A stretch of 41,685 nucleotides of DNA from contig PVWI01000011.1 in the NCBI GenBank assembly GCA_003003725.1, positions 1-41,685 of the forward strand, written 5' to 3'. This DNA comes from a filamentous cyanobacterium Phorm 6 (GTDB lineage Bacteria > Cyanobacteriota > Cyanobacteriia > Cyanobacteriales > Microcoleaceae). Under the pieces are notes generated by a model. It was not told the origin of the DNA, searched no databases, and saw only the letters and a list, made by a program, of their open reading frames with translations. A program made the position numbers and the translations under genes. Positions 1 to 41,685 of this stretch are shown here, piece by piece (position 1 is the stretch's first letter; every line of letters begins with the position of its first letter).

Positions 1-235
1 CGTCTATAACAGTTAATCGGCCGGCTGCTAGCCGTTTAGCAACGATAAAGTGCAGTAATTCAAAAGCATCTGCGGTTGCAGCTTGATTGTTTTCGTCATC
101 GGAAACCAGGCCGCGGCAGTAATCCGATGAAATGATTTCTGTCGGTTGGAAATGCTGGCGCGCAAAGGTGGATTTGCCGGAACCGGATGCACCGATGAGT
201 ATGACTAAAGATAGTTCAGGAATCGTAATTTTCAT
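1..235 (-). CDS. pnkp: Pnkp RNA repair enzyme, N-terminal kinase part (partial)
   Basis: Bacterial Pnkp is a three-domain RNA end-healing and sealing enzyme (5'-kinase, 2',3'-phosphatase, ligase) that partners Hen1 to repair ribotoxin-cleaved RNA. Only the first 78 codons lie in the window. They show the kinase P-loop GASGSGKST (residues 15-23), with Lys21 and Ser22, followed by SSDYCRG with Asp38 and Arg41. These residues and their numbering match the kinase active site I remember for Clostridium thermocellum Pnkp. The ATG is the natural start because the protein aligns from residue 1 with that family. It lies 108 bases downstream of hen1 on the same strand, so the two are probably one operon. 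The rest of the gene, where phosphatase and ligase domains are expected, runs off the left edge; I cannot tell whether it is intact. Confidence 0.9.
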   Translation of the reverse strand, partial: MKITIPELSLVILIGASGSGKSTFARQHFQPTEIISSDYCRGLVSDDENNQAATADAFELLHFIVAKRLAAGRLTVID

Positions 236-267
236 AGTTTAATAATTGTAATTTTTTTTACTCATTT

Positions 268-305
268 ATCTGCGTTCATCTGTGTTTATCTGCCTTAAAT
301 CTGCG
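268..305. repeat. 10-bp tandem repeat between hen1 and pnkp
   Basis: About three and a half degenerate copies of a decamer beginning ATCTGCGTTC / ATCTGTGTTT / ATCTGCCTTA follow each other in the hen1-pnkp gap. Repeats of this ATCTGCG type are scattered in cyanobacterial intergenic DNA. No function is visible. Confidence 0.6.
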
Positions 306-343
306 GTTTTTGTATCAATCAAACATTTAGGCAATCTTGTCTA

Positions 344-1819
344 TTAATCAAGCAGAACATCATCATGTTCCTCTGCCATTTTTGCGAACGCTTCATCCCA
401 ACCGGCCCGCGGTTTTAGCGCTGTACGAATGGCAAATATTGCCATTTGCGTAGGCGAACCTACTTCTAAATCCTCCGAGCCAACGGATCGAAACTCCACC
501 CCAAAACCAAACCGTTCAGCCACCCCATGCGCCCAAGCCTGAAACTCCCCGCGCGTCCATTCAAAACGGTGATCGCGGTGGCGAAATTTGCCCGCTGGCA
601 AGTTTTCAAACTTAACGTTATATTCAATATTTGGAGTTGTAACGATCGCAATTTTCGGCCGCACAAACTCAAACAAAACCCGTTCAAAAGCAGCCAACCG
701 TTCTAAATCAAGGTGTTCGATCACTTCAATCACCGCTGCTGCGTCAAAATCCGTCAAGCGGCTGTCCCGATAAATCAGCGAACTTTGGATCAATTGTAAG
801 CGAGATTGCTGTGCGGGAGAAAAGTGATCGACTTGCAACCTTTCCTTAGCAATTTCCAAAGCCCGAAAAGAAACATCGACTCCGGTAATTTGGGCGATCG
901 CACTTTCAGCTAAAAGCAATCGCAGCAGTTTTCCCTCGCCGCAGCCCAAATCTACCACTCGCTGAGCGCCGCAGGCTTTTAAAACCTCCACCACAGCTTC
1001 TAAACGCTGTTCGTTGAGGCTAATTCGCTGTTCTAAAACTTCCTCTTCTTGCTGGTGAGAAACTTCTAGTTTTTCCAGGTCAGTATTATCTGCTTCTGCT
1101 AATTGTGCCACAGCAAGGCGCGTCAAGCGGCGCTGGCGTTTCAAATAGCGATCGGCAATTTGTTCACGGGCGGGATGCGCGTTCAACCAACCTTCACCGT
1201 GATGCAATAACTTATCAATTTCATCATCGCCAACCCAGTAATGTTTGTCGTCATCCAACACCGGAATTAGCACGTAGAGATGGCTCAACAAATCCGCCAA
1301 ACGAATTGTATTTTGCAGTTCCACAGCAAAGTAAGGACTCGCGCCCCATTCTGGAAATTGCGCGTCAAGAATCAGCGGTTTTGCTGTCACTTGATAGCCC
1401 AGTGGCTCAAACATTTCGCGCAGAAACTTTTCGCCACCGCGACAGGGCAAAACGGAGAGATTAACTGTTAGAGGAATTGGGGTTTCTGCGAGTTGTGGGC
1501 GGTCTTTGCAGCGCCCGGATAGGGCGGTACGGAAGACCTGGGCGAGGGCGACACTGAGAAAGGATGAGGCAACGTAGGGGCGATCGTTGACGTATTGTTC
1601 GAGCGGGCGATCGCCCGATTTCGACTTGCCGCGCACCAAAGCAACCGGATCGACATCTAACAGCAAAGCCGCCGTGCACCTTTCTGCATTTGCTTCGGGA
1701 TAAAACACGCTGGCTTGTCCGAAAGTCATCGGAAAGCATTGAAGGCGATCGGGATGTTTGTGCAGCAAATAACCTAAATCTGTAGCTGGGACGCGAGTTG
1801 TGGAGATGGTTAATAACAT
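344..1819 (-). CDS. hen1: Hen1, 3'-terminal RNA ribose 2'-O-methyltransferase
   Basis: Bacterial Hen1 methylates the 2'-OH of the 3'-terminal ribose at a break in RNA before Pnkp seals it, so the repaired RNA cannot be cut again at that site. The first ~240 residues match the bacterial Hen1 N-terminal region. A charged linker follows (240-270), then a Rossmann methyltransferase domain with the SAM motif VVDLGCGEGK (288-297). The metal-binding set is present: Glu365, Glu368 and His369 in EVIEH, and His417 in HRDHRFEW, each one residue off the positions I recall for the Clostridium thermocellum enzyme (366, 369, 370, 418). Length (491 aa) is typical for a full bacterial Hen1. It is first in the operon, with pnkp downstream. 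A short run of acidic residues ends the protein. Confidence 0.95.
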   Translation of the reverse strand: MLLTISTTRVPATDLGYLLHKHPDRLQCFPMTFGQASVFYPEANAERCTAALLLDVDPVALVRGKSKSGDRPLEQYVNDRPYVASSFLSVALAQVFRTALSGRCKDRPQLAETPIPLTVNLSVLPCRGGEKFLREMFEPLGYQVTAKPLILDAQFPEWGASPYFAVELQNTIRLADLLSHLYVLIPVLDDDKHYWVGDDEIDKLLHHGEGWLNAHPAREQIADRYLKRQRRLTRLAVAQLAEADNTDLEKLEVSHQQEEEVLEQRISLNEQRLEAVVEVLKACGAQRVVDLGCGEGKLLRLLLAESAIAQITGVDVSFRALEIAKERLQVDHFSPAQQSRLQLIQSSLIYRDSRLTDFDAAAVIEVIEHLDLERLAAFERVLFEFVRPKIAIVTTPNIEYNVKFENLPAGKFRHRDHRFEWTRGEFQAWAHGVAERFGFGVEFRSVGSEDLEVGSPTQMAIFAIRTALKPRAGWDEAFAKMAEEHDDVLLD

Positions 1820-1852
1820 CGATCTTTAGATTACAAATAAAGTTTACCAGAA

Positions 1853-1969
1853 GGTTCGTAGTGAGGACTTCAGTCCTTCTTTATGAAAACTAAAGTCTTG
1901 ACTACGAACCTTTTTGGGTGAGGAATTTAGTCCTCGGATGGATGCGGACTAAAGTCCTCACTACAAACC
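1853..1969. repeat. Two palindromic repeats of the TAGTGAGGACTNNAGTCC type
   Basis: Two imperfect hairpins sit back to back (about 1853-1910 and 1917-1969). Each has arms related to GTAGTGAGGACTTTAGTCC and its complement. They fill the gap between the convergent-free ends of hen1 and the GTPase gene. They look like REP-type extragenic palindromes, and no coding potential is seen. Confidence 0.7.
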
Positions 1970-1994
1970 TTTTTTGATGTTTTTCCCAAAATCA

Positions 1995-3446
1995 TCAATG
2001 AGATTGCTGTTTTTCCCCACTCCCCAAATTCAACTTAGCCCGCAACTCATCCTTAATCCGATTTAAAATAGAATCCTCATCCAAAGAAGACAAAATCTTG
2101 CTCACAACAGCCTTCGGCCCATCATCTCCCCAAGACGCACCATTAGCCAAATAAGCCTTAGTAACTTGACCGATTCCGTAGCAAGAAACCCCAGCAATTG
2201 CAGCTTGAGTCACAGCCACAGAAAAATAAGGCCCCAAAGCCAAACCTCCCGTCGCCGGTGTCGCTAAACCCAACAATCCTTTCAAAGAACTTAAACCCAA
2301 ATTAGCCAACAATTCCCCCGCAGTAATTCCGCCCATACTAATCGCAATTTTTTGCAGCAATTCCACCGCCCCCGCTTCCGTCATCGCAATGCCGTAAACT
2401 TTAGAGAGTGTTAATATCATCACCACATCAATTACCGCACCGCTAAGAATATCAACTACAGTAATTGGATTCAGGGCGATCGCCACAGCTTTAGTCATTA
2501 CCCCATTCCAGATAATGCGATTAGCAGCATTATCTCGAATTTCCATTTTTCGCTGCACCAACTGCTCATTAATATCTCCCGCACAGAGCATCGTATTCAG
2601 CGCCACCAAAGATTTGCCTTCCCGGTCTAAAATCTCCAAAATCTTTAATTTTAAATCTTGCACTTGTGGCAAACTGCGCGTCATTTTGACTCCCATACTT
2701 CCATCGGGACGGCGCACCGCCTGCGCTGTCAAAGGTGAAGCCGCAGACATCACAATTTCATCGGGAGATAACAATTCTCTCACGCGATCGTCCCGAATTT
2801 TGTGATAAATTGCCAGTCTATCTGCATCGGGATACTGGTCAATTTTATTGAAAACTAATAACATCGGTTTTCCGGCTTCCCGCAACTGCGAAAGTGCTTG
2901 ATATTCCACTTTCGTAATATCGCCAGCAACTACAAACAATATCAAATCGGCTTGTTTGGCGACGCGGCGGGCTAAAAGTTCGCGAGTTTCGCCGTCAACT
3001 TCATCTATTCCCGGAGTATCGATTAATTCTACTTGCGATAAACGGTAAATAACAGGCGAAAGTCTATCGGGTAAACCGTCATCAACACCATCTCCTACAT
3101 CCCACTGGCCAATAGTTGTGGTGCGAGTCACGCCGTGAGTCGGGCCAGTTTCAAACACATTTTGACCGAGTAGCGCGTTTAAAACCGAAGATTTTCCCCT
3201 TCCTACCATCCCAAACACAGCAATTTGCACGCAAGCGCGCTCTAGCTTGTCCAGCATTGTTTCCAAGCCGCCAATTTCCGGTTCCAGTCCAGTTCGCTCT
3301 TGTGGTGTCAAGTCGAGATTTTCTACTATATCTCGCAGAGCATCTTTAGCGCGGCGCAGGTTGAGTTCTGCTTGAATGTCTGCGAAACTTAATATTGTGT
3401 CGTCTAATTCGCGATCGACATTTGAGAAATCCGATACTTCAGTCAT
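1995..3446 (-). CDS. GTP-binding protein of the Era/DUF697 type
   Basis: This is a TRAFAC-class GTPase. Visible motifs are the P-loop GMVGRGKSS (79-87), DTPG of G3 (143-146), NKID of G4 (200-203) and SAA of G5 (234-236). The Thr-rich stretch TRTTT near 107-111 probably supplies the G2 threonine. The C-terminal ~180 residues contain several hydrophobic segments with Ala/Gly-rich helices (about 315-430), as in DUF697 proteins, so the protein probably associates with a membrane. The first 70 residues are charged and probably helical. Such GTPases are common in cyanobacteria, but the cellular role is not established. It stands alone between repeat blocks. Confidence 0.85.
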   Translation of the reverse strand: MTEVSDFSNVDRELDDTILSFADIQAELNLRRAKDALRDIVENLDLTPQERTGLEPEIGGLETMLDKLERACVQIAVFGMVGRGKSSVLNALLGQNVFETGPTHGVTRTTTIGQWDVGDGVDDGLPDRLSPVIYRLSQVELIDTPGIDEVDGETRELLARRVAKQADLILFVVAGDITKVEYQALSQLREAGKPMLLVFNKIDQYPDADRLAIYHKIRDDRVRELLSPDEIVMSAASPLTAQAVRRPDGSMGVKMTRSLPQVQDLKLKILEILDREGKSLVALNTMLCAGDINEQLVQRKMEIRDNAANRIIWNGVMTKAVAIALNPITVVDILSGAVIDVVMILTLSKVYGIAMTEAGAVELLQKIAISMGGITAGELLANLGLSSLKGLLGLATPATGGLALGPYFSVAVTQAAIAGVSCYGIGQVTKAYLANGASWGDDGPKAVVSKILSSLDEDSILNRIKDELRAKLNLGSGEKQQSH

Positions 3447-3593
3447 TGTTACCTGATGTTATAGCTTTGCTTTACTTAAAGTTTTAACCGATATGATGCT
3501 ATTCTAGCTTTTTCTGCGGGCTTTGTACATTGGGGATGACATAATGCTCGTGAGTGTCAACTTAAACCTGACCACCTTTGTATCTCTCGTTTA

Positions 3594-3780
3594 TAGCCGA
3601 GGCCAGATCCCCCTAAATCCCCCTTAAGAAGGGGGACTTTGATCAGAATCTTGTCCCCCCTTCTTAAGTTCGTTAATAGCCGAGGACAGCTCCCCCTAAA
3701 TCCCCCTTAAGAAGGGGGACTTTGATCAGAATCTTGTCCCCCCCTTTTTAAGGGGGGCTAGGGGGGATCTGGCCTCGGCA
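3594..3780. repeat. Nested G/C-tract inverted repeat
   Basis: Two tandem copies of a roughly 75-base unit (CCCCCTAAATCCCCC ... GGGGGACTTTGATCAGAATC) are bounded by a long inverted repeat. The left arm GCCGAGGCCAGATCCCCC pairs with GGGGGATCTGGCCTCGGC at the right end. The core resembles the centre of the element near 25256-25393. It could be a non-autonomous mobile repeat; I see no convincing target duplication. The rest of this 434-base gap holds nothing I recognise. Confidence 0.7.
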
Positions 3781-3880
3781 GCCAACAGAAGTATATGAAT
3801 AAATTTGACATTAACTTGACACCAGCGAGCAATGCTATGTCCCTACAAATATCATGTAAAATCTATTTAATTTACCACCA

Positions 3881-4708
3881 ATGATTAACGCCCAAAAAAT
3901 AGCAAATTATCCATTTTTATTACGAGTAATAATTTTTCTATTAATTTTAGCAGCAATCTGGCTGCCCGTCGCCGCACCAATTTATCTGTTAGTTAAAGAT
4001 AGCAACCTCGCAACTATTCTGACAATGGGATTGTTGTTTGTCGAGTTTCTGTTCCTAGTGCGGCGCTGGGGAAAACAGGTTTACGGACAAACGCAATTGC
4101 TCAAAAGTTACGGTTTAGTCAATACGCGACAAAACGGTTTTGAGCTTTTGACTGGATTGGCGATCGGCATTTCGATCGCTTTCACCCTATTTTTAGTGCA
4201 AGGACTGTTCGGCTTTGTCGCATGGCAAAATTCTGATAATTTGCCTCGAATCATTGCAGAAGGGCTATTAAGCGCCCTGGGAGTGGGTTTTGCGGAGGAG
4301 TTGGTATTCCGTGGTTGGTTGCTGGACGAATTGCAGCGGGATTACAACAATCAAATTTCTGTGCGGGCGAATAGCCTGATATTTGCCCTATCTCATTTTA
4401 TCAAACCCGTGCAGGCAATGCTGCGGAGTTGGCCTCAGTTTCCGGGCTTGTTGTTGTTGGGTTTGATACTGGTTTTGGCAAAGCGCAACTGTCAAAATCG
4501 GCTGGGTTTGTCGATCGGGCTTCATGCAGGTTTAGTCTGGGGATACTATATAATTAACATCGGGGAGTTAGTACGATATTCTGGCTCTGTTCCCGATTGG
4601 GTTACTGGAATTAACGGCAATCCGTTGGCTGGGGCGATCGGGCTTTTGTTTTTGAGCGTCTTGGCTGTAGGAATGCGGCAGATGTCCCAACAGTCCAAAG
4701 GTTTGTAA
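3881..4708 (+). CDS. CPBP family intramembrane metalloprotease homologue
   Basis: An integral membrane protein of the CPBP (Abi/CAAX protease-like) family. The signature is EELVFRG (residues 139-145), with Glu139, Glu140 and Arg144, followed by SHF with His172 and a second histidine motif GLHAG (His215). These are the expected metal and catalytic positions of glutamic-type CPBP proteases. About seven hydrophobic segments are seen, the first at 14-38. In bacteria the family includes bacteriocin self-immunity proteins and CAAX-processing-like enzymes; the substrate here is unknown. The gene is monocistronic, with repeats on both sides. Confidence 0.85.
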   Translation: MINAQKIANYPFLLRVIIFLLILAAIWLPVAAPIYLLVKDSNLATILTMGLLFVEFLFLVRRWGKQVYGQTQLLKSYGLVNTRQNGFELLTGLAIGISIAFTLFLVQGLFGFVAWQNSDNLPRIIAEGLLSALGVGFAEELVFRGWLLDELQRDYNNQISVRANSLIFALSHFIKPVQAMLRSWPQFPGLLLLGLILVLAKRNCQNRLGLSIGLHAGLVWGYYIINIGELVRYSGSVPDWVTGINGNPLAGAIGLLFLSVLAVGMRQMSQQSKGL

Positions 4709-4718
4709 TATATCCATC

Positions 4719-4782
4719 AGGTGCGTCGCTATGAGATTGTTGGTATTTAGTTAGGAATTTATCGCAGGCGACACACCCTACA
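4719..4782. repeat. GTGCGTCGC-type palindromic repeat
   Basis: A 64-base unit with arms AGGTGCGTCGC and GCGACACACCCTAC. The same family recurs near 33798-33926 and 35360-35524. Confidence 0.65.
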
Positions 4783-4832
4783 ACTACAACTACTGCTGTT
4801 TTAGCAAAGGCATTATCAGATTCAATTGATAT

Positions 4833-5210
4833 TTAGAGATTATTTAGGTTATAAATTATTTCTTGAGAACGCTTGATCGCAATAGTAGCAATCGCAGATA
4901 ATAAGGGAAAATTATCGTCATAGTCTGCTTGATTTCGATATCGGCGCAACACTGCTAAATTATCGGCGATTAATTGATATCTTGAGTCAGGATTAATATC
5001 AAATTCTTGCCAAACATAGCGGTGAACATCGCTTGTTTTTGGCAAGGAATGGCCTTGTTTATCTCGCAAATAGTTCCGCGATAAGATAAAAGCAGCATAA
5101 TAGGAACGACTAATAGCATCCCTCAATCGCGCCTCCTGTTCTGCAGGAATAGTTGCTTGACCAGCAAGTTCTTTTGCTAAATTTAGGTATTGCGACCAAT
5201 CAAAACTCAT
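4833..5210 (-). CDS. HEPN-domain protein, second gene of a two-gene module
   Basis: A helical protein of 125 residues. RDAISRSYYAAF and the later RRYRNQADYDD are typical of HEPN proteins. Many HEPN proteins are RNases in toxin-antitoxin or defence systems; classical ones carry an R-x(4-6)-H motif. Here the equivalent site reads RNQADYDD with no histidine, so catalysis by the usual mechanism is uncertain. I chose the ATG beginning MSFDWSQYL because the longer reading frame adds 33 unconvincing residues that lie over the upstream gene. The chosen start overlaps the end of the preceding gene by 11 bases, which suggests translational coupling. The upstream protein is the probable partner or antitoxin. 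Confidence 0.75.
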   Translation of the reverse strand: MSFDWSQYLNLAKELAGQATIPAEQEARLRDAISRSYYAAFILSRNYLRDKQGHSLPKTSDVHRYVWQEFDINPDSRYQLIADNLAVLRRYRNQADYDDNFPLLSAIATIAIKRSQEIIYNLNNL

Positions 5211-5664
5211 CAGTATATTCCAAAATCGTATAAAAATGCTCCCGAATTTCATGGGATAATCCCCTAGACCAATTTCTACGCAATTCGTCTTCTCTATCCA
5301 TTGCTTCATCGGGAGCGAGGTCTGTTAAGATGATTGAGAGAACCAGATGAACATAGTTAGGAATTTCGGGGTCATTGATGACTTGAAGTAATAGTCTTTG
5401 TTCGGGGAAATAATTGCTAATTTGAACGGGTGCTTCTAGCACAACGGGAAGTAAAAACGGATATTTGTTAATAAATTCAATAACTTCTGTTTTGTCTCGG
5501 AAAATGTATGCTTTTTCTATGGTTTCGATGTCTGATTGGGAAATGAGGAAAGGCGCGACACTTGGTGCTGATATTTTTTGTAAAATTAAGGATGCTATGG
5601 CATTTTGTTCGGCTTCTGGTAGTTGAGAGACGGTGGCAAAAGTTTCTGCTAATAGGTTATTCAT
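5200..5664 (-). CDS. Putative antitoxin-like partner of the HEPN protein
   Basis: A 154-residue protein in two parts. Residues 1-31 (with LPEAEQNAIASLIL) resemble the short helical segment found in many cyanobacterial antitoxin-like proteins. Residues ~50-145 form a domain with FINKYPFLLPVVLEA followed by strands and an acidic DEAMDREDEL segment. I recall similar domains in cyanobacterial hypotheticals but know no function. It precedes and overlaps the HEPN gene, and a promoter-like sequence lies about 50 bases upstream. The two-gene layout with the non-HEPN gene first fits a toxin-antitoxin or small defence module. The antitoxin role is inferred from context only. Confidence 0.65.
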   Translation of the reverse strand: MNNLLAETFATVSQLPEAEQNAIASLILQKISAPSVAPFLISQSDIETIEKAYIFRDKTEVIEFINKYPFLLPVVLEAPVQISNYFPEQRLLLQVINDPEIPNYVHLVLSIILTDLAPDEAMDREDELRRNWSRGLSHEIREHFYTILEYTDEF

Positions 5665-5712
5665 TTTATAAATCTCCTATGGGACTATTCGTGATAAAAA
5701 TCAATATTTCTA

Positions 5713-5741
5713 ATTATAATCTGTTCGGCGGTGAATCTGAA
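5713..5741 (-). promoter_or_regulatory. Possible promoter of the HEPN module
   Basis: On the minus strand a perfect -10 TATAAT lies 17 bases downstream of TTCAGA (4 of 6 matches to the -35 consensus). It is about 46 bases before the first start codon of the module. It is judged by motif only. Confidence 0.4.
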
Positions 5742-5890
5742 AAAAAAATAGTTTACTACGCTGGAACCCATCCTAAATCAGCACCAACTCCTCCGTAAAT
5801 AAACCAGACTATTTCAGCAGACTTGTCTATACAGAAAGCATTGACACAATGACAGTGATTTTCCAAAACAGAACTTACGCACAGGTGGCC

Positions 5891-5955
5891 AGAAACCGGG
5901 TTTTTTGCGATATCCTTTGCTGTACTCCACAGATTAAGTAAAAAACCCGGTTTCT
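5891..5955. repeat. Long hairpin of the AGAAACCGGGTTT family
   Basis: A perfect 16-base inverted repeat, AGAAACCGGGTTTTTT and its complement, separated by 33 bases. Related sequences occur at 23940-24005 and in weaker form near 36802-36872. It could also end transcripts arriving from either side. The rest of the 418-base gap shows nothing else I can name. Confidence 0.65.
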
Positions 5956-6082
5956 TTGTCGGGAGTGCATCCAGGAGTGCCAAAAACAAATCGAGTCACC
6001 TCTGGCGACCAAAAAAGTGAAAAAGAAAAAAGAGTAAAGAGCAAAAGGGCAAAATAGCAAAGAAGAGTCCTCGCCGGGAAAA

Positions 6083-7852
6083 CTAGGACGAGGAAGAAAC
6101 CGAAGCCACCGCTACGCGAAAACCCCTGCCCCACCACCTGATGACCGCCGAGACGTAGAGACGATCGGCACTGCGGCAATAGACCGCATTGTTGACCCAG
6201 GAACCACCACGCTGCACCCGGTTTTTACTATCTCCACCACTTTCCCAGGCACTTCCGTCAATCGGCGCACCGTTATAATTATCGTGGTAAATATCTTGAC
6301 ACCATTCCCAGACATTCCCGTGCATATCATAAAGTCCAAAGCTATTGGGCGGAAAACTACCCACAGCAGTTGTTGTTTCACGATAGATTCCCTTCGGTGC
6401 AGTACCGTAGGGATAATTGCCGTTATAATTAACTAAATCCGGGGTAACTGTGTCCCCAAAATGAAATGGAGTAGTTGTCCCAGCCCGACAAGCATATTCC
6501 CATTCCGCCTCACTAGGAAGGCGATAGCTTCTACCCGTCTTCTGAGACAATCTCACACAAAATTCAACAGCATCATTCCAAGAAACGTTTTCTATAGGAA
6601 GGTTTTTACCCTTGAAGTGAGAAGGGTCGGGTTTAAGGTCATACTGAATTTTGGGCAATTTAGCTACTGCTGCCCACTGTGCTTGATTAATCGGGTATTT
6701 CCCCAGCAGAAACGGTTTGATTGTCACCTGATGTTGAGGTCTTTCAAAGTAATAGCTTTTTGCTTCACTTGCAGGTGCACCCATTGTGAAGCTGCCTTTG
6801 GGGATAGAAACCATTTCTAAAGTAATGTCCTTGACGATAGTTTCTGTAAAAACCTGTGCTTGACTTTGGCTGCGCTTGATGATTTGCCCCTTTGAATTCA
6901 CTGTCACCGTTTCAAATTGAACTGTTTTTAGGGAATTTGACGATATTTTTACAGGTTGAGGCGATTTGTTCCCCAAACTTTGATACACAGTTGGTGTTGG
7001 TGGTGGTGTCGGTGGTGGTGGTGTAGGAGGCGGCGACAAAGATAAAATTGCTTGCAATGCTTGCTCTGCATTTTGATAGCGCTGACTGAAATGGTCGCGC
7101 ACCATTTTATCTAGCACATTTGCTAAATTATTACTAACTTGCGCTTGATTTCGCCAAATAACTTCTCCCGTCTGCGGATCTTCTGGTAAGGTATAAGGAG
7201 CTTGACCAGTCAATGCTTGAATCCCAATCATCCCCACTGCATAAATATCGCTACACGGTTTAGGTTTGCCGTTCGCTTGTTCGCTGGGCATATAACCCGA
7301 AGTACCAATGCCAACGGTGAAGCTAGTTTGTCCTTGAGCATTAACAATCATTGTGCTAATTTCCTTGACCGCTCCGAAATCAATCAAGATAATTTTACCA
7401 TCTTGGCGGCGCATTAAATTAGCAGGTTTTAAGTCGCGATGAATCACATTTTGCTGATGAACAATGGCTAAAACTTCTAATATCTCGTGCAATAATTTAA
7501 TAGTATGGGATTCGCTTGATTTTTTACCGAGAATCAGTTCTTTGGTAAGGTCATGTCCTTCGATAAAATCTTGCACCAAATAAAATTCGCCATTTTCCTC
7601 AAAGTGGGCGGAAAGGCTGGGGATTTGGTCGTGTAGCTTACCCAATTTATACAGGGTTTCGGCTTCTTTGTCGAAGAAGCCTTTGGCAATTAGTAAGTCG
7701 GCGGGTTTTAGGCTTTTCGGTTTAAGATGTTTGACAACGCACTGGGGATGTCCGGGTAAGTCTAAATCTTTGCCAAGGTAGGTGTCGCCAAAAGCGCCTT
7801 GTCCCAAGAATTCGATAATTTGATAATGATTGCGGAGGGTACAACCCAGCAT
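6083..7852 (-). CDS. Ser/Thr protein kinase fused to a FGE-sulfatase (SUMF1-like) domain
   Basis: Residues 10-270 are a Hanks-type kinase: glycine loop LGQGAFG (16-22), Lys41, HRDLKPAN (138-145) and DFG (158-160). All catalytic residues are present, so it is probably active. A proline/threonine-rich linker (273-288) leads to an FGE/SUMF1-type domain (about 345-583) with RLPSEAEWEYACRAG, NVWEWCQD and RVQRGGSW. In true formylglycine-generating enzymes the last motif carries two copper-binding cysteines. Here the second is kept (Cys559) but the first aligns with Asn554, so classic sulfatase activation is unlikely. The domain may instead bind a ligand or act as a different non-haem iron/lectin-like module. 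No transmembrane helix is seen. The fusion suggests signalling in which the C-terminal domain is sensor or effector. Confidence 0.9.
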   Translation of the reverse strand: MLGCTLRNHYQIIEFLGQGAFGDTYLGKDLDLPGHPQCVVKHLKPKSLKPADLLIAKGFFDKEAETLYKLGKLHDQIPSLSAHFEENGEFYLVQDFIEGHDLTKELILGKKSSESHTIKLLHEILEVLAIVHQQNVIHRDLKPANLMRRQDGKIILIDFGAVKEISTMIVNAQGQTSFTVGIGTSGYMPSEQANGKPKPCSDIYAVGMIGIQALTGQAPYTLPEDPQTGEVIWRNQAQVSNNLANVLDKMVRDHFSQRYQNAEQALQAILSLSPPPTPPPPTPPPTPTVYQSLGNKSPQPVKISSNSLKTVQFETVTVNSKGQIIKRSQSQAQVFTETIVKDITLEMVSIPKGSFTMGAPASEAKSYYFERPQHQVTIKPFLLGKYPINQAQWAAVAKLPKIQYDLKPDPSHFKGKNLPIENVSWNDAVEFCVRLSQKTGRSYRLPSEAEWEYACRAGTTTPFHFGDTVTPDLVNYNGNYPYGTAPKGIYRETTTAVGSFPPNSFGLYDMHGNVWEWCQDIYHDNYNGAPIDGSAWESGGDSKNRVQRGGSWVNNAVYCRSADRLYVSAVIRWWGRGFRVAVASVSSSS

Positions 7853-7908
7853 AGTTTTCAGGGAATGCAGTGGAAGTTAGGATATATTGTCGCACAAAAA
7901 GTAATGAG

Positions 7909-8229
7909 ATGCTTAAAATCAGAATCGTTGCCACAATTATACTGCTAGTTAGTGCCTGTTGTTCATCTCCCGCACAAGCACAAAATTATGCACAAATCAA
8001 GCAAAATAACTCTTTAGTTCAAGTGCAGCCCGCGCGAGAACAAATTCTCAATGCTTGCGTGCAGAATCAGGCTGAAACTTTGCCAAATCCTTTTACGGAT
8101 GTGCCATCAAATCACTGGGCTTACAAAGCAGTTTTGACGATGTATTATTGCGGCGCTTACCGAGAAGCAACTGCGCCTGTGTTTCCGACATCAGATACTG
8201 ACAACACTAATTCCAGGAATCGCAGGTGA
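7909..8229 (+). CDS. Small lipoprotein with a short SLH-like segment
   Basis: The predicted product has 106 residues. It opens with a signal sequence ending VSAC, a lipobox, so export and lipid anchoring are likely. Near residues 60-80 it reads NPFTDVPSNHWAYKAV, which resembles the start of an S-layer homology domain; only part of the domain is present. I took the ATG beginning MLKIRIVA, since the longer frame would put charged residues before the signal peptide. The 3' end overlaps the last 39 bases of the convergent antitoxin gene. A truncated SLH protein is possible. The kinase gene starts 56 bases away on the other strand, so the two may share a regulatory region. Confidence 0.6.
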   Translation: MLKIRIVATIILLVSACCSSPAQAQNYAQIKQNNSLVQVQPAREQILNACVQNQAETLPNPFTDVPSNHWAYKAVLTMYYCGAYREATAPVFPTSDTDNTNSRNRR

Positions 8230-8520
8230 TTTTAACTTTGGCTTCACCACAATTTGCACATCGCACCCTAAAGCATTTAAAAACCGAAACAACCTTTCTG
8301 TAGAAAAACCTGTTAGCTTTCCTCTCCTCAAGGCTGAAACTTTGGGCTGGTCAATTCCTAATATTTCTGCTGATTGAAGTTGATTCAGTTTCCTTTGAGT
8401 AATTATCTGATTTATCTGGCGCACCAGTTCAGCCTTCATCAGCATTTCATCAGAATTAGGCATACCCAAATCAGCAAATACATTGCCACTACTAACTTGA
8501 ATATCGATTTCTTTACTCAT
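8191..8520 (-). CDS. XRE/HigA-type antitoxin
   Basis: A 109-residue DNA-binding protein. A helix-turn-helix of the Cro/CI (XRE) class spans about residues 35-85: LNQLQSAEILGIDQPKVSAL, then RRGKLTGFSTERLFRFLNALG. This pattern is typical of HigA-like antitoxins that are encoded after a RelE/HigB-type toxin. The toxin gene lies 110 bases upstream on the same strand, so the order is toxin then antitoxin, as in higBA. It probably binds the toxin and represses the operon. The intervening gap contains a strong inverted repeat. Confidence 0.85.
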   Translation of the reverse strand: MSKEIDIQVSSGNVFADLGMPNSDEMLMKAELVRQINQIITQRKLNQLQSAEILGIDQPKVSALRRGKLTGFSTERLFRFLNALGCDVQIVVKPKLKSPAIPGISVVSI

Positions 8521-8557
8521 GATTTCCCCCTTATATGGTCTTAGTTATTCCTGAAAA

Positions 8558-8620
8558 AGTAGTGATAAGAAGCCGTCTATTCCAGCTTTTTTAGAAATAT
8601 AAGCACATCTTATCACTACT
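8558..8620. promoter_or_regulatory. Inverted repeat between toxin and antitoxin genes
   Basis: A perfect 13-base inverted repeat (AGTAGTGATAAGA and its complement) with a 37-base loop sits in the toxin-antitoxin gap. It may be an RNA hairpin, an internal operator or the site of a separate antitoxin promoter. The sequence does not decide between these. Confidence 0.55.
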
Positions 8621-8630
8621 GATTTCAGTC

Positions 8631-8999
8631 TTACTTACTCTTGAACTCTTCGTAATGTTCTTGAGCTCGTTTTAGCCTTTCTTGGATTAACTTAATATCC
8701 TGTTGTGGTGTAGCAATTCCTTTTTTAGACTTTTTCTGAAAAGCGTGCAAAACATATACTGTATCTCCAAACTTTACCGTGTAAACTGCTCGATAGGTAT
8801 CCCCATCACAGTCATCGGTAATTTCTAAAACTTTTGCACTTCCAAACCCTTTGAGAGGTTTAGCATATTGGTGTTTTCCTCCTGTTTGTGCTAGATACAG
8901 AGCATAGCCCATGATGTCATGTACATCTTCAGGAAATTCTTTAAGATCGTTCAGAGAACTTCCGATCCATACAATAGTTTTGAGTGATATTTGTGTCAT
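8631..8999 (-). CDS. RelE/HigB-type (Gp49-like) toxin
   Basis: A 122-residue protein of the phage-derived Gp49-like/HigB branch of the RelE superfamily, which cleaves mRNA on the ribosome. Visible family features are KPLKGFGSAKVLEI, the basic/aromatic core DTYRAVYTVKFGDTVYVLHAF and the lysine-rich FQKKSKKG near 88-95. It precedes the XRE antitoxin gene. Its start codon and leader lie inside a 54-base-period tandem duplication, so a second upstream ATG context encodes almost the same first residues before a stop. Its length is normal for the family and no key stretch appears lost. Confidence 0.85.
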   Translation of the reverse strand: MTQISLKTIVWIGSSLNDLKEFPEDVHDIMGYALYLAQTGGKHQYAKPLKGFGSAKVLEITDDCDGDTYRAVYTVKFGDTVYVLHAFQKKSKKGIATPQQDIKLIQERLKRAQEHYEEFKSK

Positions 9000-9079
9000 T
9001 TTTATAGTATTTTATTAAGAATTTTATATAGTTTTGAGTGATATTTGTATCATTTTTACAGTATTTTATTAAGAATTTT
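8974..9079. repeat. 54-bp tandem duplication over the toxin start
   Basis: Two copies (8974-9025 and 9028-9079) match at 50 of 52 positions by eye. Each contains the start codon, the first nine codons and the AT-rich leader of the toxin gene. This is a recent local duplication. Confidence 0.85.
9024..9053 (-). other. Nine-codon decoy leader frame (MIQISLKTI-stop)
   Basis: The upstream copy of the duplicated toxin start encodes nine residues almost identical to the toxin N-terminus and then a TAA. It is in the same frame as the toxin and ends 24 bases before the toxin ATG. Whether it is translated is unknown. Confidence 0.35.
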
Positions 9080-9175
9080 CTCATGCTTCACCACTTCCTG
9101 TTGTTTATAGCTACACTTCTATTATGCTAGATTTAGCATAAAATGTCAAGAGTTATTGCCCAATAAATATCAACA

Positions 9176-9442
9176 TCAAAACTGAGCCCGAACGGTAAAG
9201 GAATAATCCCCGCCTGGTTCAAGCTGATAATCCCATTTTTCCAGAAAACGGTGCAGCGGTTCCTGAATCAATGCCCTACCCTGAGAAGGCTCCAGAATCA
9301 GTGTTTTTTCTTCCCGAAAACGCCATTGAAACTGCCACTCAAAATGGCCGGCACTTACTTCACCCTCAATGGTGCCTTTTAGCCAAGATTGACCCGTAAC
9401 TCGGACATGGGCTGTAGTTTCCGGCAAACGTCTCGAACTCAC
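9176..9442 (-). CDS. DUF3146 family protein
   Basis: An 88-residue cyanobacterial conserved protein. The segment EGEVSAGHFEWQFQWRF and the C-terminal YQLEPGGDYSFTVRAQF are the parts I recognise from DUF3146. No signal peptide or transmembrane helix is seen; it looks like a small beta-rich cytoplasmic protein of unknown role. Its ATG overlaps the stop of pth by four bases, so it is very likely translated from the same message. I know of no reaction for this family. Confidence 0.85.
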   Translation of the reverse strand: MSSRRLPETTAHVRVTGQSWLKGTIEGEVSAGHFEWQFQWRFREEKTLILEPSQGRALIQEPLHRFLEKWDYQLEPGGDYSFTVRAQF

Positions 9443-10101
9443 CTTTTTGTTTCCGCGCTTGTTTCTGCAATGGTACGATTGTTGTAAAGACTCATGGCTT
9501 TTTCTACTCCTTGGTGGAGGCTAAGTTCCACAGCTTCTACAACTAATTTAAGCACTTTCTCTACTAATTGACTTTCCTCTGAGGAAAATTTTCCTAATAC
9601 GAAGGAAATCGTATCTTTGTCATTTTTAGCAGGATCGTTTTGAGGTTTGCCGATGCCAATCCGCAGGCGGGGAAATTTGTCTGTACCTAAATGAGAAATT
9701 GTTGATTTCATGCCGTTGTGGCCGCCGGCTGAACCTGCTAGCCGCATTCTGAGTTTGCCGATCGGCAAATCCATATCGTCGTATACTACTAATACGGACT
9801 CTGGAGGTATTTTGTACCAATCTGTGGCCGCCCGAATCGCTTGGCCGGACAGGTTCATGTACGTCAACGGTTTCAGCAAGCGGATTTTCTGTCCCCGCGG
9901 CCGATTTCCCTCGCCAAATATGCCTTGAAATTTGCGGTTTTCTGACAGGGAAATTTGCCAAGATTTAGCCAAGGTATCCACTGCATTAAAGCCGATATTG
10001 TGTCGCGTGCGATCGTACTTTGGTTCGGGATTTCCCAAGCCAACGATTAACTGAGGAATGACTAACTCTGTGGGTATTTCCGACTTCTGAATCTTGTTCA
10101 T
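9439..10101 (-). CDS. pth: Peptidyl-tRNA hydrolase
   Basis: Pth releases peptides from peptidyl-tRNA that drops off ribosomes and so recycles tRNA; it is essential in most bacteria. The family motifs are complete: GLGNPEPKYDRTRHNIGF with Asn24 and the catalytic His34, PLTYMNLSG with Asn83, VVYDDMDLPIG with Asp108, and GSAGGHNGMKS with Asn129. These correspond to Asn10, His20, Asn68, Asp93 and Asn114 of the E. coli enzyme. The N-terminus is about 14 residues longer than in E. coli. The start codon directly abuts the tatA stop, and the end overlaps the DUF3146 start. This suggests a tatA-pth-DUF3146 operon. Confidence 0.97.
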   Translation of the reverse strand: MNKIQKSEIPTELVIPQLIVGLGNPEPKYDRTRHNIGFNAVDTLAKSWQISLSENRKFQGIFGEGNRPRGQKIRLLKPLTYMNLSGQAIRAATDWYKIPPESVLVVYDDMDLPIGKLRMRLAGSAGGHNGMKSTISHLGTDKFPRLRIGIGKPQNDPAKNDKDTISFVLGKFSSEESQLVEKVLKLVVEAVELSLHQGVEKAMSLYNNRTIAETSAETKR

Positions 10102-10356
10102 CTAACTGTCTGTGCTATCTTCCTTGGCTGCCGCGAGTTTTTCGGGTTCCGGCTTTTTGGTAGTTGCGACTGCTTCTTCTAACTGCTTGGCTTCCCGCGT
10201 AAACTCCGACTCAAAATCCCGCGAAGCGTCTTGAAATCCCCGCAGTGCTTTTCCGAAACTCCGACCGATTTCCGGTAATTTTTTCGGGCCGAATACCAAC
10301 AGGGCGATGGTAAAAATTACTGCCATTTCCGGCAAACCAATTCCAAAAATATTCAT
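10102..10356 (-). CDS. tatA: TatA/E-type twin-arginine translocase subunit
   Basis: An 84-residue protein with the TatA layout: a short N-terminus, one transmembrane helix (about residues 8-20, PEMAVIFTIALLVFG), the FGPKKLPEIGRSFGKAL hinge and amphipathic helix, and a charged, disordered tail. TatA forms the pore-like assembly that passes folded proteins across the thylakoid or plasma membrane. Cyanobacteria usually carry TatA and TatB-like paralogues; this one looks like TatA/E. It lies 149 bases after psbH and directly before pth. Confidence 0.92.
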   Translation of the reverse strand: MNIFGIGLPEMAVIFTIALLVFGPKKLPEIGRSFGKALRGFQDASRDFESEFTREAKQLEEAVATTKKPEPEKLAAAKEDSTDS

Positions 10357-10505
10357 TTTTTTCTCCGGTATTTTGTTTAGTTATTTAGCATTTAATTACA
10401 AGCCCGTAACCGGAAAGGGCAAGGGAAAATGGGAAAACTTAGCTTTTACCATTTCTCCTCTACCCTCAGCTTTTACTGTTAGTCTTAAATTTCGCTGCTC
10501 AAAAT

Positions 10506-10709
10506 TTAGCGGCCGAGACTCGACCAATCGACATCCACATTCTCTAGAATCAGAGAAGAGTTGTAGATTTGCAAAATAATCAACAAGAACACGAAAAACA
10601 GTCCGATGAACGCGCTCATCAATAGGGTGGTTCCCCAACCTGGGGCTACCTTGCCGTATTCTGAGTTAAGGGGTTTGAGTATATCTCCTAACCAAGTCCG
10701 TTGTGCCAT
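10506..10709 (-). CDS. psbH: Photosystem II subunit PsbH
   Basis: A 67-residue PSII core protein with one transmembrane helix ([20 protein letters not shown], about 28-47). The N-terminus [20 protein letters not shown] and the following VAPGWGTTL are diagnostic. It binds near CP47 and helps QB-site function and PSII assembly. I chose the ATG that gives MAQRTWLG; a longer frame adds 13 residues absent from the family. psbN is divergent, 211 bases away, as is usual in cyanobacteria. The divergent gap must hold both promoters, though I cannot place them with confidence. Confidence 0.97.
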
Positions 10710-10920
10710 AAATAACCTGCAATGAATCTCTACAGAAAAGTTTGACATATTTTCACCCCTAATGGCGATCGCAATTTCTCAGAAATGCGGCAGGGGGACT
10801 GAGAACAGCGGGAGTGGGCTCGGCTGCCCTACCGTACCGCGCCTAAAATCACTACACTTTTAGACGGATTGTTATTTTTTGTAATATTATAGAAGGGATC
10901 ACTCATAATCGATCGCAAAT

Positions 10921-11052
10921 ATGGAACCAGCAGCAGTTCTCGGCATTTCTCTCGGTCTGTGTCTTGTGGCAATGACCGGCTTCTCGATTTACACGGCTTT
11001 TGGCCCTCCCGCTAAGGAATTGAGAGATCCTTTTGAAGAACACGAAGATTAG
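10921..11052 (+). CDS. psbN: PsbN, photosystem II assembly factor
   Basis: The product is 43 residues long. It begins [20 protein letters not shown] and has one N-terminal hydrophobic helix, then [17 protein letters not shown]. PsbN is not a stable PSII subunit but is needed for assembly and repair of the reaction centre. Divergence from psbH is the classical arrangement. No strong ribosome-binding site is visible before the ATG. Confidence 0.96.
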
Positions 11053-11110
11053 AGAAGGAAGAAGGAAGAAGGAAGAAGGAAGAAGGAAGAGGGAAGAAGG
11101 AAGAAGGAAA
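11053..11110 (+). repeat. Heptanucleotide tandem repeat (GAAGGAA)n
   Basis: About eight copies of a 7-base unit, GAAGGAA, with one variant, start directly after the psbN stop codon. A pyrimidine-rich stretch of the TTCTCCCCCTCTCCCAA type follows and could pair with it. This is a cyanobacterial STRR-type short tandem repeat. Confidence 0.8.
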
Positions 11111-11290
11111 ATTTTCCCAATTCTCCCCCTCTCCCAATTCTCCCCCTCCCCGTAGCGATCGAACTTCTGTGCTGCGATCGACCGATCGCCCCCAGTCAAT
11201 GCTATATTCTTCAGAAATACGCTAAATCTATATTTGAAAAATCTATCTTGCAGTTAAAGTAAAAATTATCAATTTTCACGCAAAAGCATA

Positions 11291-12391
11291 ATGGGCAATA
11301 CCTTTGGGCATTTATTTCGGATTTCGACATTTGGGGAATCTCACGGCGGCGGTGTCGGAGTAGTAATTGATGGTTGTCCTCCCCTGGTGTCGATCGACGC
11401 ATCGGAAATTCAAGCGGAACTCGATCGCCGCCGCCCCGGACAAAGCAAAATTACTACACCCCGCAAAGAAGCAGATACCTGCGAAATTCTGTCGGGTGTG
11501 TTTGAAGGCAAAACTCTGGGAACTCCGATCGCCATCTTAGTCCGCAATCAAGACACTCGCCCTCAAGATTACGGCGAAATGGCGACAACTTACCGCCCTT
11601 CCCACGCCGACGCTACCTACGATGCTAAGTACGGAATTCGTAACTGGCAAGGCGGAGGTCGATCGTCCGCAAGAGAAACAATTGGTAGAGTAGCAGCAGG
11701 CGCGATCGCCAAAAAAATTCTCTTCCAAGCAGCAGGAGTCGAAATAGTCGGCTATGTCAAACGCATCAAAGACTTAGAAGGTGTTGTAGACCCCGATACT
11801 GTTACCTTAGAACAAGTAGAAAGCAACATCGTCCGCTGTCCCGATCCCGAATGCGCCGAAAGAATGATTGAACTAATCGAAAAAATTCGTGATAGTGGAG
11901 ATTCGATCGGCGGTGTAGTCGAATGCGTCGCCCGCAACGTACCCAAAGGCCTGGGAATGCCCGTATTCGACAAACTCGAAGCCGATTTGGCCAAAGCCAT
12001 CATGTCCTTACCAGCCAGCAAAGGCTTTGAAATTGGTTCGGGCTTTGCCGGGACTCTACTACTCGGCAGCGAACACAATGATGAATACTATACTGATGAA
12101 CAGGGAGTAATTCGTACAGTCACGAATCGCTCCGGTGGAATTCAGGGTGGCATTGCTAACGGTGAAAATATCATTTTGCGGGCGGCTTTCAAGCCAACTG
12201 CAACAATTCGATCGACCCAGCGCACAGTTACCCGAGAGGGTGAAGCAACACTGCTAGCGGCCAAAGGACGGCACGATCCTTGCGTTTTGCCAAGAGCTGT
12301 GCCAATGGTGGAGGCGATGGTAGCTTTAGTGTTGTGCGACCATCTGCTGCGCCATCACGGACAATGTGGAACCTTAAAGTCTGAATTTTAA
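11291..12391 (+). CDS. aroC: Chorismate synthase
   Basis: This is the last step of the shikimate pathway: 5-enolpyruvylshikimate-3-phosphate to chorismate, using reduced FMN as cofactor. The protein is full length at 366 residues. The signatures are [15 protein letters not shown] (15-29), RRRPGQS (46-52), [17 protein letters not shown] and, near the C-terminus, the RHDPC motif, which carries one of the conserved residues of the family. The expected start is the ATG giving [10 protein letters not shown]. The next gene begins one base after its stop, so the two are probably co-transcribed. Its promoter should lie in the 180 bases after the GAAGGAA repeat. Confidence 0.97.
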
Positions 12392-12392
12392 A

Positions 12393-13304
12393 ATGGAAAT
12401 CAGCTTGTCCTCTGTAGTGGCAAATCCCCTTGATTGCCCTCAACCCTCCGAAGCAATGAACGGTATAGATGATTTTGTAGTACAGTTCTGGGGCGTGCGG
12501 GGTAGTGTTCCGACACCAGGATCGGAAACTGTTCGCTACGGCGGAAACACTTCTTGTTTGGAAATGCGAGTCGGTGGAAAACGCTTGATTTTTGACGGCG
12601 GAACTGGCTTGCGGATGCTGGGAGACCAGTTGGTGCAAGAAATGCCCGTGCAAGCTTATATGTTTTTTACTCACTATCACTGGGATCACATTCAAGGGTT
12701 CCCGATGTTCGCCCCAGCTTTCATCCGTGGCAATAGGTTTGATATTTACGGGGCTATTCCCCCGGATGGAGATTGCCTGAAACGGCACTTCGTCGAACGG
12801 GTTCTGCACTCGAATTCGCCGGTGCCGCTGATGGGTTTGCCGGCAGATTTGAATTTTCACGAGATCAATCACAACCAGACGATGATGCTGGATGATATTG
12901 AGATTAGGACTGGTTCTCTGAATCACCCGAATACTGCTATGGGATATCGGGTGACTTGGCAAGACCGATCTGTTGTTTACTGTTCGGATACTGAACATTT
13001 TCCCGATCGACTAGATGAGAATATTTATAATCTAGCCCTCGATGCTGATGTGCTGATCTACGATGCGATGTACACCGACGAGGAATATCACAACCCCAAG
13101 TCTCCGAAGGTGGGTTGGGGACACTCGACTTGGCAGGAAGCGGTGAAAATAGCTAAGGAGGCCCGGGTGAAACGGGTGGTGATTTTTCACCACGATCCGG
13201 CTCATACTGACGATTTTCTCGATCGTATCGCCGAAGATGTGCAAATCGCTTTTCCGAAGGCTGTTATGGCTCGCGAAGGTCTTATTTTGCCGATCGGCTT
13301 CTGA
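12393..13304 (+). CDS. Metallo-beta-lactamase-fold hydrolase
   Basis: An MBL-fold metal-dependent hydrolase of 303 residues. The signature HYHWDH gives His94, His96, Asp98 and His99; further ligands are His178, Asp199 and His267. QFWGVRGSVPTPG (31-43) and the GWGHST motif place it with the large group of RNase Z-like or phosphodiesterase-like MBL proteins. I cannot tell whether the substrate is a nucleic acid, a cyclic nucleotide or a small ester. The first ~25 residues are outside the fold, so translation may instead start at the second methionine (MNGIDDF). It directly follows aroC, but no functional link is evident. Confidence 0.88.
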   Translation: MEISLSSVVANPLDCPQPSEAMNGIDDFVVQFWGVRGSVPTPGSETVRYGGNTSCLEMRVGGKRLIFDGGTGLRMLGDQLVQEMPVQAYMFFTHYHWDHIQGFPMFAPAFIRGNRFDIYGAIPPDGDCLKRHFVERVLHSNSPVPLMGLPADLNFHEINHNQTMMLDDIEIRTGSLNHPNTAMGYRVTWQDRSVVYCSDTEHFPDRLDENIYNLALDADVLIYDAMYTDEEYHNPKSPKVGWGHSTWQEAVKIAKEARVKRVVIFHHDPAHTDDFLDRIAEDVQIAFPKAVMAREGLILPIGF

Positions 13305-13723
13305 ACTTTCGTCGGTACAGTCGATCCGTACCTTTGTCAAACTATCATTTGATGTGGAGCAAGTCTCGCGACCTGCTCCACAACTCTTTTTATCTGTAGC
13401 AAACACGATACGTGCGTGGTATAATTCTTGGCTAGTAACTTTTTAGGAAAAATATTTAAGGTTATTTTGATTGTTTTACCCGCGATTCTTTGAGAATATC
13501 GGGCAAAACTAACAGTTTTCTATTCAGAGCGGAAGTCGATCGGATAAAATTTGTAAGTGCGATCTCTTGGTTTTCTGTGACTGTGACGCCTGAAAATATA
13601 CCGCTATACAAGCAGTATCTAGCGCAGGCAACGTCTCAGAAAAAGCGAAGTATCGTACCCACCACTAAATCAAACTGAAATTTTAGTGCGATGTCCTCTT
13701 ATCTGTTATCAAGTAACCACTTA

Positions 13724-13866
13724 TATCAATTCTGGTTGCATCGGAATTAATATTACCCAAAATCAGGAGACGGCGAGTGCCTTTGTCCTTACAATTAATC
13801 TGACGCGCCAGAAACGGCATCTTGAGTCTCCTCGCTGATCACCTGACGGCGCAGCCGGAATTGATA
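13724..13866. repeat. Diverged inverted-repeat element
   Basis: TATCAATTCTGGTTGC at the left is matched, at 14 of 16 positions, by the complement of GCAGCCGGAATTGATA at the right. Further inverted pieces (AGGAGACGGCGAG against CTCCTCGCTGATC) lie inside. It looks like a decayed palindromic repeat; no target duplication is seen. Confidence 0.45.
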
Positions 13867-14137
13867 TTATCTGCCAGATTGCTTCCGCAAAACGCACAGC
13901 AAGAAGTAAAATAATTGGAGGATTGTCGCAGGCGAAAAGGTAAAAGTTTTAAGAGTCAACAAACACCCCGTGAGCAACGCCAAGATTTCACTCTTGCACT
14001 CCTGCTCCGCAGGTGGAAGCAGACTTACTGAATCCGGCTCGCCTCCTTAATTCTTTGAGTAATATCAAATCCGTGCTTCATCGGAATTGTAAAATCGAGT
14101 CGTACCGCCAACACTCAACCACCCAGTCAGTTTTTCG

Positions 14138-14204
14138 ACTAACAGTTAACAGTTAACAGTTAACAGTTAACAGTCAACAGTTAACAGTTAACTGTTGACA
14201 GTCA
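14138..14204. repeat. Heptanucleotide tandem repeat (AACAGTT)n
   Basis: Around nine 7-base units, AACAGTT with AACAGTC variants, end in an inverted stretch TTAACTGTTGACAG. The same heptamer family, in the other orientation, occurs at 30580-30617. Confidence 0.8.
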
Positions 14205-14457
14205 AAAATCATTCGGGTGAAACCGGATTTGAGAGAATTCCTAAAGAAAAAATTTGAGGTTACAGTTACGAAAAAACACAAGTACGATGCTTTTTTTGGA
14301 ACATGAATATTGGCAAATCTGAAAAGCAGATCTGAAAGCTTTTCTCTACAATCTGAGTGATTTTTCAGCAGTCAATTTCACTCTAAAGAAAGAAACGATC
14401 GCTCTTTGGTTTGGGAGTAGCTGCACGCAAAGCGAATGTTATGACTTGACTATCAAA

Positions 14458-15453
14458 ATGGGAAATTTACGTTTTAGACCTTCAGCAAATCGATACAGAT
14501 GGATTGCCCTAGGCAGTTTCGCTGTAATTATGGGTATTTCAGGGGCCCTTGCCTACCGCCTAGCTCCGCCACCGGGATTTTTGGCTCAAGGCACTCTCAA
14601 TTCTAATAGTCCACCAGTCAAATTTTCGAGTACGGGGACGACAATTCTCAAGCAGGGAGAACAACTGACTCCCGATGTTTTGCTGGCAGATAATGTTGTC
14701 AAAGCAGTGGCAGATGCAGTTAAGCTGACGCCTCAACAAGTTCGACAAAATGCTAGCGTCAAGATTTCTAAGCCGGAACAACCACTAGAGATTGCTGTTG
14801 GGTATCGATCGCTCGATCGGGATCAAGCAGTGCAAACGGCGGATATGTTGATGAAGGGCATGGTGGAAAAAAGCCGCCTGATTAATAGATATCGGTGGCA
14901 ATCAGTCAATCAGTCGCTCAACCAACGCTTGGCGCAAGTCACTCAAGACCTGAAACAAGCTCAGCAAAAACTAGACCAATACGAAAGAGAGCGTGTTCGC
15001 CTGTTGCAGCAAATGAAGCTTCAGCAAGACTTTTACAACAAAACTCAACTGGCAATGGCGGATACGCAAGCGTCGGAAAAAGAAATGGTGAGCAGTTTTG
15101 CCGCTGCTACAGCGCCGCAAATTGTGGCGACGCCCACAAGCGATCCGACAGTGCCTCTGATTTTGGGAGTTGGGCTGCTGTTGGCGATTTTGGTCAGCCG
15201 CGGTTTGATTCCTTCGGTGGCGGATTGGCAGCACAAATCAGCTTTTCAGCGAGAAGAGAGCGATCGGCTTCAAAGTGCTTTGTACCGACTGATCAAAGAA
15301 GGCAGCGGCGAAATCACTCTGGTGCGGTTTGCGATGGAGACGCGACTGTCGCCGGATGTCGCTCAGCGTTTTTTGAACCAACAAGCTGAAGTCTTTAATG
15401 CCAATTGCGAAATTAAAGACGACGGCAGCATCTTGTATCACTTCCACATTTAA
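14458..15453 (+). CDS. Wzz-like two-helix membrane protein with coiled coil
   Basis: A 331-residue protein with a Wzz/chain-length-determinant-like layout. An N-terminal transmembrane helix (about 14-36, RWIALGSFAVIMGISGALAY) is followed by a ~170-residue periplasmic part ending in a glutamine-rich coiled coil (about 150-205). A second helix (about 228-250, VPLILGVGLLLAILVS) and a ~80-residue cytoplasmic tail complete it. The tail (LYRLIKEGSGEITLVRFAME and onward) looks like a small winged-helix fold, which is unusual for Wzz proteins. I chose the ATG (MGNLRFRP); a TTG four codons earlier is possible. No polysaccharide genes surround it, so a role in chain length is not supported. A strong terminator follows. 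Confidence 0.7.
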   Translation: MGNLRFRPSANRYRWIALGSFAVIMGISGALAYRLAPPPGFLAQGTLNSNSPPVKFSSTGTTILKQGEQLTPDVLLADNVVKAVADAVKLTPQQVRQNASVKISKPEQPLEIAVGYRSLDRDQAVQTADMLMKGMVEKSRLINRYRWQSVNQSLNQRLAQVTQDLKQAQQKLDQYERERVRLLQQMKLQQDFYNKTQLAMADTQASEKEMVSSFAAATAPQIVATPTSDPTVPLILGVGLLLAILVSRGLIPSVADWQHKSAFQREESDRLQSALYRLIKEGSGEITLVRFAMETRLSPDVAQRFLNQQAEVFNANCEIKDDGSILYHFHI

Positions 15454-15501
15454 AGGGCTGCTGGCGATAGCGCTACACTCGAAAATTTAGCCGAAAAATT
15501 T

Positions 15502-15543
15502 AGCCGATCGAACTTTAAAAAAGTTCGATCGGCTTGCTTTTTG
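15502..15543 (+). terminator. Rho-independent terminator
   Basis: A perfect 15-base stem (AGCCGATCGAACTTT and its complement) with a 3-base loop is followed by a T-rich run (TGCTTTTT). It lies about 50 bases after the stop of the Wzz-like gene and should end its transcript. Confidence 0.85.
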
Positions 15544-15853
15544 GATAATTGGCTAAAAAATATTTTATTTTTGTGTTCGGCTAGCTATAATTGTAAAATA
15601 TCAGTAAATTTACGGTTGCTTTTACCGAAGCCCCTGGATAAGAAACTATTTTTTAGTTAAAAATCTATTAGGGGGTGACTCACCTCAGTATAACTTCTGT
15701 ATAACTGCTGTATCATCGATCGATAATTTGTTGAGAGATGTTGGGTAGTTTCACATAGGAAACTAAATCGGGCAAGAGCCTAGAATTCAACTCCCAGCCT
15801 GAAAGCGTGAGTCTTCATATTCAAATTTTGCAATCACCTGTTGAGGTTAAATC

Positions 15854-15937
15854 ATGATATTAGGCATAATTGGTTCTTCTTTCGTAGTTTACTTTTTACT
15901 AATGTCGATCGCCAATTACGGCGATACTGGAATGTAG
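15854..15937 (+). CDS. Candidate 27-residue membrane peptide
   Basis: A short frame begins MILGIIGSSFVVYFLLMSIA and closes with a polar tail. The first 20 residues form one hydrophobic helix. A good ribosome-binding site, GAGG, lies 7 bases before the ATG. The size and layout resemble the single-helix peptides of cyanobacterial photosynthetic complexes, but I cannot match it to PsbM, PsbX, PsaM, PetN, PetL or similar proteins. The frame lies in a 600-base gap after a terminator, so it would have its own transcript. Evidence is limited to helix, start context and isolation; it may be a chance frame. Confidence 0.45.
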   Translation: MILGIIGSSFVVYFLLMSIANYGDTGM

Positions 15938-16056
15938 ACTATTTAAGGCACTCACCCACTCTCTACAGAAGGCAGCAGGCAAAAAAGCTTTGACAACTTC
16001 GGTAGATTCTGGGCCTGAGACGTGTCTGTGGTGTACGCAATCGAAACAGAAAATGA

Positions 16057-16650
16057 ATGGATGAAGGAGTCGTTAAGTACCGCTGTGACTGGCAAGAGGC
16101 AGACCCTGTACCTGCGGCGAATATAGCAGATTTGATGGACTGGCGCGATCGGCTTCACTCTTGGGGACTGATTAGCGTCTACGAAAATGGCATCGGATTT
16201 GGGAACGTCAGCGTCAGGATCGGCAATTCTTGCCAATTCGTGATTTCCGGCACCCAGACTGCACACTTGCGGTCTCTGGGGCCGGAATCATATTGTACTG
16301 TTACCGAATTTAACTTAGAACAAAATTTTATCGGCTGCCGGGGCCCCGTACCAGCTTCGTCGGAGTCCTTAACTCATGCTGCTCTATACCTTCACAGAGA
16401 TGATGTGGACGCAATAATTCACGTCCATAACCCGAAACTATGGCAGCAACTGCTGTTTAAGATTCCTACTACTAGAAAAGAAATACCTTACGGCACTCCT
16501 CAAATGGCCTTAGAAATGTTTAGACTTTTTGAGGAGGAGAATTTGGCCGATCGTCAAATTCTGGCGATGGCCGGTCACGAAGACGGAATTATCTGTTTTG
16601 GCAGCAGCTTGGACGAAGCAGGGACTGTGCTTTCGGCTGCGATGAATTAG
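16057..16650 (+). CDS. Class II aldolase/adducin family protein
   Basis: A 197-residue protein of the class II aldolase/adducin fold (fuculose-1-phosphate aldolase and relatives). The family core NVSVRIGNSCQFVISGTQTA (50-69) is present. The zinc site is intact: Glu103, then HVH (His122 and His124) and His174 in AGHEDG. The fold supports aldolases, epimerases and dehydratases acting on sugar phosphates or methylthioribulose phosphate; the neighbours do not indicate a substrate. The ATG chosen is preceded at a shifted frame by a four-codon ATG frame that overlaps it. The gene is probably monocistronic. Confidence 0.88.
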   Translation: MDEGVVKYRCDWQEADPVPAANIADLMDWRDRLHSWGLISVYENGIGFGNVSVRIGNSCQFVISGTQTAHLRSLGPESYCTVTEFNLEQNFIGCRGPVPASSESLTHAALYLHRDDVDAIIHVHNPKLWQQLLFKIPTTRKEIPYGTPQMALEMFRLFEEENLADRQILAMAGHEDGIICFGSSLDEAGTVLSAAMN

Positions 16651-16828
16651 ATTGGGTTTGAGCGTTGAGTTCACTTAGCGATCGCCTGAGTTGCTTGGTG
16701 CAAGGATCGAACATCAAACTCTGGCAACAGCTCAAAGATTTCCAGGTGCCTCTTGCCTCTGTGGTAATGGAAAGATATTCTAAATAGCAGATACATACTA
16801 TATTCAATCGTAAAAGCTGAGGGTCATT

Positions 16829-17383
16829 GTGAATCCAACTAAACTTGTAAGCTCAAAAGAATTGCAATCAGAGGTATCTCGTCTCACCGAAGAGCTGCAA
16901 ATGCGCGACCAATTGGTGCAGCAGTTATCTCAAGAACTTTTCAGACTGGTCAAGGGAAATTCGAGTTTTGTGCCGGCGCCGGAAGTTTCCGATCGCCACC
17001 TTGCTCAAATGCAGGCGATGCGCGAACAACTGCAAGCTGTGGAAGAACAGGTGGGTTTTTATCAGGAACAAATCGCGGAGCGGGATACAGAGGTTTATCA
17101 ACTGCGACAGTCGGTGCAAGAATTGACCGATCGCTCTCGGATGCTGGAACAGGTGGTTCAGGAATTGCCTGGGGTTTACCGCCAGAAGTTTGCTGAACGG
17201 ATCGAGCCAATTAAGGACAAGTTGGATCAACTGCAAAAGGAAAATCGCCAGTTACACACAGAATTGCAGAGCGTGACTTACCGTCTGGCGGTGCGGAATC
17301 GCAAGGCTAAGGGGCTGGATCTGCCGAGCGTCGATCCTGATGACGATCGGGGTATTCAAATGCCGAGCTTTGGCAATGTCTAG
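16829..17383 (+). CDS. Conserved coiled-coil protein
   Basis: A 184-residue, mostly helical protein, rich in Gln, Glu and Leu, with heptad-like runs at about 8-45, 58-112 and 127-150. It has no signal peptide or membrane helix. The start is GTG, supported by a GAGGG ribosome-binding site and the absence of a better ATG. The C-terminus is basic (RNRKAKGLD) and then acidic (DPDDDRG). The next gene overlaps its end by 8 bases, so the two proteins are probably made together. I recognise this only as a cyanobacterial conserved hypothetical; a structural or scaffolding role would be a guess. Confidence 0.7.
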   Translation: MNPTKLVSSKELQSEVSRLTEELQMRDQLVQQLSQELFRLVKGNSSFVPAPEVSDRHLAQMQAMREQLQAVEEQVGFYQEQIAERDTEVYQLRQSVQELTDRSRMLEQVVQELPGVYRQKFAERIEPIKDKLDQLQKENRQLHTELQSVTYRLAVRNRKAKGLDLPSVDPDDDRGIQMPSFGNV

Positions 17384-18017
17384 GGTGTTGATTTTGGCGG
17401 GGGACGAGCCGGACTTGGCCGCAAGTCTTTCTGCGGCGATCGCTCAATCTCATCCTTTAACTGAAGTCGATATCTGTAAGGTTTCTGAATTCTATTCTGG
17501 TGCGCTTGCAGATGATGAGACGATATTTTGTCCTTTGACGCTGGATCTGCCATCGGATCTGGTTTTTCCGGGTCGGGATGTGTATGAATTTTGCGGCAAT
17601 GTGTCGGCGGCGCGCGATCGAGTGGCTCAGGATTTGCAAGTACCTGTGGGCGACGGCAGTTTTTGGCTACCTGTGGTGTTGACGGCGAAGGGGCCGCTGT
17701 ATGCTGAGGCGATCGGTGTCCAACCCGATCGGTTGTCTGGCGAGTTGATTTACTCTCAACCGGTGCATTTGTCGGATGTTTGGCGACAGCAGTTATACGA
17801 GTTGGCTTACCGCTTGCTGGATCTTTTAAATGCACCACCGGCGACTTATTTGATGCAGTTCGGGTTCGTAGGGGAAAGGATTTGTTTCGATCGACTTTGG
17901 CCTTTTCCAGCCGCACCTGCGATCGCTTCTGTCTGCGTTCAAGTGCCGGATTTATTCCTATGTCATTGGTGTTGCTTGACAAATAAGCCGATTTATGATA
18001 TGCAAATTACTTCTTGA
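17376..18017 (+). CDS. Conserved cyanobacterial protein, coupled to the coiled-coil gene
   Basis: A 213-residue protein. It starts with a nucleotide-binding-like strand (MSRVLILAGDEPDLAA). Later conserved-looking stretches are FWLPVVLTAKGPLYAEA, LAYRLLDLLNAPPATYLMQF and DRLWPFPAAPAIAS. The overall order (Rossmann-like start, then a segment resembling the end of an ATP-grasp domain) is reminiscent of PurK-type proteins. I see no convincing ATP-grasp catalytic residues, so I name no reaction. I placed the start at the ATG overlapping the previous stop; a start 12 codons earlier is possible but lies inside the preceding gene. Confidence 0.6.
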   Translation: MSRVLILAGDEPDLAASLSAAIAQSHPLTEVDICKVSEFYSGALADDETIFCPLTLDLPSDLVFPGRDVYEFCGNVSAARDRVAQDLQVPVGDGSFWLPVVLTAKGPLYAEAIGVQPDRLSGELIYSQPVHLSDVWRQQLYELAYRLLDLLNAPPATYLMQFGFVGERICFDRLWPFPAAPAIASVCVQVPDLFLCHWCCLTNKPIYDMQITS

Positions 18018-18049
18018 TCTTTCTAGTGAGGATTGTCGTCGTCTCTCGA

Positions 18050-18394
18050 TCAAGCAACTAAAGCGGGAGTTTCAGCGGGGACAATTTGCTCAAAACTATC
18101 AAAAATTTCAAACAGTTGGTCGAGTTGAGTAATTTCAAAAATTAGCCTGACTGTGGCTGAGAGGTTGCAGATGACGAGGCGACATCCACGATGGCGGGCG
18201 GCGTTGAGCCCGCCGACTAAGGCGCAGATCCCGGAACTGTCGACAAAATCTACGTCTCCCATGTCTATTACCCAGAGTTGGTGGCGATCGGGCAAAATTT
18301 CTGCTAACTGTTGTTGGAGGAGACTCCCTGCTTGGGAGTCGAGGCAGTTGTGAGGTTGGAGGATGATGTGTTGCTGGAAGTTGGGATCTGCCAT
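18050..18394 (-). CDS. STAS-domain anti-sigma factor antagonist
   Basis: A 114-residue single-domain STAS protein. The phosphorylation loop reads DFVDSSGICAL (49-59), where one of Ser53/Ser54 corresponds to the regulatory serine of SpoIIAA. Such proteins bind or release a partner kinase or sigma-factor regulator depending on phosphorylation. No partner kinase or phosphatase gene is adjacent, so its pathway is unknown. It is convergent with the preceding gene. Confidence 0.88.
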   Translation of the reverse strand: MADPNFQQHIILQPHNCLDSQAGSLLQQQLAEILPDRHQLWVIDMGDVDFVDSSGICALVGGLNAARHRGCRLVICNLSATVRLIFEITQLDQLFEIFDSFEQIVPAETPALVA

Positions 18395-18652
18395 AACTGT
18401 TACCCGCTTGATTGTTAAGTATGAATAAGTAAATTTAGTTGCTGATGCCGTTGAGAGACAGCATAATTTTAGCTAAAGTTTCAGGAGGCGATCGGGAAAG
18501 TGTGATAGATTAAGTAAGATGACTGGCTGGCGATCGAGCAGGATACAACCGCTAGAATTCTTGATTGACTGATTATCTCACTACAGCTAATTTTTGCTTA
18601 CGCGCGCGATCGCGACTCTGCTGTGTTCTTCATCACTGCGAAAGATTGCACT

Positions 18653-18672
18653 ATTGGCTGAATCAAGCCAAT
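18653..18672. promoter_or_regulatory. Palindrome before the DedA gene
   Basis: ATTGGCTGAATCAAGCCAAT has perfect 7-base arms. It is followed at once by TATATAAAA, 47 bases before the dedA start, and lies near a TTGCAC. It may be an operator overlapping a promoter; spacing to the -35-like hexamer is not ideal. The rest of this 324-base gap shows nothing else clear. Confidence 0.35.
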
Positions 18673-18718
18673 ATATAAAAGTATTCAGCTTTGCAAAAGT
18701 TTACGAAGGCAGCATCCA

Positions 18719-19342
18719 ATGTCTTTTGAGTTTTTATCGTTAGAGACTATTCAGCAATTTGCCCATGATTACGGTTATTGGGCAATATTTCTGGGAATTT
18801 TACTGGAAAATCTGGGAATTCCTCTCCCAGGTGAGACGATTACGATTGCTGGCGGGTTTTTGGCTGGTAGTGGGGAACTGAATTACTGGTTTGTGCTCGG
18901 AAGCGCGATCGGCGGTGCGACTGTGGGCGGAAATTTGGGTTATGCGATCGGCAGATACGGCGGCTGGCCACTACTGCTGAAGCTAGGACAATTTTTCCGC
19001 TTTCGGGAAGAACAACTGTTTGACTTAAAAGAAAAGTTTAGCGAAAATGCAGCTAAAGCGGTATTTTTGGGCCGTTTCATCGCACTGCTGCGAATTTTTG
19101 CTAGCCCTCTAGCGGGCATCGCAGAAATGCCTTTTTGGAAATTTTCGCTATTCAACATTCTAGGTGCAGCAAGCTGGGCATCTGTCATGGTAAGTTTGTC
19201 ATATTTCCTAGGACAAGTTGTGTCTTTAGAGAAGTTGGTAGCTTGGGCGGCTCAATTTGCTGTATTTGCTTTGCTGTTAGCAGTTGCTTGGATTGTAATT
19301 CCTATGTGGTTAGAGTCGCGGACTTTGGACAAGACTAAGTAA
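18719..19342 (+). CDS. DedA family membrane protein
   Basis: A 207-residue integral membrane protein of the DedA/VTT family. The hallmark ENLGIPLPGETITIAGGFLA (30-49) is followed by a glycine-rich reentrant segment (GGATVGGNLGYAIGRYGG) and by FLGRFIALLRIFASPLAGIA with its conserved arginines. Bacterial DedA proteins include lipid (undecaprenyl phosphate and phosphatidylethanolamine) flippase-type transporters needed for envelope integrity; this member is not assigned to one lipid. About four or five membrane segments are seen. Confidence 0.9.
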   Translation: MSFEFLSLETIQQFAHDYGYWAIFLGILLENLGIPLPGETITIAGGFLAGSGELNYWFVLGSAIGGATVGGNLGYAIGRYGGWPLLLKLGQFFRFREEQLFDLKEKFSENAAKAVFLGRFIALLRIFASPLAGIAEMPFWKFSLFNILGAASWASVMVSLSYFLGQVVSLEKLVAWAAQFAVFALLLAVAWIVIPMWLESRTLDKTK

Positions 19343-19365
19343 GATTGGAAGCGATTCCCCAAAAA

Positions 19366-19540
19366 AACTCAATCTTCTTGTGGAACGGGCCGGAGAGCCC
19401 GTTCATAAGAATAGTGGAACAGATGAAACTCAATCTTCTTGTGGAACGGGCCGGAGAACCCGTTTACAAGAGTAGTTGAACAGATGAAACTTACATTTTG
19501 TACCAATATCAGCAACGGGCTCTCCGGCCCGTTCCACAAA
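19366..19540. repeat. GGAACGGGC palindromic repeats, three copies
   Basis: Two direct copies with a 61-base period each contain AACTCAATCTTCTTGTGG followed by the hairpin AACGGGCCGGAGAGCCCGTT. A third copy of the hairpin lies inverted at about 19514-19540. A related hairpin is at 33751-33771. They probably act as extragenic palindromes or terminators between dedA and the next gene. Confidence 0.75.
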
Positions 19541-19599
19541 CAATAAACTTTTTACTGAGGCGGACTTCTACACATCTACATTTATAAAAAATAAAAATC

Positions 19600-20334
19600 A
19601 TGGGATACACTACAATTTTTGACGGAATATTTCATTTAAACAAGCGGTTATTTGACAGTGAAACTCTTTACTTATTAGAGTTTTCTCGGACTAGACGGAT
19701 GAAGCGAAATCCTGCGATTTTGCAAGATGTTCCCGATGCGGCGAGAACAGCGGTGGGTTTGCCTGTGGGCGAAGAAGGCTGCTATTTTGTCAATGAAAAG
19801 TGGGATGAAGATTCGGAATTGTCGATCGTAGATTACAACCACCCGCCGAAGACTCAGCCGGGATTGTGGTGTCAGTGGATTCCGACTGCTGACGGCGGGG
19901 GGATTCAGTGGAGTGGCACGGAAAAGTTTTATGATTATGTGGAATGGTTGCAGTATCTTATCAACAATTTTATCGAACCTTGGGGTTATGTTTTGAGAGG
20001 CGAGGTGAATTGGCAAGGGGAAAGGGAGGAAGATGTGGGTATGATTTGGGTTGAGAATAATGTGATTATTTTGCCGGAGGGCGCGCAGGAATTGTTGAGG
20101 TATGCGGTGTCGCCGGTATCTGTGCCAAAGGTGGTTTGGGATTGTTTGCAAGCGGTGGAAGCGACGGGAGTTCCTCTGACTGGTTGGTATGAATTAGTCG
20201 ATCGGGCTGTGGAGTTGGGACACGGGGAAGCGGCGCTGTGGGTTAAGCCTAATATTGACAAATATTTTGATGGTATGGAACGGGGTTTTGAGTTTGAGGG
20301 GAAGGTAATTAAAATGACAGATATGATGGAGTGA
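19600..20334 (+). CDS. Conserved hypothetical protein
   Basis: A 244-residue cytoplasmic protein. The segments SRTRRMKRNPAIL (28-40), VGLPVGEEGCYF, DYNHPPKTQPGLWCQWIPT and EWLQYLINNFIEPWGYVLRG look conserved. I recall similar sequences in scattered bacteria and phages, but I know no function. The last ~80 residues (after about 160) seem to be a separate helical region (VPKVVWDCLQAVEATGVPL). No signal peptide, metal motif or nucleotide-binding motif is obvious. The Uma2 gene starts 63 bases after it, in the same direction. Confidence 0.65.
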   Translation: MGYTTIFDGIFHLNKRLFDSETLYLLEFSRTRRMKRNPAILQDVPDAARTAVGLPVGEEGCYFVNEKWDEDSELSIVDYNHPPKTQPGLWCQWIPTADGGGIQWSGTEKFYDYVEWLQYLINNFIEPWGYVLRGEVNWQGEREEDVGMIWVENNVIILPEGAQELLRYAVSPVSVPKVVWDCLQAVEATGVPLTGWYELVDRAVELGHGEAALWVKPNIDKYFDGMERGFEFEGKVIKMTDMME

Positions 20335-20397
20335 GCGGTTGTTTTGATTGCGGATAATCCGGTTATAATTGTGAGTACAATCGCAAAAGGATGTAGT

Positions 20398-21012
20398 ATG
20401 ACGGCATCAACAGAAATTCGCGAAGAAGTAGTTGAGAGTAAAGCACAGCCTTATTACTCTCCTGAAGAGTATTTAAAGCTGGAAGAAGCGGCAGAATTTA
20501 GAAGTGAATACCACGATGGCAAGATAATTCCTATGACAGGCGGAACACCGAATCACAATCGTATAGCCCTTAATTTTGGTGGGGCTCTTAATTTTGCTTT
20601 GAAGGGGCAACCCTATGATGTATTCATGAACGATTTGCGTTTGTGGATGCCGTCGAAGCGGGTTTATACTTATCCTGATGTGATGCTGGTGGCGGGTAAG
20701 TTGGAGTTTTTTGAGGGTAGAAAAGATACGATTACTAATGCGGTGATGGTGGCTGAGGTTTTATCGAAATCGACGGCGGATTGCGATCGGGGTGGCAAGT
20801 TTAAACTTTTTCGTTCTATTCCTAGTTTTCGAGAGTATGTTTTGATCGATCGGTACGAGATGCACGTCGAACAGTTTTGCAAGAGGGATGACAATAAGTG
20901 GGTTTTGTCTGAGTATGATGGTGCTGATGCGGTTCTGGTGTTGAGTTCGGTGTCTTTTGAGATGTCTTTGGGCGAAATGTACGATCGTGTGGATTTTGAG
21001 TCTGAGGTGTGA
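20398..21012 (+). CDS. Uma2 family nuclease-like protein
   Basis: A 204-residue Uma2 (DUF820) protein of the PD-(D/E)XK restriction-endonuclease-like superfamily. The family opening YYSPEEYLKLEEAAEFRSEY, the YPDVMLV strand, VAEVLSKST and GGKFKLFRSIPSFREYVLID are all visible, giving the expected Asp, Glu and Lys positions. I chose the ATG preceded by AAAGGA. Uma2 genes are extremely numerous in cyanobacteria, and their biological role is not known. Two further members lie within 3 kb on the other strand. Confidence 0.9.
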   Translation: MTASTEIREEVVESKAQPYYSPEEYLKLEEAAEFRSEYHDGKIIPMTGGTPNHNRIALNFGGALNFALKGQPYDVFMNDLRLWMPSKRVYTYPDVMLVAGKLEFFEGRKDTITNAVMVAEVLSKSTADCDRGGKFKLFRSIPSFREYVLIDRYEMHVEQFCKRDDNKWVLSEYDGADAVLVLSSVSFEMSLGEMYDRVDFESEV

Positions 21013-21073
21013 GGAATGGGCTTTTGAATGCACTCAAGTAATTTCAGATATGCTATTAATCTAGTCCAGATTT

Positions 21074-21974
21074 TCAACGCACTATCGGCGAATAACCAAG
21101 AGGACATTGTAGCCCATCTTTAGAGTTGGTAACAACCGGTAATCCAGGAAGCTCTTTTGAAGGTTGATAGCTTTCACAAAATAGAGAAGATGTAGACTTA
21201 CTGTCAGCCTTGTTAACCCAAAAAACTATTCCTGTATAGTTTTTCAATCCATCTCTCTTTGCCAAACCAATTGATTGCACAAAACGCCCATCGTTGCTCA
21301 AAACAATACTATATGAATAACCTGCCGTCTCTGATTTTATACCTAATCCCAATTCTTGCAAAATAGACGTAAAACGTCCATTTTCAGCATAAAAAGCTTG
21401 TTGTCCTCTATTTATAGATGCAACATATTGTTTTCCTTCCGACTGTCTAGCTTGGTTGGGCTCTTTAAAATTAATTACTTTCACATTATCAGGCAATGTC
21501 GTTTTTTCAGATACTTTCTGAAAAATCCTGGCATTAGAATCAAAAGAAGTAGGTCGAGATGCTCGAATATTATTTAAAATTAAACGCAACTTACCATCAG
21601 CCGTAAACTCAAAAATTGTCCTGCCCGTAACTTCACCTCGTGTTAATATATCCAAATTTTTGGGTTGATGATTTACATCAGTCTGATATTCCATTTGTTT
21701 AGCAATAGTAGGCGTATTCCAAACAAATAACGTCCCTTCATTAGTAAAAATTAATCTTACAGAATTACCTGGAGTTTGTGTTTGCCATTCACCTATCAAT
21801 TGTTTGGGAACAGACTGATTACCATTAGCCACAAAAGTTGAATTTGAAGAAGTTTCAGGATTTCGTGCCCTCCAGAATGCAAAGCAAGCTATGGCTAATA
21901 CTACTATCCATCCTGGACTAATAAATTTTTTTTTTTAAAGGTGAAATTTTAGGTCTTTTTTGAGGGGGAGTCAT
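21074..21974 (-). CDS. Pilin-like protein, frame broken by a poly-A run
   Basis: The uninterrupted 3' frame (252 residues from a GTG) contains SINRGQQAFYAENGRF and GYSYSIVLSNDGRFVQSIG, which resemble the C-terminal domain of cyanobacterial type IV pilin-like proteins. Upstream in that frame a hydrophobic helix is encoded (KFISPGWIVVLAIACFAFW), then a stop. An ATG 139 bases before the helix codons' end starts MTPPQKRPKISPLKKK in another frame. The frames join exactly if the run of 11 A (coding strand) is read as 10. So either the gene is frameshifted, the base count is wrong, or slippage restores it. The predicted whole is a short basic tail, one membrane helix and a globular part. Confidence 0.65.
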
Positions 21975-22070
21975 AGTAATTTACCATTTTTACAAAGCTT
22001 TGTTAGACAAGAAACGTTAGAAGCTCACGATGGCACAGGTTCGTCGCGGTGAAATTATCAATATGTTAAG

Positions 22071-22139
22071 TTAGGAATTTTTCATAAAGAGTTGCCCTGC
22101 TTGTGCAGTCAAAATAACTTGATATTCTACAGGCTCCAT
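22071..22139 (-). pseudogene. RelE-type toxin fragment
   Basis: Only the first ~15 residues of a RelE/ParE-like toxin remain (MEPVEYQVILTAQAG), then unrelated sequence and a stop. It sits directly after the antitoxin relic, in the usual antitoxin-toxin order. Confidence 0.6.
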
Positions 22140-22151
22140 TTTTAAGTGATG

Positions 22152-22415
22152 TCAAAGGTTTAATTCTGCTTTCAACTGTTGTAAGTCTATTGTTTCTCCC
22201 CTCTGGGCTTGTTCAATGCTCGATCGCAAATGAGCCATAAATTCGCGAGCGGAGAGAATTTCTATCGTTTCTAACAGAGATTCAAATCGTTTAAAACTGA
22301 AGGCAATTATTGCCGGTTTCCCATCCTTAGTGATAATCGCTGGCTCTGCTACTAAGTCATCGGGCTACTTGGGTAGTTGTTGTTGCGCTTCTGTAATTAT
22401 CAGGTATTTTGGCAT
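22152..22415 (-). pseudogene. Phd/YefM-type antitoxin with an internal stop
   Basis: An 88-codon frame reads as a cyanobacterial Phd/YefM-like antitoxin (MPKYLIITEAQQQLPK, stop, PDDLVAEPAIITKDGKPAII and onward to a normal end). A TAG at codon 17 interrupts it. Everything else stays in frame. The toxin gene behind it is reduced to a stub, so the whole module is decaying. Confidence 0.8.
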
Positions 22416-22457
22416 ATTTGCAGTTCGGTTTTTTTGCTCGAAAACTTCACCATTTTT

Positions 22458-22498
22458 ATTATACCGCACTCGCCCTGTTTTTAAGCTAGCAACTCGTT
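22458..22498. repeat. Copy of a Uma2 gene end
   Basis: This 41-base stretch matches 23136-23176 (the end of the third Uma2 gene and its downstream promoter-like TATAAT) at about 35 positions. It is a relic of duplication among these genes. Confidence 0.55.
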
Positions 22499-23088
22499 CA
22501 ATTCTCGATTTCCGAATCATTCCCAGCAAACACTACATCCTCATATATAGCATCCATACTCGTGCGAAAATGAACACTAGCTAAGCAAACTTCGCTTCCT
22601 TGCGTGTAAGACTGCAAAACCCACAACCCCTCAGCATTGCGGCGAAAGCACTCCACTCGCTGCCGCTTTTGACTAATTAATACGTACTCCTGAAGCGTTT
22701 CTAATTCCTGATAATCAGCAAACTTATCTCCGCGATCGAATCCTTCAGTTCCATCAGACAAAATCTCAATAATTAAACAAGGATATCTTTTATAAGATTG
22801 AAATGCTTTGTCCCGTTCATCGCAACTTACCATCACGTCAGGATAGTAATAAATATTAGCTGCATCAATTCGGGCTTTCATATCTGACATATAGACGCGA
22901 CAGCCACTACCCCGAACATGATTTCTCAACAGTGCAAATAAGTTTCCGGCCGCAGTCACATGAGCATCGCTTGCACCCGCCATTGCGTAGACTTCGCCCC
23001 GAATATACTCATTCTTGAAAGGGCTGAGTTCCTCTAATTTCAGATATTCTTCTGGGGAGATGTAATTTGGGCTTTTATTGGCAAGCAT
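22498..23088 (-). CDS. Uma2 family nuclease-like protein
   Basis: A 196-residue Uma2 protein. It opens YISPEEYLKLEELSPFKNEY and has YYPDVMVSCD, LIIEILSDGTEGFDRGDKF and LQEYVLI, so the Asp, Glu and Lys positions of the family are present. It lies 60 bases after the next Uma2 gene on the same strand. A -10-like TATAAT lies just upstream, so it may have its own promoter. The biological role of Uma2 proteins is unknown. Confidence 0.9.
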   Translation of the reverse strand: MLANKSPNYISPEEYLKLEELSPFKNEYIRGEVYAMAGASDAHVTAAGNLFALLRNHVRGSGCRVYMSDMKARIDAANIYYYPDVMVSCDERDKAFQSYKRYPCLIIEILSDGTEGFDRGDKFADYQELETLQEYVLISQKRQRVECFRRNAEGLWVLQSYTQGSEVCLASVHFRTSMDAIYEDVVFAGNDSEIEN

Positions 23089-23147
23089 TGCTTTTCCAGA
23101 ATTAAGTTTTTTATGATTCTAGTATCCGCAATTATATTATACCACAA

Positions 23148-23834
23148 TCACTCTGTTTTTAAGCTAGCAATTTGTTGAGCAAACCACATAGCTGCACTGC
23201 CATTTGTTTCTGCATTCAGACGTTCCAATGTTTGATTCAACAAACAAATTGGCAATCCTGATAGTGCTAGAGAAGTCTCGCATTCCTGATACTTGCCGTT
23301 TGACTGCAATTGAAAGGCAAAAACTCGCAAACCTTTAACGTCAACTACCCAATATTCAGGAATTCCTAAATCGGCATAGAGATATTTTTTCTCATCTAAA
23401 TCTATTGTTAAAGTTGTGTCAGCAATTTCGCCAACTAAATTAGGAACTCGCCACTGTTCTAAATTGATATAACGCCGTTCTCCTGTTTGCCAAGTTGGGT
23501 ATTCGCTACCCACGTAAACCATTAAATCTGGCGATGCAGCTTGCTTTTTCGGTTTTTCTAGCAAGCAGCCGCCCAGTGAAGTGTATATCTGTTCTGGTAC
23601 TTGACTAAACCAGATATAAAACAAAACTGTGAACAAGTTATTGATGCTGGCGTGATTGATTCCTTCTTTTCCCATATCAATGACTAAAAGCCGATCGCAA
23701 TTAAAGAACAATCCGATATTATCATTTTCGCGATCGTCGCGAACAGCCAGGTAGTCTTCCCAAGTCGCGGTTGTCCCTTGGGATGAAGTTGCTGTAATAT
23801 TCGTTTCGATAACTGTCGCAATTGAGGCTGTCAT
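23148..23834 (-). CDS. Uma2 family nuclease-like protein
   Basis: A 228-residue Uma2 protein of a different subgroup from its two neighbours. Visible family features are NHASINNLFTVLFYIW, ASPDLMVYVG, LVGEIADTTLTIDLDEKK and GIPEYWVVDV. It has a longer, Thr-rich N-terminus and a C-terminal helix (LNAETNGSAAMWFAQQIASL). It is the first of two Uma2 genes reading left. Confidence 0.9.
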   Translation of the reverse strand: MTASIATVIETNITATSSQGTTATWEDYLAVRDDRENDNIGLFFNCDRLLVIDMGKEGINHASINNLFTVLFYIWFSQVPEQIYTSLGGCLLEKPKKQAASPDLMVYVGSEYPTWQTGERRYINLEQWRVPNLVGEIADTTLTIDLDEKKYLYADLGIPEYWVVDVKGLRVFAFQLQSNGKYQECETSLALSGLPICLLNQTLERLNAETNGSAAMWFAQQIASLKTE

Positions 23835-23880
23835 GGCAGTTTATAAGATTTTCAACTATTTTATCCCTACTTTAACAAAT

Positions 23881-24005
23881 AAGGTGGGCAATGCCCACCT
23901 TAACTCTTAGTCTCACATTCCTAGATGCAAGTCGAGGTCAGAAACCGGGTTTCTTCCTATCTCTGGTTGAGAAAGCAAAGGCTTTTGATAGAAACCCGGT
24001 TTCTT
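23881..24005. repeat. Hairpin and AGAAACCGGGTTTCT palindromes
   Basis: A perfect hairpin AAGGTGGGCAATGCCCACCTT is followed by two copies of the near-palindrome AGAAACCSGGTTTCT about 50 bases apart. It lies downstream of argG and upstream of a Uma2 gene, and may end argG transcription. Confidence 0.65.
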
Positions 24006-24028
24006 TCCACAAGTCCTGTTAACACATC

Positions 24029-25231
24029 CTAGCCTCTATTTTTCTCAGACCAAATGCGCGTTGGAAGTCCCCAAACGTAGACAAATCCTTCAGCAGCTTT
24101 GTGATCGAATTCATCCTCAGCGCCGTAGGTTGCTAAGTCGAAACTGTACAGCGAATACTCGGATTTGCGGCCGACAATTGTGGCATTTCCTTTGAACATT
24201 TTTAGGCGCACGGTTCCAGTTACTCGCTTTTGCGTATCCTGAATAAAGGCGTCTAAAGCTGTTTTTAAAGGGTTGTACCAAAGACCATTGTAAATCATTT
24301 CGCTGTAGGTTTCTTCAATGCCGCGCTTGTATCGCGTGACATCTGCTGTCAAGGTCAAACTTTCTAAGTCTCGGTGCGCGTGCATTAATACTAAAATCGC
24401 TGGTGTTTCGTAAATCTCCCGCGATTTAATCCCGACTAGGCGGTTTTCAATCATGTCGATCCGCCCGACTCCGTGATTTCCAGCTATTGCGTTGAGTTGG
24501 GTAATTAAGGCGACTGGTGCTAATTCTTTGCCGTTCAAACTGACAGGCTTTCCGCACTCGAAACCGATTTCTATGTATTCGGGTGTGTTGGGAGTTTGCT
24601 CGATCGCCTTTGTCATCAAAAACACCTCTTCCGGCGGTTCCGCCCAAGGATCTTCGAGGATTCCAGCTTCGATCGCCATTCCTAACAAATTGCGATCGAT
24701 ACTATAAGGCGAAGACTTCTTCACCGGCGACGGAATACCGCACCTCTCACCGTAGGCGATCGTTTCCTCGCGACTCATTTTCCACTCCCGCGCGGGTGCT
24801 AAAATCTTAATCTTAGGATTCAGCGCGCCGATCGACACATCAAACCGTACTTGGTCATTTCCCTTACCTGTACAACCGTGGGCGATCGCATCTGCACCGT
24901 ATTTTTCCGCAGCTTCTACCAACAATTTAGCAATCAGCGGGCGGGCTAACGCCGTAGAAAGCGGATACCGATTTTCGTAAAGCGCGTTAGCTTGAATTGC
25001 TGGAAACGCATAATCTTTGACAAATTCCTCGGTAGCATCGATTACCAACGATTCCGAAGCACCAGATGCCAAAGCTTTCTTGCGGATTGGTTCTAATTCG
25101 TCTCCCTGTCCCAAATCCGCCGCTAGAGTAATTACCTCTTCGACTCCCCACTCCTTCATTAGGTAAGGAATGCAGACGGAGGTATCGACTCCGCCGGAAT
25201 ATGCTAGCACAACTTTTTTAGCGCGACTCAT
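24029..25231 (-). CDS. argG: Argininosuccinate synthase
   Basis: ArgG joins citrulline and aspartate with ATP to make argininosuccinate, the step before arginine. The protein is full length (400 residues). The ATP-binding loop is [15 protein letters not shown] (9-23), and [12 protein letters not shown] and [11 protein letters not shown] are family signatures. In cyanobacteria it feeds both protein synthesis and cyanophycin, and with the arginine dihydrolase encoded 6 kb away it forms part of the ornithine-ammonia cycle. It stands alone; a MITE-like insertion lies directly upstream and may have separated it from its original promoter region. Confidence 0.98.
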
Positions 25232-25255
25232 TTGTATTTACATCCTGAATTTAAC

Positions 25256-25393
25256 TTAATACGGTTGGGCCCGAGCCCGAGCCCCTAGCCCCCCTTTTTA
25301 AGGGGGGCTAGGGGGGTTATCAAAGTCCCCCTTGCTTTCGGGGGATGCGAGGGGGATCTCCGGGCCATAAACAGTGTTAACCCAACCGTATTG
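25256..25393. mobile_element. 138-bp MITE with 9-bp target duplication
   Basis: Terminal inverted repeats of about 12 bases (AATACGGTTGGG at the left, its complement at the right) bound a G/C-tract core. The element is flanked on each side by GAATTTAAC (25247-25255 and 25394-25402), an exact 9-base direct repeat, as expected for a target-site duplication. It has no coding capacity, so it would move only with a transposase supplied elsewhere. Confidence 0.75.
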
Positions 25394-25558
25394 GAATTTA
25401 ACCAACTTTGTATTATGCACCTAATTGAGATCGATTCTTGTCAGCAATCGTACAGATTTAGATATTCTTTTTTTGCTAAGGTTGGCGATTTCCCGGCTTA
25501 GTTGCTGCGAAAAATCTGCTACCGTGGGATACGGTAACTGTGGCGATGGGGAAAAGTT

Positions 25559-26497
25559 GTGTTTTTTAGTGTTGTGATTCCGACGTACAATCGTAAACCG
25601 ATTTTGGAAAAATGTCTACTGGCTCTGGAAAATCAGCAGTTTGGTAGTAGTGTCACAGATTATGAGGTGATTGTAGTCGATGACGGCTCGACGGATGGGA
25701 CGATCGAGTGGTTGAGCACCGATGCCGAGTTTTTGCCGCACGTGCGATCGATCGCCCAATCTCACCAAGGCCCAGCCGCCGCCCGGAATTTGGGCGTTGA
25801 AAATGCTCAGGGCGACACGATTATTTTTATTGACAGCGATTTGGTCGTAACGGAGCATTTTCTGCAAGCACACACAGATGCTTTGATACAAGGCTACAAA
25901 GATACTGATGCGGTTTTTACTTACGGCAGCGTGATTAATACTTGCAATTTCGACAATCCTACTGCGGAACCTTACAAAATAACGGATTTTTCGGCGGCTT
26001 ATTTTGCTACCGGAAATGTGGCCATCGCCCGCCACTGGCTGCTGGAAGCTGGACTGTTTGACAATCGCTTTCAACTGTATGGATGGGAAGATTTAGAATT
26101 GGGTGTCAGGTTGAAAAAATTAGGTTTAAAACTGATTAAATGTCCGCAGGCTGTAGGCTATCACTGGCATCCAGCTTTTAAGTTAGACCAAATACCCGGG
26201 ATGATTGACCGAGAAATTCAGCGCGGGAGAATGGGAGTTTTGTTTTATCAAAAACACCCGAGTTGGAACGTGCGACTGATGATTCAAATGACTTGGCTGC
26301 ACCAAATACTGTGGGGATTTTTGTCTTTGGGCGGGATGCTGAACGAGCGGACGATGACTCCTTTTTTGCAGTGGCTAATTGACCGAGGCAAGCCGCAGTT
26401 AGCTTTGGAAATTGCTCGAATTTTTCTGAATTGGTATAATGTGAAAGCCGTGTATTCTGCTTACGGTGAGTTGCAGGCTAATACCGAGATGCCATAA
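25559..26497 (+). CDS. Family 2 glycosyltransferase
   Basis: A GT-A fold glycosyltransferase of 312 residues. It has VVIPTYNR (5-12), the nucleotide-binding DDGSTDGT (41-48), the metal-binding DSD (92-94) and the later GWEDLELGVRLKK acceptor/base motif. It transfers a sugar from a nucleotide donor; donor and acceptor cannot be read from the sequence. The start is GTG, with GGGGAAAAG as the likely ribosome-binding site; the family's first strand begins within four residues, so there is no room for a later start. It is not in a polysaccharide cluster. A 785-base non-coding gap follows. Confidence 0.92.
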   Translation: MFFSVVIPTYNRKPILEKCLLALENQQFGSSVTDYEVIVVDDGSTDGTIEWLSTDAEFLPHVRSIAQSHQGPAAARNLGVENAQGDTIIFIDSDLVVTEHFLQAHTDALIQGYKDTDAVFTYGSVINTCNFDNPTAEPYKITDFSAAYFATGNVAIARHWLLEAGLFDNRFQLYGWEDLELGVRLKKLGLKLIKCPQAVGYHWHPAFKLDQIPGMIDREIQRGRMGVLFYQKHPSWNVRLMIQMTWLHQILWGFLSLGGMLNERTMTPFLQWLIDRGKPQLALEIARIFLNWYNVKAVYSAYGELQANTEMP

Positions 26498-27282
26498 ATT
26501 AGCCGACGAGATCGCCCAAACAAAATATAAGATACTGTCAGAGCTTGTCAGGGCTTGTGTAGTTGCTGTTTAGAGTAAGTAAATCTACCGAAAAAACAAG
26601 TCCGAACAACCCGATAAATACAGGCAAAACAAAGCTTTAAACACTAGAAATCTCGAATAATTCTCGTTTCGCAGCCCTCCTGCTCTTTACAAGCTTTTTA
26701 GGATTCGTCTAGTGTCAAAGTTTTAGGTTTAATATAAAGTTGCGTGCTGCGTCAGTGATTTGAGGATTATCGGCTGTGAAAGTCGATCGCCTCAGATAAC
26801 TTTGTCCGCAAAAGGTTTAAAAAATTAAACATTTTTGATACAATTACTACAAAGATCGTGGGTGCGCTATTTTGGCGATCGGACAGTTCCACCGCCTCAA
26901 TCGCAAAAAAAGTCTGAGAGTCTGATTTGTGCTGATATAAGCTAATAAAAGCATAGTATACAGTCGCTGATTGACCCTGCCCAAAAACGGATACAAGCTC
27001 CCGACTCCTGTCGCCAGCCGCCCAATTTTTTAAACTCCTGTTAAATCTCCCAGATTCATCTGCCACAAGTAAATCTAAAATCTAAAATCTAAAATCGAAT
27101 GACTGCCAACGCTACCAAAACAAGAGGGGGAGCCGAACGAAACTTGCATTGCTCAAATCCGCGCCATAAAGCAACATCTACCAAATAGTCTTTCTCCGGC
27201 AAGCTAATGGTTTTATTTTTTCAAAATCAGGAAATTTTCCAACTTTTAAACTCGGTTTTTCAATAATTTGAAGGGATATGTT
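26498..27282. other. Non-coding stretch before the histidine kinase gene
   Basis: I see no gene. One 99-codon minus-strand frame lacks any recognisable feature. A heptamer array (TAAAATC)n sits at 27071-27096. The kinase promoter should lie within the last few hundred bases. Confidence 0.5.
27071..27096. repeat. Heptanucleotide tandem repeat (TAAAATC)n
   Basis: Between three and four copies of a 7-base unit. It is the third heptamer motif in this window. Confidence 0.7.
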
Positions 27283-30200
27283 ATGAAAGAATCTGGCAAG
27301 AAATACGCAAAAATACAAACACTGGCACCAGAAATTTGCAGCTTAAAACAAAATATTTTAATAGTTGATGACCATCCAGAAAGCTTGCGCCTTTTATCCC
27401 AGTTTTTGTCTCAGCGGGGATACAAAGTGCGACCGACACGGGATGGCAAATTGGCTCTCAACTTTGCTCGTTCGACTCCACCGGATTTGATTTTGCTGGA
27501 CATCATAATGCCCGGTATGAATGGCTATCAAGTTTGCGAACAGCTAAAAGCTTGTCCCGAAACCAAAGATATTCCTGTAATTTTTATCAGCTCTTTAAAT
27601 GAAGTAATTGATAAAGTCAAAGCTTTCGGACTGGGGGCAGTAGACTACATTACTAAACCGTTTGAAATAGAAGAAGTGGCGGCTCGCGTCGAAAATCAAC
27701 TGCTGCTCAGCCGACTTTCCCAGCAAATTGTAGCACAAAATGCGCGCCTGCAAGCAGAAATAGAAGAACGCCAGCGGGTGGAAGCAGAACTGCGAGAAAG
27801 TCAGCACTGGCTGTCGGTAATAATTAAAATGAATCCTAATGTTTTGTATGTTTACGATATGCTAGAACAGCGGATTTTATATCTGAATCGCGAACTGTAT
27901 ACCGATCTTGGCTACTCGCTGCCAGAAATACAGCAAATGCCAGCAGCATTTCTTCCTAACTTGATCCACCCTGACGATTTGCCGGCGTTCTCAGAACATA
28001 TCAGCCGGATTGAGACAGCACAAGACGGTGAAAGCTTTGAGATTGAGTACCGAATTCAGCACCAAAACGGTGAATATCGCTGGTTTTTTAGCATGGATAC
28101 CGTGTTTACCAGAACAGCGGAGGGTAAACCTTGGAAAATTCTGGGAAGTGCTACTGAAATTAGCGATCGCAAACAAGCAGAACTCGAACTGAAAACGGCT
28201 TTAGCTGCTTTGGAACGGCAAATTAAGCAAAGATTTCTGCTAGAAACAATTACTCTGGAAATTCGTTACAGCTTAAAGCAGGATCAAGTTTTTAAAACAG
28301 CAGCGGCCCAAATCGGTCGAGTCTTTAATGCCGATAGCTGCTTGATTCACACCTACACAGAAGACCCAAATCCCCGCATTTCTAATGTGACTCAGTACAT
28401 AAAATCTGAATCAAAATCGCTTTTAGATGTAGAAATTCCCGTGCAGGACAATCCTCACGCTCAGTTTGTATTGTCCCAAGACAAAGTTGTAGTTACTGAC
28501 GATATTTGTGCCGAACCGCTACTAGAAAATGTCAGAGATTTATGCGGAAAAATAGGTTTGAAGTCGATGATAGCCGTGCGGACTTCCTACCAGGGAAAAC
28601 CCAACGGAATGATGTGCTTGCACCAGTACAACCGCCGCAACTGGACACAAGACGAGATCGGATTATTGAAAACTGTGGCAGCACAAATGGGAATTGCGAT
28701 CGCCCAAGCCAATCTTCTCGAACAAGACGAACAGCAGCGACTGAAACTGCAACAAAGCGAAGCTAGTCTAGCAGCAGCCCAGAAAATTGCCCGTATCGGC
28801 AGTTGGGAATTTGATATTATAGCAAATAAGATTACTTGGTCAGAAGAAGTATTCCGCATTTTTGGTCTTGACTCAACCGCGTCTGAACCGACATACATCC
28901 AACTTTTACGGATGTATCATCCCGACGACAGAGACTCCTTCAAAGAAACTGTCAGCCTCGCTATTTCGCAAGGAAGTTCCTACAAAAAAGAATTGCGGAT
29001 TTTGCATTCTAGCGGTCAAATCAGATACGTGGAAGCAAGGGGAACATCTGTTTTTACCGAAACCGGAGAAGTAATCAAACTGTTGGGAACAGTCATGGAT
29101 ATCACCGATCGCAAACAAGCAGAAGCAGCCTTGCAACTTAGCGAAGAACGTTTTTATCTGGCATTTGAAGGCAGTGCGATGGGGTTGTGGGATTGGAATC
29201 TTGTGACGGGAGAAGTCTATTTTAATTCGCGCTGGAAGACGATGTTGGGATATGAAGCAGACGAGATAGAAAATAAGTTCACATCTTGGGAGCAACTGTT
29301 ACATCCAGAGGATTTGCCCCAGGCTCAAGCAGCACTAGAAACTCACTTTCAATGCAAAAGTTCGATGTACGAAGTGGAATTGCGGATGTTGACAAAATCC
29401 GGCGATTGGAAGTGGATTTTGGCTCAAGGAAAGGTGATGGAACGGGATGCAGGGGAAAATCCTTTGCGGATGACTGGCACCCATATCGATATTAGCGATC
29501 GCAAACAAGCCGAAGTAGATTTGCAATTTAGCGAACAGCGAGAACGAGAAAAAGCTCAACAGTTAGCACAAACTCTGGAACACTTAAAAAATGCTCAATC
29601 CCATCTCATTCAAGCGGAAAAAATGTCAAGTATAGGACAAATGGTAGCGGGAGTTGCCCACGAAATTAATAACCCGATCAGCTTCATTTACGGCAATATT
29701 ATTCCGGCCCGACAGTACGCCCGCGATTTGGTAAAGTTGATCGAGATATACCAGCAGCACTATCCTGAACCAGTTCCCGAAATTGCGGCAGAATTGGCAG
29801 AAGTAGATGTAGATTTTATTGCTGAAGATTTTCCGAGAATTATGGCTTCAATGCAGGGAGGTGCTAACCGAATTAAGCAGATTGTGGTTTCTTTAAGAAA
29901 TTTTTCGAGACTCGATGAAAAAGATATCAAATTAACAGATATTCATGAAGGACTAGAGAGCACGTTGGTGATTTTACAGCACCGATTGCAGTCACATTCA
30001 AAAGGTCGGGAAATTGAAGTTGTTAAAAATTACGGCGAACTGCCAAAAATCGAGTGTTATCCGGCGCAATTAAACCAGGTATTTATGAATTTGCTGTTGA
30101 ACGCGATCGATGCTGTGGAAGAGTCGTTAGTCATCAGTCATTCGTCATTAGCAAACAAGATTTCAACAGTTACAAATAATGCTGGACAAATGTTTGAGCA

Positions 30201-30486
30201 AAATCCTCAGATTCGCATTAGCACTGAAATAAATAGGGACAATCAAGTTGTTGTGCGGATTACTGACAGCGGGCCCGGTATCCCTGCAGAGGTGCAGTCA
30301 AGGATGTTTGACCCGTTTTTCACTACAAAGCCGATCGGCAGTGGCACTGGTTTGGGATTGTCGATTAGTTACCAAATTGTGAAAGATAGCCACGGCGGTA
30401 AGTTGCAGTGTCATTCAGAGGTTGGGCGGGGAACAGAATTTGCGATCGAACTGCCGATTTCGCAGAAGGTAAAAGTTAAAAGTTAA
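27283..30486 (+). CDS. REC-PAS-GAF-PAS-PAS sensor histidine kinase
   Basis: A 1067-residue soluble hybrid kinase. In order: receiver domain (about 23-137; phosphoacceptor Asp73 in [10 protein letters not shown], Lys125), PAS (~172-293), GAF (~316-480), PAS (~500-611), PAS (~616-740), dimerisation domain with His793 in [10 protein letters not shown], and an ATPase domain with [21 protein letters not shown] and GTGLGLS. It has no membrane helices, so it senses an internal signal. The receiver stands first, which suggests control by an upstream kinase. The GAF shows no obvious bilin-binding motif. I chose the ATG with GAAGGGA just upstream; a TTG five codons earlier is possible. No partner regulator is adjacent. 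Confidence 0.93.
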
Positions 30487-30495
30487 CCTGCATCA

Positions 30496-30556
30496 CAGGG
30501 GATTTAAGCCCCCACCTTTAGGTGGATTGTTTTTAGGCTGGGGCTTAAATCCCCTG
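30496..30556. repeat. Hairpin with 17-base arms
   Basis: CAGGGGATTTAAGCCCC and its exact complement are separated by 27 bases, immediately after the kinase gene. There is no clear T-run, so it is more likely an extragenic palindrome than a terminator. Confidence 0.65.
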
Positions 30557-30579
30557 CCTAAAAATTTCGCACTCCGAAG

Positions 30580-30617
30580 TCAACTGTCAACTGTCAACTG
30601 TCAACCGTCAACTGTTA
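30580..30617. repeat. Heptanucleotide tandem repeat (GTCAACT)n
   Basis: About five 7-base units, related as complement to the AACAGTT array at 14138-14204. Confidence 0.75.
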
Positions 30618-30655
30618 AAGGATATTAACGTTAGATTGAGAAGTTTAATCACTAA

Positions 30656-31003
30656 TTATAAAGGCAAGTATTGCACGCGATTAGCAAAATCTTTTGGATG
30701 CCCAACTTTAGCGATTATTTCCAAGTCGCGCACGCAATCTCCAATCGAGACTCGCCTTTGACGGGCATAGATAACACCCGGAAAGTTGATCCCTTCACCC
30801 TGACGCCGTTTTGCTTCCGCTAGAAAGTCTTGATCTTCTGAAAATACAAGTCGCTGAAGTTCAATGGCGCGATCGAATACAGCGGGATCTGGAAAACTAG
30901 CAAGTCCATCTTCTTGCACTGTCAAAACATCTACATCCCGCAAACGCAATCCTTCTGTAATTTGTATGGGGATGTTCTCGTCCATATAAAGGGATAGACT
31001 CAT
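30656..31003 (-). CDS. DUF5615 PIN-like protein, probable toxin
   Basis: A 115-residue PIN-like protein. The acidic motif YMDENIPI (6-13) and FSEDQDFL supply conserved acids typical of the DUF5615/Mut7-C-like nuclease fold. Such genes regularly follow a DUF433 gene, and the pair is considered a type II toxin-antitoxin system. Its ATG overlaps the DUF433 stop by four bases. An RNase role is likely by family but not shown here. Confidence 0.85.
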   Translation of the reverse strand: MSLSLYMDENIPIQITEGLRLRDVDVLTVQEDGLASFPDPAVFDRAIELQRLVFSEDQDFLAEAKRRQGEGINFPGVIYARQRRVSIGDCVRDLEIIAKVGHPKDFANRVQYLPL

Positions 31004-31317
31004 TTCAATAGCCCTTGATCGCGCATTCTAGCAGCAAAAGGAGATTCGCCAGCTTCTTGTTCTAAGTGTTTTACATATTTCTCTCGCCGTTCAATATCTG
31101 CATCTATTTCTTGTTGATTGTCCAAGTAGTAAGCTAATGCTGAGTAAATTTTGCTCAGGGTAAGGTGAGGGTAACTTTGTAGCAATTCTTCAGGAGTCCA
31201 ACCGTAAGCTTTCACAGAGGTAAGCAACTCTACGATTTTCATCGATGTCCCTTCAATGATGGGGATATTGCGATCATCTAGTTGCACATATTTATATTCA
31301 GTGGCTGTGATTGTCAT
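31000..31317 (-). CDS. DUF433 protein, probable antitoxin
   Basis: A 105-residue DUF433 protein. It has an N-terminal beta part (YVQLDDRNIPIIEGTSMKI) and a helix-turn-helix-like stretch (GWTPEELLQSYPHLTLSKIY, 39-58). DUF433 proteins are the usual antitoxin-like partners of DUF5615 proteins and may repress their own operon. It comes first and overlaps the toxin gene. Confidence 0.87.
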   Translation of the reverse strand: MTITATEYKYVQLDDRNIPIIEGTSMKIVELLTSVKAYGWTPEELLQSYPHLTLSKIYSALAYYLDNQQEIDADIERREKYVKHLEQEAGESPFAARMRDQGLLK

Positions 31318-31447
31318 GGCTATTTGTTTGTTGATGAAATTAATCGCAACAATATCGTTTGTATTAATTTAATTATATACCTGATTGTTTTAGGTGCGCG
31401 GCAGATCGCCTTGTCAAGATTTGATTACTTCCCGCTAACAGGCTTTT

Positions 31448-31479
31448 TTGACTCCATATACGCCTTAATGTGATATGAT
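31448..31479 (+). promoter_or_regulatory. Possible promoter before argZ/agrE
   Basis: TTGACT is followed after 20 bases by TATGAT, preceded by TGA. Both hexamers are close to consensus, but the spacing is long. It lies about 120 bases before the start codon. Confidence 0.3.
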
Positions 31480-31573
31480 TAAAAGTCACTTTTTTCGCGG
31501 CCAGATGTTGCACTCTGTCTGTGACAAGCCAATATTACAGTTTTTCTCTAGCAAACTCTGTCAACTTAAGTCT

Positions 31574-31587
31574 GTAGCATCTACTAC
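31574..31587 (+). promoter_or_regulatory. NtcA-box-like sequence GTA-N8-TAC
   Basis: A perfect GTA-N8-TAC lies 14 bases before the argZ/agrE start codon. NtcA, the cyanobacterial nitrogen regulator, binds this pattern. The position is too close to the start for usual activation but would suit repression. The pattern also occurs by chance about once per 4 kb. Confidence 0.3.
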
Positions 31588-31601
31588 ATTTTAACTGAAT
31601 T

Positions 31602-33716
31602 ATGACTGACTCAATTCGCTTCCTGATGTGCGCTCCCGACCACTACGATGTCGATTACGTGATTAACCCTTGGATGGAGGGTAACGTCCACAAATCATCG
31701 CGCGATCGCGCTGTCGAACAGTGGGAAAAACTCTACCACGTCCTCAAAGACAACGCCGTTGTAGACCTCGTACCGCCCGAAAAAGGCTGGCCGGATATGG
31801 TGTTCACCGCCAACGCAGGTTTGCTTTTGGGCAATACTTTCGTCCTCAGCCGTTTCTATCACAAAGAACGCCAAGGCGAAGAACCCTATTTCAAAGCATG
31901 GTTTGAAAGCAAAGGTTTCACCGTGCACGAACTGCCCGAAGACTTGCCCTTTGAAGGTGCTGGTGATGCTTTGCTCGATCGCGAAGGACGCTGGTTGTGG
32001 GCCGGATACGGCTTCCGTTCCGAACTCGACTCGCACCCATTACTAGCAACATGGCTGAACATAGAAGTGCTATCGCTGCGTTTAGTAGACGAACGTTTCT
32101 ATCACTTAGACACCTGTTTTTGTCCGCTCACAGGTGGCTATTTGCTCTACTATCCAGCAGCATTTGACTCCTATTCAAACCGCCTAATTGAAATGCGAGT
32201 TGCGCCGGAAAAACGCATTGCCATTGAAGAAGCAGATGCCGCAAATTTTGCTTGCAATGCTGTCAATATTGACCAAGTTGTGGTAATGAACAAGGTCAGC
32301 GAAGGCTTGAAAACGCGCATCACTCAAGCCGGCTTCAAAGTCATTGAAACGCCGATGAGCGAATTTCTGAAAGCGGGCGGCGCCTGTAAGTGTTTGACGC
32401 TGCGGGTGAATGAACCGGTGCAAGAAGATCGATCGGCAAACGTGATGGTAGAAAGCCGCACAATCCGCATGGCCGGCCACTTGCTCGATGCGGGTTTAAT
32501 CAGTCGCGCTTTAGACTTAATCATCGAAAACGGCGGCAGTTTCCAAGTGCTGAATTTCAATTTAGGAGAGCAGCGCCAAAGCACATCATCTGCGGATGTT
32601 AAAGTTTCGGCACCTTCCCACGATGTGATGGAAGAAATCATGGGATTGCTGATTGATTTGGGTGCAGTTCCACCACCGGAAGATATTTGCGACGCTATTT
32701 TAGAAGATGTAGTGCAGGATGGAGTCGGCCCGGATGACTTTTATGTTAGTACGATTTATCCCACGGAAGTGCGGGTAAGTGGCCAGTGGGTGAAGGCGCG
32801 AAATCAGCGGATGGACGGTGCAGTTGCGATTACTGAAACCGCAGAAGGCCCGGTGGCTACGTGCAAATTATTGCGCGATTTAAAAATAGGTGAAAAAGTC
32901 GTTGTGGATGTTGTCGGTATTCGCACGATTCGCAAAACAGAATCGCGAGAACAGCGTAATGCTCAAGAATTCAGCTTTATGTCTGGTAGCGTTTCTAGTG
33001 AGCGCCGGGTAGAGTTGGTAGTGGAACAAGTAGCGTGGGAATTGCGCCAAATTCGCGATCGGGGTGGTAAAGTTGTAGTGACGGCGGGGCCTGTGGTAAT
33101 CCACACCGGCGGCGGCGAACATTTAGCGCATTTGATTCGCGAAGGTTATGTGCAAGCATTGTTAGGTGGAAATGCGATCGCAGTTCACGACATGGAACAA
33201 TCGAGCATGGGAACTTCTTTGGGAGTTGACATGAAACGCGGCGTTGCTGTACGCGGCGGACACCGCCACCACTTGAAAATGATTAACACCACGCGGCGTT
33301 ATGGAAGTATTGCTAAAGTCGTTGAAGCAGGCGTGATTACCAGCGGTGTGATGTACGAATGTGTGAAGCACAATATACCGTTTTCGCTAGCAGGTTCGAT
33401 CCGCGATGACGGGCCGCTTCCCGACACGCAAATGGATATGGTTAAGGCTCAAGAAGAGTATACTGAGCTGTTACGGGGCGCGGATATGGTGTTAATGCTG
33501 TCGTCTATGCTGCACTCGATCGGTGTGGGAAATATGACTCCGGCGGGTGTGAAGATGGTCTGTGTGGACATTAATCCGGCTGTGGTGACTAAATTGAGCG
33601 ATCGGGGGTCGATCGAATCTACGGGAGTTGTCACTGATGTGGGATTGTTCCTGAGTTTGTTGGTTAATCAATTGGATAAGTTGACTAGCCGCCATCATGT
33701 AACTCAATCTGTTTAG
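31602..33716 (+). CDS. argZ: Bifunctional arginine dihydrolase / ornithine cyclodeaminase (ArgZ/AgrE)
   Basis: A 704-residue cyanobacterial enzyme. The N-terminal half (about 1-280) is an amidinotransferase-fold arginine dihydrolase that turns arginine into ornithine, CO2 and ammonia. The catalytic residues match what I recall for Synechocystis ArgZ: Asn71, His168 and Cys264 in GGACKCL. The C-terminal half belongs to the LOR/SDH-type family and has ornithine cyclodeaminase activity, giving proline, in the Anabaena homologue AgrE. Its length is normal for the fused enzyme, and no break is seen. The enzyme drives the ornithine-ammonia cycle and cyanophycin use. It stands alone, with an NtcA-box-like sequence near the start. 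Confidence 0.95.
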   Translation: MTDSIRFLMCAPDHYDVDYVINPWMEGNVHKSSRDRAVEQWEKLYHVLKDNAVVDLVPPEKGWPDMVFTANAGLLLGNTFVLSRFYHKERQGEEPYFKAWFESKGFTVHELPEDLPFEGAGDALLDREGRWLWAGYGFRSELDSHPLLATWLNIEVLSLRLVDERFYHLDTCFCPLTGGYLLYYPAAFDSYSNRLIEMRVAPEKRIAIEEADAANFACNAVNIDQVVVMNKVSEGLKTRITQAGFKVIETPMSEFLKAGGACKCLTLRVNEPVQEDRSANVMVESRTIRMAGHLLDAGLISRALDLIIENGGSFQVLNFNLGEQRQSTSSADVKVSAPSHDVMEEIMGLLIDLGAVPPPEDICDAILEDVVQDGVGPDDFYVSTIYPTEVRVSGQWVKARNQRMDGAVAITETAEGPVATCKLLRDLKIGEKVVVDVVGIRTIRKTESREQRNAQEFSFMSGSVSSERRVELVVEQVAWELRQIRDRGGKVVVTAGPVVIHTGGGEHLAHLIREGYVQALLGGNAIAVHDMEQSSMGTSLGVDMKRGVAVRGGHRHHLKMINTTRRYGSIAKVVEAGVITSGVMYECVKHNIPFSLAGSIRDDGPLPDTQMDMVKAQEEYTELLRGADMVLMLSSMLHSIGVGNMTPAGVKMVCVDINPAVVTKLSDRGSIESTGVVTDVGLFLSLLVNQLDKLTSRHHVTQSV

Positions 33717-33750
33717 ATTTAGCTAGTAGACATCTCCCATAATTATTGTG

Positions 33751-33771
33751 GAACAGGCATCCTGCCTGTTC
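33751..33771. repeat. Hairpin after argZ/agrE
   Basis: GAACAGGCA, a 3-base loop, then TGCCTGTTC. It belongs to the same palindrome family as 19366-19540 and may serve as terminator, though no T-run follows. Confidence 0.6.
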
Positions 33772-33797
33772 AAGACAGGCAATTCTTGCGATGTCTA

Positions 33798-33926
33798 GTA
33801 GGGTGCGTCAGATTTGAGATTTTCAAGTTGTACGGAAAGCATATTTCTGACGCACCGTTTGGCGAGGTGCGTCAGTTTTGAGATTGTTGATTTGCATCGG
33901 AAATAATCTTACCTGACGCACCCTAC
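33798..33926. repeat. Double GTGCGTCAG palindromic repeat
   Basis: Two related ~60-base hairpin units lie in tandem. The outer arms GTAGGGTGCGTCAG and its complement are identical over 14 bases. The right end abuts the broken MarR gene exactly where its homology stops. Confidence 0.75.
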
Positions 33927-34219
33927 ATTAACTGAAGCTTTGGTAATTGTCAGCTTTTCTGCTACTTCGGTAATGGTCGGTTGTTGGAGTTGATGAATTG
34001 CATCAATGTACTGAAATTGGCTAATAGTTAGCTGTGATACGCTTGCGCCTTCTTGCAGTTTTTTGAATGATGTATCAAGTGTGTTGATAAATTAGATTAA
34101 AACTTCTTCCATTAAGCCTTTTTGACTGTTGAATACAGCGATCGCCTTAACAATCATCTTTTCTAGTTTGTAAGGGGCGATCGCACTCAACGTATTTAAA
34201 GCATCAGGTTGATCTATAT
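33927..34219 (-). pseudogene. MarR-type regulator fragment
   Basis: The minus strand reads as the N-terminal part of a MarR-like winged-helix regulator (LTISQFQYIDAIHQLQQPTI, then TEVAEKLTITKASV). A TAA interrupts the frame after MEEVLI, and the sequence is cut off in the recognition helix by the neighbouring repeat. The DNA-binding half and everything after it are gone. Confidence 0.7.
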
Positions 34220-34227
34220 GTTAGGTT

Positions 34228-35121
34228 TCACCCGACTTTGATCTCCCTCTTTATGCCTTTATCTTTTGCTAACTGATTTGCAAGGGCTGCTATTTCTTGC
34301 TTATAATCATCAATGGCTTGCCGTTCTATGGAATCCAGACAAATAAAAGTGGGACTACTGGACTGATTCTTCGCTTGATTCTTCGCTATATTATATATTT
34401 GGATTATTTTCGATATTGAGAATTCAATTTGCTCCAACTCTTCCCTGATATCAGGTTGATACTCCGATAGAGATTTAGCTCTTATTGACTTCCCATAAAT
34501 TTTTCCATTATGGATGACCTCCTTAATCTCTTTCAGTCCAACTACCATATCGCTATAGTTCCCCTCACTGCGAGTCAAATCTCGGACAGCACTTCTATCA
34601 ATTACTCCTAGCACAATTCCGAGACACGTATTGTCATCAATAGGATTCAAGAGATGCAAAGGAATCTCTCTCTGCAATATATCATTTACTTTTTGAAGTG
34701 TTTCATAGTTAGAACTCTTTATTTTGTCCAGTAGATATTCGATCCCAACAATTTTAGCCAAAGGACAAGGAGATTTAGCATTTGTTTTCTTGATGAACCC
34801 CAAGATAATGAGTTTTTTGTAAGCCATACTATGTTTTTCGTACATTTTGAGTGTATGCTTCACTTTAGTCATACTAGCATCAGTGGTTACCTGTATTGCA
34901 ATACCTTGTTTTTGATCTAATAAATCAATCGCTGGATGGTTATGCTTAATTGTGTTCACGTTCACGTAGTCTGCATTTTCCAGAACATTGAGTAAGTCCT
35001 TCACAACTACCTCAATTTGAAATGACAGGTCACCAAAAGACTGCTTCACAAAATTTTCAATATGACGTTGTAAAAACGTGAGTCTTGTTATTGCATTTTT
35101 TATCTCTTCTTGTGTAGACAT
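34228..35121 (-). CDS. SMEK-domain-like protein, possible defence nuclease
   Basis: A 297-residue protein. The N-terminal ~130 residues have a restriction-endonuclease-like look: helix, then NHPAIDLLDQKQGIAIQVTT (63-82), with Asp68 and the strand IAIQVT, then a lysine-rich helix. This pattern (PAIDL ... QVT) is what I associate with the SMEK domain of bacterial defence-type proteins; the assignment is from memory. The C-terminal half is helical with no motif I know. I chose the ATG with GAAGGAAG upstream; a GTG two codons earlier also exists, hence residue numbers are given from the GTG. It is an orphan flanked by a decayed MarR gene and a MITE, in DNA that looks AT-richer than its neighbours. 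Confidence 0.65.
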   Translation of the reverse strand: MSTQEEIKNAITRLTFLQRHIENFVKQSFGDLSFQIEVVVKDLLNVLENADYVNVNTIKHNHPAIDLLDQKQGIAIQVTTDASMTKVKHTLKMYEKHSMAYKKLIILGFIKKTNAKSPCPLAKIVGIEYLLDKIKSSNYETLQKVNDILQREIPLHLLNPIDDNTCLGIVLGVIDRSAVRDLTRSEGNYSDMVVGLKEIKEVIHNGKIYGKSIRAKSLSEYQPDIREELEQIEFSISKIIQIYNIAKNQAKNQSSSPTFICLDSIERQAIDDYKQEIAALANQLAKDKGIKREIKVG

Positions 35122-35158
35122 TTGCACTTCCTTCGTTTTGTAAACCCAGCCTATGATT

Positions 35159-35333
35159 CAATACTCCGGACAGTTTTTGGAACGATACTACAAGCTTTAC
35201 AGGGCAAGGAGCATAAAAAAGTCGAATTAAATGTAAGTCAGGGGTAGAGCTGACATTGATTTAATTATCCACAGTGGCTCAAAGTCAAGCGAGCATAAGC
35301 CATTGGGCCATATAAAAACTGTCCGGACTATTG
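35159..35333. mobile_element. 175-bp MITE with 6-bp target duplication
   Basis: Terminal inverted repeats of 20 bases (CAATACTCCGGACAGTTTTT at the left; 19 of 20 match at the right) enclose non-coding DNA. ATGATT occurs directly outside each end (35153-35158 and 35334-35339), consistent with a target-site duplication. It lies 32 bases before the SMEK-like gene's GTG and could affect its promoter. Confidence 0.75.
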
Positions 35334-35359
35334 ATGATTATTATATCGCATTTAAGCCC

Positions 35360-35524
35360 TAGGGTGTGTCGCCATCGACAACCCTTCATCAACAGCGACA
35401 ATCTCATGGCGACGCACCTGCTCTTTTCCAGAGATGAGGAAAAAAACCAACATTTTGATAAGGTGCGTCGCTACTCGAAAAGTCGATTTTTATTGACAGA
35501 TTTTTGCAAGGCGACGCACCCTAC
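35360..35524. repeat. Two GTGCGTCGC palindromic repeats
   Basis: Two hairpin units (about 35360-35419 and 35461-35524) with arms AGGTGCGTCGC / GCGACGCACCCTAC. The family also occurs at 4719 and, diverged, at 33798. The rest of this 413-base gap is the adjacent MITE. Confidence 0.7.
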
Positions 35525-35540
35525 GGCTACAGCTTTGAGG

Positions 35541-36686
35541 TTAGGATGGGAGCCTATCCTCGATCGCAATATAAGGCTCACCATGAGTACCCGTATAGAT
35601 TTGAGTCGGGCGATAAATGCGGTTTGTCTCTAGCTGTTCCTTCCAGTGAGCTAGCCAACCGGCAACCCGGGCGATCGCAAAAACCGGCGTAAACAAATCG
35701 ATCGGAATTCCCATTTTCCGGTAAACCAGACCCGAATAAAAATCTACATTAGCATAAATTCCTTTCTGCCCCAATTTCTCCTCAACCACTTCTTCCAACT
35801 TGACAGCAATGTCGTAATAATCGTCGTGTCCGAAGTTTTCAAACAACTGTTCCGCTAACCCTTGGAGAATAGTTGCTCTCGGATCTTTCACCTTATAAAC
35901 TCGGTGTCCGAATCCCATGATTTTGTCCTTATTTGCAACGCACTTCTCCACAAAAGGCCGCACATTTTCTACCGAACCAATTTGCTCCAACATCTCAATC
36001 ACTTCTTCATTCGCTCCCCCGTGCAGAGGCCCCGCCAAAGTGCCAACTGCTGAAGCAATCACCCCGTAAGGATCTGTCAGAGTCGAAGCTGTTACCATTG
36101 CCGAAAATGTAGAAGCATTGATTGTATGTTCGGCGTGCAGAGTCAGACAAACGTCAAAAATGTTAGCCAACAGCGGATCTGGTTCTCGCTCGTTTAGCAT
36201 ATAAAGAAAGTTAGCCGAGTAGTTCAAATCATCCCTTGGCCGCACCGGATCATTTCCCCGCCGCATTTGTTGAAACGCTGCTACCATTGTCGGAATTTTG
36301 GCTAGCAGCCGCACTACAGCTTCTCGAATGTATGCTGGGTTGGCCAGAGCTCGGCGCGAGTAGAACAAACCCAAGGCCGCTGCTGAAGCTTGCAGCGCGT
36401 CCATTGGATGTCCTCTTTCAGGAAAGCATTTCATCATGTCCCGGATGCGATATTTGATCCGGCGGTGATAGCGAATTTCATGCTCGAAAGCTTCGAGTTC
36501 TTCCTTTGTTGGAAGTACGCCCCAGATTAATAAATATGAAGTTTCCACAAAGGAACTTTTTAGTGCTAGTTCCTCGATGCTAATCCCGCGATATTCTAGC
36601 ACCCCTTTTTGTCCATCGACGTAACTAATACTGGACAAGGTGGCGGGAACACCTTCTAAACCTGGTTTGAATTCGCCGACGACCAT
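35541..36686 (-). CDS. gltA: Citrate synthase
   Basis: It condenses oxaloacetate and acetyl-CoA to citrate, feeding 2-oxoglutarate for nitrogen assimilation in cyanobacteria. At 381 residues it is a short form of the family. Catalytic and substrate residues are visible: His187 in LHAEHTINAS, His222 in GPLHGGANEEV, His261 in GFGHRVYK and Asp315 in NVDFYSG. The protein looks complete. The family includes 2-methylcitrate synthases, but in cyanobacteria this single copy is normally citrate synthase. It is monocistronic. Confidence 0.96.
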   Translation of the reverse strand: MVVGEFKPGLEGVPATLSSISYVDGQKGVLEYRGISIEELALKSSFVETSYLLIWGVLPTKEELEAFEHEIRYHRRIKYRIRDMMKCFPERGHPMDALQASAAALGLFYSRRALANPAYIREAVVRLLAKIPTMVAAFQQMRRGNDPVRPRDDLNYSANFLYMLNEREPDPLLANIFDVCLTLHAEHTINASTFSAMVTASTLTDPYGVIASAVGTLAGPLHGGANEEVIEMLEQIGSVENVRPFVEKCVANKDKIMGFGHRVYKVKDPRATILQGLAEQLFENFGHDDYYDIAVKLEEVVEEKLGQKGIYANVDFYSGLVYRKMGIPIDLFTPVFAIARVAGWLAHWKEQLETNRIYRPTQIYTGTHGEPYIAIEDRLPS

Positions 36687-36801
36687 TGCGACACCGTGTT
36701 GTGTGAGTTGAATCTTACTGAGAGTACATTACCAGAAACCAAGAGAGTGTCACAGTCTTGACAAATAATCATTTAATTCGCGAGTCAGGCGCAAGGATGC
36801 T

Positions 36802-36872
36802 CAAAAACCGGGTTTTGTCACGGATTTGCCGATCGCACCCCTAGATATTGTCGCCCCTCAAACCCAGTTTTT
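36802..36872. repeat. Weak inverted repeat
   Basis: TCAAAAACCGGGTTTTG and CAAACCCAGTTTTTG form an imperfect stem between gltA and sixA. It resembles the AGAAACCGGGTTT palindromes. Confidence 0.4.
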
Positions 36873-36912
36873 GCGTCCGAGAAAGCGGGAAATAGAGGGT
36901 GCTTCGCGGTTT

Positions 36913-37407
36913 CTAGCAGAGCAAAAACTTGGGCCCAGTTAGCCAGAACATTTGGCTGCGGCCGACTGGGGAGCCTGTTTCGGGGAGGATTAAGCCGATG
37001 ATGCCTGCTTTTTTGAGAATGAGAGCATCTTGCGATCGCCCCCAAAGCAAAGTTTCTGCCCAGTTGCCCAAATCCGGTTGGTGGCCCACTAGGGTTAAGC
37101 TGCGACTGCCTATTTCCTGCCACTGCTTGTACCACTTCAGCCAGTGCCCGATATCTCCCGAGGGTGCGAGGGCTGCGGATTCTTCTATTTTGGAACTCAA
37201 ACCGACTGTTTGCAGGATTTGCGCGGTTTGCGTGGCGCGCAGTAGAGGACTGGTGAGAATCAGATCAAACTGAATTTCGAGATCGTACAGTCGCTGGGCA
37301 ATTTTGTGGGTTTTACGATCGCCCTGTTTAGTCAGGGGCCTTTCCGAGTCTGTATCGTATTCTTCGGATTCCGCTGCGATACCGTGACGGACTAGGTAGA
37401 GATGCAC
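36913..37407 (-). CDS. sixA: Phosphohistidine phosphatase SixA
   Basis: A 164-residue histidine phosphatase. LVRHG at residues 5-9 supplies the catalytic RHG. LILTSPLLRATQTA and LVGHQPDLGNW add the second arginine and histidine of the pocket. SixA removes phosphate from histidine on HPt or PTS proteins. I chose the GTG that gives VHLYLVRHG, with AAGGAC upstream; the longer frame adds 57 residues that fit no histidine phosphatase and run toward the next gene. The target protein is not evident. Confidence 0.9.
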   Translation of the reverse strand: MHLYLVRHGIAAESEEYDTDSERPLTKQGDRKTHKIAQRLYDLEIQFDLILTSPLLRATQTAQILQTVGLSSKIEESAALAPSGDIGHWLKWYKQWQEIGSRSLTLVGHQPDLGNWAETLLWGRSQDALILKKAGIIGLILPETGSPVGRSQMFWLTGPKFLLC

Positions 37408-37528
37408 TGTGGCTGTCCTTGTGATAATTGTGCGATGGCTACGCCCCGGCTTACACGCACTTAGGGATGAAGTTTGGCGCGATCGACATCTTTTTCCTAT
37501 TCTACAACTAGATTGAAATCTGGCGCCG

Positions 37529-40500
37529 TCATCTGGTATGCGCCACGTAGCGATCGCGCCCTTGTCGTTTCGCATCATACAATGCTCGATCGGCTGTGGC
37601 GATCAATTCATCCGGCGATTTTCCCGTGCTGGGAACCATGCTAGCAATTCCCATACTCACAGTCAGGATCGCACTGACATCAGATTGCTCGTGAGGGATG
37701 GCCAAATCTCCGATCGCATCTCGCATCGACTCAGCAACTGCGATCGCCCCAGCAGCATCCGTATTTGGCAGAATAGCAGCAAATTCTTCGCCCCCATAGC
37801 GCACAAACAAATCCGTCGAACGTCTAACCGCAGCCGCCGCAGCTTTCGCCACTTCCACCAAACAAATATCCCCAGCTTGATGTCCGTAGCAATCGTTATA
37901 TCGCTTAAAATAATCCACATCCAACATAATCAATGACAACTGTTGTTTGCCATCCATCAGTCGGTGCCATTCCGACTCCAATCGCTCATCAAAACAGCGG
38001 CGGTTTGCTACTTGGGTTAACCCATCTGTCATAGCCATTAATCTTTCTTGTTCCGCCCGGTTTTTCAGAATCTCCTCGGCTTGCTTGCGTTCTGTAATAT
38101 CAGCGAAAGTCGTCACTACTCCATAGGGTTGAGATTGATTGAGATGGAACAGCGGTTGAGAATTAATCGAAATCCAAGTCAGGGTTTGATCCGATTTGTG
38201 AATGCCCATCACCACATTCGATCGCGCTTCTCCCGTGCGTAGGGTGATCATTGCCGGATGCTGTTCCCCCGGAAACGGTTCGCCATCCTCCCGAATGGTG
38301 CGCCAGTCTAAATCTATGGATTTCAGCCCCATCATTTGGTCTGGGGTTAGCCCGATAATCTTCTCGGCACTCGCATTACAGGCAGTAATTTGTCCGTCTG
38401 CTAGCTGAAGTACGACACCTTCGGTCATGGTAGTAATCACAGAACGATACCTTTCCTCGCTTTCCTGCAATTGACTCAGGAGACTGTTTTTCGCATCAAA
38501 CTCTGAAGCCAGATGCAGGCTCCCGGCCATAAACCCCGCCATTAGTTGTAAAGTTTGGATATCTGACTCTGTAAAGGCAAAGGGTGTAGCTGAAAGGACT
38601 TTTAACACGCCAACCCGATCGTCCTGATAGAACAAGGGAACAACCACCAGTGACCGGATACCAATGCGCTGACAGGCAGACTGATCCACCCGTGCATCGG
38701 TTTCTGAATCATCGCAAAGCATGATTTGGCCGGTCGCAATACATTTTCCCGATAAACTTGTCCCTACTTTCATCCGTAATCCCACATAGTCGCTGGCGAT
38801 ACCGCTCGCCGATCGATACACCAACTCATCCCCTTCAAGCATTTCAATCACGGCCCCATCGGCACCGATCAATTTTTGAGTTCGATCGTTAATCACCGCC
38901 ATCACTGCATCCAGGTTAGGATTGCGGATGGCGATTTCCTGTTGGGTGGCAATCACCACAGCCAGACGCTGGAACTCTTGCTGTAATGATTCTTCTGCTT
39001 GCTTGCGATCGGTGATATCCTTCATAAAGCAGTGATGCCCGATGAATCGCTCCTGCGAGTCGTAGGCTGCCAACATCACCCATTGCTTGTAAAAAATCGA
39101 ACCATCTTTCCTAATACCACGGGCCTCAACCTCCACGCGGCCCTCGGCTAGCATTTTTTGATAAGCCGCCATCATCCTGTCGCAGTCGTCGGGAACAACC
39201 GTTTTCTGCCAATTCATACCAACCATTTCTTCAGGCTGATAACCCGCTATATTCGCGTAGGCTTGATTAACGGTGATGTAGCGTCCGAAAACATCCAGCC
39301 GCGAGATCCCTTCCACGGCATTAGCAAGAGCTGTACTCATTTCTCTGAGTTCTGTTTCCGCCTTGACAAGATCCGTAATGTCTTGGGATGTACCAAACAA
39401 GCGAATGACTTGTCCCTCTCCATTGAGTTCGGCCTGTCCTCGGGCTTCGGTATGGCGGATAGAACCATTCGGGCGCACGATTCTGAGGCGCAATAGATAA
39501 GGCTGCCCGTGAGTGAGCGCTCGTTGAACTACCAGGTGTAGCTGTTTGGCACTTTCGGGATGGTAAAGCTGCAGGTTTTCTTCATAGGTAGGTTCGCCCA
39601 GAGCCCTGTTGCGTCCCACAATCTCGAATAGTTGGGGAGACCAGGTAATTTTACTCGTAATTACGTCCCATTCCCAGTTACCGATGTGGGCAACCCGCTG
39701 GGCTTCTGACAACCGGGCTTCACTCTGTTGCAGGGCTGTTTCCGTCTGCTGGCGGTCGGTAATGTCCTTTTCGTTTACGAGCAACATCGGGTTGCCTGTT
39801 ACCGGGTCGTTGCTACATCGCACGTCCATCTCGTGCCACCGAATTCCCGCCAGAGTAATCACTTGAGTCTCAGCACTAAAGACCTCACCGGACTTGAGAA
39901 CTGCCATTGCTCGCTCTCCTACCCGATCGTCAACAAAGCGGCTCACAAAAGCATTGTCTGTGTTTCCATAACAGCGCAAGGCCGCCGGGTTTTGCAGCAG
40001 CAGCAAGCCTTCTAGGCTGTACAGGGAAACCATCAGCGTGGTGTGGCGGAGTGCTTCGATCGATCGCAGAGTTTCCGGCTCAATTCGATCGACGGTTTCG
40101 ATCGTACCCTGCACCAGCATTGCCAAACGGCCGCCGTCAATCCTGATGCCAGAGCACCGACAGCCGACAGAAACAGGCTCACCGGCCGGGTAAAACGTCG
40201 ACCGCTCGGACAAGGTTTGGCCTTGCTCAAACTGCTGCAGATAGCTCTGCAAGCGAATCCGAGTAGACTCTGACACATCGCTAAAGTTGCGGCTCGTGAG
40301 TTCTTGCCGCGTCGCAGCATTCCACAGGTACAAGGATGCTTGGTTTGCCCACCACATTTGCCAATGCTCAATATCAAATATCCAGATCGGGTTTTGCAAC
40401 AAGTCAAAGGCTCTGAGGTGGATAATATCGCCGCTCAGGGAACTGGCACTGTCTGGTTCCAGGCTATTTTGATGGTTGACTTTTTCTATATTGGTGACAG

Positions 40501-41101
40501 TTTGATCCGGTGCTGTTTCGAGTTGTGGCGGTTGATTTGGCAGCACCGGGTGGTGAGATTCCAGTTGCCGCATCCTCAAGCTGAGCTGCACTGCAACGTG
40601 TTGCAGGATCTGAATGTCGAGAGGTTCCCACTGACGCGGACTTCGGCATTGATGAGCAATCAACAGTCCCCACAGCTTCGGAGATTGCTGCTGTTTGCCA
40701 TCTAGCAAAATTGGTACAACTAAATTTGCCTGTACTTGGAGGCGATCGAGCAATTCGACATCACAAGCTGGAATATGATCGCTGTTAATATCAGCAATGC
40801 TGCTGGTTTGTCCCTGGCTGTAATGCTTTACCCAGGTTTTTTCAAAGCAAGGGTCATAAATCTGTTTTCCCAGGATTCGCTGCCACTCGCCACCAACGGA
40901 TTCAGCCAATACTGCACTATCTCCATGCGGTAGGAAGCGATAAATAATTACGCGATCGGTTTGCAGCAGCACCCTAGTTTCTGCTACCGCACATTGCAAA
41001 ATGCTCTCCAGATCCCCGAACTCGTTGATTTGAATTGCAATTTCTGAAAGTTTTTCTAGAATTTTCTCTAACGACCAAGAGAAATCCTGTTTTGTAGACA
41101 T
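37529..41101 (-). CDS. GAF/PAS multi-sensor diguanylate cyclase
   Basis: A 1190-residue soluble signalling protein. Approximate order: GAF (18-180), PAS (225-330), PAS (345-455), PAS (465-590), PAS (600-700), GAF (715-875), PAS (885-1005) and a GGDEF domain (1020-1190). GGEEF (1103-1107) is the intact active site, and RSTD (1094-1097), five residues before it, is an intact product-inhibition I-site, so active c-di-GMP synthesis with feedback is predicted. There is no EAL domain. The first GAF closely resembles phytochrome/cyanobacteriochrome GAFs (YRFLPHGDSAVLAESV, LQVQANLVVPIL, LWGLLIAHQC) and keeps a cysteine at the bilin-binding place (Cys113), but the next residue is Asp instead of His. 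Confidence 0.93.
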   Translation of the reverse strand: MSTKQDFSWSLEKILEKLSEIAIQINEFGDLESILQCAVAETRVLLQTDRVIIYRFLPHGDSAVLAESVGGEWQRILGKQIYDPCFEKTWVKHYSQGQTSSIADINSDHIPACDVELLDRLQVQANLVVPILLDGKQQQSPKLWGLLIAHQCRSPRQWEPLDIQILQHVAVQLSLRMRQLESHHPVLPNQPPQLETAPDQTVTNIEKVNHQNSLEPDSASSLSGDIIHLRAFDLLQNPIWIFDIEHWQMWWANQASLYLWNAATRQELTSRNFSDVSESTRIRLQSYLQQFEQGQTLSERSTFYPAGEPVSVGCRCSGIRIDGGRLAMLVQGTIETVDRIEPETLRSIEALRHTTLMVSLYSLEGLLLLQNPAALRCYGNTDNAFVSRFVDDRVGERAMAVLKSGEVFSAETQVITLAGIRWHEMDVRCSNDPVTGNPMLLVNEKDITDRQQTETALQQSEARLSEAQRVAHIGNWEWDVITSKITWSPQLFEIVGRNRALGEPTYEENLQLYHPESAKQLHLVVQRALTHGQPYLLRLRIVRPNGSIRHTEARGQAELNGEGQVIRLFGTSQDITDLVKAETELREMSTALANAVEGISRLDVFGRYITVNQAYANIAGYQPEEMVGMNWQKTVVPDDCDRMMAAYQKMLAEGRVEVEARGIRKDGSIFYKQWVMLAAYDSQERFIGHHCFMKDITDRKQAEESLQQEFQRLAVVIATQQEIAIRNPNLDAVMAVINDRTQKLIGADGAVIEMLEGDELVYRSASGIASDYVGLRMKVGTSLSGKCIATGQIMLCDDSETDARVDQSACQRIGIRSLVVVPLFYQDDRVGVLKVLSATPFAFTESDIQTLQLMAGFMAGSLHLASEFDAKNSLLSQLQESEERYRSVITTMTEGVVLQLADGQITACNASAEKIIGLTPDQMMGLKSIDLDWRTIREDGEPFPGEQHPAMITLRTGEARSNVVMGIHKSDQTLTWISINSQPLFHLNQSQPYGVVTTFADITERKQAEEILKNRAEQERLMAMTDGLTQVANRRCFDERLESEWHRLMDGKQQLSLIMLDVDYFKRYNDCYGHQAGDICLVEVAKAAAAAVRRSTDLFVRYGGEEFAAILPNTDAAGAIAVAESMRDAIGDLAIPHEQSDVSAILTVSMGIASMVPSTGKSPDELIATADRALYDAKRQGRDRYVAHTR

Positions 41102-41467
41102 CTCCGTGTTCCTTTTTTAAAAGCAAACTTATACTATTCTAACCTGCGACAAATAAATATAATAATTTGTTTTAATTCGTAGCAATGGGTTGTTTGGTTT
41201 GGCAACGAAACCCACACTTTATGTTTGGATAAAGATTTTTTTGAAATGCTACAATTCCTTTTTTATGTGACTTAGCCCAAAAATTATGTTTTTCCCTCTC
41301 TATTTTGCTTATTGTACGGCGCTTTGTTTCTAAAAATTTATCGAAATTCTCCTGCCTAAACTAGAAACACTTGTGATTTTTTTAACTATTTTATAGGAAA
41401 AATAAAAAAAATTAGCCTCTAATTTTATTAAGTTTTAATAATTATGTTTTGGACTTTAGTAAAGTAG
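41102..41467. other. AT-rich upstream region of the cyclase gene
   Basis: No gene is visible. It should hold the promoter of the diguanylate cyclase, but I cannot choose one among many AT-rich hexamers. Confidence 0.5.
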
Positions 41468-41684
41468 ATAGGGCTTGCTGAAGATAACTAGAAGCTATGA
41501 CTGCCAATGATTTCAAGATTTTTAAACACAAAAAAGTGCTTTTGTTATGACGTTTGTAGGCTCAAAATCCTTGGATTTCGGTGGAAAATTGTGGAGTAAA
41601 TTTGGGAACCCATCTCCGAATCTCCCATTTTTCAAGCTGTTTGGCACCTAGATTCGATTTGTGGGCTTTTTCAGCAAGCCCTAT
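41468..41684. mobile_element. 217-bp inverted-repeat element at the window edge
   Basis: ATAGGGCTTGCTGAA at the left and its exact complement at the right give 15-base terminal repeats. There is no coding capacity between them. GGGCTTGCTGAA-like ends occur on insertion sequences in cyanobacteria, so this may be a MITE or internally deleted copy. Target duplication cannot be tested because the right flank is missing. Confidence 0.6.
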
Positions 41685-41685
41685 T

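Follow-up and report, generated by a model that had tools for sequence, protein, structure and literature searches.

A lone SMEK-type gene of a filamentous cyanobacterium, joining a nuclease-like domain to a helical module, as a candidate single-gene anti-phage effector

Between two metabolic genes, the filamentous cyanobacterium Phorm 6 carries a solitary gene whose product combines an N-terminal SMEK-type nuclease domain with a C-terminal four-helix module. We lean towards the view that this gene is a stand-alone, single-gene anti-phage DNase effector, which would be both restrained and triggered via its helical module. The gene lies in the window, the whole stretch of 41,685 nucleotides that was analysed (contig PVWI01000011.1, positions 1 to 41,685 of the forward strand; Table 1). 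The domain, its likely fold class, its conserved residues and the two-domain layout rest on computation, as do the recent transfer of one gene, the carriage of relatives by prophages and a plasmid, and the reuse of the module with other nuclease domains.

Table 1. Coordinates of the SMEK-type gene, its domains and the nearby elements in the window
Feature	Position	Strand	Remarks
SMEK-type gene, CDS including stop, 297 aa	34228..35121	-	SMEK-type nuclease domain and C-terminal four-helix 'DRxA...E' module
SMEK domain, restriction-endonuclease-like, residues 12-117	34771..35088	-	PF21941; putative site E37, D66, Q77, T79, K86
C-terminal four-helix module, residues ~157-297	34231..34653	-	motif DRxA...E...G at residues 175-206; predicted from model and profiles
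12-bp tandem duplication	34364..34387	.	adds 4 residues in the helical module; missing from D. circinale
Transferred unit, common to Dolichospermum circinale L002:7965-8888	34222..35157	-	92% DNA identity
MITE, 175 bp, inverted repeats 20/21 paired	35159..35333	.	independent of the gene
Target-site duplication ATGATT, gene side	35153..35158	.	
Target-site duplication ATGATT, gltA side	35334..35339	.	
MarR-like regulator remnant, 60 aa, stop codons on both sides	33912..34091	-	below the Pfam cut-off

The ORF of the SMEK-type gene is real and intact. The mechanically called frame (34228..35127, 299 aa) starts at a GTG; an ATG at 35121, with GGAAG upstream, is the likelier start and gives a protein of 297 aa, in whose numbering PAIDL occupies residues 63-67 and QVT residues 77-79. 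The span first given for the feature, 34228-35339, was right in its coding part, its end taking in a MITE and the right-hand target repeat, which are non-coding. A profile search found one SMEK gene in the genome. Its immediate neighbours, both metabolic, are what we take to be agrE (31602-33713, for which Pfam backs the ArgZ/AgrE identity) and gltA, presumably encoding the citrate synthase that we recognised by eye. The gene had been described as standing alone, and so it does, the unit that it has in common with D. circinale being a one-gene unit.

Membership of the SMEK family, which the first-pass annotation had proposed, is firm. The protein matches PF21941 in Pfam (E 8.7e-23; 81.2 bits, cut-off 27) and NF033859 in NCBIfam (E 7.7e-22; 77 bits, cut-off 30). 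No PADLOC model spans the whole protein, the sole match being to a short-Argonaute REase partner model (residues 4-128; model positions 7-130 of 463). Conservation was read from an alignment of the window protein with 51 distinct SMEK domains, taken from the collected loci at a profile E <= 1e-4 and excluding the copies of the window gene; one fragment lacks the site, which leaves 51 rows covering it, window included. D66, Q77 and K86 are each found in 51/51 of these rows, T79 in 50/51 and E37 in 49/51, the rows standing for fewer than 51 independent lineages because many are close enterobacterial relatives. The glutamine, once thought unusual, is hence the family norm. The literal D...(D/E)xK motif is absent, as Q-x-T replaces (D/E)-x-K, and from the constancy of D66, Q77 and K86 we conclude that the family signature is Q-x-T followed by a helix with a lysine. 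The PD-(D/E)XK superfamily accepts variant motifs, and K86, on the next helix, probably takes the place of the (D/E)xK lysine. That the missing (D/E)xK would mean a loss of activity was considered and rejected, Q-x-T with a downstream lysine being the rule.

The predicted nuclease fold of the SMEK domain is well supported. The full-length AlphaFold model, built from a 14-row alignment, has a pLDDT of 82.6 and a pTM of 0.52, a whole-protein value so low that the two domains may not be fixed relative to each other. The top structural row for residues 1-158 is the EcoT38I restriction endonuclease (Z 9.9, rmsd 3.7, 143 aligned), residues 32-149 align with AF1548 (Z 8.7, rmsd 2.9, 105 aligned), and EcoO109I ranks first in Foldseek (E 0.02); Foldseek gave no match at E <= 0.001 for the full-length and C-terminal models, viral library included. 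In the model the N domain has the restriction-endonuclease-like core fold of the PD-(D/E)XK superfamily, an assignment of moderate strength given the modest EcoT38I Z value and the best Foldseek E of 0.02. The earlier description of a nuclease-like domain is supported by this fold and by the closest solved sequence, PDB 26bh (E 1e-6 over residues 20-126), which bears the name Mrr domain of the Kordia jejudonensis Mrr-APAZ pAgo. The type II restriction endonucleases EcoT38I and EcoO109I resemble the window N domain in fold, whereas sequence identity is about 10%, and the window gene has no adjoining DNA methylase and an extra helical module.

SMEK nucleases are effectors of short-Argonaute systems, in which the Argonaute signals when to fire. 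The bacterial SMEK domain is named in passages of PMC10810196, PMC12205087, PMC10318531 and PMC9677677. Passages of the first two describe DNA cleavage by SMEK-APAZ with its Argonaute; according to the passage in PMC12205087, the Kordia SMEK-APAZ heterodimer with its Ago acts as a weak collateral nuclease against both dsDNA and ssDNA (the Kordia work cited there being Kim et al. 2020), and an excerpt of PMC10318531 regards a gene of this kind as a restriction endonuclease wrongly annotated as SMEK. The SMEK-APAZ protein of the K. jejudonensis SPARDA (PDB 26bh) has the same PAIDL...Q-x-T...K residues as the window protein, which differs from it in having no APAZ-type match beyond residue 128, a helical bundle as its C-terminus and no PIWI gene. 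SPARDA membership was rejected, since no APAZ follows the nuclease and no short Argonaute adjoins it, the neighbours being agrE and gltA; in the PIWI search, the genome gave no match and the control found the M. jannaschii PIWI. ABC-3C membership was rejected as well, there being no middle component or ABC ATPase ORF between agrE and gltA (33717-35540), and so was type IV Mrr membership, no Mrr_cat or reader domain appearing in Pfam at E <= 1.

It is very improbable that the window gene is the orphaned, now functionless effector of such a multi-gene system (short-Argonaute SPARDA or ABC-3C). SMEK does act as the effector in these systems: two contrast loci (L020 and L023) match the PADLOC Ago-partner model nearly full length (positions 1-461 and 1-454), and on Sphingomonas and Rhizobium plasmids (L029/L031) SMEK is followed by a small gene and then by an ATPase-type gene, an arrangement that we presume to be ABC-3C. 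In the window protein, however, the PADLOC match ends at residue 128, no PIWI was found in the genome, and the SMEK domain has a dN/dS of 0.21 (9 nonsynonymous differences over 280 sites, window against D. circinale). Moreover, the C-terminus is conserved with the enterobacterial proteins of 299 aa, so that the window gene appears complete. The related suggestion that it may be the last part of a larger system found no support, as the segment common with D. circinale comprises the gene and about 36 bp upstream, and the genome gave no PIWI match.

Residues 153-297 modelled alone yield a predicted four-helix bundle (pLDDT 85.7, pTM 0.81). The window and enterobacterial proteins have in common a conserved I-(D/N)-R-x-A, E and G at residues 174-206, for which we coined the label 'DRxA...E' in this analysis. 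The structural neighbours of the module alone are generic, designed or unrelated helical bundles at Z 8-10, values that are uninformative for helical bundles, and so no structural relative is claimed. The module goes together with SMEK in the window protein, D. circinale, C. koseri, two cyanobacteria (G181 and G508) and the enterobacterial proteins. Judging from profile and tblastn matches, it is not tied to SMEK and also sits behind HNH- or Mrr-type domains, these partners being few and some of them weakly identified (two Mrr/HNH domains fall below the Pfam cut-offs). Its profile matches L081, a cyanobacterial protein whose N-terminus is of HNH type (E down to 1.2e-16 with PADLOC endonuclease effector models; Pfam HNH_2 E 0.038, below the cut-off). 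In tblastn the module retrieved an Aliarcobacter protein (Mrr_cat_2 E 0.013, below the cut-off), an Achromobacter protein (Mrr_cat above the cut-off, 22.6 against 21) and an interrupted Bradyrhizobium frame with no Mrr match; the latter matches the PADLOC model PDC-M58A (E 1.2e-4), as does the Achromobacter protein. In the plasmid search, the C. koseri module segment matched only itself, and two other module queries reached Aliarcobacter (3 records), Bradyrhizobium (2) and Achromobacter (1; via the module of the HNH protein). The HNH- and Mrr-type proteins (L081, L083, L111) thus have the same 'DRxA...E' module behind a nuclease-type domain, with a different nuclease family in front.

How strong this link is can be read from profile comparisons. 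The set formed by the window, D. circinale and enterobacterial proteins matches the G181/G508 pair (95.5%, E 1.5e-8), and this pair matches the HNH/Mrr set (98.1%, E 8.6e-14), whereas the direct comparison of the two sets is weak (54.7%, E 1.2e-4), which makes the module link a transitive one of moderate strength. In cyanobacteria the module is rare, its profile matching 3 of the 291 class genomes (own, G181 and G302). The Aliarcobacter Mrr-type module protein (L083:3376-5381) lies two genes downstream of an annotated Shedu immune nuclease. A bolder idea, which we put forward tentatively and regard as rather doubtful, is that the 'DRxA...E' bundle is an undescribed general immunity trigger module, occurring on at least three nuclease types (SMEK, Mrr and HNH). 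It would sense one kind of infection signal and let any nuclease in front of it fire, making one-gene defences that spread as single genes between cyanobacteria and are carried among enterobacteria by prophages.

Several lines of evidence show that the window gene arrived recently, and as one gene. First, its dS between the window and D. circinale is 0.128, while the housekeeping control pdhB of the same two genomes has a pS of 0.755, beyond correction (76% DNA and 89% protein identity). Second, the DNA similarity to D. circinale is limited to 34222-35157, which is the gene and about 36 bp upstream. Third, the GC content is 36-37% in the SMEK gene and 45-52% in the flanking genes. Fourth, all 29 genus genomes match the query region and the gene is uncovered in the other 28, among the matches listed; a protein search of six listed genus members found no relative of the SMEK gene. 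The D. circinale protein, 87% identical over 297 residues, was the sole relative in a scan of genome contigs with short peptide patterns, which reaches close relatives only. Its gene is also lone, between a DUF29 gene and a gene resembling a peptidase by eye. The autonomy of the window gene is well supported.

The same gene pair gives a dN/dS of 0.71 for residues 161-297 (25.5 nonsynonymous differences over 314 sites), and the contrast with the nonsynonymous changes in SMEK has a Fisher p of about 0.01. This quicker change of the C-terminus, seen in one gene pair, fits a sensing role, and relaxed constraint fits it as well.

The MITE reported just upstream of the gene was confirmed: it is a short element with terminal inverted repeats, ATGATT repeats on both sides and several copies. 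Among the matches listed, near full-length copies were seen in 15 of the other 28 genomes of the genus, with only 74% identity in two of the 15, and the window genome holds this copy and one scrap of 22 bp. The MITE was rejected as a part of the system, as it has copies in genus genomes without an SMEK-gene match among the matches listed, and the homology of the gene to D. circinale ends about at the MITE border. Removing it in silico, with the flanks joined, extended the D. circinale alignment only slightly, from about 40 to about 48 bp, and raised the local score from 60 to 62; 214 of 500 shuffles gave a homology as good upstream of the common segment, so that the sequence displaced by the MITE is uncertain.

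The MITE begins 37 bp upstream of the ATG, roughly where a TATAAT stands in D. circinale, from which it follows that expression is possibly altered; the MITE may impair expression of the SMEK gene in the window strain. A stronger version, which is compatible with the other readings and seems to us unlikely, has the gene as a locally silenced passenger, intact and yet inactive in the window strain as the MITE severs its promoter. The clean target repeats, the position of the D. circinale TATAAT and a consensus scan of 35122-35600, in which the gene's strand showed no promoter-like site, would suit such a passenger, but scans of this kind carry little weight (3 sites in the region against 4.2 expected), a MITE can bring its own promoter, and the shuffles leave the displaced sequence uncertain.

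A decayed regulator had also been reported downstream, and it is plausible but weak. The part that stood is a MarR-like stretch on the gene's own strand (E 0.0014); its score of 18.9 bits falls short of the Pfam cut-off of 24.6. Two dispersed repeats with many copies across the genus lie at 33723-33926 (around 33723-33800 and 33798-33926). Farther off, two overlapping small genes of 115 and 105 aa (30656-31317, minus strand) resemble, as judged by eye, a DUF5615-type toxin-antitoxin pair, for which PADLOC gave no match at E <= 0.001. As for the SMEK gene, its being the unpaired toxin of a toxin-antitoxin or addiction module, with the C-terminal domain or a lost partner as antitoxin, appears quite improbable: intact retention of an unrestrained toxin gene is hardly expected, the unit common to two cyanobacteria has no second gene, and the enterobacterial neighbours are separable, one locus (L107) being without them. 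These points weigh against the features that a toxin would share, namely a probable nuclease on mobile DNA, encoded alone with a weak regulator remnant alongside.

Relatives of the window protein are carried by enterobacterial prophages. They occur in 150 of 5,426 complete E. coli genomes (2.8%), at 153 places, all chromosomal, and the five regions viewed are all prophages (in three the gene is flanked by DUF977 and hokD genes, and the remaining two represent a different prophage setting). The SMEK protein of enterobacterial prophages (299 aa; for instance WP_000566846 from E. coli 55989) is like the window protein in length and two-domain layout, at 31-33% identity. With an alignment as the query, 26 loci encoding relatives were found in IMG/VR, of which 18 are full-length of the window-protein type and a further one is in two frames (L106:3986-4884, where the prophage SMEK gene breaks past the nuclease core); the single window protein as the query found no relative in the viral contigs. 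The phage collection yielded two records of one Klebsiella phage, with the N domain only, at the record end, and the window protein matched no PHROGs family (E <= 0.01). Another relative lies on a conjugative C. koseri plasmid. One viral contig bears two adjacent SMEK-domain genes (L110:3914-4978 and 5550-6647; 354 and 365 aa).

The enterobacterial SMEK gene is usually accompanied by convergent genes for a methyltransferase and a membrane-protein-like product, whereas the window and D. circinale copies are lone. This pair adjoins the SMEK gene in all five E. coli regions, on the C. koseri plasmid and in 15 of 19 viral contigs. Of the others, L107 shows no such pair over 3.8 kb downstream; L089 parts from the common sequence immediately ahead of the methyltransferase, after which the contig stops; and the L088 and L095 contigs stop at the SMEK gene itself. 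The pair is thus usual in enterobacteria but separable, L107 being without it, and its usual presence makes single-gene action in enterobacteria uncertain. The SMEK, methyltransferase and membrane-like genes possibly form a three-gene prophage cassette. At L094:5203-6573 and its equivalents, the pair consists of a small class I methyltransferase and a membrane-like protein of 235 aa, convergent, the latter having no Pfam match at E <= 0.001. In L107 (3986-6366), the SMEK gene stands amid prophage tail genes, beside a gene resembling DUF4062.

These neighbours bear on a further explanation, in which the protein is a type IV-like or sequence-specific restriction enzyme, whose helices would read a DNA feature (modification or structure) and whose SMEK domain would cut the invading DNA, with survival of the host. 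We hold it to be fairly unlikely. It draws on the nearest folds being EcoT38I and AF1548, on the Mrr-type domain in front of the same module in Achromobacter and on the methyltransferase beside most enterobacterial copies. However, the families that this methyltransferase resembles are Methyltransf_12, Methyltransf_23 and TehB instead of DNA methylases, and it has no relative in the window or in the D. circinale locus (L002); furthermore, the C-terminal module is a plain four-helix bundle, in which no known DNA-reader domain was found in Pfam (E <= 1).

Among cyanobacteria, an SMEK match was found in 23 of 388 class genomes, own included, and extends past residue 200 only in the own genome, G181 and G508. 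With the C. koseri protein as the query, 7 of 98 phylum genomes match, and most of its length is matched only in the own gene and G181. Other cyanobacterial SMEK domains lie in open frames of 913-1557 aa (L004, L009, L012, L013, L015-L017 and L024), with a NACHT-type NTPase behind the SMEK domain in L009.

We also compared the site of the gene, the agrE-gltA interval (33717-35540 in the window), with 20 sister regions, 17 of which have both flanks (L052-L068). These 17 intervals vary in size (0.4-6.6 kb) and content. Septu is present in one of them (PtuA, E 3.5e-135; PtuB, E 1.1e-64), and a BsuBI/PstI restriction enzyme plus its methylase in another. Five more contain a large sacsin-type ORF, which in L055 matches PADLOC TmtA at 3.7e-214 and in the other four was called alike from the translations. 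In the other ten, L066 is nearly empty (395 bp), and L054, L056, L057, L059-L061, L064, L065 and L068 have by eye DUF29-like, TPR-like, repeat-rich or large ORFs. With a defence-type gene in 7 of the 17 intervals, the window gene lies in a defence-prone site.

Phage defence is suggested by this context and by the prophages and the plasmid that carry relatives, and a brake and trigger in the helical module appears the likeliest of several mechanisms. Shedu (SduA) and similar one-gene nuclease defences resemble it in joining a nuclease and a regulatory domain in a single polypeptide; the PADLOC SduA models gave no match to the window protein. Catalysis, the role of the lysine, autoinhibition, the trigger and phage defence are steps that we infer, as follows. 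Residues ~1-155 would act as a restriction-endonuclease-like SMEK nuclease, in which D66...Q77-x-T79 stands for D...(D/E)xK and the metal-site lysine is probably K86, and the four-helix module (residues ~157-297) would keep this nuclease off. An infection signal would meet the helical module and the nuclease would be released; once active, it would cleave DNA and thereby halt the growth of the phage, probably at a cost to the cell. In open-licence PMC, we found no description of a stand-alone protein with SMEK and the helical module, nor any paper combining 'SMEK' with 'prophage', and the word SMEK is absent from PMC7159879.

The SMEK domain occurs here without a partner; the helical module fused to it is compact and recurs in other nuclease-type proteins. 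If this module is the trigger, the protein would be a small, self-contained DNase switch, an idea that can be tested in laboratory strains at once, thanks to the E. coli genomes that encode its relatives.
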